A stretch of 64,000 bases of DNA, taken from positions 2,809,741 to 2,873,740 of the forward strand of contig NZ_CP110848.1 in the NCBI RefSeq assembly GCF_026240635.1, written 5' to 3'. The notes under the pieces were generated by a model. It saw nothing but the letters and a program-made list of their open reading frames with translations. It was not told the DNA's origin and ran no database searches. The first letter of the stretch is position 1. The number at the start of each line of letters is the position of its first letter. The translations under genes and the position numbers were made by a program. Shown here piece after piece: positions 1 through 64,000 of this stretch. This stretch comes from Trichothermofontia sichuanensis B231 (GTDB taxonomy: Bacteria > Cyanobacteriota > Cyanobacteriia > B231).

Positions 1-1356
1 CCGAAAAGCAAACCCATCCCGCTGCGCACGTGCCTGCCAAGTCTGGATAAACTGCTGCTCCGCTCGCGATCGCATTGCATCCAGGTAGATATCCGTCAGG
101 GGTAAATTCACCAGCACCAGAGGAATCTGGCGATCGCGACTCAGGGTTAAAATGCGCTCAAAAGCGGCTGCTTGCGGACCTCCTAGGCTAAAGGCCGCAT
201 AGTCCCCGTCGTAGAGACCCGAAACCCGTGGATATTGCCGAAAGTAACTGATTGGCTCAAAACGGCGAGACACGGCCAAAAAACCCAGAGCATCAATATT
301 CGATGGCTCTCCTGCTAAGCGAAGAGGGTGCGCCGCGATCGGGGACATCATCTGCGCGATCGACGCACCGTTACTATAGGCCACCAACTGCCCCCTAGGC
401 ATTCTCCAGGAACCACCAACCCAACCTGAAACAGCCGTCGCCGTTGTCTGGTCAGTAGGCAGGATGCCCATTCCACAGGTGTTTTGCACCCACCTGCTCT
501 GCCTGACTTCCCTCACTAGACTAACTGTTTCCGATGTTCCCTCCGCTTCAGGCGATTTTAGCCGGGGCGGATTGCCACTTAAAACCTGCTGATAGCCCGG
601 AGACTGCACCAGTCCCTCATAGGTGCGATCGCGACGACCACTGTTAAAGGCCCGCACCCCATCCGCCCACAGGATCAACCTGGGCAGCGTTTCCGGCGGC
701 AAAATCTGACGCAGCAAAACATCCACGACCTGGGCTGTAGCACCATGAATACCCAGGTTAAACACTTGGATGTGAGACATTCCCTGGGCGGCGAGTCCCT
801 GCTGTAGGACACTGGGATCAATCCCCTGGAGAGCACGGGAACTGCCTACAACCAAAACATCCGGTGGGCCTAAGGTGGCCACATAGGATAAATAAAGGGT
901 CAATTGCGCATCCAATCGCTGACTGCCAAAGCTCGGATAAGCCAAGGGCAGACTTCTCCCCATCGCCTGCTGCTGAGCATACAGAAAATTGCGTAGGTAC
1001 TCCTCCAACTTCTTTTGGGCGAAAAAATAACGCGGGTCAGCGATCGCTAACCGTTGTAAGTGAGCGATCGCCGCTAACCAAGCTTGAGCAACCGCATTCC
1101 AGGCCGCGGACGTTTGGGCTGTTTGTGCCAGTGCCGTAGCCTGCGTCGCCTGAGCAACCGCAGCAGCCCAGGGATCGGGGTCTGGGGCCGCCGGCGTAGG
1201 ACGCACTGGGACAGCGGCCAAAGGCAGAGATACGCGCCATCCCAACCTTTGGCCAATCGATGAACCAATCGATGGTAACGCTAAGGCTAGAACGATCCAT
1301 ACCCCCACCCCCCCCAACCCGATCGCCAATAATTCAACGTGACGCGCTCGTGGCAT
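1..1356 (-). CDS. DUF1574 family protein, partial at window edge
   Basis: Reading down the minus strand from the ATG at 1356, the frame stays open for 452 codons to the window edge, so the C-terminus is missing. Residues about 7-28 form one hydrophobic segment (a membrane anchor or uncleaved signal), followed by an Ala/Gln-rich helical stretch. The rest shows SGNH-hydrolase-like features typical of cyanobacterial DUF1574 proteins: a VLVVGSSRALQG block (the GxSR nucleophile-elbow position), an FNLGIHGA block, then LILWADGVRAFNSGR. DUF1574 proteins are thought to resemble AlgX/AlgJ-type envelope polysaccharide O-acetylation factors, but their substrate is not established. The gene begins 40 bp after the parA-like gene's stop codon on the same strand, so the two may be co-transcribed. 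Family assignment is fairly secure; function is inferred. Confidence 0.75.
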   Translation of the reverse strand, partial: MPRARHVELLAIGLGGVGVWIVLALALPSIGSSIGQRLGWRVSLPLAAVPVRPTPAAPDPDPWAAAVAQATQATALAQTAQTSAAWNAVAQAWLAAIAHLQRLAIADPRYFFAQKKLEEYLRNFLYAQQQAMGRSLPLAYPSFGSQRLDAQLTLYLSYVATLGPPDVLVVGSSRALQGIDPSVLQQGLAAQGMSHIQVFNLGIHGATAQVVDVLLRQILPPETLPRLILWADGVRAFNSGRRDRTYEGLVQSPGYQQVLSGNPPRLKSPEAEGTSETVSLVREVRQSRWVQNTCGMGILPTDQTTATAVSGWVGGSWRMPRGQLVAYSNGASIAQMMSPIAAHPLRLAGEPSNIDALGFLAVSRRFEPISYFRQYPRVSGLYDGDYAAFSLGGPQAAAFERILTLSRDRQIPLVLVNLPLTDIYLDAMRSRAEQQFIQTWQARAQRDGFAFR

Positions 1357-1395
1357 CGGTCCTCGCTCTCCTAACGCGATCGCTAACGCAATCGC

Positions 1396-2334
1396 CTACT
1401 CGATCGCCGCCAGATTCAGCTTCGTTTTTTGTTCCTTCTCGCCCAGACTGACTTCTAACTTTTTCAAAAACTCCTGAGTCAACTTCACAAATACCTTCGC
1501 CCCCGTCGCCGTGGGATTACTCAGCACGATCGGCGTAAACGTATCAACCGCCTTCGAGACACTGACATCCTGGGGCACCTGGGTTTGAAAAACCTTAGCC
1601 GCCGAAAAATCCGTATGTACCCGCTGCATCACCTGGCGATAGTAACGGCTGGTAAAGATCCCCCCCGTCATCGTAAACACAATGCCCAACAGTTGAGTCG
1701 TCACCTCATCCGTCAGTTGATGGTTCTGACGCAGTTCCTCAATGCGCCGCTCCAACAGTTGAATGCCAACGACCGACAGGGGTTCCGGCTTGGCAGGCAA
1801 AATATAAAAGTCACTACTGACCAAAGCACTGCGAGTGAGTAAGCTATATCCTGGCGCACAATCCAGAACAATAAAATCGTAATCCTTATGTAGCGGTTCA
1901 AGAATACGTTGTAACAGAATACGCTCAAGACGATTCCACGCCTGGGCAAAATTATGATTGGGGTCTTGACTGGCCTTGGCAAAGAGCGTTTCCGAGACCA
2001 GGAATTCATCGTAAAGATCGATATCTCCCGGCAGTAGATCAAAACCTTTCAAACTACCAATGTAGTGGTGGACCACATCCAAAACGGTAGGTTGAGTGGC
2101 CTCCCCCTGGCGGACAATCTGGTTGACAACATGCTTAAGGGTACGTTGCTCCTTGCGCCGTTTCGCAAAATCCTGAGGTGACATCAGGCTGAGGGTCGCA
2201 CTAATTTGGGTATCTAAATCAACCACCAACACCCGCTTCTGGAAATGTTTTGCCAGACTGGCGGCCAAGTTCACCGTAAGAGTCGTTTTGCCGACGCCCC
2301 CCTTCATATTGGCAGTTGCAATGATATAAGCCAT
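1396..2334 (-). CDS. ParA/MinD-family ATPase (orphan ParA)
   Basis: A 312-residue P-loop ATPase of the ParA/Soj/MinD superfamily. It has a deviant Walker A motif KGGVGKTT at residues 11-18, a VLVVDLDTQ switch/Walker A' block near residue 37, and FIVLDCAPG as Walker B. Such proteins dimerise on ATP and position plasmids, chromosomes or protein complexes. No parB-like gene is adjacent, so the cargo is unknown. A longer frame opens at 2445, but its extra 37 residues are unlike the family and read into a palindromic repeat; the ATG at 2334 immediately precedes the conserved N-terminal strand. The DUF1574 gene follows 40 bp downstream, and a possible envelope or polysaccharide role for the pair is only inference. 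Confidence 0.85.
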   Translation of the reverse strand: MAYIIATANMKGGVGKTTLTVNLAASLAKHFQKRVLVVDLDTQISATLSLMSPQDFAKRRKEQRTLKHVVNQIVRQGEATQPTVLDVVHHYIGSLKGFDLLPGDIDLYDEFLVSETLFAKASQDPNHNFAQAWNRLERILLQRILEPLHKDYDFIVLDCAPGYSLLTRSALVSSDFYILPAKPEPLSVVGIQLLERRIEELRQNHQLTDEVTTQLLGIVFTMTGGIFTSRYYRQVMQRVHTDFSAAKVFQTQVPQDVSVSKAVDTFTPIVLSNPTATGAKVFVKLTQEFLKKLEVSLGEKEQKTKLNLAAIE

Positions 2335-2486
2335 GCGTCCACGGTTCTCAGGGAATACAACAGCAGCCGTTGCGCTGATGTTAGCAGACTTTTCCCCCCC
2401 TTGCAGCCCCCTGTGGGGTTTGAACAGGAAGCTGTACTGATCCAAGCCTTACAACCTTTACCTAATTTACTCAGTACTCAGTTATA

Positions 2487-2555
2487 GTCATTTCAATTGA
2501 GACTGAAACAGCCCCCTCACCCCCCACCCCTCTCCCACAGGGGGAGAGGGGCTTA
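2487..2555. repeat. composite palindromic repeat, left-half copy
   Basis: The arm AGTCATTTCAATTGAGACTG is followed by a C-rich stretch and an imperfect hairpin CCCCTCTCCC...GGGGAGAGGGG. The same arm occurs in inverted orientation at about 60180-60210, and the C-rich/hairpin part recurs at 55636-55692, 55983-56069, 39955-40014 and 7695-7770. It lies between parA and rpsF. It is a dispersed element rather than a gene. Confidence 0.75.
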
Positions 2556-2583
2556 AATCGTGCTCACCCAATCACAAAGGCTT

Positions 2584-2610
2584 GGGGTGGGCGGCTCCGC
2601 CGCCCACCCC
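2584..2610. repeat. 11-bp-arm inverted repeat
   Basis: GGGGTGGGCGG and CCGCCCACCCC flank a 5-nt loop. There is no T-run on either side, so it is not an obvious intrinsic terminator. It sits between two other palindromic repeats in the parA-rpsF gap. Confidence 0.7.
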
Positions 2611-2653
2611 AATTAATCGAGGTTCCCTTAAGGCTTGGATCTCGATCTGACCG

Positions 2654-2716
2654 GCAGCCCTCATCCCCCACCCCCTTCTCCCAAGTAGGGAGAAGGGGGT
2701 GGGGGATGAGGGCTGC
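2654..2716. repeat. perfect palindrome with 29-bp arms
   Basis: Positions 2654-2682 and 2688-2716 are exact reverse complements around the 5-nt loop AAGTA. The arms are polypyrimidine/polypurine (GCAGCCCTCATCCCC...). The element follows rpsF and precedes parA, both on the minus strand. It could terminate or stabilise rpsF mRNA, but the base composition matches the dispersed repeats of this genome. Confidence 0.85.
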
Positions 2717-2759
2717 ACATCAACCCACCGCAGTGGCTACTGCTAGCCTGCCCGATTCA

Positions 2760-2781
2760 CTAACCGTTAACTAACGGTTAG
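2760..2781 (-). terminator. short palindrome over the rpsF stop codon
   Basis: CTAACCGTTA and TAACGGTTAG flank AC and overlap the rpsF stop codon (2778-2780). No T-run follows in the direction of transcription, so this is a weak terminator candidate; it could equally be an mRNA 3'-end stabiliser. Confidence 0.35.
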
Positions 2782-3104
2782 CTTGCCTCAGCTTCTTCAC
2801 TCGCAGGGGTACGGATTTCCTGCTTAATCGTCAGGTAGCGAATGACTTCCTCACTCAAGCGCATGGCCCGCTCCAGGGTAGCGATCGCGGCCCCCGTTGC
2901 TTTGTAATTCATCTGCACATAGGTGCCTTCCCGCTGACGGTTGATTTCATAGGCCAGCTTCCGCCGTCCCCGATGTTGGGTTTCCAGGATTTGCGCCCCG
3001 GCATCCCGCAGCAAATTTTGATACTTTTCGATTTCCTGATCCACCTGCGCGTCGTTCAGGTCGCCCCGCAGGATATACATCGTCTCGTAGGCCCACTCTT
3101 TCAT
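2778..3104 (-). CDS. rpsF: 30S ribosomal protein S6
   Basis: A 108-residue protein matching bacterial S6. It has an N-terminal [11 protein letters not shown] strand, a central [21 protein letters not shown] block, then [21 protein letters not shown]6 binds 16S rRNA with S18 in the platform of the small subunit. The ATG at 3104 has an AGGAG Shine-Dalgarno sequence about 11 nt upstream. The Glu-rich C-terminal tail is normal for the family. rpsF stands alone here, without ssb or rpsR next to it, and faces the divergent FAH-family gene across about 260 bp that should hold both promoters. Confidence 0.95.
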
Positions 3105-3362
3105 CGTCTCAGCAACTCCTTATGGACATTATGGCCTCTGATCTTGCCAACCCCTGCGATCAGGAGATGGACATTGACCCCCCTCCCCAAGTTTTGGCGC
3201 GATCGGCGATCGCCCGTCTTCAGCGGAAAATCCAGAAGCAAGGATCTATTATCCTAACAAAGATGGGGACACCAATACCAACCTATCGTTACGGGTGTCT
3301 TGGGGCACGGTGGGTTATCGGGGTACAATTGCTCTGCGAACAAATAAGGTAGTGGGAGGTCT

Positions 3363-4172
3363 ATGGCACAGCGCTATGTCCGAGTTAAATCTGTGGAGGG
3401 GCAGGTTTATTATGGGCTGCTGCATTTGAACCAAACTGTGCAAGTCCTGGATGCGCCTCCCTGGCTACAAGGACAACCCACCCAGTTGGAATTACCTGTA
3501 GGCAGTTACCAATTACTCGCCCCCTGTGCTCCCTCCAAGATTGTGGCCGTCGGGAAAAACTATGTGGCCCATGCCGCTGAGATGGGCAGTGAGGTCCCCA
3601 AGCTACCCCTTCTCTTTCTCAAACCCCCAACAACGATTACCGCAGCCCAGATGCCGATTCGCCTGCCGGCTCAGTCCCAACAGGTGGAGTACGAAGGCGA
3701 ACTCGCCCTTGTCATTGGCAAGCGCTGTACTGACTGTACCCCGGATCAAGCCCAGCACTACATCTGGGGGTACACGATCGCCAATGATGTCACTGCCCGT
3801 GATTTACAAAAATTGGATGGCCAATGGACACGGGCAAAGGGATTTGATACCTTTTGTCCCCTCGGCCCCTGGATTGTCCGCGAGATCAGTCCAGCAGCGC
3901 GGTTGCAGACCTTCTTAAACCAAGCTACGGAACCCGTCCAGTCTGCTAAGATCGATGAAATGGTGTTTGGCCCAGAAGTCCTTGTATCCTTCATTAGCCA
4001 GATTATGACCCTGTTACCGGGGGATGTGATTTTGACCGGTACACCCCAAGGCGTAGGCGGGCTTAGCCCTGGAGATCAGGTCACCGTAGAAATCGAGGGC
4101 ATTGGTCGCCTAGAGAATCCCGTCGTCGCACGATCGTCGCCCGCCCCCACTGCCACGATTCAGTCAACTTAA
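3363..4172 (+). CDS. fumarylacetoacetate hydrolase (FAH) family protein
   Basis: A 269-residue FAH-fold enzyme. The N-terminal half is a family-specific cap. The catalytic domain shows KNYVAHAAEMG, the metal-binding EGELALVIGK (acidic ligands), NDVTARDLQ, WTRAKGFDTFCPLGPW and TGTPQGVG. This arrangement fits the FAHD1/YcgM-like acylpyruvase, oxaloacetate decarboxylase and fumarylpyruvate hydrolase subgroup, which uses Mg2+ or Mn2+ to cleave or decarboxylate 2-oxo acids. The exact substrate cannot be read from sequence. The ATG has GGGAGG just upstream, with short spacing. The gene ends 12 bp from the convergent tic20-like gene. Confidence 0.88.
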   Translation: MAQRYVRVKSVEGQVYYGLLHLNQTVQVLDAPPWLQGQPTQLELPVGSYQLLAPCAPSKIVAVGKNYVAHAAEMGSEVPKLPLLFLKPPTTITAAQMPIRLPAQSQQVEYEGELALVIGKRCTDCTPDQAQHYIWGYTIANDVTARDLQKLDGQWTRAKGFDTFCPLGPWIVREISPAARLQTFLNQATEPVQSAKIDEMVFGPEVLVSFISQIMTLLPGDVILTGTPQGVGGLSPGDQVTVEIEGIGRLENPVVARSSPAPTATIQST

Positions 4173-4184
4173 CAAACCGGCAAC

Positions 4185-4664
4185 TTAACGAAGCTGCATA
4201 TAAACCGCATCCGACAGCGCTGGAATTTCCGCATAGCGCCCCAGCAGGGATTGGACCACTGAGTAAACGACGGCTGCCATTAATCCCAGGAAAACCATAT
4301 TAAATAGGGTTTCCAGGATGAAATTGCTGCTTTGTAAGACTGGCCCTAACACACTCAGAATCAGGCTACACAGAATCACCACAATATCCAGCAAAATCGC
4401 CTGCATGGTATTAAAACGAATGAAGTGAATAATCTGCTCATTGCGGACGACCAGGAAAAATAGGGCAAAAAAAACGATTAAACCGGCAAACGGAATGCTG
4501 CTATAGAGTTTTAGAATCGGGAGCAATGGCAGCAGAATCACCTGGAAAGCGGGGAGAGTGCGGAACAGGTATTGACCGAATGCCAACCCCTCGATCAGGG
4601 GTAACAAATAGGGTAAACAGGCAAAAATCCGTTCTGGGACAGTGGTGCTGCTACGCCAAGTCAT
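4185..4664 (-). CDS. Tic20 family membrane protein
   Basis: A 159-residue membrane protein with four predicted hydrophobic helices, at about residues 14-32, 52-73, 88-110 and 118-140. It carries the family-typical segment FLVVRNEQIIHFIRFNTMQAILLDI between helices 2 and 3. Tic20 is the channel-like component of the chloroplast inner-envelope protein import complex; cyanobacterial homologues are ancestral and their role is not settled. The ATG has AAGGAG nine nt upstream. It converges with the FAH-family gene. Confidence 0.88.
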   Translation of the reverse strand: MTWRSSTTVPERIFACLPYLLPLIEGLAFGQYLFRTLPAFQVILLPLLPILKLYSSIPFAGLIVFFALFFLVVRNEQIIHFIRFNTMQAILLDIVVILCSLILSVLGPVLQSSNFILETLFNMVFLGLMAAVVYSVVQSLLGRYAEIPALSDAVYMQLR

Positions 4665-4865
4665 CCAGGTATTCTCCTTCTAATTGCAGGAATTAACGCT
4701 AGGAGTGAAATATACGCCCAACGCCCAGTCAGCGTTTAAAACCGACCACTCTTGATCCTCGGTTCACACGCCTCCTTACCGTCATCATATCAAATTCCTC
4801 CCCGGCGGCAGGCACAGCGATCCCTTCTACCCTAACTGCCCCGTCCTGCGTTAATCGATCGGGCC

Positions 4866-5063
4866 TTATTCGATATTGGCAATCCGGAACCCCATCTCAC
4901 ACTCATACTGCTGGGGTTGAGTTTGGTCGAGTTTATGGATAGCATGGCCACAACGCAGTTTCCCGTGGTGCCAGCGGGGTTGACCACTGTGATCCGCCAA
5001 TAGACAAGCTTGACACACCTGCCTCGGTGGTAAGATTTGTTCGTCCATAAGAATGACTAACAT
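4866..5063 (-). CDS. small conserved cysteine-containing protein, unknown function
   Basis: A 65-residue protein with CQAC near residue 17, a later RCGH and a YECEMGFRIANIE end, giving four Cys plus His residues that could bind zinc. I recognise it only as a conserved hypothetical cyanobacterial protein. The start at 5063 is chosen because GGGGAGG lies six nt upstream; a second in-frame ATG at 5048 would give 60 residues. The longer frame starting at 5162 has no such signal. It precedes the DUF4330 gene's stop by about 190 bp of non-coding DNA on the other side. Confidence 0.7.
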   Translation of the reverse strand: MLVILMDEQILPPRQVCQACLLADHSGQPRWHHGKLRCGHAIHKLDQTQPQQYECEMGFRIANIE

Positions 5064-5257
5064 TACGAACCTCCCCTTCCCCCTGCTTTCTTCCCATTGT
5101 AAGCACTGATCCCCGCCTATATTGGTTTCGTAACATACAACTTCACCCCCTGGTAAAGACAAGTTTACAGAGCCTCTGACCAGGGGGTGGAAAATTGCTA
5201 GAAATTGCTAGGAGACTGAATCGGGGCCGGTGATGTTCGGCAGGTGATATTCGCAGG

Positions 5258-5767
5258 CTACGATCGCACCTCGATAATCGTGCCATTGAAATCATAGGTT
5301 TTCCCTTCTAGCCGAACTGGTAATCCAATTTTCACCTTACTGCCTCCCAAAACGGGTCCATCACTGGTCATTTGTCCCTGTCCCGCTAGGGTCAGGAGAA
5401 AATCTGCCGTAAAGGGAACTTCTGAACCCGGTGATGGTTTAAGGGCTACGGACCCATCAGGTTGAGGAACCAACACCTGGCGGCCCGGATCTTCGATTTT
5501 GGTAATTCGCACACTCCCCGATGGCTGATTCCGAATGACGATGCTGGTGTTGTCCCCCACTTGGAATAGGGAGCGAGGATTGCGCACACTTAACCCCCGC
5601 ACAATCACCTCAAACTCAACCGGTACGGTTTGGGCTTGGGCCAGGGAGGTGGGGTTACCAGGGGTGAAAAAAATGCCCACTACCACCAAAAGGAGCACCA
5701 AAATGGCCCCTAGGTCTAAAAGGTTGAGCTTGCCAAATAACCGACCGTGAGCATCCAAAATCTTCAT
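5258..5767 (-). CDS. DUF4330 domain-containing protein
   Basis: A 169-residue protein beginning with the family-typical short cytoplasmic stretch (LDAHGRLFGKLNLLDLGA), then one transmembrane helix at about residues 17-35 and a beta-rich extracytoplasmic domain ending in YDFNGTIIEVRS. DUF4330 is widespread in cyanobacteria and has no established function; topology suggests an envelope-anchored protein. The ATG at 5767 is the natural start. No partner gene is adjacent: the next gene upstream is divergent. Confidence 0.82.
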   Translation of the reverse strand: MKILDAHGRLFGKLNLLDLGAILVLLLVVVGIFFTPGNPTSLAQAQTVPVEFEVIVRGLSVRNPRSLFQVGDNTSIVIRNQPSGSVRITKIEDPGRQVLVPQPDGSVALKPSPGSEVPFTADFLLTLAGQGQMTSDGPVLGGSKVKIGLPVRLEGKTYDFNGTIIEVRS

Positions 5768-6155
5768 ACCCGCTGCCCTAGAATGACTCGAATGCTATGG
5801 TATCAGGTTTAGGCTAAGTGCCCGTCAATGCTAGGGAGACGCCGGTTTTGTATGGTATGCTCACCCTAGTTGTGGATAGAGCAGGAGACGGGCCATCCAA
5901 TGGGGCATCCGCGACAAACCAGCGCACACACAAGGCGACGATCGCCGATCGTGACTCACTGAGCTATGAAGCAAGGACACCTGCATCAAGGTGCCGATGA
6001 TGTGCCCCCGTCGATAGGTGGGTTAATGGGCGACCACTGGCGAGCAGCACGGCGATTCTGCCGGCAGCAAGGGGGACTCTGGAGACGAGAGCAGGACAGG
6101 GGAATCTGGCCGGGAGTAGCCCACTACGTGAGGAACGCAACATCCTAAATTTGCT
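5768..6155. other. 388-bp divergent intergenic region
   Basis: This lies between the DUF4330 gene (minus) and the CorC-type gene (plus) and should hold both promoters. Short open frames occur on both strands, but none shows family features or a good ribosome-binding site. I see no convincing -10/-35 pair, tRNA or terminator. Confidence 0.5.
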
Positions 6156-7511
6156 ATGCCCCCTGTTGTGCTTCTAGAATTTCTGATCATTTTCCTGTTG
6201 ATCTTGGCTAACGGCCTGTTTGCCATGTCAGAGATTGCGATCGTATCGGCCCGTCGTGCCCGTTTGCAACACCTAGCCAGTCGGGGTGATCGCCGGGCGG
6301 AAGCCGCTCTATCTCTGGCAGAATCTCCCAATCGTTTCCTGTCCACAGTCCAGGTGGGGATTTCTCTGATTGGGATCATTGCGGGGGTATTTGGGGGGGC
6401 GGCCTTTTCCGAGACTTTGGCAACAGCCCTAAAGCAGGTCTATTTTCTGGTGCCCTATGCCGACGCGATCGCTCTAGTGAGCGTTGTGGTGGGGATTACC
6501 TACCTTTCCCTAGTGATTGGTGAACTAGTTCCCAAGCGCTTAGCGCTGCGTCATCCAGAGCAAATTGCGATGTTTGTGGCCCGTCCCATGCTTTGCCTGG
6601 AGTCGCTGGCGTCCCCGATCGTTTCTTTCCTGAGTACTTCAACGGAAGTTGTCCTGCGCCTGTTTGGCATTGAGTCTTCCCAGGCTGAACCCTCCATTAG
6701 TGAGGAAGAGATTAAGGTGATGATCCAGCGGGCGACCAAGGCGGGTACTTTTGAAGAAGTAGAACAGGAAATGGTGGAGCGGGTTCTCCGGTTAGGAGAT
6801 ATGCGGGTCAGTGCCTTGATGACCCCCCGTCCCGATATTGTCTGGCTAGATCTCGAAGATACCGCCGAGGAAAATTACCGCAAGCTGGTGGAAAGTCCCC
6901 ATACGCGCTTTCCAGTGTGTGAGGGGGAGTTGGATCACTTGTTGGGGGTGGTCCAGGTTAATGATTTACTGACCCGGAGGCTAACCGGGCAAACGCTGGA
7001 CCTGACGTCGGTACTGCGGCAACCGGTTTATGTGCCGGAAAGTACGCGGGGTCTGAAGGTCATGGAGTTATTCAAACAGGCCAGTACCCACATTGCACTG
7101 GTTGTCGATGAGTATGGGGTGATCCAGGGCCTGGTGACGCTGAACGATATCTTGGAGGCGATCATTGGGGATATTCCCTCGGTTGGGATACCGACGGAAC
7201 CCGAGGCGGTGCAGCAGGAAGATGGTTCCTGGTTGCTGGACGGGATGATGGCGATCGATGACTTTCGCGAGTTGTTCCTGCTGCCGGAGTTACCGGGTGA
7301 GCAACGGGGCAATTTTCACACCCTGGGTGGGTTTGTGATTACTCATCTGGGGCGGATTCCTTCCACCGAAGATTACTTTGAGTGGGATAATTTCCGGTTT
7401 GAAGTCGCAGGTATGGATGGGAATCGAGTTGATAAGGTGCGGGTGATTCCGCTGAAGACCGGTACGGGAGAACCCAGCGGTGATCTGAAGGAAAAAAACG
7501 AACCATCCTAG
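6156..7511 (+). CDS. CNNM/CorC (HlyC-like) family transporter with CBS domains
   Basis: A 451-residue protein with three domains. The N-terminal CNNM/DUF21 transmembrane domain (residues about 1-190, four helices) includes NGLFAMSEIAIVSARRARLQ. A CBS pair follows (about 205-335; MTPRPDIVWLD and ALVVDEYGVIQGLVTLNDILEAI). The C-terminal CorC_HlyC/transporter-associated domain (about 350-435) contains DGMMAIDDFRELF and GGFVITHLGRIP. Members are called haemolysins for historical reasons; the better-studied ones export or gate Mg2+ or Co2+. The start is an ATG at the end of a long leader. Downstream lies a dispersed repeat cluster and then a large hybrid kinase. Confidence 0.92.
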   Translation: MPPVVLLEFLIIFLLILANGLFAMSEIAIVSARRARLQHLASRGDRRAEAALSLAESPNRFLSTVQVGISLIGIIAGVFGGAAFSETLATALKQVYFLVPYADAIALVSVVVGITYLSLVIGELVPKRLALRHPEQIAMFVARPMLCLESLASPIVSFLSTSTEVVLRLFGIESSQAEPSISEEEIKVMIQRATKAGTFEEVEQEMVERVLRLGDMRVSALMTPRPDIVWLDLEDTAEENYRKLVESPHTRFPVCEGELDHLLGVVQVNDLLTRRLTGQTLDLTSVLRQPVYVPESTRGLKVMELFKQASTHIALVVDEYGVIQGLVTLNDILEAIIGDIPSVGIPTEPEAVQQEDGSWLLDGMMAIDDFRELFLLPELPGEQRGNFHTLGGFVITHLGRIPSTEDYFEWDNFRFEVAGMDGNRVDKVRVIPLKTGTGEPSGDLKEKNEPS

Positions 7512-7583
7512 AGGTAAGGTACCGCTTGCTGCACGGGACAGATGTCCCACAGAGGCTAGTTGACTGACCAATCTGTTCCCCTT

Positions 7584-7770
7584 ATCCCTCAATCCCTTCT
7601 CCCATTAGGGGCGAAGGGACTTTGGTTTGCCCCTCATCCCTCAATCCCTTCTCCCATTAGGGGCAAAGGGACTTTGCTTGGTCCCTTCATCCCTATGGTC
7701 AATCCAAATAAGAACGATACAGTTTTGCGCTCCCCTCTCCCAGAGCGGGAGAGGGGTGGGGGTGAGGGCA
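7584..7770. repeat. tandem C-rich repeats plus composite palindromic repeat copy
   Basis: Two copies of a roughly 40-bp unit (CCCTCAATCCCTTCTCCC..., then GGGGCRAAGGGACTTT) lie 52 bp apart at about 7584 and 7636. They are followed by a right-half copy of the genome's composite repeat (7695-7770): GGTCAATCCAAATAAGAACG, then a hairpin CCCCTCTCCC/GGGAGAGGGG. The reading frame of the downstream kinase extends back through this DNA, but its translation here is clearly repeat-derived. Confidence 0.8.
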
Positions 7771-7869
7771 GTTCAAGGGTTGTCAGTCAATCAGCCCACA
7801 GAGGATATCATTCGGAGGAATGTCGGTTTAAGCTGGAGGGAAACCCCTTGCCAGCCAGAGGTCGGTGCT

Positions 7870-10800
7870 TTGTATCGGACCTTGACTGGCGGGGTTTACC
7901 TGGATAGCTGTTTCCTGCTTCTACGCGATCGCCTCCCTGTGTTCCTCCGCCTTGCCTTACCGCTGTGGTTTACGCGTTTTTGTCAACGCCCATTCGGGCT
8001 GCGTCTTGGCAGGCGGATTGGGGTGGCGGGGGGTCTCACGGCGATTGGGGTGGCGATGACTTACCTCTGGTTCAGCAGCTATTGGCACTTGCGGCAGAGC
8101 CTATGGGCGGGGGCACAGGCACAGGCGATCGTCGAAACGACCCAAATTGCCCAAACCCTCGATCACCTTGTGTCGGCAGCGGCCCATCCGATTCTAACGG
8201 CCTCGTTGAGCCACGAGGCGTGGGCAACGCTGACTGAGGGGGTTTCCCCAGCCCCCCAGGGAGATCTCTTCTGGCAAACCGCAAGTGGAGAACTCCTGGC
8301 TGCCCCTGCTGCCCGTGTGAGTCCGGATGCCCTCTGGCAAGATCTGAAGGCGTCGCCCACCCCGCTTCCCTCCCTAGCGTTACGGACGATCGCCGCGAAA
8401 TCCTATTATGTGGTCTCTGTGCCCCTAGGGATGGGAAAGGGAACCCTAATTCAGGTGATTCCCCAGTCGACCCTGGAGACCCCTTGGGGGTATCTGAGCC
8501 TGATGGCCGCGGTTGGGGGGGGGGTGCTGTTGGTAAGTGTGGGAATGGGGGCGAGCTTACTGCGGCTCTGTTACCGGTTACGGCAGGAACGGCAACGGCT
8601 TCAGGATTTGATTACCCATGCTCCCCTCCCGATCGCCCTTTTCGATCGCCAGATGCGCTACTTGGCCTATAGCAATCAGTGGGCTACGGATGCCATTTTC
8701 GTTGGCCCCGCCCAACAAAGCCCGCGCCTAGGCCAGCCCTATCCTGCAACCTTACCCGCTGAGCCAACCGTAATTCCCCATAGCTTGCGAGTGGCGGATC
8801 AGGCCGATCTCAACCTGGCTCAGTTCTGGCAAAGGCTCCATGCCCGCGCCCTCCAGGGGGAGCGGCTAGAAAGCCCGGAAGCGGTGATCCTGTATCCCAA
8901 CGGCGAAAAAATTTACCTCCACTGGGCCATCTACCCGTGGCATTACCTGAATGGCGCGATCGGCGGTACGGTGTTGGCGGTCGATCGCATTGACGAACTG
9001 GTCCAGGCACGGGAGGCGGCTCTGGACGTGGCCCGGATGAAATCCCAATTTTTGGCCAATATGAGCCACGAGATCCGCACCCCCATTAGTGGAGTGTTGG
9101 GCATGGCGGAGTTGCTGGCCAGTACCCAGTTGAGTCCCAAACAACAAGAATTCGTTAATAACCTCAACAGCAGCGCCCAACATTTACTGTCGATCGTCAA
9201 CAATATCCTGGATTTCTCCAAGCTAGAAGCTGGGGAAATGCAGCTAGACCCGGTTAAGTTTGACCTCTATAGTTGTATTGAAGAAGTCATCGATGTCCTG
9301 GCCCACCAGTTTGAGCGCAAGCGCATTGAACTGGCAGTTTTCATTGATCGGGATGTGCCCCGCCAACTCGAGGGCGATGTGGGGCGGCTGCGGCAGATTT
9401 TGCTGAATCTCATGGGCAATGCGGCGAAATTTACCGCTGCCGATGGCGAGGTGAGCATCCGGGTAGCTCTGCAAGCCAATCATGGGGGCAGTGTCCTGTT
9501 GCGTTTTGAAGTGAAGGATACGGGGGTGGGGATTGCCCCAGAGGCCCAGGCAAAGTTGTTTCAAGCCTTCTTTCAGGGAGATGCAACCACCAGCCGCCGC
9601 TATGGCGGCACAGGTTTGGGGTTGGCAATCTGCAAGCAATTGGTGGAACGCATGGGTGGTACGATCGGCTGCCAGAGTCAGCTTGGGAAGGGGAGCACTT
9701 TCTGGTTCACGATTCAGTTGGGTCTTGCTGATGAGGAGTGGGTGCCGACCTTGCCCAGTGCGTTAGCCGGTTTGAAACTCCTGGTGGTTGATCCCACGAC
9801 CGCGGTGCGCCGATCGCTGCGATCGCTACTGCGGGGGTGGGGTGTGAAAACGATCGACGAAGCGGTAGATGCCCCTGCGGCCTTGGAGTCTCTACGACAG
9901 GCCCACCAGCAAGGTGACCCCTACGACGTGGCGATCGTTGAATTTCAACTGCCCTGGATGGATGGGGATACCTTAGTTCGCACGATTACTGCCGATCCGG
10001 ACCTTGCCCACACCCGCCTGGTCTTAATGACCTCTGTGAGTGAGCAGGAACACGCCGAGTACTTACTCCAGGCCGGTCTGGCCAGCTATTTAATTAAACC
10101 CCTACGAGCCACCCGGCTGCTGGATGCCCTGCTGAGTGCGATTCGCGTCTCGGCCCCTCCGGCAGAGCCGCCTCTGGTGGCTAAGGCCGGGACCCCAGGT
10201 TCCTCCTCAACCTACCCCTCAGCCCAGATGAGGCCGGTGACAGCTGCGGCTTCCCTTGTCCCTGGGCAGCCGCAGGGATGGCTTCCCCCTGTCGTACCAC
10301 CGCCTGCTGACCTGCGAATTCTGCTCGTTGAGGATCATCCAGTTAATCAGGAGGTTTTGCTAACCCAGTTGAACCTGTTGGGCTATACGGCAACTCTGGC
10401 GACGAATGGTCAGGAGGCCCTGCGCATTCTGGAGCAACAACCCTACGATCTGGTGCTGATGGATTGTCAGATGCCCATTTTGGATGGCTACGCCACCACC
10501 AAAGCCCTGCGCCAACTGGAGCAACGTCAACAGGCCCAGCGACCTGGCTCGACTCAGCGGGCGGTGGTGATTGCCCTGACGGCCCACGCCTTACCCACCG
10601 ATCGCCAGCGGTGTTTGGCTGCCGGGATGGATGATTATTTAAGTAAACCGGTCTCGAAGGCAGAGTTAGCCAGGACCTTGGAACGGTGGACTGCGGTACG
10701 CCTGCCGGCTGTGTCTTCCCACGCGTCAGCGGTTCCCCCTGCCCCAGTTGATTCCCTGCCTGTTGCCCAGTGTCCCCCCCAACCACCCAGACAGCCTGCC

Positions 10801-11271
10801 AAGCGTTCACGCCGGGGCGGCTCTGGCGAATCGTGTCATGTTTCTGGAGCACCAGTGGATCTCAATAGTGCCTCTCCAGGTGGTCAGGCGGGGACCCGCC
10901 CGCCCCTCAATCTCGATCGTCTGCGGGAGCTTTTCTATAAAAAACCCGTGTCTCTCCAAAAGTTTCTCCAACTCTTTTTGGAGAATGCCCAGGCCGATGT
11001 ACAGGGCTTGCAAGCTGCGATCGCCGACCTCCCTACGCCCGATCTCACACAGGCGGCCTACGATCGCCTGATCCACTATTCTCACCGTCTCAAGGGATCC
11101 AGTGCCAATGCGGGGGCAATCCGGCTAGCGGAGCTAGCCGCCCAACTTCATACCGCCGCTCAGCACCAACAGGATGATACGGTATCGCAATTGGTGGCTG
11201 ATGTGGCCCAGGAATTTGCCCAAGTCTGCCAGTTTGTTAACCCTGTGATCCAGTCCGCTGCGCCGCAGTGA
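7870..11271 (+). CDS. membrane hybrid histidine kinase (PAS-HisKA-HATPase-REC-REC-Hpt)
   Basis: About 1133 residues. The order is: a transmembrane helix near residue 50, an extracytoplasmic sensor region, a second helix near residue 210, a PAS-like segment, and HisKA with SQFLANMSHEIRTP (His about 400). HATPase follows with an N box (LLNLMGNAAKF), DTGVGI and GTGLGL. A first REC has Glu (about 691, VEFQLPWMDG) in place of the phospho-accepting Asp. A second intact REC has LLVEDHPVNQ, Asp about 865 and a YLSKP lysine. The C-terminal Hpt has HYSHRLKGSSANAGA (His about 1072). This is a complete internal phosphorelay. The start is uncertain: the frame is open from 7627, but 7584-7770 is repeat DNA. 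I prefer the TTG at 7870, 8 nt after AGAGG; a GTG at 7939 is the alternative. No partner response regulator is adjacent. Confidence 0.87.
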   Translation: MYRTLTGGVYLDSCFLLLRDRLPVFLRLALPLWFTRFCQRPFGLRLGRRIGVAGGLTAIGVAMTYLWFSSYWHLRQSLWAGAQAQAIVETTQIAQTLDHLVSAAAHPILTASLSHEAWATLTEGVSPAPQGDLFWQTASGELLAAPAARVSPDALWQDLKASPTPLPSLALRTIAAKSYYVVSVPLGMGKGTLIQVIPQSTLETPWGYLSLMAAVGGGVLLVSVGMGASLLRLCYRLRQERQRLQDLITHAPLPIALFDRQMRYLAYSNQWATDAIFVGPAQQSPRLGQPYPATLPAEPTVIPHSLRVADQADLNLAQFWQRLHARALQGERLESPEAVILYPNGEKIYLHWAIYPWHYLNGAIGGTVLAVDRIDELVQAREAALDVARMKSQFLANMSHEIRTPISGVLGMAELLASTQLSPKQQEFVNNLNSSAQHLLSIVNNILDFSKLEAGEMQLDPVKFDLYSCIEEVIDVLAHQFERKRIELAVFIDRDVPRQLEGDVGRLRQILLNLMGNAAKFTAADGEVSIRVALQANHGGSVLLRFEVKDTGVGIAPEAQAKLFQAFFQGDATTSRRYGGTGLGLAICKQLVERMGGTIGCQSQLGKGSTFWFTIQLGLADEEWVPTLPSALAGLKLLVVDPTTAVRRSLRSLLRGWGVKTIDEAVDAPAALESLRQAHQQGDPYDVAIVEFQLPWMDGDTLVRTITADPDLAHTRLVLMTSVSEQEHAEYLLQAGLASYLIKPLRATRLLDALLSAIRVSAPPAEPPLVAKAGTPGSSSTYPSAQMRPVTAAASLVPGQPQGWLPPVVPPPADLRILLVEDHPVNQEVLLTQLNLLGYTATLATNGQEALRILEQQPYDLVLMDCQMPILDGYATTKALRQLEQRQQAQRPGSTQRAVVIALTAHALPTDRQRCLAAGMDDYLSKPVSKAELARTLERWTAVRLPAVSSHASAVPPAPVDSLPVAQCPPQPPRQPAKRSRRGGSGESCHVSGAPVDLNSASPGGQAGTRPPLNLDRLRELFYKKPVSLQKFLQLFLENAQADVQGLQAAIADLPTPDLTQAAYDRLIHYSHRLKGSSANAGAIRLAELAAQLHTAAQHQQDDTVSQLVADVAQEFAQVCQFVNPVIQSAAPQ

Positions 11272-11416
11272 GACGACCGCAGGCGGCAAAGCCTTTGCCC
11301 CATCCGACTACGGTGACAGTCTCGGATAGGATGAAGACGGCACCCGGTGGTCAAGAGGGCGATCGCACGGGTCTTTCCATCCTTTCTGATGCTCTGACTC
11401 AGGGTTGATACGCAGT

Positions 11417-13000
11417 ATGTCGGAATCACGCGCTTCCTTTCTTGAAACCTGGGGTGTTCTCATCATCATGGGTTTAGCCTCTTTGATCGTCGTGCTTGAC
11501 ACCCCAATGATGATGATGGCCATTTCAGCCGTTGTGGCGGACTTGAATACAACAGTGCAAGGGGTTCAGGCAGCGATCGCGCTGTCGGCAATGGTTATAG
11601 CCGCTTTCACGCTCGCCGGGAGTCAGTTGGGGGCTGTCTTCGGTATGAAGTGGATCTTTACCATTGGCCTGATCGGCTATGGAATTGGTACCCTAACGGC
11701 AGCGCTGACCCCCAATATCGAACTGCTTGCTCTGGGTTGGTCACTCATCAAGGGCATGGGGGCGGCGCTGATCTTGCCGATGGTGTTGACAGTGCTCATG
11801 CGCCATTATGAGGGCCAGCGGCTAGCCCTGAGTTTGGGCGTGGTTGCAGCTGCTCAGGTTGTAGGCGTTGCGATCGGCCCCATCTTTGGCGGTTTCATGG
11901 CGTCTCAGTTCAGTTGGCGTTGGGCCTTTGGGAGTGAAACGCTGATTGTGGTAGTGATGTTGGCTCTAGTGTCTCTTCTGCCTCAGTCAGAACCGCAACC
12001 GGAGGTGCGCATCGACTGGCTGGGGATACTGCTACTGGCGACAGGGTTGATCTTTATCATCTTTGGGGGGGTCCTGGCGAGTAACTATGGCTGGCTATGG
12101 GCAAAGCAGCCGTTTGGGGTAGGGAATTGGGAGGTTACGCCTTTTGGACTGTCGATCGTGCCGTTCCTGATGGCGTTGGGATGCGTTTCCCTGGCGGTAT
12201 TGGGCCTGTGGCAACGACAACAGATGCAGGTGGGGTATCCCCCCCTAGTGCGCCTGGACTGGCTACACAACCGGTCCTTGCTGGCAGCGGTTACAGGGTT
12301 GTTGCATCTGATGCTGACCGGAATTTTGTTTACCATGCCGGTGTTTTTGCAGGGGGGGCTGGGCCTGAGTCCACTGAAAAGCGCAATGATCTTACTGCCC
12401 CTGTTGATCAGTCTTCTCCTGATTGCTCTGACGTCCCCCAGTCTAGGGCAGTGGGTTCAACCCAAATACATCATGATGTTTGGGTTAGCGATCATGCTCA
12501 GCGGCCTAGCGGTTCTCCACCAGGCGCTGGTTGCCACTCTTCAAGGCGAGGAGCTATTAGCCGGCCTGCTGGTCTTGGGCAGTGGGCTAGGGTTGGTATG
12601 GGCACAGGTCACCCAGACAACGCTGGCCAGAATGCGTCAGGACGCGATCGGGGCGGTATTGGATCTCAATCATACGGTGAAGCAGATAGGGACGGGCTTA
12701 GGAGCGGCGATCGTCGGTTCACTCCTCATCAGCGCTCTCCTGAGGGGAATTGTCACCGGCGTTGATCAACAGCAGACCCTGGATTGGCAGACCCGGCAGA
12801 CAACGATCGTCGCGTTGCAAGCGGCGGCCCAAGACCTGTCGCCTGCCCAAAAGACGGCTTTTCTCAGCCGATTGTCTGCTGAAGAACAGACCCGTCTCAC
12901 GGCAGCCGTCACCCATTCCTGGACCCATGCCATGCAAATCGTCCTCCTGGCAACGATCGGCTTGACGTTACTCTGCCTAGTTGCCGTCTTTTTCCTCTAG
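11417..13000 (+). CDS. MFS transporter, DHA2 (EmrB/QacA-like) family
   Basis: A 527-residue integral membrane protein with about 14 hydrophobic segments, the topology of the 14-TMS drug:H+ antiporter family. The first helix carries VVLDTPMMMMAISAV, matching motif D1 of DHA2 proteins. The segment GSQLGAVFGMKWIFTIGL corresponds to the loop-2/3 motif A region, and VGVAIGPIFGGF to the antiporter motif C. DHA2 members export drugs, dyes or metabolites; the substrate cannot be read. I chose the ATG at 11417 over a TTG four codons earlier. It lies about 145 bp after the hybrid kinase on the same strand. Confidence 0.88.
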   Translation: MSESRASFLETWGVLIIMGLASLIVVLDTPMMMMAISAVVADLNTTVQGVQAAIALSAMVIAAFTLAGSQLGAVFGMKWIFTIGLIGYGIGTLTAALTPNIELLALGWSLIKGMGAALILPMVLTVLMRHYEGQRLALSLGVVAAAQVVGVAIGPIFGGFMASQFSWRWAFGSETLIVVVMLALVSLLPQSEPQPEVRIDWLGILLLATGLIFIIFGGVLASNYGWLWAKQPFGVGNWEVTPFGLSIVPFLMALGCVSLAVLGLWQRQQMQVGYPPLVRLDWLHNRSLLAAVTGLLHLMLTGILFTMPVFLQGGLGLSPLKSAMILLPLLISLLLIALTSPSLGQWVQPKYIMMFGLAIMLSGLAVLHQALVATLQGEELLAGLLVLGSGLGLVWAQVTQTTLARMRQDAIGAVLDLNHTVKQIGTGLGAAIVGSLLISALLRGIVTGVDQQQTLDWQTRQTTIVALQAAAQDLSPAQKTAFLSRLSAEEQTRLTAAVTHSWTHAMQIVLLATIGLTLLCLVAVFFL

Positions 13001-13121
13001 CTTGCCAGCCATTGACCCTAACTAACCCGTTGAACGTACCCTCATAAGCCAGAACAGTCACAGACCGTCTAAGATCAACATCGCTGATACACTGGCTTGT
13101 CTGTTGCCCCTCTCTGAACCC

Positions 13122-13976
13122 ATGACGATCAAACCCCTACCCCCCTATAGTGGGTGGTCATTAACCGAGCGTGATCCTGCGTTTATTAAGGCCTGGTTAC
13201 CCTTTTGGGGTTGGTTTTATCACCACTATTTTCGAGTCGAAAGTGATGGCTGGGAGCATATTCCCACCCAGGGGGCTGCCCTACTGGTGGGAACCCACAA
13301 CGGCGGGCTGGCGGCTCCGGATATGTTTATGGCGATGTACGATTGGTATCGCCAGTTTGGCTGCGATCGCCTCTGCTATGGGTTAATGCATCCCAAGGTC
13401 TGGCAATTCTATCGTCCTCTGGCCGAGCTAGCCGTCAGAAGTGGGGCAATCATGGCTCACCCCCAAATGGCGATCGCCGCCCTCCGACAACAAGCCTGCG
13501 TGCTGGTCTATCCCGGCGGTGCTCAGGACGTCTTCCGACCCTATTGGCAACGCAATCGCATTCATTTTGCCGATCGTAAAGGATTTATCAAGCTAGCCCT
13601 CCGGGAGCAAGTTCCCCTCGTGCCCATTATTTCCTGGGGGGCACACGATACCCTTTTCGTACTGGCTGACCTGTATGAACCGATGCAAAAATTGCTTAAA
13701 ACCTGCAACCTCCCCTGGTTATTTAATATCGATCCAGAGGTGTTTCCCATCTATTTGGGCCTACCCTGGGGTATTAGTATTGGTCCCTTGATGAACTTTC
13801 CGTTACCGCGCAAAATCTGGTTACGGGTGTGTCCTGCTATTACCTTTGACCGCTATGGACGGGCTGCCGCTAGAGACCTGGATTATGTGGAAACCTGTTA
13901 TCAAATCGTGCTGACCACGATGCAGCACCACCTGGATTGCCTGATCCAGGAAGCTGAACTCGCGCCGACGGCTTAA
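13122..13976 (+). CDS. lysophospholipid acyltransferase (LPLAT) family protein
   Basis: A 284-residue PlsC-like acyltransferase. The catalytic block is VGTHNGGLAAPD, in which His and Asp are separated by seven residues rather than the four of classic PlsC. The glycerophosphate-binding block is YPGGAQDVFRP, and LVPIISWGAHDTLF lies further on. This spacing resembles the cyanobacterial/DGAT-like branch that makes neutral lipids or acyl esters, but acceptor and product are unknown. ATG 13122 is preferred over a TTG six codons earlier. It lies about 120 bp after the MFS gene, and tail-to-tail with cbiC. Confidence 0.85.
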   Translation: MTIKPLPPYSGWSLTERDPAFIKAWLPFWGWFYHHYFRVESDGWEHIPTQGAALLVGTHNGGLAAPDMFMAMYDWYRQFGCDRLCYGLMHPKVWQFYRPLAELAVRSGAIMAHPQMAIAALRQQACVLVYPGGAQDVFRPYWQRNRIHFADRKGFIKLALREQVPLVPIISWGAHDTLFVLADLYEPMQKLLKTCNLPWLFNIDPEVFPIYLGLPWGISIGPLMNFPLPRKIWLRVCPAITFDRYGRAAARDLDYVETCYQIVLTTMQHHLDCLIQEAELAPTA

Positions 13977-14055
13977 ACCCTGGGCTGATAAAGGTTCGTG
14001 CGTTTGGGTAAAGCCTTTTATTAGTAAGGTCTTTAGTAAGGTCTGTATCAACCGT

Positions 14056-14697
14056 CTAAAACTTTTGGCCGAACGCACTCCCCTCCTGGGCACCATAGGC
14101 TTGCCATGCCAGATCCACCAGACCATTCACGATCGCGCTGGCGACGATCGCATTGCCCTTACGGCCTTCAATCCGAATATGGGGTACCAGGGAATCCTTC
14201 AGACGCTCCTTGGCTTCCTCCACATCCACGAATGCGGCTGGCGTTCCAATCACTAGGGCTGGACGGATCACCTCCTGCTCGATTAGTTGTACTAGACTGG
14301 TGAGGGCGGTTTGTGCCTGCCCGACGACAAAAATCCCCTCTGGGTAGCGACGGGCCAGGGTTTCAATCCCCCAGGCAGCCTTGGTTTTACCCTTTTGGGG
14401 CCGGGTGAGGGCCTCCATGCTGCAATAGACCGGATTGGCGAAGGTGTTCTGGATATAGGGTGCAATGCTAACCTGCACCAACGGGACATCAACGATAATC
14501 GTACTCCGGGCGGCGAGGGCTGCTGCCCCAGACTGGAGGGCTTGATCGGAGAAGCGAATCAGGGATTTATACTCGAAGTCAGCCGTCGCATAAATGACCC
14601 GCCGGACAATTTCATATTCCGAAGGTGAGAAGGCATGTTGACCAATCTCCTGGTCAATGAGGGCAAGACTCTGGGCATCCGTAGTATGCCATTCCAT
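14056..14697 (-). CDS. cbiC: precorrin-8X methylmutase
   Basis: A 213-residue CbiC/CobH protein. It catalyses the 1,5-methyl shift of precorrin-8X or cobalt-precorrin-8 to (hydrogeno)cobyrinate in cobalamin synthesis. Family features are RRVIYATADFEY near residue 35 with the catalytic-site VDVPLVQVSI and SMEALTR blocks, followed by IFVVGQAQTALTSLVQLI and VIGTPAAFVDVEEAKE. The ATG at 14697 is preferred over a GTG three codons upstream. No other cobalamin genes are adjacent, and none of the upstream DNA resembles a B12 riboswitch that I can recognise. Confidence 0.93.
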   Translation of the reverse strand: MEWHTTDAQSLALIDQEIGQHAFSPSEYEIVRRVIYATADFEYKSLIRFSDQALQSGAAALAARSTIIVDVPLVQVSIAPYIQNTFANPVYCSMEALTRPQKGKTKAAWGIETLARRYPEGIFVVGQAQTALTSLVQLIEQEVIRPALVIGTPAAFVDVEEAKERLKDSLVPHIRIEGRKGNAIVASAIVNGLVDLAWQAYGAQEGSAFGQKF

Positions 14698-14854
14698 GTG
14701 TGACACGATCGCGACCTGCTCCCTAGCGATTAGCTTACAGGGTATACCATTTTCTACCGTTACTCTAGCAACCCTCAGGAACTTACAGATTTTACCTCAA
14801 TCATCAAGTACAGTTTTACCGGGGTAGGCTGGGAGCAGCCCGCTAGTGCGGCCC

Positions 14855-15094
14855 TCACCCTAAATCCCTCTCCCAGAGCGGGAGCCAGACTTGAAAATCC
14901 GGCTCCCCAACGGCACAAAGCCATCGTTTTCTTTGTTGAAGTTTGTAGAACAGGTAAACATTGGGGGCACTACGACTACGACGTACTACATCGGGCTGAG
15001 CTAAGGTATTGTAGACATCTGTTTCCCGTCCAGTCATGATGGCATGTTTAATTTGGGTGTAAGTATTCAGGCACTTGAAACCCTTGCTCCACAA
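14855..15094 (-). pseudogene. truncated short protein with a repeat-derived C-terminus
   Basis: A reading frame of about 80 codons with only a TTG start; the frame is open a further 14 codons upstream before a stop, with no ATG. The central part (a PDVVRRSRSAPNVYLFYK-like segment, then RKRWLCAV) resembles short cyanobacterial proteins of the barnase/EndoU/RelE-like toxin-fold type, though the match is weak. The last residues (LPLWERDLG) are the translated CTCCCAGAGCGGGAG repeat found elsewhere, so the natural C-terminus seems to have been replaced by a repeat insertion. I treat it as a remnant. Confidence 0.4.
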
Positions 15095-15162
15095 GACTTT
15101 CGTTTTTGGGGATTCCGAGTCTTGCTTGTGAGATTCTCAATAAGAATCGTCCAGAATCCTTG

Positions 15163-15423
15163 CTAAACCACCTCTGCAACCAGAAGTTGACCCTCTACTC
15201 GCTCGTATTCATCTTCAACCAACCATGCCTGGGCTGCTTGATAGTTAGCGTGAGTCATCACCAGCTTATAGCCAGCAGCAAGATTTAAGATTCGGCAAGT
15301 ACCCTCTTGATCACTCACCAACATCAGCATCTTGGGAGGGAAAAACACGGGATCAGCCCAGAGTTCAAAGAACTTCCAATAGCTAGCCTGTTCTGCGAAG
15401 GCTGGGACGTGGGATTGCATCAT
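15163..15423 (-). CDS. small protein of unknown function (86 aa)
   Basis: An 86-residue protein beginning at ATG 15423 (a second ATG follows directly; a GTG lies two codons upstream). It has an aromatic-rich N-terminal part (YWKFFELWADPVFFPP), a central LMLVSDQEGTCRILN strand and an acidic C-terminal helix-strand (AAQAWLVEDEYERVEGQLL). I do not recognise the family. It lies 22 bp after the stop of the 68-residue gene and 68 bp before the truncated toxin-like frame, all on the minus strand, so the three look like one small transcription unit. Confidence 0.55.
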   Translation of the reverse strand: MMQSHVPAFAEQASYWKFFELWADPVFFPPKMLMLVSDQEGTCRILNLAAGYKLVMTHANYQAAQAWLVEDEYERVEGQLLVAEVV

Positions 15424-15445
15424 AGTCACCAGCGCTTATATCCAT

Positions 15446-15652
15446 TTATTCTGGTCGGCTTTCTGTAAATCCCTCGATCGCTAGCAGCATTCCTTGCGAA
15501 GCGGGTTCTAAAACCGTTGCCGCAACTTGCAAATTCGCTAAGGCTTGGCTGAATTCTTCTGAATCAGGATCAGTAGACTCAAGGATTTTGATCGCATTCT
15601 GAGCTTGCTCTAAATAGGGTAGATAGTCAGCGATGTGACGTTTCAAACTCAT
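15446..15652 (-). CDS. small helical protein of unknown function (68 aa)
   Basis: A 68-residue, acidic, helix-rich protein (MSLKRHIADYLPYLEQAQNA at the start) with no membrane segment. ATG 15652. It is first in a run of three short minus-strand frames between cbiC and sufS. Size, composition and order are compatible with an antitoxin or regulatory partner, but I recognise no family, so this is only a context-based guess. Confidence 0.55.
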   Translation of the reverse strand: MSLKRHIADYLPYLEQAQNAIKILESTDPDSEEFSQALANLQVAATVLEPASQGMLLAIEGFTESRPE

Positions 15653-15692
15653 TAATGCGCGATCGCATAATTCAGTCGTCGTCGATTTAATG

Positions 15693-15710
15693 ACCGGGGC
15701 TAACCCCGGT
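15693..15710. repeat. short inverted repeat
   Basis: ACCGGGG-CTAA-CCCCGGT, 7-bp arms, between sufS and the small-gene island. There is no adjacent T-run, so a terminator role for sufS is possible but unproven. Confidence 0.4.
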
Positions 15711-15745
15711 GTTCATAGCATTGATTACGGTGCGCCCCCACTGTT

Positions 15746-17008
15746 CTATCCAAAAATCTCACCGAAAAAGTCGATCGCGTCCTTCAGGGCAACAATAAAG
15801 CGATCGATTTCCTCGTAGGTATTGTAGAAATAGAGGCTCGCACGGGCCGTGGATTGAATCCCCAGATGCCGATGCAACGGTTGCGTACAGTGGTGCCCTG
15901 CCCGGATCGCAATCCCAGCTTGATCCAAAATCGTGGAAAGGTCATGGGGATGCACCTCACCCGTCGTAAATGAGGCTAACGCCGCCCGACCTGAACCGTC
16001 TGCGGCTGGCTGGGGACCATAGACCGTCACCGATGGTAACGTTTGCAATTGCCGGAACAAGTAGGCCGTCAACTCATGCTCATAGGCTTCAATTTTGTCC
16101 ATGCCAATTTGAGTGAGATAATCCACCGCTGCCCCTAGGGCGATCGCTTCCCCGATCGCGGGTGTTCCAGCCTCAAACTTATGGGGCACATCGGCATAGG
16201 TGGCATGATCCAAAAATACATCGGCAATCATTTCACCGCCACCCAAAAATGGTGGCATCGATCGCAACACCTCCCGCTTGCCATAGAGGAACCCTATCCC
16301 CGTCGGCGCACACATCTTATGACCGGACGCCACTAGCCAATCACAGTCGATCGCCTGCACATCGATCGCCAGATGGGGGGTGCTCTGACAGGCATCAATC
16401 AAGACCTTTGCCCCCACTTGATGGGCCAACGTGGTAATTTCCGTGACCGGATTAATGCAGCCCAACGTATTCGACACATGGACTACCGCAACCAGCTTGG
16501 TGCGATCGCTCAACAGGGATTGATACTGTTCTAAATCAAACTCACCCATCGAGGTCAATTCCACATAGCGCAACACCGCCCCCGTCTTCTGGGCCACCAA
16601 CTGCCAGGGAATAATGTTACTGTGGTGTTCCATCACCGAGAGGATAATTTCATCGCCCGCCTGTAGGGTATTCAACCCCCAGCTATAGGCCACCAAATTA
16701 ATCGCTTCACTGGCATTACGGGTAAAGACAATTTCCTGGTGCGATCGCGCCTTCACAAACCGTGCCACTTTCTCCCGTGCCCCCTCATAGGCATCAGTGG
16801 CCTTGGCACTCAGGGTATGAACGCCGCGATGCACATTCGAGTTGTACTGTGTGTAGTAATCCCGCAGCGTATCCAGGACCAGTAACGGCTTTTGTGATGT
16901 GGCGGCATTGTCCAGATACGCGAGGGGATGACCGTGAACTTCCTGATGCAGGATGGGGAAGTCGGCGCGAACTTTGGCTGCTAGGGTTTTCTCTTGAATC
17001 AGGGTCAT
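15746..17008 (-). CDS. sufS: cysteine desulfurase SufS
   Basis: A 420-residue PLP-dependent group II cysteine desulfurase that moves sulfur from cysteine into the SUF scaffold. It has [11 protein letters not shown] at the N-terminus, [12 protein letters not shown], the internal-aldimine lysine in [21 protein letters not shown], and the catalytic cysteine in [11 protein letters not shown] near residue 370. Length and order match SufS exactly. The start is the ATG at 17008. It is the last suf gene of the minus-strand cluster, separated from sufD by a PD-(D/E)XK-like gene and a polypurine stretch (about 17011-17066). No sufE is present in the window. Confidence 0.96.
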
Positions 17009-17010
17009 GG

Positions 17011-17066
17011 GAGTTAGGGGGTAGGGAATAGGAGAGAGGAGAGAGAAAAGAGAAGAGAGAAAAGAG
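17011..17066. repeat. polypurine (GAGAGAAAAGAGAA-type) stretch
   Basis: An almost uninterrupted purine run on the plus strand lies between the 206-residue nuclease-like gene and sufS. Similar GAGAGAAAAGAGAA or TTCTCTGTTCTC tracts occur at 35711-35765 and 55928-55980. Confidence 0.5.
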
Positions 17067-17067
17067 G

Positions 17068-17688
17068 TTAGGTGGGAATTAGGCTGGGTTGGTAGAAGTC
17101 GAGGATGGTTTGTAAACAGCCGAGGATCAGGGGGATTTCGTTGATAAAGTAGAGGCGATTATCGATTTGGAAGTTGCGATCGCGCAGTTGCAGAAATTGC
17201 CACATCTCACCCGTGGTCACGCAACCAAAGATTGTCGTCAGATCAGGATGCCGTCGTTGGTTAAACTGCTGAGCAGCTACCATCTGGGCGGCGCATTGTC
17301 CTGTGCCAGCTTCTAGGTCTTGCTTTTTAGCTTCAACGATGCAACAAATGGGCCTCACAATAATATCAACCATTTCTCCTAGAGCCAGGATAAAATCACA
17401 TTCACCTGTTAGACCCCGATCGCGATCGACCTCCAGATTTTTACCGGAATAAATCGCCATCTGACCCGGATTACGGTTGACAATTTCCACTAATAAGGGC
17501 ATCACGACAAATTCTGATCGCGCCTTTTCGCTGGCGGTGGCGGACACAAACTGCCGGGTGAGGGCAAGGGTCTGCTCTAACCAGTGACTCAGCGCTAAAG
17601 GCGTGACTTCTGGAAACAAGGCCGATCGCCGCACTTCCAGATCAAACTCGTTGACGACGCGCTCTAAGGTAAAGTCACTGTAGGCCAT
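17068..17688 (-). CDS. PD-(D/E)XK nuclease-like protein inside the suf cluster
   Basis: A 206-residue protein. The pattern [11 protein letters not shown] ... [11 protein letters not shown] ... [14 protein letters not shown] matches the PD-(D/E)XK fold: an Asp, then Glu-x-Lys on the next strand, then a Gln-containing helix. Related cyanobacterial proteins are annotated as restriction-like or hypothetical, and no partner methylase is nearby. ATG 17688 has AGGAGG 10 nt upstream (a GTG two codons earlier is also possible). It lies 19 bp after sufD and 59 bp before sufS and is presumably co-transcribed with them. A nuclease role is inferred from fold only; a link to Fe-S assembly is not supported by anything but position. 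Confidence 0.65.
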
Positions 17689-17707
17689 TGCCACTCACCC
17701 TCCTGCA

Positions 17708-19102
17708 TTAGAGATTCACCTCGGCTTTCACTGCCTGGGTTAGTTGCTTTTGTAAAGAGGTGAGGGGTAACTGGTTAATCACCTCGGCGGCAAAGGCATC
17801 CACCAGCAGCTTTTGGGCCATTTCACGATCGAGGCCGCGACTTTGCAGATAGAAAATCTCATCGGCTTCTAATTGGCTGACCGTAGCCCCGTGGGTACAT
17901 TTGACGTTATCCGCAATAATCTCCAACTGGGGTTTGGTATCGACCCGTGCTTTGGGTGATAACAGCAAGTTACGGCTCAACTGTCCGGCATCGGTTTGCT
18001 GAGCCTTTTGGCCAACTATAATAGCCCCGTTGAACACCGCATGGCCCCGATCGGCAACAATACATTTCTGTAACTGCCGCACGCGACTATAGGGGAAAGA
18101 TAAATCAACTGCCGTATGGGTGTCTAAGCACTCCTCCCCTGCCGCGATCGTGAGTCCATTCAATGTTGTTTCGGTTTGTTCCCCTGTTTGCGCGATCGTC
18201 AACGTATGACGGCCAATCTGGCTTTCTAGATTAATCGCATGGTTGGTATAACGGCTATCTTTGGCCTGGGAAACGACAGTTTTACCCACCTGAAAAGCCG
18301 TCGCACTTTGCCACTGGATGCGGCTATGCTCCATCTGGGCATTTTCCCCCAACCAGATCTCGGTGACGCTGTTAGTGAATATGGGCGTTTCACCCGTCGC
18401 CTGACGATAGGATTCCACCAGGGTAACGGCACTGCCCGCTTCCGCAACCACTAAACACCGGGGTTGAATCAACTGGGGCTGGGCTTGGGGGACGGTGATA
18501 AATAGGCAATGAATCGGCGTGGTGATGACACAATTTTTCGGAATCCAAATAATGGCGGCATCCGCTAGCCCGATCGTGTTCAAGGCAGCAAAGACCTCCC
18601 GTGATCCCGCAACTCCACCTAAATAGTTAGGTAATTGGGCCGATAATTCAGGATGCTGCAAGGCTGCGGCCAAATTCCCCACAAATACCCCCGTCGGTAG
18701 TCCCGTCAGGTTAGACGCTGCCGCCTGATAGTGGCCGTTGATGAACACTAACTGGCTGGTTGAGCTTTCCGGGAGGCCCAAAGGCGTGATCGCGTCAGCC
18801 GCGAGGGGCTGGGCAAGTTCACCTGCCCCCGCGATCGTCACCTCAAGCAGGGCTGATAAATCGGTAAACCGCCAATCCTCATCATGGGTTGTGGGCAAAC
18901 TCAGTTCCGAGAGATGGGCCGCTGCCTGCGATCGCAGTTGGGCTAACCAAGCTACCGCTGGTCCAGTAGACGCCTGCGCCGCTGCTAAACGCTGAAGATT
19001 CGCCAAATAGGCCGTGCGATAGGTCACTGGCGAAGTCACGCTATCATCGGGCGATCGTGAACCCCCTAACCCCGCTAATGCCGGAGAAACTTGTACAGTC
19101 AT
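17708..19102 (-). CDS. sufD: Fe-S cluster assembly protein SufD
   Basis: A 464-residue SufD, the SufB paralogue that completes the SufBC2D scaffold. It has a variable helical N-terminus with DEDWRFTDLS, a right-handed beta-helix core, and the conserved C-terminal NVKCTHGATVSQLEADEIFYLQSRGL segment typical of SufB/SufD. The ATG overlaps the sufC stop codon by one base (TGATG), indicating translational coupling. Transcribed with sufC upstream and with the nuclease-like gene and sufS downstream. Confidence 0.95.
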   Translation of the reverse strand: MTVQVSPALAGLGGSRSPDDSVTSPVTYRTAYLANLQRLAAAQASTGPAVAWLAQLRSQAAAHLSELSLPTTHDEDWRFTDLSALLEVTIAGAGELAQPLAADAITPLGLPESSTSQLVFINGHYQAAASNLTGLPTGVFVGNLAAALQHPELSAQLPNYLGGVAGSREVFAALNTIGLADAAIIWIPKNCVITTPIHCLFITVPQAQPQLIQPRCLVVAEAGSAVTLVESYRQATGETPIFTNSVTEIWLGENAQMEHSRIQWQSATAFQVGKTVVSQAKDSRYTNHAINLESQIGRHTLTIAQTGEQTETTLNGLTIAAGEECLDTHTAVDLSFPYSRVRQLQKCIVADRGHAVFNGAIIVGQKAQQTDAGQLSRNLLLSPKARVDTKPQLEIIADNVKCTHGATVSQLEADEIFYLQSRGLDREMAQKLLVDAFAAEVINQLPLTSLQKQLTQAVKAEVNL

Positions 19103-19887
19103 CAGGCCACCCCCGCTGCTGCCGCTGCCAACACCCAGTCATACCCCCTAGCTTCCAATTCCAGGGCCAATTCCTTGGTGCCGGTCTTAATAATTCGTCC
19201 CGCACTCATCACATGGACATAATCAGGGACAATGTAATCCAATAACCGCTGATAGTGGGTGATCAGCAAAATCGCATTATCGGGCCGGGTAAGTTGATTC
19301 ACCCCATTGGCAACAATTTTCAGCGCATCAATATCCAGGCCGGAATCGGTTTCATCCAGGATCGCCAGCGTCGGCTCCAGCAATGCCATTTGCAAGATCT
19401 CATTGCGCTTTTTCTCGCCCCCGGAGAACCCCTCATTAACACTGCGGCTCAGGAAGTTAGGGTTCATTTTCACCACTTCCAGCCGTTCCTGAATCAAATC
19501 ATCAAAATCCAGGGGATCAAGCTCCTCTAACCCTTTATGTTTGCGATGGGCATTGTAGGCAACCCGTAGGAAATCCAGGTTAGTCACACCGGGGATCTCC
19601 AGCGGATATTGGAAGGCCAAAAATACTCCCTCCCGTGCCCGCTCCTCTGGTTCCAGATCCAGCAGGTTTTTACCCTGATAAATGACCTCACCACCCGTGA
19701 CTTCATAATCAGGATGACCCGCCAGGATTTTGGAAAATGTACTTTTCCCCGATCCATTTGGCCCCATGATGGCATGGATTTCCCCAGCCCGAATTTCCAG
19801 GTTCAACCCCTTGAGAATCGGGGTATCCTCCACATTTGCGCTCAAGTTACGAACGGATAAAATGACCTCACCGTTAGCATTAATCAC
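19102..19887 (-). CDS. sufC: Fe-S cluster assembly ATPase SufC
   Basis: A 261-residue ABC-type ATPase. It has Walker A (GPNGSGKST), a [13 protein letters not shown] signature in place of LSGGQ (normal for SufC), Walker B ([14 protein letters not shown]) and the H-loop histidine in [10 protein letters not shown]. It drives conformational change of SufB-SufD during cluster assembly. The only plausible start is a GTG at 19887. A decayed nuclease-like frame and about 80 bp separate it from sufB. Confidence 0.95.
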
Positions 19888-19966
19888 ACTTAAACCTCTT
19901 CACTGTATCTTCACTGTGTCTACCAATTCAGCCCCGGCATGGGGCAAGTCACGTTGATACTTGCGC

Positions 19967-20269
19967 CTATACCTGCGCCAACGCCTTCATAATGGCGAGG
20001 ACCGGGTACAGTTCATTCTGCTGGCTTTCGAGATCAAACTGGTCGGAAAGGGCATATTGGGGCGAGTCTCCCGGCAACAGTTTAACGAATATGAAGCTAG
20101 CTCCATTGGTCAGCATCCCAAAACAGGGTTGCCCGCCATTGGGATGGGCCAGCATATAAGCCAGGAGTTGCGCTAAGCCGGATTGCAAGGAATAGGAAAT
20201 TTCCTGGGTTTCGATGACCAACACGCAAAGCCCTTCCTTCAATACCAGCAGATCCAACTGTCCCCGCAC
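19967..20269 (-). pseudogene. N-terminally truncated PD-(D/E)XK restriction-like protein, active site altered
   Basis: A 100-codon frame between sufB and sufC resembling the C-terminal half of cyanobacterial type I-restriction-like proteins: RGQLDLLVL ... LVIETQE ... GLAQLLAYMLAHP ... GMLTNGASFIFVKL. The upstream strand-forming part is missing, and the frame reads back into the sufB 3' end without an ATG (GTG 20269). The expected E-x-K is E-T-Q, so the catalytic lysine is gone. Its start overlaps the sufB stop. I read it as a remnant that is transcribed through; an intact function is unlikely. Confidence 0.55.
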
Positions 20270-21705
20270 TACCCAACACTGCCCTCCAGCTTCAAACTCA
20301 GCAGGCGATCGGCTTCAACGGCAAACTCCATCGGCAGTTGATTAAACACTTCCTTGCAGAAGCCACTAATCATCATCGAAATCGCATCTTCGGCGGCAAT
20401 CCCTCGCTGAGCAAAGTAGAACAATTGGTCTTCACCGATCTTAGAGGTCGAAGCTTCATGCTCCACCCTGGCCTTCTGGTTTTGCACCTGGATATAGGGG
20501 AACGTATTCGCCTGCGCCCGATCGCCAATCAGCATCGAATCACACTGGGAATAATTCCGCGCCCCTTCCGCCTTGGGACCGATCTTCACCAGCCCGCGAT
20601 AGCTGTTTTTGGAGTGCCCTGCCGAAATGCCCTTGGAGACGATCGTACTGCGGGTATTACGCCCAACGTGGATCATCTTGGTGCCCGTATCCGCCTGCTG
20701 ATAGTTATTCGTCAGCGCCACAGAATAGAACTCACCAACCGAATTATCCCCCACCAGCACACAACTGGGATACTTCCAAGTAATCGCAGAACCGGTTTCC
20801 ACCTGCGTCCAAGAAATCTTGGAATTCACCCCCTGGCAAAGACCCCGCTTGGTGACAAAGTTGTAAATCCCGCCCTTGCCGTTGGCATCCCCGGCGTACC
20901 AGTTTTGTACCGTCGAGTATTTGATTTCAGCATTGTCCAGAGCCACCAACTCCACCACCGCCGCATGGAGTTGGTTGGTGTCAAACATCGGCGCAGTACA
21001 TCCCTCCAGATAGCTCACGTAGCTACCTTCCTCAGCAATAATCAGCGTCCGTTCAAACTGCCCCGATTCACCGTTATTAATCCGGAAATAGGTGGACAGT
21101 TCCATCGGACAATGGACACCTTTGGGAATATAGACAAAGGAGCCATCACTGAATACCGCCGAATTCAGCGCCGCAAAGTAGTTATCCCCCGTCGGCACCA
21201 CACTACCCAGATACTTTTGCACCAGATCGGGATACTCGCGCACCGCTTCCGCGATCGAACAAAAAATTACCCCTTCCTTCGCCAGCTTTTCCCGGAAGGT
21301 CGTCGCCACGGAGACACTATCAAATACAGCGTCCACCGCCACATTCGCCAGTCGCTTTTGCTCCGACAGCGGAATCCCCAACTTCTCAAAGGTTTCCAAC
21401 AACACCGGATCGACTTCCTCCAGGCTTTGCTTCTTTGCCTGCACCTTGGGAGCCGAATAGTAAATGATGTCCTGGTAGTCGATCGGCGGATAGCTCACCG
21501 CTGGCCAAGTCGGTTCCTTCAGCTTTTGCCACTGGCAAAAGGCCTTTAACCGGAACGCCAACATAAACTCCGGTTCACCCTTCTTGGCCGAAATCAGCCG
21601 AACCGTTTCTTCCGTCAACCCACGGGGAATCGTATCGGACTCGATCTCGGTGACAAAGCCATACTTGTAAGGCTGATTGACCAGATTTTTAACTGCTGCT
21701 GTCAT
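20269..21705 (-). CDS. sufB: Fe-S cluster assembly protein SufB
   Basis: A 478-residue SufB, the main scaffold on which nascent clusters form. It has the conserved [18 protein letters not shown]-terminus, a [14 protein letters not shown] block, the SYLEGCTAP cysteine region, and a C-terminal [24 protein letters not shown]. Start ATG 21705. It is the first suf structural gene on the minus strand, 15 bp after ftrC, and lies under the SufR-type operators at 22137-22191. Confidence 0.97.
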
Positions 21706-21719
21706 GGGTTTGCCTCCCG

Positions 21720-22088
21720 TTAGTGGGCCGATACGGCATTGGTGGTGCCGCGAATCTCTTCAAAAGTAATTTCTTGCTTAGTACCCGCAAACGGGTTATC
21801 CGGCATCAGGAACAACATGCAGTGACATTCCCGCCGCTCCCGCATGGGCACGCAGGGACAATTCCAATAGCTGGCGTGAACCTCGGCCTGCTTGTCTTCG
21901 TAGTGGCGACAGGGACACAGGGGCGACCCATACTCATCCTTATGCTTGGCCAACCCCTCAATCACCACCGCCGTAATACTGGGGTCGCTACAGAAGTAAG
22001 TACCTGTGCGCTTGGCGTAGGTCTCGGAGAAATGCCGCATGGCTTCCAGGCTTTTGTCTGAGGCTTGTTGGGGCTGGGTGGTTTGCAT
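21720..22088 (-). CDS. ftrC: ferredoxin:thioredoxin reductase, catalytic subunit
   Basis: A 122-residue FtrC. The cysteine pattern CPC-x16-CPC-x8-CHC is exact and holds the 4Fe-4S cluster plus the redox-active disulfide that transfers electrons from ferredoxin to thioredoxin. A longer frame from 22115 exists, but ATG 22088 gives the usual family length. The partner variable subunit (ftrV) is not in the window. It is the first gene of the suf transcription unit, directly behind the SufR-type operators, which suggests its supply is tied to Fe-S status (inference). Confidence 0.93.
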
Positions 22089-22136
22089 AGTGGTTAATGT
22101 GACAGAACGAACCAAGACCCGCTAAGATGGGTAAAA

Positions 22137-22150
22137 CAACACCTGTGTTG
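22137..22150. promoter_or_regulatory. SufR-type operator 1
   Basis: CAAC-N6-GTTG (CAACACCTGTGTTG), matching the known cyanobacterial SufR palindrome. It lies between divergent ftrC-suf and sufR, nearer ftrC. Confidence 0.8.
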
Positions 22151-22177
22151 CTTAACTGGTCTCTGAGGTTAGTTTAG

Positions 22178-22191
22178 CAACAATTGTGTTG
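22178..22191. promoter_or_regulatory. SufR-type operator 2
   Basis: CAAC-N6-GTTG (CAACAATTGTGTTG), 41 bp centre-to-centre from operator 1, about four helical turns. It is nearer sufR and suggests autoregulation plus control of the suf operon, as known for SufR. Confidence 0.8.
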
Positions 22192-22296
22192 TTAAAGTCA
22201 ACTGGCTCAGATAAATCTGTATCGGCTGTTTATCTGGGCCGGCTGCCTAGCTTGAATGCTCCGCTTGAATGCGCCATGCCGTCGATCGCACTGCAC

Positions 22297-22968
22297 ATGA
22301 CGACTACCCAGCACACCTCAACCAAGCAAGACATTCTGCAATTCTTGCTCAAACATGGACAGGCTACGGCCCAAACCCTTGCTGACGCCCTCGACATCAG
22401 CCCCCAAGCGGTGCGACGCCATCTTAAGGATCTGGAGGCTGACGCGCTCATTTTGCATCACTCAGTGCAGGAGGGGACCGGACGCCCCACCCATGTCTAT
22501 GAACTCAGCCAGACTGGACGGGCACAATTCCCTGCTAATTACGATCGCTTTGCCCTCTCGCTGCTGGATACGCTGGCGGAAACAGTTGGAGAAGAAGGGG
22601 TGGGATCGATTCTACGCAAACAATGGCAACGCAAGGCGCTGGAATATCAGCAACAGTTAGGCAAGGGCAGTTTACGCGATCGCGTGGAACGCCTGGCGAA
22701 CCTGCGGCGGGCAGAGGGCTATATGGCGGAGTGGTACCCCGTCGAGGCCAGTAAGACAGGGGGGACAGCGACACAGTTTATCTTGACAGAGCACAATTGC
22801 GCGATTTCCAGCGTGGCTGAATCGTTCCCCAGTGTGTGTGGCCATGAGCTGGAGATGTTTGCAGCGGCACTACCGGATTGTGTGGTGGAGCGGACCCACT
22901 GGATCAACGAGGGTCAGCACCGGTGTGGCTATTTAATTCAGGCTAAGTTGGATGAGCGATCAGCCTGA
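22297..22968 (+). CDS. sufR: Fe-S sensing transcriptional repressor SufR
   Basis: A 223-residue DeoR/ArsR-type regulator. The N-terminal winged helix (TKQDILQFLLKHGQATAQTLADALDISPQAVRRHLKDLE) binds DNA. The C-terminal part carries four cysteines spaced C-x12-C-x13-C-x14-C, the exact SufR signature for 4Fe-4S binding. Holo-SufR represses suf genes and itself; cluster loss or oxidation relieves repression. The frame is open from 22186, but that would start within operator 2; the ATG at 22297 gives a typical length and N-terminus (TTTQHTSTKQDIL). Confidence 0.95.
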   Translation: MTTTQHTSTKQDILQFLLKHGQATAQTLADALDISPQAVRRHLKDLEADALILHHSVQEGTGRPTHVYELSQTGRAQFPANYDRFALSLLDTLAETVGEEGVGSILRKQWQRKALEYQQQLGKGSLRDRVERLANLRRAEGYMAEWYPVEASKTGGTATQFILTEHNCAISSVAESFPSVCGHELEMFAAALPDCVVERTHWINEGQHRCGYLIQAKLDERSA

Positions 22969-23153
22969 ACCCTCCGATACACTAACGCCGCACTTTCTAA
23001 CATATCGGGCCGATGCACAGCAACTTCTGCCCAAACCTGATCCGGGATTAAGACCTGTTGAAAATCATTGAGTAGCCAAACGACCTTTAGTTCATCTAGA
23101 TGAATCAATGGCCCTGCATCACAGACAATACTCAATGCTGCTTTACTCGTCAC
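22938..23153 (-). pseudogene. truncated DUF3368/PIN-like toxin
   Basis: A 71-codon frame beginning GTG. SIVCDAGPLIHLDEL carries the first PIN-domain acidic position, and VLIPDQVWAEV the next conserved element, as in DUF3368 proteins, which normally run to about 150 residues. The remaining acidic residues are missing because the frame ends within the convergent sufR 3' end. It overlaps the upstream antitoxin-like gene by 11 bp. Likely inactive. Confidence 0.5.
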
Positions 23154-23352
23154 CCCTGAGTCCCCACTCCATATCCTGACGAATAAAATCCGTCATCAAT
23201 TCCTCACGATGCGATTCCAAAAAACGTCGCAATGCATCCAAAAAAATTTCATCCAAATCTCGAAACCAGCCTGCATCCACTAACTGCTGTGCCTGCGTAA
23301 TCAAACTTAACGGCACTTCCATCTGTATGGATGACGTTTCCATTGAACGCAT
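23143..23352 (-). CDS. antitoxin-like protein (UPF0175-type)
   Basis: A 69-residue acidic protein (VPLSLITQAQQLVDAGWFRDLDEIFLDALRRFLESH), beginning with an ATG at 23352 (a second at 23343). Short helical proteins of this form commonly precede DUF3368/PIN toxins and act as antitoxins. The overlap with the truncated PIN frame supports this. With the toxin broken, it is probably an orphan. Confidence 0.55.
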   Translation of the reverse strand: MRSMETSSIQMEVPLSLITQAQQLVDAGWFRDLDEIFLDALRRFLESHREELMTDFIRQDMEWGLRGDE

Positions 23353-23574
23353 AATCCAAACTCAATACACTCACGACCCCTTTATCATAAAGCACCCACT
23401 TACCCTCTCTGCCCAAGAGCACGATGTCACCAGCCCCGCCCATCTGTCTGGGGAGCATCCCCGTTTGCTCAGATAATCCTCATCTCCAGCCTCTTCTCCC
23501 CCTGGGCGAAGGGAAGATCGTTGGCTAACCTACCCAATCCCCGCGATCGTCTGTCCAATTCACCGAAGTTTTCC

Positions 23575-23800
23575 ACGAATTTTGTAGGGGCGGGTTGTAG
23601 CAAAATCTATCCTGAAAACCGCAAATCTGTATAAACCCGCCCATCCCTGGAATATCGATTGTTAACCCAAAATCGACAAAACCGCGATCGTCTTTGTCAA
23701 CCCATCGATCTGGGGAGGGCAGGTTTATGAAGAGCAATCCCTCCAGCCGATATTTTCTCAAAAACCTGCCCCTACAATTTCTATCCCTATAAACATTGGC
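23575..23800. repeat. MITE-like inverted repeats (GTAGGGGCGGGTT / AACCTGCCCCTAC type)
   Basis: The left end reads TTTTGTAGGGGCGGGTTGT and pairs internally with AAACCCGCCCATCCC. The right half begins with AGGGCAGGTTTATGA and ends AAAACCTGCCCCTACAATTT. TGTAGGGGCGGG and CCTGCCCCTACA are near-complementary termini about 210 bp apart, typical of cyanobacterial miniature elements. The minus-strand open frame spanning it (23525-23812) looks like repeat translation, not a gene. Confidence 0.6.
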
Positions 23801-23820
23801 CAACCTCCCCAATCCCTTGC

Positions 23821-24618
23821 TCAGACCCCTGATTCAATGGGTATACAACTGCCCCGGATGTCGTCGAGAGTGTTGACCGTAAGTAGGGCGTCCTGGATAG
23901 CTTGCAAGGTTTCCACCTGCGCGATCGTGCGGATTTCTAGCAGCAATTGTAAACCTGTCTCACCAAACCGCAACTTCAATGCCACAGCAATGCCAGAGAG
24001 CAACCCATCGCGGAGACCTTGTTGTAGACCTTCTTCCTTCGCAATCCGTTCGAGGCTGGTGATGTAAGGCATATTGGTTTCCTCCTGATAGCGATAAATT
24101 TCTTGCCAAAAGCTTTTCTCTAGGTCTTGGGGCAGTTGAATCACCCAGTCGATAAACCGTAGCAGGTTGATAACACCGGTACGCTCGAATCCTTGCTCAT
24201 ACAGTCGTTTGGCCAGTATCAGTTTCCACTGCTGGCGATCGCCTAAATCCCGACGCGTTTCCTTCGCCTTGAGATGGGCCATAACCACGATCGCAAAGGG
24301 GTTGCTCGATGATTCCAGCGCAGCCCAGTGCTGCCCATAGCCTAGCAGTTTGACGTTCGGGAATTGAAACTCATGACGACAACCCCACAGTTCACTGTTA
24401 AAAATACGGGGTCGCCAATTGGGGTTTTCATCGCCTAGAATGGCGAGGCTGGCCACAGGTAAGTTATCGCGATCGCGCAGCCGGTAATTGTAGATAAATA
24501 TCCGCTCCGCAAAGTCGGCTTCATCGATATGTTGCAACTCCAGATGAATGAGCACCCAAGTTTCCGTACCACTTTTGCGCCAGAGTTTGACCAGCGTATC
24601 GACAATGGGGCATCTCAC
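23821..24618 (-). pseudogene. Rpn/PD-(D/E)XK transposase-like nuclease, N-terminus missing
   Basis: 265 codons matching the cyanobacterial Rpn-family recombination-promoting nuclease / putative transposase. It has WVLIHLELQ (Glu-x-Gln catalytic strand), FAERIFIYNYRLRDRD, LAILGDENPNWRP and a long helical C-terminus (FIDWVIQLPQDLEKSF, YITSLERIAKEEG). The usual first 70-80 residues with the D..LV context are absent: the frame begins with a GTG just after the Ser/Thr kinase gene and reads back into it without an ATG. The active-site acid of the first strand is probably lost, so I call it a remnant. Confidence 0.6.
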
Positions 24619-24641
24619 CCTAATATCAACGGGTAGGTGAA

Positions 24642-26249
24642 TTATTGCTGGCGAATAATGATTCTGGCTTGCCGCACGCTTACAGCAATCGTGAAGTCGG
24701 TAGGGGTGTCGCTCATCACATCAATTTGATAATTGCCATTTTTGGTCGATCGCGTAGACCATTGGCGGGTGCCGTTTGCTTCTGACTTCCCCTCTGGGTC
24801 TTGGACCGTGAGGGTGGCCGTCCCCTTAGTTAATGCCACTGTCACCTCCTGCCCTTCCTGGGCAGACAGCAGATAGCGCTGAATACTGATCGGCGAGACT
24901 TGCCCGCTGAATTCCACGGGTTCGGCCTGACCAACGGGGACGGTGATCGGGGTCGTTGCGATCGTCGGGCTAGGCGTTGCAACTGGCGCAGGGTCGGTCG
25001 CGATTGGGCTGGGGGAGGCTGGATCACTAGGGGGGAGGGGTGAAGCTGCCACCGGCGTATTGGGTGGGGGTGACGGTGACGGTGAGGGAGACAGATGATT
25101 GGGACTGGTGGGGGGGGGCGGCTCGATGACGATCGTCGGGCTGGGTGTCCCCGCGCGTGGCTGGGTGGGCTTCAGGGCCACATTCATCAAGGCAGAGATG
25201 CCCATGAACGTCAGCATGATCGCGCCAAAGATCAAGGCTGGCTTGATCCACACGCTTTCCCAGATGGAGCTACTGTCCAGTACGGATGCGGCAGGGGTCG
25301 ATCGCCGCTGCGTCGGGGTTGGGCTTAACCGCACGGGACGGCGGGGGATTGGGGTTGGGGTTCTGGCCGCTGGGCTACCGGGAGCAGCCGCATTGGGGAT
25401 CAGGCCAGACAGCGATCGCAGCGTTTGGGCGACCTCCGTCGCGGACTGGTAGCGATTCTGGGGCCGGGGACTAAGCATCCGGCTCAGCACCTGGGCAAAG
25501 CGGGGATTAATCTGGGGTAGCAGGGGTTGCCAGTGCCAGGTCATTGTTGTCTCATCCAGAAGCGTTTGGGGTTCGCGTCCCGTCATGAGTACGATCGCCG
25601 TAACCGCTAGGGCATAGAGGTCACTATTCGGAGAGGCTTTACCCGTTTGTAATTGTTCCGGGGGCGCATAACCCAGTTTGCCGACGGTGGTTCCCTTTGC
25701 CGGTGTCTCGCCTCCCTGGACTTTACCCGCTAACTCTTTAACCACCCCAAAGTCAATCAGCACCGGCTTTTTATCCGACTGGCGCAGAATGATGTTATCG
25801 GGTGAAATATCGCGATGGATGATGTTCTTTTGATGGATATGCTGGAGAACCGGTAGCAGTTGCTCCATTAAATGCAGAACTTCGGCTTCCGAAAACGGAT
25901 ATCTTTCTGACTTGCGTTCCTCTAATAGGGCGCTGTAGGTTGGCCCTTCGACAAAATCCTGGACTAAAAACAGGCGCTTGCCCTGTTCAAAGGTGGCATG
26001 GAATTGCGGAATTTGGGGATGTTGAATTTGCCACAGGACGGTGGCTTCCCGCTGAAAGAGTTCCCGCGACTTTTGCAAGGCATAGGCATCGGTTTGGGCA
26101 GGCGTGTACTCTTTAATGACACACTTTTCCTGAAAACGGCCCTGATCCTCTGCGAGATAGGTGCGGCCAAATCCCCCTTGCCCCAGCATTTTGAGCAAGC
26201 GATAGCGATTTTGGAGAATGGTTCCAGAGGGAATCGGGGGGCGAGTCAT
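24642..26249 (-). CDS. serine/threonine protein kinase with one membrane helix
   Basis: A 535-residue eukaryotic-type kinase. The kinase domain (about 14-280) has GQGGFGRTYLA, the VAIK-position lysine in CVIKEY, IIHRDISPDNIIL and DFGVVKE. HRDIS replaces the usual HRDIK, as in many cyanobacterial kinases. A transmembrane helix at about 335-358 (IFGAIMLTFMGISALM) follows a Pro/Arg-rich linker. A long Pro/Thr/Ser-rich spacer and a C-terminal beta domain (about 440-535, PVEFSGQVSPISIQRYLL ...), probably extracytoplasmic and pre-peptidase-like, complete the protein. Start ATG 26249. No cognate phosphatase is adjacent. Confidence 0.88.
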   Translation of the reverse strand: MTRPPIPSGTILQNRYRLLKMLGQGGFGRTYLAEDQGRFQEKCVIKEYTPAQTDAYALQKSRELFQREATVLWQIQHPQIPQFHATFEQGKRLFLVQDFVEGPTYSALLEERKSERYPFSEAEVLHLMEQLLPVLQHIHQKNIIHRDISPDNIILRQSDKKPVLIDFGVVKELAGKVQGGETPAKGTTVGKLGYAPPEQLQTGKASPNSDLYALAVTAIVLMTGREPQTLLDETTMTWHWQPLLPQINPRFAQVLSRMLSPRPQNRYQSATEVAQTLRSLSGLIPNAAAPGSPAARTPTPIPRRPVRLSPTPTQRRSTPAASVLDSSSIWESVWIKPALIFGAIMLTFMGISALMNVALKPTQPRAGTPSPTIVIEPPPPTSPNHLSPSPSPSPPPNTPVAASPLPPSDPASPSPIATDPAPVATPSPTIATTPITVPVGQAEPVEFSGQVSPISIQRYLLSAQEGQEVTVALTKGTATLTVQDPEGKSEANGTRQWSTRSTKNGNYQIDVMSDTPTDFTIAVSVRQARIIIRQQ

Positions 26250-26399
26250 GGGCTATCTAACCTCCCGCAGCTAAATGCACAAATGGAGCCTAATGACTAA
26301 ACTTTAGCGTATCCCAAAGGCAGGTGAATGTCTGTCCCTGGCCGCTATCCCATCCTGACCCGGCACCGCACAAACGTTACGCGGTAGGATAAAACTCAA

Positions 26400-27221
26400 T
26401 TGCTACTGTTCGGGTGGGTGATTGTGGTGAGATCTGCTGTGTCGCCGAGCCGCTATGGCCGCCGTCGTTTGCGCTGGGGGCGGTCTGTTCGCCAGGTTGT
26501 CGTCCGCTGGCGATCGCTGTGGATTATGCTGCTGGCAGCTTTATTACTGTCAGGCTGTGTGCAGTACGAAACGGGGATTCAATTTTCCAGTCCCCACGGG
26601 GGTACGCTGGTGCAGTCGATCCGATTGGCGGAACCCTTTAGTGCCCTGAGTGGTGAAAGCCAGACGCAATGGTTCCATCAATTAGAACAACGTACCCGTG
26701 CGCTGGGAGGGCGATCGCAATCCGTGGACGATCGCACCTTGCAAATCACGATCCCGTTTTCCAGTGGCCAAGACCTGGAAACAAAATTTAATCAATTTTT
26801 CAGTCCGACGGCGGCAACGGACCCTGCCACGGCGGATCTACTGGGGGGGATAACATCCCAGTTACACGTCAACCAGAATAACGCCCTGTTGCTGGTTCGC
26901 CATCGGCTGGTGTATGACCTGGATTTGCGATCACTAGGGCTGGCATCGGGGGAAGGGACTGTCCTGCTCAATCCGGGAGCACTGTTGGCATTAAAATTCT
27001 CCCTGACGACCCCCTGGGGTGCACGGGCAGGGGCAACCAATGCGATCGTGCAACGCGAGGGACAGACCCTTACCTGGAGCCTGCAACCAGGACAGGTCAA
27101 CCATATCGAGGCTGTCTTCTGGCTGCCGAGTCCTGTGGGGATTGGCGGCTTGTTAATTATTGGGCTGGTCGGGTTGGGGATTTACTTGAAGGAGCAAAGC
27201 GAGACTGAGGCGCTGGTCTGA
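26400..27221 (+). CDS. DUF3153 domain-containing lipoprotein
   Basis: Up to 273 residues with a lipobox (LLAALLLSGC, Cys about 53). The mature part (CVQYETGIQFSSPHGGTLVQSIRL ...) matches cyanobacterial DUF3153. A C-terminal transmembrane helix (IGGLLIIGLVGLGIYL) follows. The role is unknown; topology suggests a thylakoid- or plasma-membrane-anchored protein facing the lumen or periplasm. The start is uncertain: TTG 26400 opens the frame, several in-frame GTG codons follow (26418, 26427, 26439), and a lipoprotein signal would normally start closer to the lipobox. tRNA-Cys follows 21 bp downstream. Confidence 0.75.
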   Translation: MLLFGWVIVVRSAVSPSRYGRRRLRWGRSVRQVVVRWRSLWIMLLAALLLSGCVQYETGIQFSSPHGGTLVQSIRLAEPFSALSGESQTQWFHQLEQRTRALGGRSQSVDDRTLQITIPFSSGQDLETKFNQFFSPTAATDPATADLLGGITSQLHVNQNNALLLVRHRLVYDLDLRSLGLASGEGTVLLNPGALLALKFSLTTPWGARAGATNAIVQREGQTLTWSLQPGQVNHIEAVFWLPSPVGIGGLLIIGLVGLGIYLKEQSETEALV

Positions 27222-27242
27222 TAGAATAGAGTTCCAGGCTAA

Positions 27243-27314
<72 letters not shown>

Positions 27315-27425
27315 TTGAGGCGCAACGCCTTCGCTTAAGGCTGACAAGGCCCGTCAGGTGATCACCCAGTCGTTAGCAGAGGGGGAGCGATCGTGCAAGC
27401 TAGCTAACGGTTGCTCAGCCTTGCT

Positions 27426-28469
27426 TCAGGCAGCGGTGGCTCCCCCACAACTGGAGCCGGCACCGGCAGTGCAGCCAAAACAGTGGGCTGCGACTTGAAT
27501 GGGCCGATCGCCTAAATCGGCTAAGGTAACCTCAAAAATGGTTTGGGGCAGGGCCATCTCCAGCATTTGATTAAAGTCACAATCATACAGTCGGCCATCC
27601 CAGCCGACGGATAGGGTATAGCGACACATCAACCCCGCGATCGCGGCTGGGTTAAAGGCATTCACCAGTTTTTCCATGTAGGCTTCCAGGTTGCCCGACT
27701 CAAGCAAAAATTCCAAAAAGCGGCTGATGGGCATATTGGTAATCGTGTACAGGTGATTGAAGACAATGCCGTGTCGGCGCATCATTTCGCGTTTCCAGGT
27801 GGCTTCGAGCGATCGCTGGTTGGGGGGTAAAAAGGCTCCGACGGGATTGGTCACCAGATTTAACACTAACCCGCTCTCCGGCTGGCCATACCCTAGGGCA
27901 TTCAATTGCCGCAGGGCGGTGATCGAGGCGTCAAAGACGCCATTTCCCCGTTGGGCCTCGGTTTGCTTCAGACTATAGGCGGGGAGGGAAGCAACCACTT
28001 CTACCTCGTGTTCGGCCAGGAATTCTGGTAAATCTTGGTAGTCCGGTAGCTGGGTGATGGTTAAGTTGCACCGATCGATCACGTGACACCCCAGTGCCCG
28101 CGCTTCGCGCACGATTTCCCGAAATTGGGGATGTAGTTCCGGTGCGCCACCGGTAATATCCACCACGCCGATCGCCCCCGTGGCTAATAACCGCAAGCAG
28201 GCGGCGATCACCTCTGGCGTCATGACTTCGCGGCGATCGGGGCCAGCATCGACATGGCAATGGCGACACACCTGGTTGCAGCGCTTGCCCACGTTCATTT
28301 GCAAGACGGTGGGGGTTTGCGATCGCAGGGGGGCGTGTCCGGTACTGGCGACGGCGTCTTCAAACGATCGTGCGAGGGGGAGTTCAGCCAGGAGGTGGCG
28401 TTGGGCTACGGGGGAGGCAAGGGGATGGGAACGATGCTGTAGGCTGGGATGGAAGTTGATCGCGCTCAC
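27426..28469 (-). CDS. arsS: arsenosugar biosynthesis radical SAM protein ArsS
   Basis: About 347 residues. The radical-SAM cysteines are CNQVCRHC near residue 63, followed by DITGGAPELHPQF. The DUF3641-type C-terminus has RYTLSVGWDGRLYDCDFNQML and ends with a Cys-rich CFGCTAGAGSSCGG, where auxiliary cluster or product binding is likely. In cyanobacteria ArsS acts after ArsM methylation, in forming the ribosyl (oxo-arsenosugar) product. GTG 28469 is chosen for the GAGG seven nt upstream; a TTG two codons earlier is too close to it. The neighbouring CMD-like gene on the same strand is a typical partner. Confidence 0.9.
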   Translation of the reverse strand: MSAINFHPSLQHRSHPLASPVAQRHLLAELPLARSFEDAVASTGHAPLRSQTPTVLQMNVGKRCNQVCRHCHVDAGPDRREVMTPEVIAACLRLLATGAIGVVDITGGAPELHPQFREIVREARALGCHVIDRCNLTITQLPDYQDLPEFLAEHEVEVVASLPAYSLKQTEAQRGNGVFDASITALRQLNALGYGQPESGLVLNLVTNPVGAFLPPNQRSLEATWKREMMRRHGIVFNHLYTITNMPISRFLEFLLESGNLEAYMEKLVNAFNPAAIAGLMCRYTLSVGWDGRLYDCDFNQMLEMALPQTIFEVTLADLGDRPIQVAAHCFGCTAGAGSSCGGATAA

Positions 28470-28502
28470 CGGCAAACCTCAAACGGACAAACTTTTCCTA
28501 GC

Positions 28503-28835
28503 CTACATCGAAATCTGCTGGGCCGTATTGCGCATCTGCACCCCATGCACCAGCGTCGCCCCCCCCCGAATCGCCGCTGCCACGTGGATCGCCTCCGTCA
28601 TTTGCTCCAGATCCGCCCCCTTCTCCAGACAGGTCGTCGTATAGGCATCAATGCAATAGGGACACTGGACCGCATGGGCAACCGCCAACGCAATCAACGC
28701 CTTTTCCCGCTCCGTCAAAGCACCTTCCGCAAACACCGGCCCATACCAACCCATAAACGCCTGCCAGAGTGCTGGGGCATCCTCCCCCACCTCCGCAAAA
28801 CGAGCTAAATCTTGGGGCTGATAATAGGTATCCAC
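28503..28835 (-). CDS. arsenosugar-associated carboxymuconolactone decarboxylase/AhpD-like protein
   Basis: A 110-residue all-helical CMD-family protein with the redox CxxC in AVQCPYCIDAYT (about residues 57-62) and the later histidine-bearing IHVAAAIRGGATLVHG. Members next to arsS are called arsenosugar biosynthesis-associated peroxidase-like proteins; AhpD-type chemistry (thiol-dependent peroxide or arsenical reduction) is inferred. It starts at GTG 28835, with GAGG eight nt upstream, and lies about 33 bp upstream of arsS on the same strand. Confidence 0.85.
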   Translation of the reverse strand: MDTYYQPQDLARFAEVGEDAPALWQAFMGWYGPVFAEGALTEREKALIALAVAHAVQCPYCIDAYTTTCLEKGADLEQMTEAIHVAAAIRGGATLVHGVQMRNTAQQISM

Positions 28836-28853
28836 GGTATGGCCTCACTTAAC

Positions 28854-28893
28854 CCTATGAATCATCTGGAAAACCTATGAATCATCTGGAAAA
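28854..28893. repeat. 20-bp tandem duplication
   Basis: CCTATGAATCATCTGGAAAA occurs twice in direct succession, in the gap before the CMD-like gene's promoter region and at the end of the downstream membrane-protein gene. Confidence 0.85.
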
Positions 28894-29196
28894 CTATTGA
28901 TGGCTGGTCCCTTCACCCATTTGATATTGGCAGAAAATGTAAAGATCAAACAACACCCCGACTAGACCCCAACTAAGTCCAATAACCCATAGTCCTTCCC
29001 AAAGGTTCCCGTTACCAAAAATTTTTAAAAACTCAAGTAGTTGGGTAAGGCCGACTGTTGCGATCGCCGCCATCCCTGGCACAGTTTGTAACCCCAACAA
29101 TAAAATAAGCAAACTGCCTAGCAACAGCAACGGTGTCCCGAAGCAAAAGAGACCGCTCAGGAGCAAGGATATAAGGAGATGGCGTAGCGTCGTCAT
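28894..29196 (-). CDS. small membrane protein of unknown function
   Basis: A 100-residue protein with two or three hydrophobic helices (LISLLLSGLFCFGTPLLLLGSLLILLLGL, and GLWVIGLSWGLVGVLFDLYIF). The frame opens at 29352 (GTG), but the first 52 residues are non-hydrophobic and unlike the rest. The ATG at 29196, with AGG six nt upstream, gives a natural N-terminus (MTTLRHLLIS). I know it only as a conserved cyanobacterial hypothetical type. Confidence 0.6.
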   Translation of the reverse strand: MTTLRHLLISLLLSGLFCFGTPLLLLGSLLILLLGLQTVPGMAAIATVGLTQLLEFLKIFGNGNLWEGLWVIGLSWGLVGVLFDLYIFCQYQMGEGTSHQ

Positions 29197-29445
29197 ATAT
29201 AGCCTAGGAGAGGCAGCGATCGCGGGTAACAAACAGGTGATCAGAGAAAATCGTAACCAGGGGCTAGTGGATTGATCACCTCCCCATGAGAACAGGTACA
29301 GCAGACTCTCTAAACCGCCAGGTGGATTTCCGCTTCGCCTCAGCTTGAACACTTAGAAAACTCCTATCTATAGGATAGGAGATCTCCCTACATTGCTCAG
29401 GATGACGTTAGTAATCTTAAGACTTTATTAAAAAGCGTATTTAAG

Positions 29446-30024
29446 TTATGCGTCTAAGTGTGTAGTTTTTCCCAACTGACGGCCCTGATCCCGCGTGGAC
29501 TGATCATTGCGGCGTTTATCCCGCAGGTGTCGCATCCGTCCCAGGCGCTCACTCCCCTGGCGATGCTGCATTAGGTCAGCAAATTTGCGACGTTGGGTCG
29601 GGGTCAGGACCGATCGCATGGCCAACAGACTTTCAAAATGGATGGCAGCCTGTTGTTGCCTGAGTTGTTCAATTTGTTGAAACTTCGCCCGAATTTGGGC
29701 TTCGGGAGCATCCCCAGCCATCAGCCGACTGAGTTCTTGACGGGCCTGCCGAAGGGCCTGTCGCCGCTGGGTTAGTTGAGGTTCGTAGCGCTGCTGAATC
29801 GCCCGCATCTCCCGGATTTGTGCTGGGGTGAGATCCAATGCCTGAAAGAGCCGCTCTGACTCCTGAGCCAATGGCTGCGGACCCGCCTGAGCTTGGGCAA
29901 GGTCTACCCCTGCTGGGGTGATTTCGATCGACAGCACCGGTACCTGCCCTCCCAGCGTGGGGAACACGAAGGTCCCCCCTAACATCAGAGCGATGACTGT
30001 TAATCCTAAGCGAACCCGTCCCAT
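29446..30024 (-). CDS. Spy/CpxP-like periplasmic protein
   Basis: A 192-residue protein with an N-terminal signal peptide (LGLTVIALMLGGTFVFPTLGGQVPV) and a helical mature part rich in Gln and Arg. It bears two LTPxQ motifs (LDLTPAQIREM and VLTPTQRRKFADLM) that define the Spy/CpxP/LTXXQ family. These proteins are envelope chaperones or metal-stress sensors. The ATG at 30024 has GAGGAG immediately upstream. It is the third gene after an ECF sigma factor and its membrane anti-sigma factor, an order like CnrY-CnrX-CnrH-type metal sensing; the signal here is unknown. Confidence 0.82.
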   Translation of the reverse strand: MGRVRLGLTVIALMLGGTFVFPTLGGQVPVLSIEITPAGVDLAQAQAGPQPLAQESERLFQALDLTPAQIREMRAIQQRYEPQLTQRRQALRQARQELSRLMAGDAPEAQIRAKFQQIEQLRQQQAAIHFESLLAMRSVLTPTQRRKFADLMQHRQGSERLGRMRHLRDKRRNDQSTRDQGRQLGKTTHLDA

Positions 30025-30094
30025 CTCCACCTCCTCGCGTCGCTGCCTAGCCCTTCAACCACCTACCCCACTTCGCCTGTGGCCAGGTTAACGG

Positions 30095-30547
30095 CTATAA
30101 GCCTGCCCCCATCCCTGCCTCAGCTCCTGCCCCAGGGCCAATGGCACTGCTGGTTTCTGTGAAGAGGGGGTTATCCCCATCCGTCGCATGACTGACAACG
30201 ACCCCCTGCCAACTTTGCTCCATAAATTGCTCAATTTCAGCGATTTCTGCTGGACTTGGGGTCTGGGCCATCTGCCAAGCCCGTTGCCCCATCCAGGTGG
30301 CAAACAGGCTAGCCGTCAAGATCGTCCCCGCCACGACCCACCGCCGTCTTCGCTGGTACCAAGGGGGTGATGGGGCTGGCTCTCGGCGGGCGATCAGGGG
30401 CTGCTCCCAGTCGCGTATATCCAGCGCTGCCATGAGTTGCTCCTCCAAATTGGCAGCGGCTGGGGGCACGGGGGGGCGGTGCTGGCGTAAAAATTGAACC
30501 AGCTTGCGATCGGCTTGTCGCTCTAGGGGGGAATCATGCGGTGTCAT
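30095..30547 (-). CDS. putative membrane anti-sigma factor
   Basis: A 150-residue protein with a short Arg-rich cytoplasmic N-terminus (about 1-68), one transmembrane helix (WVVAGTILTASLFATWMG, about 70-88) and a short extracytoplasmic tail. Its ATG overlaps the sigma factor stop codon by four bases (ATGA), the usual arrangement of ECF sigma and anti-sigma pairs. There is no obvious zinc-finger HxxxCxxC motif, so it is not a ZAS-type factor. Function is inferred from context. Confidence 0.7.
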   Translation of the reverse strand: MTPHDSPLERQADRKLVQFLRQHRPPVPPAAANLEEQLMAALDIRDWEQPLIARREPAPSPPWYQRRRRWVVAGTILTASLFATWMGQRAWQMAQTPSPAEIAEIEQFMEQSWQGVVVSHATDGDNPLFTETSSAIGPGAGAEAGMGAGL

Positions 30548-31101
30548 AGCTGGACTCCTTGTTGCTCAAGAAACTGACGCATCTGGGCGCGGGCATGGAA
30601 CAGCCGCGATTTCACCGTCCCAATGGGAATGTCCAAAATGCTCGCCACCTCTTTTTGGGGGATTTCCTCTAGATCATGTAATACCAAGACTGCCCGGTGC
30701 TCTAGGCTCAAGTGCGCCAAGCCCTGTTGCACGAGATCCTGATAGTGCAGGTGGGTAAGCGCCCCATCCGGAGAGGGACCCTCCAGCAACTCCCCCAGGG
30801 TTTGCAGATGGCTGCGATCGCGGGCATAGGTCCGGCGCTGATCCATCGCCACATTCCACGCAATCCGATATAACCATTGGGAAAACTGCTCCGGCTGTTT
30901 GAGTTTCGGCAACCCTTTCCAGGCTTTGAGGAACACCTCCTGGACTAGATCATCCAGTCCCGCCGCACCACACAGTTGATACAGGGTCGATCGTACTCGC
31001 TGCTGATACCGTCGATAAAGCTGACGAAACGCCGCCGGTTGTCCCTGAAGACACCGTTGCACAAGTTCACCATCAGAGTGCTGTTCGGAGGAACTGGACA
31101 C
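30544..31101 (-). CDS. ECF sigma factor (RpoE-like sigma-70)
   Basis: About 185 residues. Region 2 (DGELVQRCLQGQPAAFRQLYRRYQQRVRST, then DDLVQEVFLKAWKGL) recognises the -10 element, and region 4 (LEHRAVLVLHDLEEIPQKEVASILDIPIGTVKSRLFHARAQMR) the -35. The frame is open to 31215, but those 38 extra residues lack family character, so I chose the GTG at 31101, ten residues before region 2; the start remains uncertain. It forms an operon with the overlapping anti-sigma gene and the Spy-like gene. Confidence 0.88.
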   Translation of the reverse strand: MSSSSEQHSDGELVQRCLQGQPAAFRQLYRRYQQRVRSTLYQLCGAAGLDDLVQEVFLKAWKGLPKLKQPEQFSQWLYRIAWNVAMDQRRTYARDRSHLQTLGELLEGPSPDGALTHLHYQDLVQQGLAHLSLEHRAVLVLHDLEEIPQKEVASILDIPIGTVKSRLFHARAQMRQFLEQQGVQL

Positions 31102-31215
31102 CGCAATCTTAACTGGATGGACCACACCCCTGATCGAGCTAGATGCCCACTTGGGCGGTTGCCAATCTCGAGACGCCTCCAGGCGAGACTCGCTTGAGAT
31201 TGCTGCACTAAGCAC

Positions 31216-31608
31216 GGATACAGGCCCCTTGTTGTGTACTGTCTATTGTTTCAGACTGGGGTCAGCAGGGAAAGGTTTAAATAAAGTTTTAATTAATCAT
31301 TACAAGTTGAATGATGAACAAGAAGCCGGAGCCATGCGCGCTCACAGCCCCCTGTTCACTTCATGAGCAGGGAGTTTCAGTAACCACTTGGGGAAAGGCG
31401 CGATCGGGATAGTAGGATAATAACGAGGGTGGTCTAGGCTAACCCTGCCATCGTTCTAGGTCCGCCTGACGTCTGGAACCTTCTGTCACCCGTTGAGCAG
31501 GCAGAGGATAGGGCCCGCGACATTAACATTAATAGATTATTCGGCATCGGTTTCTCAGGCAAACACGCTAGATTATTCAGAAAAACTATCCAGTTAACTC
31601 ATCCAGCT
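31216..31608. other. divergent intergenic region
   Basis: About 390 bp between the ECF operon and the REC-kinase gene. It contains an imperfect 9-bp-arm hairpin at about 31350-31372 (CCCTGTTCA/TGAGCAGGG) and AT-rich stretches likely to hold both promoters. No gene or RNA recognised. Confidence 0.45.
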
Positions 31609-32760
31609 ATGGGCAGCACTCTTACCGAGCCATCTGCATCGAGTATCCTGATTGTTGATGACACGCCAGATAACTTACGTTTACTGTCGAGATTGTTGTC
31701 CCAACGAGGGTATGAGGTTCGTAAAGCGATTAATGGGGCAATGGCCTTGGCCTCAGCCCAGGCCGATCCGCCGGATTTAATTTTATTAGATATTCGGATG
31801 CCGGAAATGGATGGCTACAAAGTCTGTCAACACCTGAAGGCAAACGAGGCTACCCAGGATATTCCGGTTATTTTCCTGAGTGCGTTGGATGATGTCCTAG
31901 ATAAGGTCAAAGCATTTGGAGTAGGTGGGGTAGATTACATTACTAAGCCTTTCCAAACCGAGGAAGTTTTGGCCCGGATTGATATGCAGTTACGTCTGCG
32001 CCACTTACAACAACAATTGGCGGAGCATAATCAACAACTGCAGCAACTGAATCAGGCATTGATGATTTCTAATCAAGAGTTAGAGCAGTTTGCCTATGCC
32101 GTCTCCCATGATCTCCAACAACCACTCCAAAGCATTACGGGATTTGTTAGCCTCATCCAAATGAAGTACCAGAAACAGTTGGATGCGGGGGTTTTGGAAT
32201 ATATCGATCGTATTTTTGATGCGGGCAAGCGGATGCAGCGCCTCATTCAGGATCTCTTAACCTATGCTCAGGTGGGGAACATGGAACTGGACTTAACTCC
32301 CATAGACCTGAAGCTTGTCCTCTATCAAGCCCTTGCTAACCTGGAAATGCTGATTGCCGAACAGAAGGCAGAGATTACATTTGGTGAACTACCCTGGGTT
32401 CAAGGGAATGAAACTCAACTCGTACAACTGTTCCAAAATCTGATTGGTAATGCCTTAAAATTTACTCGCCCCGATGTTCTACCGCAGATCCAAATCTCAG
32501 CAACCGAACAGGCCGATTCCTGGCTACTGGAGGTGCGTGATAATGGCATTGGTATTCCTCGCGAACATCTGAAGGATATTTTTCAGGCCTTCAAGCGCCT
32601 ACAAACGGACCAGAAGTATGTTGGCACAGGCATCGGTCTTGCCACCTGTAAAAAGATTGTCTCCACTCATGGGGGTAAAATTTTTGCTGAATCTGAGGTG
32701 GGTCAAGGTACGGTTTTTTACTTCACCCTACCCAAGATCTGTGAGCTGCGCTCCCCCTGA
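31609..32760 (+). CDS. REC-histidine kinase (response regulator fused to sensor kinase)
   Basis: A 383-residue cytoplasmic protein. The N-terminal REC domain (residues about 12-130) has LIVDDTPDN, the phospho-Asp in LLLDIRMPEMDG and the lysine in YITKPF. A Gln-rich coiled coil (LQQQLAEHNQQLQQLNQ) connects to HisKA (YAVSHDLQQPLQSI, His about 167). HATPase_c follows with an N box (NLIGNALKF), DNGIGI and GTGIGL. There is no membrane helix and no output DNA-binding domain. REC at the N-terminus suggests it is an intermediate in a phosphorelay. ATG 31609. Confidence 0.92.
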   Translation: MGSTLTEPSASSILIVDDTPDNLRLLSRLLSQRGYEVRKAINGAMALASAQADPPDLILLDIRMPEMDGYKVCQHLKANEATQDIPVIFLSALDDVLDKVKAFGVGGVDYITKPFQTEEVLARIDMQLRLRHLQQQLAEHNQQLQQLNQALMISNQELEQFAYAVSHDLQQPLQSITGFVSLIQMKYQKQLDAGVLEYIDRIFDAGKRMQRLIQDLLTYAQVGNMELDLTPIDLKLVLYQALANLEMLIAEQKAEITFGELPWVQGNETQLVQLFQNLIGNALKFTRPDVLPQIQISATEQADSWLLEVRDNGIGIPREHLKDIFQAFKRLQTDQKYVGTGIGLATCKKIVSTHGGKIFAESEVGQGTVFYFTLPKICELRSP

Positions 32761-32866
32761 ATAACTGAGTTTTGAGCAAGCCTGAGTGAACACGATCGCC
32801 GTTGCTCACCCGCCGCCCTGGACTGTATCCCTGTGTAACTGATTTCTGAGTAATTCGCTGCTGAGT

Positions 32867-33157
32867 ATGCCACCCACAGAACCCAAAGATCAGCAACACC
32901 CCCTCTGGCAAACCGATCGGCAAATTGTCAATCGCCTCCTCCAGGAAACGGCCAATGACCTGAATCTGGCGGAATTGGCCCGGTTGCGCATTCGATATCA
33001 AGGTTTTCCCGGTGCCCGCGACATTCAAGCTGACTTGGATCGCCTCCTGGAACGCTGGCAATTGACTGAAGCCGAACTGTTCCGTAAAACCCGCCAAATC
33101 CACGCAACAGCCCAGGTGTATTGCCAACGCACGACCCAACGCGAAGACTGGGTGTAA
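32867..33157 (+). CDS. DUF3288 family protein
   Basis: A 96-residue, polar, helical protein (HPLWQTDRQIVNRLL ... NDLNLAELARLRIRYQGFPGARDIQADL). It matches the cyanobacteria-specific DUF3288, which has no known function. ATG 32867. It is convergent with the MCE-domain gene, whose stop lies 55 bp away. Confidence 0.85.
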   Translation: MPPTEPKDQQHPLWQTDRQIVNRLLQETANDLNLAELARLRIRYQGFPGARDIQADLDRLLERWQLTEAELFRKTRQIHATAQVYCQRTTQREDWV

Positions 33158-33211
33158 GCGAATCGTGCCAGTGAGGTCGGTATTGTGTCTATCAGGTTGA
33201 ATGGGGCAACA

Positions 33212-34648
33212 CTACTGCGCACTGGCTGCTGCTTCCTCCCCATCGGTAACCGTAGTCGTGGCTGGGGCGGCGGGTGAAATCATCGGTGACACCTCAGGAC
33301 GGTTGGGGGCATTGTCATGGGGAGAAGGGGTTGAGGCGGGCCTGATGGGTACGGTTGTCGAGGCAACTGGCGGCGAGGTCGGTTCAGCGGGGGGAGATTC
33401 GCTAGCGGTGATGCTACGTGATCGTGCCCCAGTCATCCCTGTGGGTTGAACAGACGGTTGAACCGGTGCGGATTCCCCAGCGCTGACCTGACGCAATTCT
33501 TCAGGGGAGATGCGGCGTGTACGCAGGGAGGCTGAGTATTCCAGAGATTGGGCGACCTGAACCTGATGATGTAGGGTTTGGACATTGGAGACGAGCTTAC
33601 TGAGGCCATTGATGAGGCGGCGTAGATTCTCGCGCAGGGTGGGGTCACCGGTGAGGTCATCCAGATCCGCCGTAATTTTCTGCACATTTTGGAAGGTCGA
33701 TCGCGCCGACTCCAGGGTTTGCTGAATCAGGAGTAAATTATTGGGATCATTGAGTGAAGCTGATAGATCCTTGAGATGCACCGCAGCCTGCGCTGCATTA
33801 GCTGACAGCGTTTCGAGATTATCCAACACCTGGCTTTGATCCACCCGGTCTACGATCGGAGTCAAACTGGCAACCGTGACCCGCAATTGATCGCTGGTCT
33901 GGCGCAAACTGGTGAGCGTTGCTGTGATCGTGCTCCGGTTGGCCACCAGTAGGGCATTAATCTCCTGAGTCGTTGCCCCAAACGCTTGGGCGGCATTGCC
34001 CAGCGATCGCGCCGAGGCCGAAAACGCCCCCAACTCCTTTTGCAGCGATCGGCTCAAACTGGAAAAATCCTTTGATAATTCTGTAACCCCTGCCGCTGCT
34101 TCTGCGGCATTCCGGGTAACTGCTTCAATGTTGTTGTATAGCTCCGGATTACTAAACAGATCGGCAATGCGAATAGTCGATCGCATCAGGGCATCGAAAC
34201 TCACCCCAATTTGGCCTTGCAGGCGATCGCCCTGGCAGATAATCACCGTGGAATCACAATCGGGGGCCACGGGGCTCAGGGCTGACAGATCATTAGGGAC
34301 AACCGCCAAAGGTGTAATATCCAGGTTAACCTCGCCAATCAGGCCCGTCTCATTCGCCTCAATCATCACGGGTTGGGGAATGACTAATGCCCTAGAAGTA
34401 AACTCGACCACCACCTCAATGCGGGTGGCTGAAGGACGAACCGCAATGACCCGCCCCACCCGCACGCCTCGGTAGCTGACGATCGATCCCAGTCGTACCC
34501 CCCCACCATCCTGAAATTCCACGATAATACTGTAGGTGCGTTGCCCCAGACGCACATCCCGTATCCACAGCAACAGACCGCCAAAAACCAGAAAACCGAC
34601 CAGGATCATCAGGCCAACAGTGCCTTCCCGAATTGTGCGTGCCCGCAT
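33212..34648 (-). CDS. MlaD/MCE-domain protein (Ycf22-like)
   Basis: A 478-residue protein with a short N-terminal cytoplasmic stretch and one transmembrane helix (VGLMILVGFLVFGGLLLWI). An MCE domain follows (SIIVEFQDGGGVRLGSIVSYRGVRVGRV ...), then a long alpha-helical, probably trimeric or hexameric coiled region (about 160-390) and a Pro/Thr/Ser-rich disordered tail. MCE proteins carry phospholipids between membranes as substrate-binding parts of ABC importers; TGD2 in chloroplasts is the plastid counterpart. The ATPase gene is just upstream; no MlaE-type permease gene is in the window. Confidence 0.9.
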   Translation of the reverse strand: MRARTIREGTVGLMILVGFLVFGGLLLWIRDVRLGQRTYSIIVEFQDGGGVRLGSIVSYRGVRVGRVIAVRPSATRIEVVVEFTSRALVIPQPVMIEANETGLIGEVNLDITPLAVVPNDLSALSPVAPDCDSTVIICQGDRLQGQIGVSFDALMRSTIRIADLFSNPELYNNIEAVTRNAAEAAAGVTELSKDFSSLSRSLQKELGAFSASARSLGNAAQAFGATTQEINALLVANRSTITATLTSLRQTSDQLRVTVASLTPIVDRVDQSQVLDNLETLSANAAQAAVHLKDLSASLNDPNNLLLIQQTLESARSTFQNVQKITADLDDLTGDPTLRENLRRLINGLSKLVSNVQTLHHQVQVAQSLEYSASLRTRRISPEELRQVSAGESAPVQPSVQPTGMTGARSRSITASESPPAEPTSPPVASTTVPIRPASTPSPHDNAPNRPEVSPMISPAAPATTTVTDGEEAAASAQ

Positions 34649-34730
34649 GACACTTGCCTCACTACCGAATTGAACAAGGGGCTATCCCCCCAACCTTAGC
34701 AGCTAGTCTGGTGCTTCTGAGTAGCCCTCG

Positions 34731-35546
34731 CTAGGCCCCGACGACCTGGATCGGCCCTGCCACCGCTGCACTGAAAAACTGGCGAACGTAGGGATTATCC
34801 GTTCGCTCAATGTCTGCTGGCGTCCCCTGCCACTGGACTTTACCCGCATAGAGAAAAACAATGCGATCGGCGGTGCGCCGGATGGTACTGTCTTGGTGAG
34901 TCACGATCGCATAGGTCTGACACCCCCCCGGCTGTCGTTGCAGGAACCGGATCATGTCCTCGACCACCGTTGAGGCAATGGGGTCCAGTCCGGCTGTTGG
35001 TTCATCATACAGCAGGATACCGGGAATCTCGGTTGGGTCTTCTGGGTTAGCGATAATCGCCCGTGCCAGACTCACCCGCTTGCGCATACCTCCCGATAAT
35101 TGAGCCGGATAGCGATCGCCAACGCCTGATAAACCCAGCATCTCCAACTTCTCATTCACCAGTTCCCGAATCCGTCGTCGGGGGAGGCGGGAATGCTCAT
35201 AGAGGAGGAAGCCCACATTTTCCTCGACTGTGAGTGAGTCAAACAACGCCGCCTGTTGAAAGACCATGCCAATCCCGATCGGGTCCTTACCCTCTGCTGC
35301 TAGGCCCTGGCGCAACTGACCTTGAATATAAATCTCGCCCTCATCAGGTGCGATCAAACCGGCTATTAGCCGCAAAATCGTCGATTTGCCCGTCCCCGAT
35401 GGGCCAATAATCGCTAACCCTTCCCCGCTATAAATTTGGAGATCGATCTGATCGAGGACCCGCTGTTGATCGAAGCACTTGGACACCCCCTTCAGTTCAA
35501 TCAGGGGTGGGGGGCCTGAGAAAGAGGCAGGTAAGGGGTCAGGCAT
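34731..35546 (-). CDS. ABC transporter ATP-binding protein (MlaF/TGD3-like)
   Basis: A 271-residue ATPase. Walker A (GPSGTGKST), Q loop (GMVFQQAALFDSLTVEENVGF), signature (LSGGMRKRVSLARAI), Walker B (LLYDEPTAGLDP) and H loop (YAIVTHQDSTI) are all present. The SGGMRKR signature and the FDSLTVEENV block are characteristic of the MlaF/Ttg2A/TGD3 lipid-transport subfamily. It starts at ATG 35546 and runs 82 bp upstream of the MCE gene, so the two form one unit. Confidence 0.93.
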   Translation of the reverse strand: MPDPLPASFSGPPPLIELKGVSKCFDQQRVLDQIDLQIYSGEGLAIIGPSGTGKSTILRLIAGLIAPDEGEIYIQGQLRQGLAAEGKDPIGIGMVFQQAALFDSLTVEENVGFLLYEHSRLPRRRIRELVNEKLEMLGLSGVGDRYPAQLSGGMRKRVSLARAIIANPEDPTEIPGILLYDEPTAGLDPIASTVVEDMIRFLQRQPGGCQTYAIVTHQDSTIRRTADRIVFLYAGKVQWQGTPADIERTDNPYVRQFFSAAVAGPIQVVGA

Positions 35547-35710
35547 GGCAGTCCTTGAGAAGGTTGCGGGTTATTGCGATCGTAACGGGCCGTCATCAAA
35601 AGTTGACGCCCTTTGAGTTGCCACATCAGCCGCTTATCCTGACAGATGCATCGATGCCCAGTATTCTGGTAGGCAACCTTGACTGACCCATCTTTTCCCC
35701 TTGCATGAGA

Positions 35711-35765
35711 AGAAAGGAGAGAGAAAAGAGAACGGAGATAGTCGCTCAGTTTGCCTCACTGCTTA
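35711..35765. repeat. dispersed repeat, copy 1 of 2 (inverted relative to 55928-55980)
   Basis: A purine-rich run followed by GAACGGAGATAGTCGCTCAG. The reverse complement recurs near-identically at 55928-55980 (CTGAGCGACTATCTCTGTTC). No coding function. Confidence 0.7.
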
Positions 35766-35769
35766 CTGC

Positions 35770-35880
35770 TCTATCCTCACTCCTACCTCCCCCGAGGGGC
35801 GAAGGGACGTTAACCCTAACCCCTGGCTTGTGAGCACCTCTCCCAGCGCGGGAGGAGTTGGGGTGAGGGCCGTCCGAGTT
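35770..35880. repeat. C-rich and palindromic repeat cluster
   Basis: CTCCCCCGAGGGGCGAAGGGAC is related to the tandem unit at 7584-7670. It is followed by CACCTCTCCCAGCGCGGGAGG and a GGGGTGAGGGC tail of the composite repeat family. It lies in the roughly 460-bp divergent gap between the ABC ATPase gene and yvcK; the open frames across it are repeat translations. Confidence 0.6.
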
Positions 35881-36006
35881 TTACCAGTCAATCCGGGTAG
35901 GCAACTGATGTCATCTGGATCGTGGCCAGGACAACCCAAGCATGTCAGACTAAACGACAAGCAACGACCGCCTATCTATCATCATTTCCCTTGAGTTGTT
36001 ACCAAT

Positions 36007-37428
36007 ATGGCGATGGGTTTACTAAAACAATTCCTCCACACCCTGAGAGCCGAGACTCGGCAACTCTACTTTGTATCGGAGGGGATCACCCTGGGGCGCA
36101 CGGCTGCTTTGGGACAGCGGTTAGGGAAACGGCCCCGCCAGTGGTTTAAGTGGTTAGCACCTGGATTATTGGTCAAGCGGTGGTTGTTCCTGAGTGGGGT
36201 GGGCGTGGTCCTCACGAGCCTGGGATTAGCGATCTGGGCCAACCTCACCCCCGTCTATTTTATTTTTCAGATGACTAGCCAGTTCCTGCGTCTGGTTACC
36301 CAGGTGGTACCCAGTTATATTAGCGGACCGCTGGTGGTGGCGACGGGGGTGTTGCTGATCCTGTGGGGCCAATCGCGTACCCTGGGATCGATTACTGAGG
36401 TGCTGATGCCGGATGGGGATGCGGAATTGATTGATGTGTTGCTGACCCACCGTCGCTTGCATCGCGGGCCGAAAATTGTGACGATCGGCGGCGGCACGGG
36501 GCTTTCCCATCTGCTACGGGGTCTCAAAACCTACAGCGCCAATATTACCGCGATTGTCACGGTAGCTGATGATGGGGGGTCTTCGGGTCGCCTCCGCCGT
36601 GAGATTGGTGTGCTTCCCCCTGGGGATATCCGCAATTGTCTGGCGGCCCTCGCGGATGAAGAAAAGCTGATGACGGAGCTATTCCAATACCGCTTTCGGG
36701 CGGGTGATGGCTTAACAGGGCACAGCTTTGGCAATCTTTTCCTGACGGCCATGACGGAAGTCACGGGGGATCTGGAGCAGGCCATTGCGGCGAGTTCTAA
36801 GGTGTTAGCCGTGCGGGGACGGGTCTTGCCCGCAACCCTAAGTGATGTACGCCTCTGGGCGGAACTGGAGGATGGACGGCGCATTGAAGGGGAATCCAGC
36901 ATTACGGAAGCCCGCGGTAAAATTGTTAATATCGGCTGCACGCCAGCCAATCCCCCTGCTCTACCCCGTGTGATTGAGGCGATCCAGGAAGCCGACTACA
37001 TTATCATTGGCCCCGGTAGTCTCTACACCAGTGTGGTCCCGAATCTGTTAGTGCCGGAAATTGCGCAGGCGATCGCAGCGAGCCAGGCCCCGCGAATTTA
37101 TGTCTGTAATATCATGACCCAACCAGGGGAAACGGATAACTACAGCGTGAGTGACCACATTAAGGTGCTCGATCGCGTCTGCGGTCAGCCCATTTTCGAC
37201 GCCGTCCTAGTGCAACGCCAGGTTCCTTCTGCCCGTGCCCTCATTCGCTACGCTCAGGAAAACTCCCATCCTGTCGCCCTTGATCGCGAAGCCGTCGCCC
37301 AAAGTGGACGCAAACTGGTGCTGGCCAACGTTCTGCATGAAGATCCGGAAACGGGTCTCGTCCGCCATCATTCCCAACGCCTTGCCCGGGTTTTGTTCCG
37401 CTGGTACGAGCGAATGCAAAATGCCTGA
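36007..37428 (+). CDS. yvcK: YvcK/CofD-like protein (gluconeogenesis factor family, UPF0052)
   Basis: A 473-residue protein. An N-terminal extension carries two membrane segments (about residues 58-80 and 105-125), as usual in cyanobacteria. The CofD-like Rossmann domain follows: [46 protein letters not shown] and [17 protein letters not shown]. In Bacillus YvcK binds UDP-sugars and affects carbon metabolism and cell shape; the cyanobacterial role is not defined. It is not expected to be the F420 enzyme CofD itself. ATG 36007. The next gene overlaps its 3' end by eight bases. Confidence 0.9.
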
Positions 37429-38257
37429 TGATGCCGATGACACTATCTATGATCTGGCGACTCAACTCCAACAAAGCCAGCTTGCCTGCCGTTTGGCCCA
37501 GGAGATGGCGCGGTTCCAGGCCGGTTTGTTGGGGCGAGTGGCCCATGAGTTGCGATCGCCCCTGAACCGGATTTTGGGGATTCACCAGATGATTCTGGCC
37601 GATCTCTGTGACAGTCCAGAGGAGGAGCGGGAATTTCTGGCCCAAAGTCAAGCGGCTGCCCAGCAGTTACTCCAGTTACTCACTCGGGTGAGTGATCTGT
37701 CAAAACTGGCCTATGGTACAGAAAAGCTGGACATCCAACCCCTCCAAGTTCAGGGGATCTTGCAAAATGTAGCGGATCGAACTCAACTGCAATTTGCTAA
37801 CCGGAATCTCCGTCTCCAGATAGCTGCCGTAGACCCTGATTGGTATGTATTGGCAGACCCGGTCGTGTTGCTCCAGGTCTTGGTGAACTTGGTAGAAACC
37901 CCGATCGCTTATCTGGAACGCGGCACGATCGCGATCGCGGCGGCACTCAAGGACACGGGCATCCCTACTTCAGAGGCGCATCCCCCGCAGGTATCCCTGA
38001 CGATCGCGGGGGCTTTTCCGACCACGCTCTGGCCAGACCCGATCACAATGCTCCCCTCCCCCTCTGAGGAAACCGATCATCCCTCCCCGTCTCACCAGCC
38101 GCCGCCCGATATCTGGCCCTCCCTCGGCTTATCTCTCACGATTAATCAAACCCTACTGGAATTAATGGGGGGACAGCTAGACGTGATTGCTAGCGAAACG
38201 GGGACGCAACTGCGCTGTATGTTACCCCTGTGTCCACTAGACGATGAACTGTTTTAG
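37421..38257 (+). CDS. degenerate sensor histidine kinase
   Basis: A 278-residue protein. HisKA is present ([15 protein letters not shown], His about 44), followed by an HATPase_c-like region. Its N box is altered ([13 protein letters not shown], second Asn missing) and it has no recognisable DxGxG G1 or GTGxGL G2 motif: that position holds a Pro/Ser-rich insert, then [21 protein letters not shown]. It is probably unable to bind ATP normally and may act as a dimerisation or phosphate-relay partner. The ATG overlaps the yvcK stop by eight bases, suggesting translational coupling. A longer frame back to 37235 is a yvcK shadow. Confidence 0.75.
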
Positions 38258-38425
38258 GGCACAATTCAAAAGGGTACCTCGATGCATTGAGATCGGGACG
38301 GGTAAACGAGATCGGGCCAGGTAAACTGCCTGCTCCCAGAAGATTACGTTGATGATCGGCACAAAATTAGTATTGTTCGCGGTACCCAAATTTCAAAATT
38401 CAAAACTGAACTTCAAAACTGAACG

Positions 38426-39478
38426 ATGGATCGCATTGTTACCTATAGTCCGGCCTATACGATTGTGCCGACCTATGAATGTTTCAACCGCTGCGCCTAC
38501 TGCAACTTTCGTACTGATCCGGGTCAGGATGAGTGGTTGCCGTTAACGGTTGCCCGCGATCGTCTACGGGCGCTCCAAAATACGGGGGTCATTGAAATCC
38601 TGATCCTCAGTGGGGAAGTCCACCCTAATAGTCCACGACGAGCAGCTTGGTTTGAGCGTATTTACCAACTCTGCCAACTGGCGCTCGACCTGGGCTTTCT
38701 ACCTCACACGAATGTGGGTCCCCTGACGTTGGCAGAAATGGCTCGTCTGAAAACGGTTAATGCGTCGCTGGGTCTGATGATCGAGCAGGTTACGCCACGC
38801 TTGCTGGCAACTGTACACCGCCATGCCCCCAGTAAAGTGCCAGAAAAACGCTTAGAACAATTGACTTGGGCTGGGCAGTTAGCAATTCCGTTTACGACAG
38901 GGCTACTGTTGGGGATTGGGGAGACGATTGCGGAACGGCGGGAATCGCTAGCCGCGATCGCCGCGATCCACGAACGTTGGGGCCATATCCAGGAGGTCAT
39001 CCTGCAACCCCATCGTCAAGGTCACGCCCAAACCTGGGTAGGCCCTGACTTGGAACCCAGGGAATTTGTCCAGAGTATTGCTGATGCTCGTCAAATTCTA
39101 CCGCCCAGCATTACGATCCAGGTTCCCCCAAACCTGTTGCCAGACCCCACCTTCCTGATAGCCTGTCTCGAAGCCGGTGCTCGTGATCTGGGTGGTTGGG
39201 GTCCAAAGGATGAGGTTAACCCTGACTATCCCCATCCGTCGGCGTCCGATTTATACACCCAGTTGGCGGCTGCGGGTTGGCAGTTGGTCCCTCGCCTGCC
39301 CGTTTATCCCCGCTACGTTGGGGGGAGATCGCCGGCTGGTCTGCCCTGGATTTCACCCAAATTGCAAGCAGTGGTGACCCAGTGGAATATGGATTTAACT
39401 GGCGCACGACCTCAATTCCGCTGGTTTGCTGGTTCTCCATCACTTGTCAGTGCAGCACTACCCCCGTTTACTGGCTGA
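38426..39478 (+). CDS. cofG: 7,8-didemethyl-8-hydroxy-5-deazariboflavin synthase subunit CofG, altered C-terminus
   Basis: A 350-residue radical SAM enzyme: CFNRCAYCNF (CxxxCxxC near residue 20), LILSGEVHPNSPRR, PHTNVGPLT and NPDYPHPSASDLYTQL. With CofH it makes Fo, the deazaflavin used in cyanobacteria as a photolyase antenna. The natural end should be near VTQWN (about residue 323). The last 25 or so residues (LTGARPQF ... LPPFTG) are encoded antisense to a transposase fragment at 39400-39893. So the C-terminus has been replaced by insertion-sequence DNA; activity may survive because the core is complete. cofH is not in the window. Confidence 0.88.
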   Translation: MDRIVTYSPAYTIVPTYECFNRCAYCNFRTDPGQDEWLPLTVARDRLRALQNTGVIEILILSGEVHPNSPRRAAWFERIYQLCQLALDLGFLPHTNVGPLTLAEMARLKTVNASLGLMIEQVTPRLLATVHRHAPSKVPEKRLEQLTWAGQLAIPFTTGLLLGIGETIAERRESLAAIAAIHERWGHIQEVILQPHRQGHAQTWVGPDLEPREFVQSIADARQILPPSITIQVPPNLLPDPTFLIACLEAGARDLGGWGPKDEVNPDYPHPSASDLYTQLAAAGWQLVPRLPVYPRYVGGRSPAGLPWISPKLQAVVTQWNMDLTGARPQFRWFAGSPSLVSAALPPFTG

Positions 39479-39893
39479 AGGCCGATACCGTCATCACCCA
39501 GTTTTGATCGGCAGCACTGTAATCGGTCAGCGTACTTTTGATGCTGTTGCCGTCGGCAGCGACCCAGGTTGGCGCCGAGACGGGGATAAAGTGTTGACGC
39601 CACTGATTAAACAAGGTTACCAACGGGGCAAAGTCAACATGTTGCAACACACGGCGGAAAGTGGAATAAGAAGGGATGCGGGTGTCAGTCGGCACGTCTA
39701 ACAGCGCGCAGAGGCTGGGCCAGTGCTGGTGCGAGCAATCGGCTAAAGGCCGATAGCCGCGATCGCCACAGCGGGTGCCTAACAGCACCCGCATCAGCAC
39801 CAACCACAGGTGATGTCGTCAGCCTCTAGCTTTGGGGTAGTCAGGGATTGGCTTGAGGTGGGCGATGAGATCGAGGGTCTGCGGTTGCGTCAT
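39400..39893 (-). mobile_element. ISAs1-type transposase remnant (nonsense, frameshift and 3' truncation)
   Basis: From ATG 39893 the frame reads MTQPQTLDLIAHLKPIPDYPKARG and then TGA. Downstream in frame follow LVLMRVLLGTRCGDRGYRPLADC, PSYSTFRRVLQHV and VAADGNSIKSTLTDY, characteristic of the ISAs1 family DDE transposase (VAADGNSIK lies at the first catalytic Asp). The frame then shifts, and MENQQTSGIEVVRQL matches the next conserved segment before sequence identity ends inside cofG. No complete ends are visible. Inactive. Confidence 0.8.
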
Positions 39894-39954
39894 GGTTAGT
39901 CTAGAAGACACTTTAACTCATCACCATTTTTCTCCCTACAAATGAAACCACCCT

Positions 39955-40014
39955 ACTCTCCCAGAGCGGGGGAGGGGAGTGAAAAACTGTATCGTTCTTA
40001 TTGGCATTGACCAT
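39955..40014. repeat. composite palindromic repeat, right-half copy
   Basis: CTCTCCCAGAGCGGGGGAGGGG is followed by GTGAAAAACTGTATCGTTC and TTGACCAT. The same right half occurs at 55983-56069 and, inverted, at 7695-7770 and 60107-60150. Confidence 0.8.
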
Positions 40015-40233
40015 ACGTGAATGCAGAGGGCGAGCAGACCGATGGTGTCCAGGTTTGCGCCTGGGAGAGTTTACGCTAAGGTTAGGCTAGACAAAGGCAT
40101 CCCCTAAGCCGATCCTCCTACTAGGGCCATCGCATTAGAGGGGGACGCAGTGACACGGCAGGAACTTGACAACCGTACACATGGACTATCTTCAGGTTAA
40201 TTATTATACGTACCCAGCCAGCCCGTTACGATC

Positions 40234-41637
40234 ATGACGATTGGGGTCATCCTAGTTCTATGTGTGTTGGTTTTAGGGGGCGTGATTGCGACGATCGGCG
40301 ATCGCCTGGGATCTAAGGTGGGCAAAGCCCGCCTCAGCTTGTTTAAGTTGCGTCCGCGTCAAACTGCCGTCCTGATTACCATCATTACGGGGACGGTGAT
40401 TTCCGCCTCGACCCTAGCCCTATTGCTAGCCACCAGCGAACCCCTGCGGCGTGGCTTGTTTGAATACGATGACATTCAGAAAAACCTGCGCACAGCCCGT
40501 CGTGAGATGCGGGAGGCAATGGACCAGAAGGCACTTATCCAAGGCGAACTTGAACAGGCCCGTCGGGATCAAGCGGCTGCTCAACAACGCCTCCATCAGA
40601 TCAATCAGTCTCTCCAGCAAGCCATTGCGAATCAAAATCGCACCGAGGCGCAGCTCAAAAGTACGGAGGAACAACTGGCCAGCATTAGTCAAGACTTTCA
40701 GGCGGCTCAGGTACAATTGCAAACTATTACCCGCCAAACGCAGGGGCTACGTCAGGAAATCAAGCAGTTACAGGCTGAGCGCGAACAATTGGTGCAGCAA
40801 CGGGATGAGGTGAAAGCCCAAATTGCCCAGCGAGACGCTGAAATTGCCGCCAAGGAGGTCAATATCGCTCGTAAGGATGAACAAATCAACCAGCGCGATC
40901 GCGTCATTGCCCAACAGGAAGCCCGGTTGAAGGAACTAGAAGATCAGCGACGGTTTATTGAGCAACAGGTTACTCGGTTATTGCAAACCTATCGGGAGTT
41001 GCGCCAGGGGGAAGTGGTTTTGGTTCGGGGGCAGGTTTTAACCTCGGCGCTGGTGCAGGTGTCAAATGCCACTGAAGCCCAAAATGCCGTCGATCAACTC
41101 CTGCGCGAAGCTAATCGCTTTGTTATCCGGGTGACCCGCCCTGGCAGTAACGGCCAGAAGGAAGAACAGGTGGTGCAAATCCCCAATGCAATGGTCCGCG
41201 AATTAATTGCCACGCTCGCCAATAATCAGCCCTACTACGTGCGCATTGTCTCCGCCGGCAACTACGTGGTTGGAGAACCCGCTGTTTTTGTCTCGCCGGA
41301 AGTAGCGCTGAACCAGAAAATTCTCGCTCAAGGGACCTTAATTACCTCGATCGACATCGATCCCACCACCATGTCCGATGCTGAGATTCGCGAGCGGCTC
41401 GATCAACTGCTGCGGGCTGCCCAGTTCATCATTCGACAACGGGGGGTGTTGGCCATGCTTCCCCTGGATATGGTTGCTCTTGTCCAGTTTGTCCAAAGTC
41501 TGGAGGCCGCAAATCAGCCTTTGGAGGTACAGGTGGTGGCCACCCAGGATATCTATACGGCAGGTCCCCTTAGTTTTGAGGTACGAGCGATGCGGGGAAA
41601 TGAAGTCGTGATTCGGGCGCAGGTGGTTGATCGCTAA
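40234..41637 (+). CDS. DUF3084 domain-containing protein
   Basis: A 467-residue protein with two N-terminal transmembrane helices (about 4-22 and 46-66) and a long coiled coil (about 78-270; Gln/Glu/Arg heptads). A C-terminal DUF3084 region carries EVVLVRGQVLTSALVQ and VIRVTRPGSNGQ. The family occurs in cyanobacteria with unknown function; the coiled coil suggests oligomerisation or scaffolding near the membrane. ATG 40234. It lies 41 bp upstream of minC, and might take part in cell-envelope or division processes (inference from position). Confidence 0.85.
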   Translation: MTIGVILVLCVLVLGGVIATIGDRLGSKVGKARLSLFKLRPRQTAVLITIITGTVISASTLALLLATSEPLRRGLFEYDDIQKNLRTARREMREAMDQKALIQGELEQARRDQAAAQQRLHQINQSLQQAIANQNRTEAQLKSTEEQLASISQDFQAAQVQLQTITRQTQGLRQEIKQLQAEREQLVQQRDEVKAQIAQRDAEIAAKEVNIARKDEQINQRDRVIAQQEARLKELEDQRRFIEQQVTRLLQTYRELRQGEVVLVRGQVLTSALVQVSNATEAQNAVDQLLREANRFVIRVTRPGSNGQKEEQVVQIPNAMVRELIATLANNQPYYVRIVSAGNYVVGEPAVFVSPEVALNQKILAQGTLITSIDIDPTTMSDAEIRERLDQLLRAAQFIIRQRGVLAMLPLDMVALVQFVQSLEAANQPLEVQVVATQDIYTAGPLSFEVRAMRGNEVVIRAQVVDR

Positions 41638-41678
41638 CTAGAACCCTGAGGGTAACCCTGTACACTAGAGGAAGTAAT

Positions 41679-42689
41679 GTGACCTTCCGCTTGCCTGCCA
41701 GCATGAACGCTGACTCTTTCCCGCCTGCGATCGCCGTGCCCAGTCTCCCTCAGGATAGTACTGCGGGGGGATTTCCGGATGTCGCAACGGTTCAGCCGTC
41801 CCAGGCCCCTTCCCTTGCTCCCTCGTCAGCCCCCTTGTCCGACATAGCCCCAGCCGATATCCCAGCAGCGGCGATCCCCCTATCCCAGGTGCACATCTGC
41901 CCAGAAGGGGCCTATCTTCGTCTAACGTTTCCGCCTGAGGTGAATGCCAATGGCCAGCTAGCGAGTTTGCCCCTGAGTTGGCCAGAGTTATGGCAACAGT
42001 TCCAACTGCGCCTCCAGGGAGGCGATCGCTTCTGGCAACCCCAAACGCCAGTGCATCTGGTTGCCCACAACCGCCTGCTGGATGCCCGCCAACTCCAGGA
42101 CATCGCCGATGCCCTGGCAACCTACCAACTCACGCTGGCGCGAATTTCCACCAATCGACGGCAAACCGCTGTCGCTGCCGCCACTGCTGGCTATTCGGTG
42201 GAGCAGGTAACAACGATCCCACGCATAGGCGATCGCGGCATAGGTCTGGGACGCACAACTGAGGCCGGATTACAGGAATCAGGGATGAACCCGGATGGGG
42301 AAGACGCGGCAGGGATAACCAGTGACCCAGCCATCACCTTGGCTGAGCCGCTGTATTTACAAACCACCATTCGTTCTGGGGTAGAAATCCGGCATCCCGG
42401 TAGCGTCATCATTGTCGGCGATCTGAATCCGGGGAGTTCAGTCGTAGCTGATGGCGATATTCTGATCTGGGGAAATTTGCGCGGCGTCGTCCATGCGGGG
42501 GCTGGAGGGAATACCCAGTGTCAAATAATGGCTCTGCGGATGGAGCCAACCCAAATTCGCATCGCCGATGTGGTGGCTAAGGCCCCGGCCAAAGCGCCCC
42601 TCGAATACCATCCAGAAGTCGCCTATATTGCGTCAGGGGGCATTCGCATTAGCAAGGTAGCGGATTATTTGAAGGGGGGAGGCCGTTAG
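41679..42689 (+). CDS. minC: septum site-determining protein MinC
   Basis: A 336-residue MinC with a long N-terminal Pro/Ala-rich extension (about 1-70) and a degenerate MinC_N domain. The conserved MinC_C beta-helix (from about 232: LYLQTTIRSGVEIRHPGSVIIVGDLNPGSSVVADGDILIWGNLRGVVHAG) binds MinD and FtsZ. GTG 41679 has AGAGG seven nt upstream and is preferred over ATG 41703. First of minC-minD-minE, in the usual cyanobacterial order. Confidence 0.93.
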   Translation: MTFRLPASMNADSFPPAIAVPSLPQDSTAGGFPDVATVQPSQAPSLAPSSAPLSDIAPADIPAAAIPLSQVHICPEGAYLRLTFPPEVNANGQLASLPLSWPELWQQFQLRLQGGDRFWQPQTPVHLVAHNRLLDARQLQDIADALATYQLTLARISTNRRQTAVAAATAGYSVEQVTTIPRIGDRGIGLGRTTEAGLQESGMNPDGEDAAGITSDPAITLAEPLYLQTTIRSGVEIRHPGSVIIVGDLNPGSSVVADGDILIWGNLRGVVHAGAGGNTQCQIMALRMEPTQIRIADVVAKAPAKAPLEYHPEVAYIASGGIRISKVADYLKGGGR

Positions 42690-42861
42690 GGTGATCGAGA
42701 GGGTTCGGGATCAAGATTGAATCCGTTATACTGACCGAAACCAGGGCAATGGGTCGTCAGGGTTGCCGAGCAATTGCTGGGCGAAAGATCTATCCTCTTC
42801 CGAATGGCAGGCCCACAGGTGAGTGGCAGTCGACTGTTTAACACCGTGTCTTCATAGACGT

Positions 42862-43665
42862 ATGAGTCGCATTATTGTTATTACTTCAGGTAAAGGAGGG
42901 GTCGGGAAGACCACCTGTACCGCCAATTTAGGCATGGCCTTGGCCAAACACGGGCGCAAGGTGGCGGTTGTCGACGCGGATTTTGGCCTGCGGAATCTCG
43001 ATCTGCTTCTGGGGCTGGAAAACCGAATTGTCTATACCGCTGTCGAAGTGCTAGCGGGTCAATGTCGTCTGGAACAAGCCTTGGTGAAGGATAAACGCCA
43101 ACCGGGATTAGTGCTGCTGCCAGCGGCCCAAAATCGAACGAAGGATGCTGTGAACCCGGCCCAAATGCGGCAATTAGTCGGGCTGTTGGCCCAAAAGTAT
43201 GACTATGTGCTGGTGGACAGCCCCGCCGGGATTGAGATGGGGTTCCGGAATGCGATCGCGGCTGCCCAAGAGGCTTTGGTGGTCACAACTCCAGAGATTT
43301 CGGCAGTACGGGATGCCGATCGGGTCGTCGGCTTGCTGGAAGCGCATGGCATCAAACGCATCCATCTGATTGTCAATCGCCTGCGACCTGCGATGGTCCA
43401 GGCCAATGACATGATGTCCGTGGAGGATGTGCAGGAAATTTTGGCTATTCCCCTCATTGGCATTATTCCTGACGATGAACGGGTCATTGTTTCCACTAAC
43501 CGGGGGGAACCTCTGGTGTTATCGGATACACCATCGCTGGCAGGAGCGGCCTTTGACAACATTGTGCGGCGTCTAGAAGGAGAACACATCGAATTTTTGG
43601 ATTTATCCGTCAACGATGGCTTGTTCTCCCGGTTACGGCGCTTGCTGGCAACCAAATTGCTGTAA
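42862..43665 (+). CDS. minD: septum site-determining protein MinD
   Basis: A 267-residue MinD ATPase. The deviant Walker A KGGVGKTT is at residues about 10-17, VVDADFGLRNLDLLLGLENR follows, and the VDSPAGIE switch II block is present. The C-terminal amphipathic membrane-targeting helix (LFSRLRRLLATKLL) binds the membrane in the ATP state. ATG 42862 gives the standard length; a longer frame from 42823 is unlikely. It lies 172 bp after minC. Confidence 0.96.
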   Translation: MSRIIVITSGKGGVGKTTCTANLGMALAKHGRKVAVVDADFGLRNLDLLLGLENRIVYTAVEVLAGQCRLEQALVKDKRQPGLVLLPAAQNRTKDAVNPAQMRQLVGLLAQKYDYVLVDSPAGIEMGFRNAIAAAQEALVVTTPEISAVRDADRVVGLLEAHGIKRIHLIVNRLRPAMVQANDMMSVEDVQEILAIPLIGIIPDDERVIVSTNRGEPLVLSDTPSLAGAAFDNIVRRLEGEHIEFLDLSVNDGLFSRLRRLLATKLL

Positions 43666-43952
43666 TGACAACTCTAGGTTAAGGTGAAAGCGAATTGGAT
43701 ATCCCCCCGGTTGGCCGCCATTCAGGCTGTAAAGTGATTCATCCCTGATCGCCTGCTGGCTTATTGGCACCTAGACATCTCCAAACACTGGCAATCTGAG
43801 TGATTCGGCTCTGAACGCTTGATTGATTGTTATTAGAAACGAACTCTGGCAACCCCCGAAATACGCAATGTTTCTGCTCATGCCTCTTAACCCAATTGCG
43901 CCGTTGGCTGCTCCTATTTAGTTGGCTGCTCCTGCTTATTTGTGAACGCGCC

Positions 43953-44789
43953 ATGATTATAGAACTCCTGGAACGGCTTTTCCCACGCTTTGGCCCTGAC
44001 CACAGTCGTGATAATGTTAAGCGCCGTCTTAAGTTTGTGTTGGCCCACGATCGCGCCGATCTGACGCCCCATGCGGTTGAGGAAATGCGCCAGGAGATTC
44101 TCAAGGTGGTCTCGCGCTATGTGGAGTTGGATGAGGCCCACTTGGAGTTTCAGCTGGAAAGTAGCCAACGGGTAACGGCCCTGATTGCTAATCTACCGAT
44201 TCGGCGGGTACTGACGCAGGCGGAACAGGAAGAGGCAGCCGCGATCGCGGCCTTTACCGAAAAAATCGCCCAGGCCGAACTCGGTTCGGAAGTGCTTAGC
44301 CCTCAGGAGGACGCCGCCGTGCGCGGGCAGACTGAGGCGGCGATCGCCCCACCACCGGTAACGACGGCGACAGCGACCGATGCTTCCCACGTCGCGTCTA
44401 CTGATGCGGGGTCATCCGACCGCTCCTCTGAATCGGACGCGGAACTAGCCGTTCTTGAGCAGACCTTTACCAACACCGACCTGCCAACAGATACCCCTCC
44501 CCCTCCCAGAGTAGACACCGAAGCCGTCCCGCCAGTGGCAGTTGCACCCGGCACTCCCCCAGAAGTAACTTCAGAAACGCCTGCGGCAATTGATGCGGAG
44601 AAAGCACCTGAAATGGTCGAGGCAGTCCCTACCTCATCTGATGCGGTGACTCAGCCAACCGGTGAGACGACGGGAACGGCTGAGAACGCACTCCCACCAG
44701 AACCCCAAGGGTCAGCATTGGCTGGGGAGGCTGAACCTGCCCAAGTGAAGCATTCTGAGGCAGCGTCGGCAGAAGCCACCCAAGGGTGA
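43953..44789 (+). CDS. minE: cell division topological specificity factor MinE with long C-terminal tail
   Basis: A 278-residue protein. Residues 1-86 are a full MinE: the membrane-targeting [10 protein letters not shown], the MinD-binding [14 protein letters not shown], and the dimerisation domain [25 protein letters not shown]. Usual MinE proteins end at about 90-110 residues. The other 190 residues here are low-complexity, rich in Ala, Pro, Thr, Glu and Val, with no hydrophobic segment, and probably disordered. The frame continues upstream to 43827, but the ATG at 43953 begins the canonical MinE N-terminus. No frame break separates core and tail. Confidence 0.9.
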
Positions 44790-45229
44790 GCGTTCTGCCA
44801 ACGAATTCTGGGCTAGTTCAAAAACCCCCTGCAATGGAGATGAGTTAAGTAGGCCGCACTCACTAAAGAGGGGGATTGCCGTTCGCGCAGTGTCTCCAAT
44901 CGGATTGCGTCCCCACAGGAGCAGCGTGCTCCTAGGGCAAGTTCCGGGGCCAGTTAAGGTCACGCAAGCGCTAATTGCTCGGTCAATCTAAAAATTCTCT
45001 GAAGGTCAGGATCACCTGGGAAAAGTCCCAAAAACTCGCCCCAAAAACAAGCACAATAGAAAAGGCACTAGCCCAGCATTTTCCCCAGCCCATCGCGTTT
45101 CCTCGCCAATGACAATTGTTGCGGGGCGCATCCCAGAGTCTGGACACGATCGTGCTGGTTGCTGCTGCTCGCATTGATTGCTGCTAATTGATTCCTTTGG
45201 ATGCCTGATTTGTTGACCTGAGACGCACC
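44790..45229. other. 440-bp intergenic region after minE
   Basis: Open frames here are short and lack family features. A G-rich/C-rich segment at 44865-44950 (GGAGCAGC/GCTCCTAGGG-type complementarity near 44918-44938) could fold, but I see no known RNA family. It should contain the DAHP synthase promoter. Confidence 0.4.
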
Positions 45230-46315
45230 ATGCACAAAACCTACGATCTCCATGTGGTTGAAACCCGCCCCTTGATGAGTCCGGCAACCCTGCACCAGGA
45301 GTTACCGATTACCGATGTAGCTGCTGACCTGGTAGCGAATACCCGTGATCGCATTCGCAATATCCTGCAAAACGAAGACCAGCGCCTCCTGGTGATTGTC
45401 GGTCCCTGTTCGGTTCACGATGTGGCTGCCGCCTATGAGTATGGTCAAAAACTGCTGGCCCTACGCCACGAATTGGCGGAAGATCTAGAGATTGTCATGC
45501 GCGTCTATTTTGAGAAACCCCGCACCAGTGTGGGTTGGAAGGGACTCATCAATGACCCTCACCTCGATGGCAGCTTTGATATCAACACCGGGTTACGCCT
45601 TGCCCGCAAGCTACTGCTGGATCTCGCCCACCTGGGAATGCCGGCAGCAACAGAACTCCTGGACCCGATTATCCCGCAGTATATTGCGGATGCCATTGCC
45701 TGGACCGCGATCGGTGCCCGGACGACCGAAAGTCAGACACACCGGGAGATGGCTTCTGGGCTGTCAATGCCCGTAGGCTTCAAGAACAGTACCGATGGAA
45801 GTCTGCACGCGGCGATTAATGCCATGCTGGCCGCTAGTCGGTCGCACCATTTCCTGGGGATTAACCATGCCGGTCTTGCCAGTATTGTGACAACAACTGG
45901 TAATCCTGATAGCCATCTAGTCCTGCGGGGTGGGAAAAACGGCCCCAACTACGAGGCCGCCCATATCCAGCAGGCCGCCGAGGAATTAAACCGCCAGGGC
46001 TTAAATGCCCGGATGATGGTAGATTGCAGCCATGACAACGCCTGTAAGGATCACCAACGCCAGATCCAGGTCCTGCAAGATATTACGCAACAGGTGGTGG
46101 CGGGTTCCCGGCATATTCTGGGGGTCATGCTGGAAAGCCATCTGCTGGCGGGTAAACAAACGCTCACGGCTGATCTCAGCCAACTCACCTATGGCCAAAG
46201 CATCACTGACGCCTGCATTGACTTTGAGACGACCGCCTACTACCTGCGGCAATTGGCCCACGGTGTATCCCAGCAGCGGGAACGCACTCAGCGCAAAACT
46301 GTGATCTCGGTATAG
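45230..46315 (+). CDS. aroF: 3-deoxy-7-phosphoheptulonate synthase (class I, AroF/G/H type)
   Basis: A 361-residue DAHP synthase, the first step of the shikimate pathway (PEP + erythrose-4-phosphate). It has LLVIVGPCSVHD, the KPRTSVGWKGLINDPHLDGS loop, ARTTESQTHRE, VGFKNSTDG and MVDCSHDNA with metal and substrate ligands. The N-terminal arm (about 1-50) contributes the feedback site in E. coli homologues. ATG 45231 is within one base of the stated start. The hairpin at 46352-46392 follows. Confidence 0.94.
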   Translation: MHKTYDLHVVETRPLMSPATLHQELPITDVAADLVANTRDRIRNILQNEDQRLLVIVGPCSVHDVAAAYEYGQKLLALRHELAEDLEIVMRVYFEKPRTSVGWKGLINDPHLDGSFDINTGLRLARKLLLDLAHLGMPAATELLDPIIPQYIADAIAWTAIGARTTESQTHREMASGLSMPVGFKNSTDGSLHAAINAMLAASRSHHFLGINHAGLASIVTTTGNPDSHLVLRGGKNGPNYEAAHIQQAAEELNRQGLNARMMVDCSHDNACKDHQRQIQVLQDITQQVVAGSRHILGVMLESHLLAGKQTLTADLSQLTYGQSITDACIDFETTAYYLRQLAHGVSQQRERTQRKTVISV

Positions 46316-46351
46316 AGCGCTTTAACCCCACGGAAGATTGCCCCCTCATAC

Positions 46352-46392
46352 AACCGCCCCTGACTGGGAAATGTCTGCCCAACGGGGCGGTT
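46352..46392 (+). terminator. hairpin after aroF
   Basis: AACCGCCCC (46352-46360) and GGGGCGGTT (46384-46392) form a 9-bp stem. The nearest T-run (46414-46420) is 20 nt further on, so an intrinsic terminator is possible but not typical. Confidence 0.4.
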
Positions 46393-46441
46393 ACTGTTGC
46401 ATGGCAATGGTCAGTTTTTTAAAAAAATTTAAGGATCGGCA

Positions 46442-46471
46442 TTGAACCATATTACCTTATAGTCATAAAGT
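46442..46471 (+). promoter_or_regulatory. candidate psbA promoter
   Basis: TTGAAC (46442) and TAAAGT (46466) with an 18-bp spacer in an AT-rich stretch; an alternative TATAGT lies at 46458. The leader to the psbA start would be about 160 nt. No clear binding-site palindrome was found. Confidence 0.3.
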
Positions 46472-46639
46472 TAAGATGGGTCAGTGAAGTTTAATGCACT
46501 TCTGGGCGTACCTTGTGTATGCCGCTGTCCCTGATACTCCTAACAGCGTCGGTCAGGTTGGGGTTTGGGTGTGGGGGCTGTGTCCTCCTGCCCAAATACC
46601 CTCTTCCTTAGGGCTGTTGTTCTTTATCCTGAATGCACT

Positions 46640-47722
46640 ATGACTGTTACGTTTAGACAATACGAAACCCATAACCCCTGGGAACGCTTTTGTCGTTGGG
46701 TGACCAGCACCAACAATCGGCTCTATATTGGCTGGTTTGGGGTGCTCCTAATTCCCACCGCCCTGACAGCCGCGATCGTGTTCACGTTAGCCTTTATTGC
46801 GGCGCCGCCCGTGGATTTGGATGGCATTCGTGAACCGATCGTAGGGTCGATTCTGGGTGGCAATAACATTATTACGGCCACTGTGGTCCCTAGTTCCAAT
46901 GCGATCGGGCTACACTTTTATCCCCTCTGGGAAGCGGCCAGCCTGGATGAATGGCTGTACAATGGCGGTCCCTACCAGATGATCATTTTCCATTTTCTGA
47001 TTGCGATCTACGCGTATATGGGTCGGGAGTGGGAACTGAGCTACCGCTTAGGGATGCGGCCCTGGATTGCGGTGGCTTTCTCGGCCCCGGTAGCGGCAGC
47101 TACGGCAGTACTCGTGGTTTATCCGATCGGGCAGGGCAGCTTTTCGGATGGCCTGATGCTGGGGATTTCGGGCACTTTTAATTTCATGATTGTCTTCAGC
47201 GCTGAGCACAATATCTTGATGCATCCCTTCCACATGCTGGGGGTGATTGGCGTCTTTGGCGGTGCCCTCTTCTGTGCCATGCATGGTTCAATGGTCACTT
47301 CCACCCTGGTGCGTGAAACGAGTGAGCATGAGTCGATTAACGCCGGCTATCGTTTTGGTCAGGAGGAGGAAACCTATAATCTTGTTGCGGCCCACGGTTA
47401 TCTGGGTCGGGTCTTCTGGCAGGCGATCAGTTTCAACAATTCGCGATCGCTGCACTTTGTCCTGGCAGCATGGCCGGTGATCGGCATCTGGTTTGCGGCC
47501 CTAGGGATCAGCACCATGTCGTTCAATTTGAACGGTTTTAACTTCAACCAATCGATTCTGGATCACCAGGGGCGTCCCATTGCCACGTGGGCTGATGTGT
47601 TGAACCGGGCTAACCTGGGCATTGAAGTGATCCATGAACGCAACGCCCATCAGTTTCCTCTGGATCTTGCCAGTGGGGATACGCAGACGATCGCCTTAGG
47701 GATGCCCAGTCTGCCTGCCTAG
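46640..47722 (+). CDS. psbA: photosystem II D1 protein, low-oxygen D1' type
   Basis: A 360-residue D1 core subunit with five transmembrane helices. The start is ATG 46640; a TTG frame from 46565 adds 25 non-family residues. Tyr161, His190, His198, His215 and His272 are present, as are the Mn-cluster ligands Asp170, Glu189, His332, Glu333, Asp342 and the Ala344 processing end, followed by a 16-residue extension. The D1' diagnostic residues are Ala80, Leu158 and Ala286, with Met173 (Pro in common D1), Ala144 and Glu130. The QB pocket keeps His252, Ser264 and Phe265 but has Leu255 and Ala262 instead of Phe and Tyr. D1' proteins are known to be made under microaerobic conditions. A strong hairpin follows the stop codon, and the Crp/AAA+/ferredoxin chimera is the next gene. 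Confidence 0.96.
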
Positions 47723-47725
47723 GGA

Positions 47726-47751
47726 GCCAGCCAGCCTGCTAGGCTGGCGGC
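47726..47751 (+). terminator. strong hairpin directly after psbA
   Basis: CAGCCT/AGGCTGG-type stem of 8 bp plus 3 bp around a one-base bulge and a GCT loop, three bases after the stop codon. No T-run follows, so it may stabilise the mRNA 3' end rather than terminate. Confidence 0.5.
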
Positions 47752-47944
47752 TGTGCAAAGGCTTTACCGGCGATTGTGCTTGGATGAGTTCTCTTTGTCC
47801 CCTTTATCTTTGTTATCCTCAAGTATGCAGAAATTAGGGTAGTGGGGGTCTTGCCGCGAGGCGACAGTGTGAACCCCGCGGCCCTTTCTTCCTTGTTAAG
47901 GCTTTTGGTAAGGCTGCGGTCAAGCTCAGGCCCAGTCACCTAGA

Positions 47945-50779
47945 ATGGGGAGCACCACCTGTACTGGCATGAAGTCAATGCCACCTCCCAACTCTTCCCA
48001 GGTCGCATCCGATCTCACCCCGAATCTCATGGCTTCAGCCAGTCCGGCGGGTGAGGGTGAATGGCTTGGGGTAAGACCGGGGGCAGGGGGGCCGCTAGGG
48101 GCTGATGTGACTTCCTTGCCACCGGCTGAGGGGCCAGCGATGCAGGCTACGGTTGATTGGTTAAGCTTCCATCGCCGGTGGGGTGTACTCTCCGATGCGA
48201 CGTTGCGGGCGCTGGCTCGATCGTTGCGGTTGCTGTCGGTAGCTGCCGGTACCCATCTTTATGAAGCAGGACAAACTCCCATCGGTCTCTATCTGGTGAA
48301 ATGGGGATCGGTGGAAATCTATCGCCAGTCGCCGGTGGGTAAAACCCATATTCTGTATCGTAACGCCGGGGATTTGTGTGGCTATATGCCCCTGTTTGCC
48401 GAACCCGCGGAACCCGGTCAGGCGGTATACGAGGCCAGCGCGATCGCGGTGACGGCGAGTGAAGTCTGGTTCCTTGATCGCCGGGATTTTGAACAATTGA
48501 TCCAGACCTATCCCGATATTCAAACGCCGATCAACCAGTTGCTCACCCAGGACCTCTACCGCTTTGCCCAGCGTCTGACCCATGAGCAAGCCCGCATTCA
48601 GGGGTTACAGTCCTATATCCAGCCGGTTCCCAGTCTGGATGCCTTCATCGGTAAAAGCAAACCTTCTCAAAAACTGGCCCAACAGATTGCAGCGGCGGCA
48701 GCAGACTTGGCCCCCGTGATCTTGCAGGCCGCCCCCGGTACGGGCAAAACCTTTGTCGCGGGGTTGATCCATCGGCGATCGGGCGTGAGTGATCATCCCT
48801 TTATTGAGGTCAACTGTGCGGCCTTACCGCGCAATGCGCTGGGACAGGTGCAGACCGAAATTTTGTTTGGTCAGCCGGCGACGGGGGAACTGGGTGTCAT
48901 CGAGCTACTGGAACGGGGGACGCTGCTGATTGATAATGTCCAGCTCCTGGCGGCAGCGGATCGCGATCGCCTTAGCCATTACCTGAAAACAGGTACCCTG
49001 ACCCCTGTTTCTGGAGGTGAGGGGAACTCAATGCCTTCGCCTCTAAGTCCGCTTGACGGCAACCGGGCGCTGACGACTTGGGTGCGGGTGATTGTGGCCA
49101 GTCCCCATGCTTTTGACTGGCCGGGAATTCGTTGCCATCACCTAAAACTCTTTAGCCTGTCCCAGCGAAAGCAGGATATTCCCGACTTTGCCCAGGCGTT
49201 TCTGACCCAGTTCTGCCGTGCGTTGGGGCACCAGCCACTGCAACTCGACCCTGCCGATATGCGGCGCTTGATTAGCTATGACTACCCCGGCAACCTGGGG
49301 GAACTGGCGGCGATTTTGCGGCGGGCAGTGATGATGACGCCCCCGGAACAGACGATCGTGCCGGAGTCGGTCCTCTGGTCAGTGCAGTCACCCAAGAATG
49401 CCTTCCGGGTGGATTTGCTTACCCAGGTGCCGTGGTTGCGTCGCTGGCTGTTGAGCCGCTGGTGGCCGGCGGGCGTTTGGTGGCTGGTGATGGCCTTGTT
49501 CATCCCGGTGACGGTACTGGGGTTTGTAGGGCCGCAAAGCCGCGACAGTAGTTTGACGCTGAACCTATTTTGGGCCTGGTGGTGGCCGTTTTATTTATTC
49601 CTATTTGCCTTTGTCGGGCGGCTGTGGTGTGCAGTCTGTCCCTTTATGATTACGGGGGAATGGTTGCGGACCCTGTCCCTGGGGATCTGGCCGCGCCAGT
49701 TAAAACCCTGGCCAACGCGCTGGCTGAATCGCTGGGGGGGCTGGGTGTTGTTTGCCGGGTTTGGGGTGATTTACCTCTGGGAGCAACTGTGGGATTTGCC
49801 CCATACGCCCTACCTTTCGTCCTGGCTGCTCCTGAGCATCACGGCGGGAGCAGTCATTTTCAGTCAGATCTATGAGCGGCGGCTCTGGTGTCGGTATTTG
49901 TGTCCGATCGGCGGCATGAATGGTCTATTTGCTAAGTTGGCGATGGTGGAGTTGCGATCGTTGCAACAGGTGTGTGGCAGTCAGTGTCAAACCTTTGGGT
50001 GTTATAGGGGCAGTGGGGCCACTCCTGTTTCCTTTGTTGACGCCCTGGCGACGGAAGGGCAAGCCACTGATGGCTGTCCCCTGTACTCCCACCCAGCCCA
50101 CCTCGCAGATAACCGGGATTGCGTCCTGTGTATGACCTGTTTGAAAGCCTGTCCGCACCGGTCGGTACAACTGAATCTGCGCTTTCCCGCCACTGATTTG
50201 CTCGAAGGACACCAGGGTTCGGGGGCCGAGGCCGCCCTCTTACTGCTGCTGCTGGGGGGCGTGTTGATGCATCATACACCGCAAATTCTGGCCTGGTTTG
50301 ATCTGGAGTTTCTGGCGATCGATGCCGATCACCTGCTGACGAGTTTACCGGTGGTCATTATCCTGCTCAGCATTCCCGCTTTGCTGATCTATGGCGTCCA
50401 TCAGCTAACCCGTGGGTACAATCGCATCGCGTTTCGGCATGAAAATCGCCTCCTGCCCGATTACACCACGATCGTCTATGCCTACTTACCCCTAACGCTG
50501 GCCGCCAACTTGGCCCACTACACCCCTGCTGCAATCACAGAAGCAGGCCAGTTCCTCCCCGTCGTTGCCCGGACCTTCGGCTTGAGTGGTGCGGGCTGGC
50601 CCACCTTGACCTGGAGCCTGGATGTGGCCCAGTTCCTGCAAGGAGTGACGTTACTGTCAGCATTGGCGTTTAGTGTCTATCCGCTGCAACGGATTACCCA
50701 GCGATCGTTCGGGTCCTACTGGCCCCACCTGGCGTTAATGCTGGTTTTGACGATCGCCTTTTTTAAGTTGATGATGTGA
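47945..50779 (+). CDS. Crp-like / AAA+ / membrane polyferredoxin chimera
   Basis: A 944-residue protein. Residues 1-65 are disordered. About 70-215 form a cyclic-nucleotide/Crp-like sensor domain (GTHLYEAGQTPIGLYLVKWGSVEIY). About 230-480 form an AAA+ domain of sigma-54-activator type, with Walker A APGTGKT (263-269) and FIEVNCAALPRN; however the GAFTGA loop is absent (ILFGQPATGELG instead) and Walker B is LLIDNVQLL, with Asn for the usual Glu. No Fis-type HTH follows. Then come about six hydrophobic helices with CAVCPF (about 561) and CRYLCPIGG (about 648), a Cys cluster (CGSQCQTFGC) and CVLCMTCLKACPHR (about 726), as in NosR/NapH-type membrane iron-sulfur proteins. ATG 47945. It follows psbA by 222 bp. 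I infer redox or oxygen sensing coupled to AAA+ activity; the target is unknown. Confidence 0.8.
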   Translation: MGSTTCTGMKSMPPPNSSQVASDLTPNLMASASPAGEGEWLGVRPGAGGPLGADVTSLPPAEGPAMQATVDWLSFHRRWGVLSDATLRALARSLRLLSVAAGTHLYEAGQTPIGLYLVKWGSVEIYRQSPVGKTHILYRNAGDLCGYMPLFAEPAEPGQAVYEASAIAVTASEVWFLDRRDFEQLIQTYPDIQTPINQLLTQDLYRFAQRLTHEQARIQGLQSYIQPVPSLDAFIGKSKPSQKLAQQIAAAAADLAPVILQAAPGTGKTFVAGLIHRRSGVSDHPFIEVNCAALPRNALGQVQTEILFGQPATGELGVIELLERGTLLIDNVQLLAAADRDRLSHYLKTGTLTPVSGGEGNSMPSPLSPLDGNRALTTWVRVIVASPHAFDWPGIRCHHLKLFSLSQRKQDIPDFAQAFLTQFCRALGHQPLQLDPADMRRLISYDYPGNLGELAAILRRAVMMTPPEQTIVPESVLWSVQSPKNAFRVDLLTQVPWLRRWLLSRWWPAGVWWLVMALFIPVTVLGFVGPQSRDSSLTLNLFWAWWWPFYLFLFAFVGRLWCAVCPFMITGEWLRTLSLGIWPRQLKPWPTRWLNRWGGWVLFAGFGVIYLWEQLWDLPHTPYLSSWLLLSITAGAVIFSQIYERRLWCRYLCPIGGMNGLFAKLAMVELRSLQQVCGSQCQTFGCYRGSGATPVSFVDALATEGQATDGCPLYSHPAHLADNRDCVLCMTCLKACPHRSVQLNLRFPATDLLEGHQGSGAEAALLLLLLGGVLMHHTPQILAWFDLEFLAIDADHLLTSLPVVIILLSIPALLIYGVHQLTRGYNRIAFRHENRLLPDYTTIVYAYLPLTLAANLAHYTPAAITEAGQFLPVVARTFGLSGAGWPTLTWSLDVAQFLQGVTLLSALAFSVYPLQRITQRSFGSYWPHLALMLVLTIAFFKLMM

Positions 50780-50803
50780 GGGAAGATTTGAGATTTTACA
50801 TGA

Positions 50804-50918
50804 CGGCTCTTCTGAGATTTGGGTGTAAACAGTATAGATAACTACAAATAAATGATCTTAAATGTTGGGTTTATGGTGGGGGCGCATAGCGCTCCCACCA
50901 TAAACCCAGCAGAACCTG
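50804..50918. repeat. MITE copy 1 with internal palindrome
   Basis: CGGCTCTTCTGAGATTTG ... GGTGTAAACAGTAT ... AACTACAAATAAA ... then GGGTTTATGGTGGGGGCG/CGCTCCCACCATAAACCC. About 85% identical to 58500-58613. Its right terminal repeat is degraded (GCAGAACC). Confidence 0.85.
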
Positions 50919-51051
50919 CTAGATTAAGTTGAGCACTGACAGTCGCTCAGGCTAAATTTTATCAACTCTTGTGAACTTTTTATGTTTGGCTCGACTGCAA
51001 GGGTTCCGATCGGAATGGAAATGCGCTTTCCCGAAACCGACATTTAAAGTC

Positions 51052-51090
51052 AAAGTCGTTCAGCCAAAGTCGTTCAGCCAAAGTCGTTCA
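51052..51090. repeat. 14-bp direct tandem repeat (2.7 copies)
   Basis: AAAGTCGTTCAGCC repeated at 51052 and 51066 with a partial third unit, upstream of the small membrane-protein gene. Confidence 0.85.
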
Positions 51091-51111
51091 CACCACGATC
51101 GGAGGTGTGTG

Positions 51112-51300
51112 ATGATGCAAGAAACAAAAGTTCCCATTGTCTTTATTGGGATGTTACTCTTTTTCCCAATCCTATTCGGTGCCTTTTACTTTGTCTGGCC
51201 CATTAATCACATGGTTGCTTTCCTGATTCTATGCCTAGGACTTTCTGTCGATGTTGTCGGTGGCTGTAAACTCATTGATCAGATGTTAAGCCACACCTAA
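51112..51300 (+). CDS. small two-helix membrane protein
   Basis: A 62-residue protein with two hydrophobic helices (IVFIGMLLFFPILFGAFYFVW and MVAFLILCLGLSVDVVGG). ATG 51112 has GGAGG six nt upstream, much better than the TTG/GTG-type frame start at 50971. I do not recognise the family. It ends 13 bp before cysK, so the two may be co-transcribed. Confidence 0.7.
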   Translation: MMQETKVPIVFIGMLLFFPILFGAFYFVWPINHMVAFLILCLGLSVDVVGGCKLIDQMLSHT

Positions 51301-51313
51301 AGCCGATTGATCA

Positions 51314-52285
51314 ATGCCCATTTACAACAGTGTTACCGAACTGATCGGGCGGACGCCTTTGGTCAAACTCAGACGCTTACCGCAACTATGGGGGTGTGAG
51401 GCTGCCATCCTGCTGAAACTAGAAGGGCTGAATCCGGCCAAATCGGTAAAGGATCGCATTGCAATCAGTATGATTCTGGCGGCGGAGCAGGCCGGTCTGA
51501 TTGCCCCAGGACGATCAACCCTCATTGAGGCGACGTCGGGCAATACAGGAGTGGGGTTGGCAATGGTCTGTGCGGCCAAAGGATATCGCCTGATTTTGAC
51601 CATGCCGGATAATATGAGCCAGGAACGTCAGCAGATCCTGAGGGCCTATGGTGCGGAGTTGGTGCTGACGCCAGCGGCTGCCGATATGGCGGGGGCGATC
51701 GCCCGTGCGAATGAACTGCTGGCTTGTATTCCCGATGCCTTTTCGCCCCAACAGTTCAGTAATCCGGCCAATCCCAAAATCCACTATGACACTACAGGGC
51801 CAGAAATTTGGGCCGCCACGGAAGGGCAAGTGGCCGCTATCGTCGTCGGGGTGGGAACGGGCGGTACGCTGACAGGGGCTGGTCGCTACCTGAAGCAGCA
51901 AAACCCACAAATCCAAATCATTGCGGTGGAGCCAGCCACCAGTGCCGTCCTCAGTCACCATCCAGCAGGGCCACACAATCTTCAGGGGATTGGCGCAGGC
52001 TTCATCCCCGATGTACTGCGGGTAGATCTGATCGATGAAATCATCCCCGTCACTGATGAGCAAGCCTATAGGGTGAGTCGTCAACTGGCGAAAACTGAGG
52101 GCATCATGAGTGGGATTTCGACTGGGGCAATTCTTTACGCTGCTTTCCAAGTGGGGCAACGATCGACCTACCGAGGCCGACCTCTGGTCGCCTTCCAACC
52201 CAGTGGCGGCGAACGCTATCTCAGTACCCCACTGTTTGCCGAATCGACTTTGGCAGCCGCCACTTTGGCCCAATCCCCCCCCTAA
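51314..52285 (+). CDS. cysK: cysteine synthase A (O-acetylserine (thiol)lyase)
   Basis: A 323-residue PLP enzyme converting O-acetylserine and sulfide to cysteine. The aldimine lysine is in NPAKSVKDR (about residue 45), ATSGNTGVGLA binds substrate, the GVGTGGTLTGAGRYLK loop binds PLP phosphate, and SGISTGA holds the pyridine-binding serine. ATG 51314. It lies 13 bp after the two-helix membrane gene and 5 bp before the FGGY kinase gene. Confidence 0.95.
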   Translation: MPIYNSVTELIGRTPLVKLRRLPQLWGCEAAILLKLEGLNPAKSVKDRIAISMILAAEQAGLIAPGRSTLIEATSGNTGVGLAMVCAAKGYRLILTMPDNMSQERQQILRAYGAELVLTPAAADMAGAIARANELLACIPDAFSPQQFSNPANPKIHYDTTGPEIWAATEGQVAAIVVGVGTGGTLTGAGRYLKQQNPQIQIIAVEPATSAVLSHHPAGPHNLQGIGAGFIPDVLRVDLIDEIIPVTDEQAYRVSRQLAKTEGIMSGISTGAILYAAFQVGQRSTYRGRPLVAFQPSGGERYLSTPLFAESTLAAATLAQSPP

Positions 52286-52290
52286 CTCCC

Positions 52291-53712
52291 ATGCGCGTCC
52301 ACCCCCCAGCCGCTGGCCGTTCTGATCCCACTGCATCAATTGACACTCCCCGCTACGGACTGGGGATTGACTTTGGGACCTCTGGCGCGCGGGCAATGGT
52401 CGTTGAGACCGATGCTCGACTAGGACATACCGCGGCAACCCTGACCCGTGCGGTCTCGTTGATCCCCTGTCTGCACCCCAGAATCGTTTGCAATCAACAG
52501 GTTTCCTTACCCACTGCTTGGCCGGATCTCACACTGCCATCCCCACCGGGGTGGCGATGGGCACCTTGGTCTGTGTGCCAATATTGGCAGGTAGCACTGC
52601 TCCGTCTACTGGCGGCCATTCCGGTGGCCCTGCGACAGCGATTGGCCACGATCGCCATCAATGGGACTTCTTCAACCGTCCTACTTTGCGATGCCACGGG
52701 GCAACCCGTAACCGAGCCGCTGCTTTATAACGACGATCGCGCCGTAACCGTCATAGAGCAGGTGCAGGCGATCGCGCCGCCCGATCACGTCGTTATCAGC
52801 GCCACCTCTAGCTTTAGTAAGGTGCTATGGTGGCAGGCGCAGGGTATCCCCGCGACTCTGCCCTCACCCCTGTTTCTCCTGCACCAAGCGGATTGGCTAG
52901 CGTTTTTATTACATGGCCGCCTCGGCATCAGTGACACCCACAATGTCCTGAAACTAGGTTATGACGTCGTGAACGATCGCTACCCGGAATGGGTCTTACG
53001 GGCAACCGCGTCGCTCCAGTTACCCCAGGTTGTGGCACCGGGAACCGCAATCGGTCCTGTGTGTCCGGCGGTGGCAGAACATTTCCAGATTGCCTCGGAT
53101 TGTCAGATCTGTGCCGGAACGACCGATAGTGTGGCTGCCTTTCTGGCCAGTGGCGCTGCCATCCCAGGAGAAGCAGTCACTTCGTTGGGATCGACGTTAG
53201 TGTTAAAACTGCTGAGTGAGACCCGGATTGAAGTAGCCCAGTATGGCATTTATAGCCATCGCTTAGGCGATCGCTGGTTAGTCGGGGGGGCGTCGAATAC
53301 GGGGGGAGCCGTCCTCAAACATTTTTTTACTGAAGCCGAATTAGTGGCCTTGAGTGCCCAGATTGATCCAAACCAGGCCAGTCCCTTACACTACTATCCC
53401 TTGTTACGATCGGGGGAACGATTTCCCATCAATGATCCCTCGCTAGCCCCCCAATTGGAACCTCGGCCTGCCAGTGCGATCGCGTTTCTGCATGGGTTGC
53501 TAGAAAGCATGGCCCGCATTGAAGCCCAGGGGTATGCCCTGTTGACTGCCTATGGGGCACCACCGTTACAGCGGGTGTATACAGCGGGAGGCGGTGCACA
53601 CAATCCGGCATGGACAGCCATTCGCCAACGGTGTTTGGGCGTACCAGTATTACCGGCAACGCAAACCGAGGCTGCCTATGGGACCGCGTTATTGGGATTG
53701 GGGCTGATTTGA
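52291..53712 (+). CDS. FGGY-family sugar kinase (ribulokinase/xylulokinase-like)
   Basis: A 473-residue kinase. The phosphate-1 loop is GIDFGTSGARAMV, NGTSSTVLLCDATG and YNDDRA bind substrate, AGTTDSVAAFLASGA holds the catalytic Asp, and YTAGGGAHNPAWTAIR closes the ATP site. It resembles the cyanobacterial/plant XK-1 (D-ribulose kinase) branch more than xylulokinase proper, but the sugar is not certain. ATG 52291, five bp after cysK. The next gene, ycf34, follows after 135 bp. Confidence 0.87.
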   Translation: MRVHPPAAGRSDPTASIDTPRYGLGIDFGTSGARAMVVETDARLGHTAATLTRAVSLIPCLHPRIVCNQQVSLPTAWPDLTLPSPPGWRWAPWSVCQYWQVALLRLLAAIPVALRQRLATIAINGTSSTVLLCDATGQPVTEPLLYNDDRAVTVIEQVQAIAPPDHVVISATSSFSKVLWWQAQGIPATLPSPLFLLHQADWLAFLLHGRLGISDTHNVLKLGYDVVNDRYPEWVLRATASLQLPQVVAPGTAIGPVCPAVAEHFQIASDCQICAGTTDSVAAFLASGAAIPGEAVTSLGSTLVLKLLSETRIEVAQYGIYSHRLGDRWLVGGASNTGGAVLKHFFTEAELVALSAQIDPNQASPLHYYPLLRSGERFPINDPSLAPQLEPRPASAIAFLHGLLESMARIEAQGYALLTAYGAPPLQRVYTAGGGAHNPAWTAIRQRCLGVPVLPATQTEAAYGTALLGLGLI

Positions 53713-53847
53713 TGCCAAAGGGCTGAGTTTGCCAGATCTGCGGACACACCTCGCCACTTGAGGGGCAGAAAGACAGGCAGCGCTTTCCCAGACCGGTGCG
53801 CTAAATTAGCAGAAAGGCACTTGGCCCTCATTCTGGATGGAACTGCA

Positions 53848-54096
53848 ATGTGTATTTGTGTTAACTGCCACTATGTAGATCGTTGCATTACCTACCACGC
53901 CGTTGAGACCCAACACCAGCAACCCCATCTGACCGAAGCTCCCACCTTTGAGGCGATCGCCCCCACGATCAACGTCAATATCCGGCAGGCGGGTGACTAC
54001 ATTGAGATGGAATGGGATGTGGTGGGTTGCGAGAGCTTTCAGGAAGAAAGTGGGAAGTGGGCCAAACTGCGTCCGGGAGAATTAGTGCCCACCTGA
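53848..54096 (+). CDS. ycf34: Ycf34 family iron-sulfur protein
   Basis: An 82-residue protein. CICVNCHYVDRC near the N-terminus has three closely spaced cysteines plus a further one in VGCESF. Ycf34 binds an iron-sulfur cluster and is linked to photosynthetic electron transport in Synechocystis. The frame opens at 53758, but ATG 53848 starts directly at the conserved motif. The Ser/Thr kinase gene begins 7 bp after the stop codon. Confidence 0.9.
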   Translation: MCICVNCHYVDRCITYHAVETQHQQPHLTEAPTFEAIAPTINVNIRQAGDYIEMEWDVVGCESFQEESGKWAKLRPGELVPT

Positions 54097-54103
54097 GGTG
54101 TCG

Positions 54104-55579
54104 ATGAGCTATTGCCTGAATCCTGAGTGTCCCAGTCCGCACAACCCTGATTCAGCTAACTTTTGCCAGGGCTGTGGCACGCGCCTGCGCTTAGCCAATC
54201 GCTACCGTGCCCTAAAGCAACTGGGTGAGGGAGGCTTTAGCCGTACCTTTTTAGCCGTCGATGAATACAAACCCTCCCAACCAACCTGTGTCATCAAGCA
54301 GTTTCTGCCCCAGGTCCAGGGGGCTAAGAATTGGGAGAAAGCTGCCGCCCTATTTGCCCACGAGGCCAAGCAACTAGAGGAACTCGGCTCCCATGCCCAG
54401 ATTCCAGAACTCTATGCCTATTTTTCGGAAGGCAAACAACAATACCTGGTTCAGGAATTCATCGATGGCCTCAACCTGCAACAGGAACTAGAGCAACAGG
54501 GAGCCTTTGATGAAGACCAGATTCGCCAGGTCCTAGGCGATCTGCTGCCGGTGCTCGAATATGTCCACGATCGCCAAGTCATTCACCGCGATATCAAGCC
54601 GGAAAATATCATCCGCCGCCGGCAGGGTGTATCGTCTGCCCAAACGGGCGAGAATAACGGCCAACCCCCTTCCCCCGTTGGCAAGCTGGTTCTCGTCGAT
54701 TTCGGGGCGGCCAAGTCAGCGACCCACACTGCCCTCAAGCAGGCGGGCACCCGCATTTATAGCCTGGGATATGCCGCACCAGAGCAGGAGCAAGGTTGGG
54801 CCGTCTTTGCCAGTGATCTCTATAGCCTGGGAGTAACCTGCATTCATTTGCTCACCCACATCGAGCCGTTTAATCTCTACGACAGTACCGATCGTCGCTG
54901 GGTCTGGCGGGATTATCTACGCACCCCCATCAGTCCCCAATTGGCGGAGCTGATCGATCGCCTCTTGCAACCCGAACTAAGCCACCGCTACCCAAGCGCC
55001 GCCGCCGTTTTGGCGGATTTGAAAAAGCTCCCGATCGGGATTCCAGTGGGGGCCACAGCGACGGCCTCTACCCCGGCTGGAACCGCCCCTTCCCTGATCT
55101 CGCGGTTATTAGGGGGGGCACCCAGTTTACTCCGGGGTAACCTGTTATTGAAACTGGGGCGCTTAGATGGCGCGATCGAGGCCTACGATCGGGCGATCCA
55201 AGCCAATCCGAATAATGTCGATGCCTGGTATCGGAAGGCCGAAGCCCTGCGCACACTCAATCACCCTACCGAAGCCCTGGGATGCTACGAACGGGTGGTG
55301 CAATTACAACCCAACCATTATGAGGCGTGGAGTCATCGCGGCATTTTACTCTTGCGCGTCAAACAATATGAGGCTGCTCTGGCTAGTTTCGATCGCGCCC
55401 TCCAATGGGTGCCCTACTGGTCGCTGATTTGGTTCCTACGCAGTGTGACCCTCAAGCAGTTGGGCCGACATAGTGACGCTAAAGCCTCCTTTTATAAGGG
55501 GCGATCGCTGCTTCCAGAAAATGGGACACAGCAGGCGACTATTTTGCTGGAAGCGTGGGAATTAATGCTAGGGGATTAG
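54104..55579 (+). CDS. serine/threonine protein kinase with zinc ribbon and TPR repeats
   Basis: A 491-residue protein. An N-terminal zinc ribbon (YCLNPECP ... FCQGCGTRL) precedes a full kinase domain (about 36-310): GEGGFSRTFLA, the CVIKQF lysine, VIHRDIKPENII, and DFGAAK. Three TPR repeats follow (LGRLDGAIEAYDRAIQANPNNVDAW, then LNHPTEALGCYERVVQLQPNHYEAW, then KQYEAALASFDRAL). ATG 54104 has GAGG six nt upstream; a GTG two codons earlier is the alternative. There is no membrane helix. It may be co-transcribed with ycf34; the targets are unknown. Confidence 0.92.
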   Translation: MSYCLNPECPSPHNPDSANFCQGCGTRLRLANRYRALKQLGEGGFSRTFLAVDEYKPSQPTCVIKQFLPQVQGAKNWEKAAALFAHEAKQLEELGSHAQIPELYAYFSEGKQQYLVQEFIDGLNLQQELEQQGAFDEDQIRQVLGDLLPVLEYVHDRQVIHRDIKPENIIRRRQGVSSAQTGENNGQPPSPVGKLVLVDFGAAKSATHTALKQAGTRIYSLGYAAPEQEQGWAVFASDLYSLGVTCIHLLTHIEPFNLYDSTDRRWVWRDYLRTPISPQLAELIDRLLQPELSHRYPSAAAVLADLKKLPIGIPVGATATASTPAGTAPSLISRLLGGAPSLLRGNLLLKLGRLDGAIEAYDRAIQANPNNVDAWYRKAEALRTLNHPTEALGCYERVVQLQPNHYEAWSHRGILLLRVKQYEAALASFDRALQWVPYWSLIWFLRSVTLKQLGRHSDAKASFYKGRSLLPENGTQQATILLEAWELMLGD

Positions 55580-55635
55580 CGGCAGCAGAGCACGTCCTAA
55601 GCACAGATGCCAAGAGGCCTGCCAGCAGTCATAGT

Positions 55636-55692
55636 CATTGCCATTTAGGCTAAAACAGCCCCCTCTCCCCCTGTGGGAGAGGGGCTTAGACA
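55636..55692. repeat. composite palindromic repeat, left-half copy
   Basis: TAGTCATTGCCATTTAGGC, then AAACAGCCCCCTCTCCCCCTGTGGGAGAGGGG. Related to the left half at 2487-2555. Confidence 0.7.
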
Positions 55693-55722
55693 TCTCTTTC
55701 TAATCTGAAATAACTAATAATA

Positions 55723-55794
55723 TGGGTCGCCTGGGACTTGAACCCAGGACCAATCGGTTAAAAGCCGAGTGCTCTACCACTGAGCTAGCGACCC
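55723..55794 (-). tRNA. tRNA-Lys (TTT)
   Basis: A 72-nt cloverleaf on the minus strand: acceptor GGGTCGC/GCGACCC, anticodon loop CTTTTAA (anticodon TTT), T-arm CTGGGTTCAAGTCCCAG. The CCA end is not encoded. Two dispersed repeats flank it. Confidence 0.95.
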
Positions 55795-55927
55795 CTGGTG
55801 AGGGCTGTAGCGAATGCGCGTCAACACACCTTTTCTAGCATACCACAAAACCATCAACACCGGCATCAACACTGGGGCATAACAGCATGGATGGGGGGTG
55901 GGTAGCACAGGTTGGCAGACTCGACGA

Positions 55928-55980
55928 GCAGTGAGGGCAACTGAGCGACTATCTCTGTTCTCTGTTCTCTGTTCTCTTTT
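55928..55980. repeat. dispersed repeat, copy 2 of 2
   Basis: CAACTGAGCGACTATCTCTG followed by three TTCTCTG units and TTCTCTTTT. Inverted counterpart of 35711-35765. Confidence 0.7.
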
Positions 55981-55982
55981 AA

Positions 55983-56069
55983 GCTGAAACAGCCCCCTCA
56001 CCCCCAACCCTCTCCCGCTCTGGGAGAGGGGAGTGAAAAACTGTATCGTTCTTATTGGGATTGACCATA
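55983..56069. repeat. composite palindromic repeat, right-half copy
   Basis: GCTGAAACAGCCCCCTCACC, hairpin CTCTCCCGCTCTGGGAGAGG, then GTGAAAAACTGTATCGTTC and TTGACCATAA. Almost identical to the right half at 39955-40014. Confidence 0.8.
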
Positions 56070-56075
56070 AATCCT

Positions 56076-56100
56076 AAAAAACCCCCGGCATAGCTGGGGG
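56076..56100 (-). terminator. minus-strand intrinsic terminator
   Basis: Read on the minus strand, CCCCCAGC-TATG-CCGGGGG is followed directly by TTTTTT. The stem is 7-8 bp. The nearest minus-strand gene upstream is unclear because groES and groEL lie on the plus strand. Confidence 0.65.
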
Positions 56101-56260
56101 CAACATCGAGAGACACTGCTGAATTGAAGGGTATTTCAGCCTAGCTGGCTGGCATGGCCCTTGCCTTCACCCGATCAGTTAATCCGCATAATCCGCCGGG
56201 ATGAAGCTCGGGAAACCGTACTGTCCGTCAAGTTGCAACCGTCTCCCTTACTCCGGTAAA

Positions 56261-56287
56261 TTAGCACTCAGGTGATGAGAGTGCTAA
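56261..56287 (+). promoter_or_regulatory. CIRCE element (HrcA operator)
   Basis: TTAGCACTC-N9-GAGTGCTAA, a perfect match to the CIRCE consensus, 71 bp before the groES start codon. It implies repression by HrcA and induction on heat stress. Confidence 0.97.
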
Positions 56288-56358
56288 ATCCAGTGGGACT
56301 ATGCCCTCAGCGCCACCGTTTACACATCGTCTCTCAATTAACGATTGAAGGAGGTTAC

Positions 56359-56670
56359 ATGGCAGCCGTATCACTCAGCGTCTCTACAGTTAAACCGTTG
56401 GCTGACCGTGTGTTTGTCAAGGTCAGTGCATCTGAGGAAAAAACAGCCGGTGGCATTCTGTTGCCCGATACCGCCAAGGAAAAGCCTCAGGTGGGTGAAG
56501 TTGTTGCCGTTGGCCCTGGCAAGCGTAATGACGATGGTTCGCGTCAAGAGCCAGAAGTCAAAATTGGCGACAAGATTCTTTACTCCAAGTATGCTGGCAC
56601 CGATATCAAGCTAGGCACAGAAGACTATGTGCTGCTAGCAGAAAAGGACATCCTGGCGATCGTCGGCTAG
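56359..56670 (+). CDS. groES: co-chaperonin GroES
   Basis: A 103-residue Cpn10 heptamer subunit: [12 protein letters not shown], the mobile loop [33 protein letters not shown] and [29 protein letters not shown] 56359 is preceded by GGAGG with ideal spacing. It is controlled by CIRCE and forms an operon with groEL 80 bp downstream. Confidence 0.98.
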
Positions 56671-56738
56671 GTTGGGATTTGTCTGTCTAACTTAACGTCT
56701 AACTGCATCCACACGCATTCCAGTTATTGAAGGATTGA

Positions 56739-58388
<1,650 letters not shown>

Positions 58389-58459
58389 TCAACGGGTTTG
58401 AGGACGAATTAGTCCGCATCGCGGTTAGGGATTGCCTAGCCGCGATCGCCAACCCAGAA

Positions 58460-58499
58460 CCGGGAAGGGGGTATAAACCGCTTCCCGGCTTTGTTTTTT
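58460..58499 (+). terminator. intrinsic terminator of groESL
   Basis: CCGGGAAG (58460-58467) pairs with CTTCCCGG (58481-58488) and is followed by CTTTGTTTTTT. The MITE begins immediately after it. Confidence 0.9.
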
Positions 58500-58613
58500 C
58501 GGCTCTTCTGGGATTTTGGGGTAAACAGTATCAGCAACTACAAATAAACGATCGGAAACGTTGAGTTTATGGTGGGGGCGCGTAGCGCCCCCACCATAAA
58601 CTCAGGAGAGCCG
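58500..58613. repeat. MITE copy 2 with intact terminal repeats
   Basis: Termini CGGCTCT and AGAGCCG enclose 114 bp. The internal palindrome GAGTTTATGGTGGGGGCG / CGCCCCCACCATAAACTC (58563-58603) has 18-bp arms and a 5-nt loop. It carries no coding capacity. It lies between the groEL terminator and the RNA methyltransferase stop codon, and T-runs abut both ends. Confidence 0.88.
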
Positions 58614-58618
58614 TTTTT

Positions 58619-59584
58619 TCAGCCAGTAGCCTGTGATTGTTCCTCAATCTCGCGAGGGCGAAAAATCACCCCGATCGCGGTTAAGGTGTCCTCAGTAATT
58701 AGGTTCTCCTTTCCCTGCTCCTGGTGCTGGAATAGGGCCGTAAATCCTCCAGCCCCCAGTCCGCTTTGGGGAAACAGTCGATAGTAGGGCCGCGGCGTCA
58801 GGTGGGATTGGAAGGCAGTCAAGGCCGGTACAGTGCAGGGATGGAACTGGGGAAACCGTTCTAGTAACCAGTCACAAACCTGCTCATTTTCAGCCGGTGA
58901 ATAGGCACACGTCATATAGGCTAAATAGCCCCCCGGTTTCACCAGTTGGGTGGCATTAGCCAGAATCCGCTTCTGGCGGTTGGCATTTTTATTAATCGTC
59001 ACGGGATGGAAACACCCCGGTGCCGCTTCACCTTTGGCTAGGAGGGATTGACCCGTACAGGGTGCATCGACGATGACCACATCGGCAGTCGCCGGTAAAT
59101 ATTGGGCCAAAACCTGCGAATCTCGATTGGATACGATCGCTGCTCGGATCTGACAACGTTGTAAATTGCTCACCAACATTCCTAACCGTTTGCCAATCGT
59201 CTCATTACTAATCAAGATCTGGGGGTGCAAACCCACCGCCGCCAGGATACTCTTCCCCCCCGGTGCCGCACACACATCAACCACTGTCTGGACAGGCTGC
59301 GGTACGGTCAACATGGGATAGGCAGCAAATACCGAAGAGAAATCTAAACAATAATAGGCTCCCTGGGCATGGAGAGGATGTTGGCCCGGTCGGAGCTCAG
59401 CGGGCAAGCGATCAACAAACGCGGGTTGCCAATCTAACGGCGGTGCAATGGCAAAGGGGAAGGGTTCTGGTCGGGGTTGACACCACGCGATCGCCGACGG
59501 GACCGTCTGGGGGTGGGTCAGGGCCGCTAGCCAGCGGTCTTGTTCATCCCTATCCGCAAAAAGCGATCGAGCTAATTTACTCAT
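58619..59584 (-). CDS. RsmB/NOP-family RNA (cytosine-5) methyltransferase
   Basis: A 321-residue enzyme with the SAM-binding VDVCAAPGGKS, the catalytic motif VDAPCTGQSL and the second cysteine in YMTCAYSPAENEQV. It methylates C5 of cytosine in rRNA or tRNA. It lacks the N-terminal NusB-like domain of RsmB and is closer to short NOP2/YebU-like members; the target is not determined. ATG 59584 is preferred over a GTG at 59602. It is divergent from the ferredoxin gene. Confidence 0.9.
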   Translation of the reverse strand: MSKLARSLFADRDEQDRWLAALTHPQTVPSAIAWCQPRPEPFPFAIAPPLDWQPAFVDRLPAELRPGQHPLHAQGAYYCLDFSSVFAAYPMLTVPQPVQTVVDVCAAPGGKSILAAVGLHPQILISNETIGKRLGMLVSNLQRCQIRAAIVSNRDSQVLAQYLPATADVVIVDAPCTGQSLLAKGEAAPGCFHPVTINKNANRQKRILANATQLVKPGGYLAYMTCAYSPAENEQVCDWLLERFPQFHPCTVPALTAFQSHLTPRPYYRLFPQSGLGAGGFTALFQHQEQGKENLITEDTLTAIGVIFRPREIEEQSQATG

Positions 59585-59659
59585 TAATCGCGAACGGGTC
59601 ACAGGCCTGTCCAGGTTGAACTACCCTTATAACTACAGGCTCTATTATCCTTGTCTGCC

Positions 59660-60028
59660 ATGACTGCAACCTATACTGTCAAGATTCACGACCGCTTTAG
59701 TGATACCCACTACACCACCCAAGTCCCTGACGATCGCTACATCCTCCACAGTCTCGAACAGCAAGGGATTACCCTCCCCTTTGCCTGCCGGAATGGCGCG
59801 TGTACAACCTGTGCCGTTCGGATTCGTTCTGGCGAAATTTACCAACCAGAAGCGATGGGGCTGTCCCCCGAGTTGCAGCAGGAGGGCTATGCCCTGTTGT
59901 GCGTCAGCTATGCGCGATCGGATCTCGACCTGGAAACCCAAGACGAGGATGAGGTCTACGAGTTGCAGTTTGGGCGCTACTTCGGCAAGGGGAAAGTACG
60001 CCTAGGGTTACCGCTGGACGAGGATTAG
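59660..60028 (+). CDS. [2Fe-2S] ferredoxin with C-terminal extension (Fed2/FdC2-like)
   Basis: A 122-residue plant-type ferredoxin. The cluster ligands are CRNGACTTC (C-x4-C-x2-C) plus the later Cys of LLCVSYA. About 25 extra residues follow the core (EVYELQFGRYFGKGKVRLGLPLDED), as in the plant FdC2 and Synechocystis Fed2 types, which are linked to iron response and not to the main photosynthetic electron flow. ATG 59660, three codons after a TTG, begins the canonical MTATYTVKIHD. Confidence 0.9.
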   Translation: MTATYTVKIHDRFSDTHYTTQVPDDRYILHSLEQQGITLPFACRNGACTTCAVRIRSGEIYQPEAMGLSPELQQEGYALLCVSYARSDLDLETQDEDEVYELQFGRYFGKGKVRLGLPLDED

Positions 60029-60106
60029 GTGGTTTGGGCGGTGGCACATTTACCAATCAACCGGGTCTAAAGCCCTGCCGCTTAAGGCGGCTTTAGCTAG
60101 TATTTT

Positions 60107-60206
60107 ATGGCCAATCCAAATAAGAACGATACAGTTTTTCAGGCCCCTCTCCTCCTGTGGAAAAGGGGTTGGAGGTGAGGGAGCTGTTTCAGTCTCAATT
60201 GAAATG
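60107..60206. repeat. composite palindromic repeat, full-length copy (inverted)
   Basis: Read on the minus strand it contains, in order: AGTCATTTCAATTGAGACTG, AAACAGCTCCCTCACC, an imperfect hairpin CCCCTTTTCCACAGGAGGAGAGG, and CTGAAAAACTGTATCGTTC with TTGGCCAT. It joins the left and right halves seen separately elsewhere. Its left end overlaps the tnpB remnant's start. Confidence 0.8.
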
Positions 60207-60353
60207 ACTATATTAGTGAGAGAAGCCAAGCGAGTAAACAGGTCTAAGGAGCAGTACCCAGCTCTAGATGAAGCTATCCGTACCGTACAGTTCCTTAGGA
60301 ACAACTGTGTTCGGCACTGGATAGATAACCAAGGGGTGGCAAAACCAGATTGA
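60204..60353 (+). pseudogene. tnpB N-terminal remnant (IS200/IS605 OrfB)
   Basis: 49 codons from ATG 60204 read VREAKRVNRSKEQYPALDE, then AIRTVQFLRNNCVRHWID and NQGVAKPD, matching the N-terminus of cyanobacterial TnpB. A stop follows and no downstream RuvC or zinc-ribbon segments remain. Confidence 0.75.
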
Positions 60354-60376
60354 TGGGTTCATTCATAAGACTTGTA

Positions 60377-63300
60377 CTACCCAGCATTCGCAAGCAGATC
60401 AGTGCCCAACTCCAGCTCCGATCGCCGCCCTAGGAGCCAATAGGTCATCATCTCACCCCGTCCCTTAATCGGCACATGGCCCCTTGGTTCCAGGATATAG
60501 CGATCGCGCAGACGGACATAGGTGGCTTCGGTCACTTGAACATATCCCGGCTTACCCTGGGATTCCATCCGTGAGGCAATGTTTACCGCATCTCCCCACA
60601 GGTCATAGATAAACTTTTTGATCCCAATGACGCCGGCAATCACCGGTCCCGTATTGATGCCAATGCGGAGTTGCAGCGATTCACCTAAAATGCTGTGCAA
60701 ATCGTGCATGTGGGCTTGCATATCGAGGGCCATATCAGCGATCGCGAAGGCGTGATCTTCCCTGGGAACCGGTAGCCCACCCACAACCATATAGGCATCA
60801 CCGATCGTTTTAATTTTTTCAAGCTTGTATTTCTCAGTCAGTTGATCAAAGGCCGAGAAAATTTGATTCAGTCCATCCACTAGTTGCATGGGTTCTAGCT
60901 TCGCCGCTAGGTTAGTAAACCCAACAATATCCGCAAATAAAATTGTCACTTCCTCAAAATGTTCAGCCGGTGAGGCATCTGCTTGTTTTAACCGTTCGGC
61001 AATTTCCGCTGGCAGAATGTTGAGCAGTAATTGCTCCGATCGTTCCTTTTCCTTGCGTAATTCGGCGGTACGCGCCTCTACCCGTTGTTCCAATTCCTCA
61101 TTCGCCAGCCGTAGTGCCTCCTCGGCTCGCTTGCGATCGCTAATATCGCGGACCATGACCAACACCTCATCCTCGCCCATGACGGCCACCCGCACCTCTT
61201 CACAAATTAGCTGATCGTGCAGGGCTAGGCATTGTTCATAAACCTGGAGTTTGCCAGTTGCCAAGGCTTTTTCAATCGCCTGCATCCGCAATTGAGCCAA
61301 GTCTGGGGGCAGTGAGTCCCAGACTGTCGTTCCGATGAGATCGCTAGTGCCCCCTGACAGTTCCTGCAAGCGATTCGCCCCGATCGCATTGCTCAGATAA
61401 GTCCCATGACGATCAATGCGTAATAATAAATCGGGAATGGCCGCGACTAAAGCCCGGTTGGTCGCTTCACTATGGCGCAGCGATCGTTCCGCTTGCTTGC
61501 GTTCGGTAATATCAAAAATGGCCCCATCTAAATAGATGGGGTTATTATCGGCATCAAATACGGCCCGCCCCCGTTCATGGACCCAACGAATACTGCCATC
61601 CCGATGTAGAATGCGGTACTCCAAGATAAACGGTTCGTGAATGATTAAGGCATGGCTGGTGACAATATCTACCAGATCTCGATCCTCTGGGTGAATAATA
61701 CTGGCATAGGAACGGACTCGATTTCCAATAAAATCAGTGGCTGGATACCCCGAAATTTTGGCGATCGCATCGCTTAGGTACTCTATTGTCCATTCAGTAT
61801 CAATGCGACAGCGGTAAATCGCACCGGGTATATTAGCCACTAAGCTGCGATAGCGTTCTTCACTTTCCAATAAATCGGCTTCAGCCTGTTGCCGAGCGCG
61901 CAAAGCCGTCTGCCGATCGCTAATATCCCGCACCATTAAAATAGCTTCTGCCGGGCCACTGCGCACCACCCGCACCTCATACTCCTGGTCCTGATCTCCC
62001 ACGTGTAGGTGATGTTCAAAAACCTGGGTTGTACCCGACTGAATGGCAGCTTGAATCGCGTCGAGGTATTGCTGGGCCAAGTCTGGAGGTAAGACATCCT
62101 GCAATTGTTGGCCAATCCGTTCTGTTGGGGTCATGACCAGTCCCACCCCTTTGGCCGGTTCGACATCAAGATAGGTCCCATCCTCATGCACCCGTAAAAT
62201 CAGGTCTGGGATCGCATTCAAAATGGCCTGGTGACGGGCTTTACTTTGGTGCAGAGCGGTAATCGAATGCTTCAGGCTGGTGGCCATGCGGTTAAAAGCA
62301 GTGGCCAAGCGATTGATTTCAATGAGATGACTCGGAGCGACCTGCTGATTCACATCTCCCTGCGCGAGCGCGACTGCCGCCTCCGAAATTTGTAGAATCG
62401 GACGCGTTACCCAGGTAGCCGTCACTCCCCCAATTAAGATCGCTAGGATCAGAGCACTGCCACAGAGCCACAAGGTATTGTAGGTATTGGCCGTAATCTG
62501 GGTCATGAAATCGGCTTCGGGAATCACGACCACCACCAACCAGTCCAACCCCAGACCGTCCTGCCAGGGGGTAACCGAGACAAACGCCTTTTGGTCATTA
62601 ATCGGTAGAGACAGCAAAGAGGCGGTCGTAATTTGGGCGAAACTGCCAAAGCGATCGCGTAACTGGGTTGCCGTCAGTCGGATGAGTGGGTCCTGACTGT
62701 GTAGGACATTCAACCGTTGCGCCTCACCCCGCACCTTCCGGTAGGGGGGTTCTGGGCTGGAACTGGCCACAATCAGGCCATCCCGTTCAATTACAAACAC
62801 CTGCCCCCCGGGACTCACATGGATCGTGCGCAGAAAATCGCTGATCTGCGACAGGATTAAATCCACCCCGGAGACACCCACCAACCGCCCCGACGCATCG
62901 TAAAGGGGATAGCTGGCAGACAGGGACAGGATTTCTGGACGATCAGACCATTGATAGATCGAACTCCATAGAGGTTTACCTGCAACTACGGCGTTGTAAT
63001 ACCAGGCATCTTCCTGAAAACGGTAGACTTCCGTTGCCAACCAGCGGCTGGGGTTACCGGTCTCATCCAGGGCATAGCGTTGATATTCAAAGCGATCGTT
63101 GGGCAGCATCCGTTCCACGTACAGGGTGCCGTCGTTCTCGCGACCCACGCCTAAAAAAGCCCCGCCTTCATTGCCGATATTGATGTAGCTCAAGTGTTTA
63201 AAGGTCTGCATCTGCTCCCAGAAAAAGCGGGTCATGGTTTCCTGGTCAGCCGGATTCAGAATGCCCAACCTAATCGCCTGCCCATTTAGACGGCTGATCT

Positions 63301-63511
63301 GGGCTGGGGTAGCCAAATAGTTGCTAAGTTGTTGCCGAACCTGATTGCTAGCCTGGGTACTCAGTTGGGTCGCCAGATCAGTCACCGCCTTCTGGCCATT
63401 GCGGAAGGAAAGATAGCCCACCAAGCCAACCATTACAACAATTTGCAGGACAAAAGGGACTACTAGGGTTGTCCGTAGTCGTAATTTAGGCATGGCAGGT
63501 AAGTGCGGCAT
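60377..63511 (-). CDS. adenylate cyclase with dCache sensor, HAMP and PAS domains
   Basis: A 1044-residue membrane protein. Residue order: transmembrane helix (about 14-34), an extracytoplasmic double-Cache sensor (about 40-345; PLYDASGRLVGVSGVDL), a second helix (about 345-372), HAMP, three PAS/PAC units (e.g. the block ending FDITERKQAE), a coiled coil, and a class III cyclase domain (about 855-1010). The cyclase domain has FADIVGFTNLA and the TIGDAYM metal Asp residues. The purine-specificity pair is Lys (KIKTIGDAYM) and Asp (IYDLWGDAVN), hence an ATP substrate, and the NIASRM Asn/Arg is intact. It is a full adenylate cyclase by sequence. The ligand is unknown. ATG 63511 (a second at 63493). 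The last gene of the window. Confidence 0.9.
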   Translation of the reverse strand: MPHLPAMPKLRLRTTLVVPFVLQIVVMVGLVGYLSFRNGQKAVTDLATQLSTQASNQVRQQLSNYLATPAQISRLNGQAIRLGILNPADQETMTRFFWEQMQTFKHLSYINIGNEGGAFLGVGRENDGTLYVERMLPNDRFEYQRYALDETGNPSRWLATEVYRFQEDAWYYNAVVAGKPLWSSIYQWSDRPEILSLSASYPLYDASGRLVGVSGVDLILSQISDFLRTIHVSPGGQVFVIERDGLIVASSSPEPPYRKVRGEAQRLNVLHSQDPLIRLTATQLRDRFGSFAQITTASLLSLPINDQKAFVSVTPWQDGLGLDWLVVVVIPEADFMTQITANTYNTLWLCGSALILAILIGGVTATWVTRPILQISEAAVALAQGDVNQQVAPSHLIEINRLATAFNRMATSLKHSITALHQSKARHQAILNAIPDLILRVHEDGTYLDVEPAKGVGLVMTPTERIGQQLQDVLPPDLAQQYLDAIQAAIQSGTTQVFEHHLHVGDQDQEYEVRVVRSGPAEAILMVRDISDRQTALRARQQAEADLLESEERYRSLVANIPGAIYRCRIDTEWTIEYLSDAIAKISGYPATDFIGNRVRSYASIIHPEDRDLVDIVTSHALIIHEPFILEYRILHRDGSIRWVHERGRAVFDADNNPIYLDGAIFDITERKQAERSLRHSEATNRALVAAIPDLLLRIDRHGTYLSNAIGANRLQELSGGTSDLIGTTVWDSLPPDLAQLRMQAIEKALATGKLQVYEQCLALHDQLICEEVRVAVMGEDEVLVMVRDISDRKRAEEALRLANEELEQRVEARTAELRKEKERSEQLLLNILPAEIAERLKQADASPAEHFEEVTILFADIVGFTNLAAKLEPMQLVDGLNQIFSAFDQLTEKYKLEKIKTIGDAYMVVGGLPVPREDHAFAIADMALDMQAHMHDLHSILGESLQLRIGINTGPVIAGVIGIKKFIYDLWGDAVNIASRMESQGKPGYVQVTEATYVRLRDRYILEPRGHVPIKGRGEMMTYWLLGRRSELELGTDLLANAG

Positions 63512-64000
63512 GGTGCTTCGCTAGCTCTCAAGGATCACTCCAAAACCCGTTGGCTTCAGGGATAACGACTCCAAGCGCGATCGTCGCCAGGGTTTGACTC
63601 CAGAACAACTCCCCCACAGAGTGGCAGCGAAACAGCCCAAAGACTTTTGCCTGCGCAATCCCCCTTAGCAGTGTGTGTGTCGGTAAATGGTTGCTCAACC
63701 ATGACTCCTTGCCGGATAACATTTTTGCTCAGTTGGTGTTATACCCCTGGGGCTTGATCGCGGTAGGGTCTTTATTCTAGCAAGCCTAATCTCACCCCTC
63801 CCATCCCACCCCTTGGGGTTTTCAACGGTACAAACCCTCCTTAGGCCATCATGCGATGGGCACTTAGCCTTGATTGCCTTAAGTTTAGCAGTAAGACATT
63901 TATCCTTGTTGACTATCCAAAAACCGGAGCTTTTCAACAATTCTAGGCCATAAAAGTTGATTTTCTTAAAGTTGATTTTCTTAACGAATAGATTCCCGAT
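63512..64000. other. intergenic region at the window edge
   Basis: Two short minus-strand frames (63528-63722 and 63695-63940) show no recognisable family, and neither has a convincing ribosome-binding site. A 13-bp direct repeat (AAAGTTGATTTTCTT) begins near 63953. I see no reliable gene. Confidence 0.4.

What the first reader, a model, noticed from the sequence alone, without database searches (positions are those of the whole stretch)
47945..50779. Crp-like/AAA+/NosR-type polyferredoxin chimera without sigma-54 loop or HTH
Seen: a Crp-like sensor, an AAA+ domain of the sigma-54-activator type, then a multi-helix membrane region with several CxxxCP-type clusters, all in one frame. The AAA+ part lacks GAFTGA, has LLIDN at Walker B, and no Fis-type DNA-binding domain follows. 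Known: cyanobacteria have no sigma-54. Inference: the usual name 'sigma-54-dependent regulator' would be wrong, and the module may couple redox or oxygen state to an ATPase-driven action at the membrane.
Basis: partly seen in the sequence, partly recalled or inferred. Interest (0 to 1): 0.85.

Follow-up and report, generated by a model that had tools for sequence, protein, structure and literature searches.

The report
Sulfide-linked FesM-like membrane iron-sulfur protein
A cyanobacterial gene that looks like a gene switch is most likely a membrane electron carrier, a second kind of the known photosynthesis protein FesM, whose relatives sit beside genes for living with hydrogen sulfide and little oxygen, so it may be an overlooked part of photosynthesis that runs without splitting water.

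Summary
One 944-codon frame joins a Crp-like domain, an NtrC-type AAA+ domain and a membrane domain with 12 cysteines. Relatives from over 100 cyanobacteria carry the same fusion in one frame, so it is neither a chimera nor an assembly error. [quoted passage not shown] FesM belongs to widespread clade B; the window protein belongs to a separate clade A (39% identity).

Two things appear new. First, the AAA+ domain is a pseudo-ATPase. GAFTGA, the catalytic Walker B Glu and the arginine finger are absent from all 94 proteins checked. Clade A keeps the ATP-binding P-loop and clade B has lost it. The "ATPase-driven" reading is therefore unlikely.

Second, clade A lies in mobile sulfide/low-oxygen islands, some on plasmids. 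cysK follows it in 18 of 20 loci (clade B: 0 of 61). Type I sulfide:quinone reductase occurs in 25 of 28 carrier genomes (p=1e-11), often nearby. The psbA beside the window gene is a microaerobic-type D1.

Best reading: a FesM paralogue that moves electrons between ferredoxin and plastoquinone when photosystem II is down-regulated. Identity is firm; mechanism is inferred.

The parts
47945..50779 (+). FesM-like protein, clade A ('FesM-A'), 944 aa as the longest frame; likely true start 48140 (879 aa)
48236..48511 (+). Crp-like (cNMP_binding fold) domain; the ligand-binding Arg/Ser pair of the phosphate-binding cassette is not conserved
48647..49369 (+). NtrC-type AAA+ domain with lid; P-loop GTGKT kept, Walker B Glu replaced by Asn, no GAFTGA, no arginine finger, sensor II Arg lost: pseudo-ATPase
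49469..49870 (+). TM helices 1-4, NapH/NosR-like core; Cys562/565 just after TM2
49628..50152 (+). 12 invariant cysteines (562,565,649,653,677,681,686,711,726,729,732,736): enough for three [4Fe-4S] clusters on the cytosolic side
50222..50773 (+). five further TM helices in place of a DNA-binding domain, with conserved His776 and mostly conserved His858
46640..47722 (+). psbA coding a microaerobic-type D1 (A80, L158, A286; all Mn ligands kept), the only such copy among four psbA genes of the genome
51112..51300 (+). 62-aa two-TM ORF with good ribosome-binding site; relatives lie in two other clade A islands
51314..52285 (+). cysteine synthase A (cysK), the conserved downstream neighbour of clade A

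Best explanation
The gene encodes a paralogue of FesM. Shown: a cytosolic Crp-like domain and an NtrC-type AAA+ domain that lacks the residues for hydrolysis are fused to a NapH/NosR-like membrane polyferredoxin with ligands for three [4Fe-4S] clusters; the electron-transfer core is the most conserved part; the clade is genetically tied to cysK and to sulfide/low-oxygen photosynthesis genes. Inferred: the clusters pass electrons between the soluble ferredoxin pool reduced by photosystem I and the plastoquinone pool, in line with FesM's role in cyclic flow. This would keep ATP-forming cyclic or sulfide-fed electron flow running when sulfide or low oxygen has down-regulated photosystem II (alternative D1) and SQR feeds plastoquinone. 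CysK and other neighbours would remove excess sulfide. The Crp-like and AAA+ domains would gate this flow; in clade A the AAA+ part could bind ATP without hydrolysing it and so read ATP supply (speculative).
For: Same domain order as FesM. The Picosynechococcus genome G163 (97% DNA identity to a stretch of plasmid pAQ7 of the FesM strain PCC 7002) holds exactly one full-length protein of this type, in clade B. A-versus-B identity is 58% (TM1-4) and 64% (FeS loop) but only 25% (Crp-like) and 30% (AAA+); 12 Cys are invariant in both clades. cysK lies within 1.5 kb in 18/20 A loci and 0/61 B loci. In 232 genomes type I SQR occurs in 25 of 28 A-carriers versus 47 of 204 others, p=1e-11 (genus level 18/18 versus 29/101). 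A islands carry SQR, petC, arsR, persulfide-dioxygenase-like, TauE, alternative psbA, also on plasmids. Every full-length island D1 has A80/L158/A286, and several lack Mn ligands. This genome also has type I SQR.
Against: No biochemistry or expression data for any clade A protein were found. The FesM paper is not in the held library; its domain description is from memory, and only its cyclic-flow role and glycerol phenotype were seen second-hand. In this window only psbA, the gene and cysK are together; SQR is ~1 Mb away, psbA is 222 nt upstream and cysK 535 nt downstream, so co-transcription is unproven. Some A carriers lack SQR or cysK nearby. The FeS loop is poorly modelled (pLDDT under 50) and the membrane domain has no match in the PDB. 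Gene linkage may reflect shared mobile islands rather than joint function.
Confidence: 0.5

Rival explanations
1. It is a membrane redox or sulfide sensor, not an electron carrier: the Fe-S clusters sense oxygen, sulfide or quinone state and the Crp/AAA+ part relays the signal to an unknown partner that controls psbA, cysK or sqr.
For: Sensor-type domains are present and under purifying selection (AAA+ omega 0.05-0.26); psbA and cysK flank it in the window.
Against: No HTH or other output domain in any homologue. The sensor-like domains are the least conserved between clades, the electron-transfer core the most. Many islands carry their own ArsR-type regulator.
Confidence: 0.25
2. It supplies electrons for sulfur assimilation, for example reduction of polysulfide, thiosulfate or sulfite to sulfide, which the neighbouring cysteine synthase then fixes.
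For: cysK is by far the most constant neighbour (18/20 within 1.5 kb; 37/50 loci), more constant than SQR or psbA.
Against: No catalytic sulfur reductase subunit is a constant neighbour. The other neighbours (SQR, persulfide dioxygenase-like, TauE, ArsR) fit sulfide oxidation or removal, where cysK can act as a sink.
Confidence: 0.15
3. It is simply another FesM, with the ordinary function, carried along on sulfide islands and with no special link to sulfide.
For: The electron-transfer core is 58-64% identical to clade B; G000 has no clade B copy, so the clade A protein could stand in for it.
Against: Several genomes keep both A and B (G005, G006, G038, G041). A is a separate clade (97/91 support) with a different AAA+ active site and a specific cysK link.
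Confidence: 0.1

Closest known systems
FesM (Synechococcus/Picosynechococcus sp. PCC 7002; Xu, Liu and Zhao 2005, doi 10.1104/pp.105.061549)
   Same: Crp-like + NtrC-like + membrane + 4Fe-4S architecture in one chain (domain description from memory; the Picosynechococcus homologue L171 read here shows it); same 12 cysteines.
   Different: Separate clade (window protein 39% identical to L171); P-loop retained where clade B has GEPGLxKD; Walker B D-N or similar versus NN in most of clade B; linked to cysK and sulfide genes, which clade B loci are not.
NapH/MauN quinol-dehydrogenase ferredoxin subunits and NosR
   Same: Four TM helices with twin cytosolic CP-type cluster motifs followed by a ferredoxin motif; best weak NCBIfam match of the C-terminal domain is NapH (7e-8).
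   Different: Far below family cut-offs (32 versus 213 bits); one strict ferredoxin motif; five extra TM helices; N-terminal Crp and AAA+ domains; no NosR FMN-binding domain detected.
sigma-54 activators (NtrC, PspF, LuxO)
   Same: AAA+ fold and lid; Foldseek best hits include NtrC1, PspF, LuxO.
   Different: No GAFTGA, no Walker B Glu, no arginine finger, no HTH, no sigma-54 in the organism.
Cyanobacterial sqr/alternative-psbA islands (Grim and Dick 2016, PMC5061849)
   Same: sqr near group 2/3 psbA and arsR, as found here around clade A.
   Different: A text search of that paper finds no cysteine synthase; FesM was not discussed in the passages read.

Membership tests
FesM | Crp-like domain + NtrC-like AAA+ + membrane [4Fe-4S] domain in one chain | tested here: met
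   the FesM definition itself is from memory of its abstract
FesM | falls in the same clade as the Picosynechococcus protein | tested here: not met
   A and B are separate, 97/91 support; L171 is 63-65% identical to clade B, 39% to the window protein
[quoted passage not shown]
   needs a knockout and P700 kinetics
sigma-54-dependent activator | GAFTGA loop | tested here: not met
   0 of 94 family members
sigma-54-dependent activator | Walker B Asp-Glu and arginine finger | tested here: not met
   0 of 94; Asn/Gln at the Glu position in all 19 aligned clade A proteins
sigma-54-dependent activator | C-terminal Fis-type HTH | tested here: not met
   membrane domain follows
sigma-54-dependent activator | sigma-54 in the genome | tested here: not met
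   PF04552 0 of 39 over cut-off; control positive in 4 named genomes
Crp/Fnr transcription factor | cNMP-binding fold | tested here: met
   Pfam 5e-16; PDB hits to Cmr and CAP
Crp/Fnr transcription factor | conserved Arg-Ser/Thr of the cNMP phosphate-binding cassette | tested here: not met
   Tyr in clade A, Thr/Ala in clade B at the aligned Arg position (alignment by eye)
Crp/Fnr transcription factor | C-terminal HTH | tested here: not met
NapH/NosR-type polyferredoxin | twin CP-type cysteine motifs after paired TM helices plus ferredoxin motif | tested here: met
NapH/NosR-type polyferredoxin | score over the NCBIfam NapH or NosR cut-off | tested here: not met
   32 versus 213 bits; 22 versus 1000 bits
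NapH/NosR-type polyferredoxin | shared solved fold of the membrane domain | tested here: inconclusive
   no Foldseek match under E 0.001; best VIA Z 5.8, unrelated
Active AAA+ ATPase | Walker A able to bind ATP | tested here: met
   GKT in 19/19 clade A; lost in clade B; sequence test only, binding itself not measured
Active AAA+ ATPase | catalytic Glu | tested here: not met

The most novel reading that the evidence does not exclude
Clade A is a dedicated, unrecognised electron-transfer component of sulfide-tolerant or anoxygenic photosynthesis in cyanobacteria, carried on mobile islands with alternative D1, alternative Rieske protein, SQR and cysteine synthase, and gated by an ATP-binding but non-hydrolysing AAA+ domain that reads ATP supply.
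Probability: 0.3. Interest if true: 0.82.

Novelty: new variant of a known kind. Interest (0 to 1): 0.6.

Why it matters
How cyanobacteria switch between water-splitting and sulfide-fed photosynthesis is an open question, and SQR is the main component usually named. A second candidate that travels with alternative D1, petC and cysK gives a concrete gene to knock out. The result also warns that annotations such as 'sigma-54-interacting regulator' or 'nitrogen assimilation regulatory protein' (the name given to the Aulosira plasmid copy) mislead for a whole family, and it indicates that the NtrC-like domain of FesM is a conserved pseudo-ATPase, which bears on how FesM is controlled.

Tried and rejected
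Two genes joined by error: rejected, the fusion is in one frame throughout the family; split frames occur only in a few draft assemblies (L012, L017, L019). Decaying AAA+ domain: rejected, omega 0.05-0.26 and clade-wide replacements such as NN and GEPGLxKD. psbA as a constant neighbour: only 8 of 50 A loci, so it is a recurrent island partner rather than an operon rule. Type II (human-like) SQR as partner: not associated (0 of 10 A carriers versus 6 of 49). Neighbourhood of clade B: no conserved partner found. Structure search of the membrane domain: no usable match. The FesM paper: not held. D1' marker residues G80A/F158L/T286A: literature checks did not show them; they are from memory of Sicora et al. 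2009. One of the 20 clade A rows (L083) was a mis-extracted fragment and counts as a gap.

Full report
Observation. The frame 47945-50779 is open for 944 codons. Pfam supports a Crp-like domain, a sigma-54-activator-type AAA+ domain with its lid, and a Fer4_5 membrane iron-sulfur domain. There is no HTH. The first-stage description is accurate except that the first motif is CxxCP. The likely start is ATG 48140, which has a Shine-Dalgarno-like GAGGGG.

Family. A scan of GTDB genomes gave 112 loci encoding relatives (80 kept), all kept ones from cyanobacteria. Two clades are evident: A (about 60% identity, including the window) and B (about 40%). The tree separates them with 97/91 support on a long branch. 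In 59 sampled genomes 43 have some match and several carry both clades; in 232 genomes 28 have clade A at a strict threshold. Variants without the Crp domain (L112-L114) and with a duplicated AAA+ domain (L110, L111) exist in clade B.

Known identity. From memory, FesM of Synechococcus sp. PCC 7002 (Xu, Liu and Zhao 2005) was described as a membrane iron-sulfur protein with a cAMP-binding domain, an NtrC-like domain and a 4Fe-4S motif. The paper is not held; a citing paper confirms its role in photosystem I cyclic electron transfer and the glycerol phenotype (PMC9003380). To place it, DNA of plasmid pAQ7 of PCC 7002 was matched at 97% identity to genome G163, which has exactly one full-length protein of this type, in clade B. 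So FesM is clade B by inference, and the window gene is a paralogue.

AAA+ domain. In 94 proteins GAFTGA, the Walker B Asp-Glu and the arginine-finger motif are absent. Clade A keeps GKT in the P-loop but has Asn or Gln in place of the catalytic Glu. The 62 aligned clade B proteins have GEPGL(E/G/D)KD and Asn-Asn. Selection on the domain is purifying. The fold is that of NtrC1/PspF/LuxO. It is a conserved pseudo-ATPase, possibly ATP-binding in clade A. The Crp-like domain lacks the usual cNMP-binding Arg/Ser. The organism has no detectable sigma-54.

Membrane domain. AlphaFold gives four helices, an Fe-S loop of low confidence, then five helices. Twelve cysteines are invariant in both clades, and charge bias puts the loop on the cytosolic side. 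NCBIfam's nearest families are NapH and NosR, well under cut-off. No solved structure matches. The core is the most conserved part between clades, which points to electron transfer as the shared function.

Context. cysK lies within 1.5 kb downstream in 18 of 20 clade A loci and in none of 61 clade B loci. Many A loci lie in islands with type I SQR (PDB match 3e-93), arsR, petC, a persulfide-dioxygenase-like protein, TauE, ACR3, HemN, heme oxygenase, cytochrome bd and psbA (several of these names are by eye from the sequence, SQR, cysK, the dioxygenase-like and rhodanese proteins were checked). Two are on plasmids, of Aulosira laxa NIES-50 and Pseudanabaena galeata. Type I SQR co-occurs with clade A (25/28 versus 47/204, p=1e-11). 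The genome samples are phylogenetically uneven, so the genus-level count (18/18 versus 29/101) is the safer figure. Some loci are the same genome twice (for example L013 and L161). Grim and Dick 2016 had noted sqr next to group 2/3 psbA (PMC5061849); a text search of that paper finds no cysteine synthase.

Window. psbA 46640-47722 encodes a D1 with A80, L158 and A286, whereas the other three psbA copies have G80, F158 and T286. The three changes are, from memory, the marks of microaerobic D1'. It keeps all Mn ligands, as do L092 and L149; L093, L147, L148 and L152 lack several and resemble 'rogue' D1. SQR of this genome is about 1 Mb away, beside homologues of two other island genes.

Mechanism. 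Shown: architecture, invariant cluster ligands, absence of catalytic AAA+ residues, gene linkage and co-occurrence. Inferred: electron transfer between ferredoxin and plastoquinone while photosystem II is down-regulated by sulfide or low oxygen; gating by the cytosolic domains. Rivals are a sensor role, electron supply for sulfur assimilation, and an ordinary FesM function.

Verdict. Ordinary in architecture (FesM), new in clade, context and in the pseudo-ATPase finding: a new variant of a known kind, interest 0.6.

Noticed in passing
window 51112-51300: 62-aa two-TM ORF with good ribosome-binding site; 34-39% identical ORFs in islands L093 (10768-10944) and L018 (20364-20549, next to a second cysK fragment).
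   Followed up: partly
window 50866-50908: Long near-perfect hairpin (TGGGTTTATGGTGGGGGCGC / GCTCCCACCATAAACCCA) between the gene and cysK.
   Followed up: no
window 51045-51092: Short direct repeats (AAAGTCGTTCAGCC) just upstream of the small ORF.
   Followed up: no
L110, L111: Clade B variant of about 1121 aa with two AAA+ copies in tandem; the first copy reads GEAGVGKVN and VLDHLQD.
   Followed up: partly
L112, L113, L114: Clade B proteins without the Crp-like domain.
   Followed up: partly
L094 4851-6206: Stand-alone homologue of the membrane Fe-S domain in Deinococcus ficus, without Crp or AAA+ (27% identity).
   Followed up: no
L147, L148: Alternative D1 proteins beside clade A with Glu170, Asp189, Ala264 and Ala333, so probably unable to evolve oxygen.
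   Followed up: partly
L006 4278-6802: HdrA/HdrC/HdrB-like genes in a cyanobacterial sulfide island (Cyanothece sp. BG0011); named by eye from the sequence.
   Followed up: no
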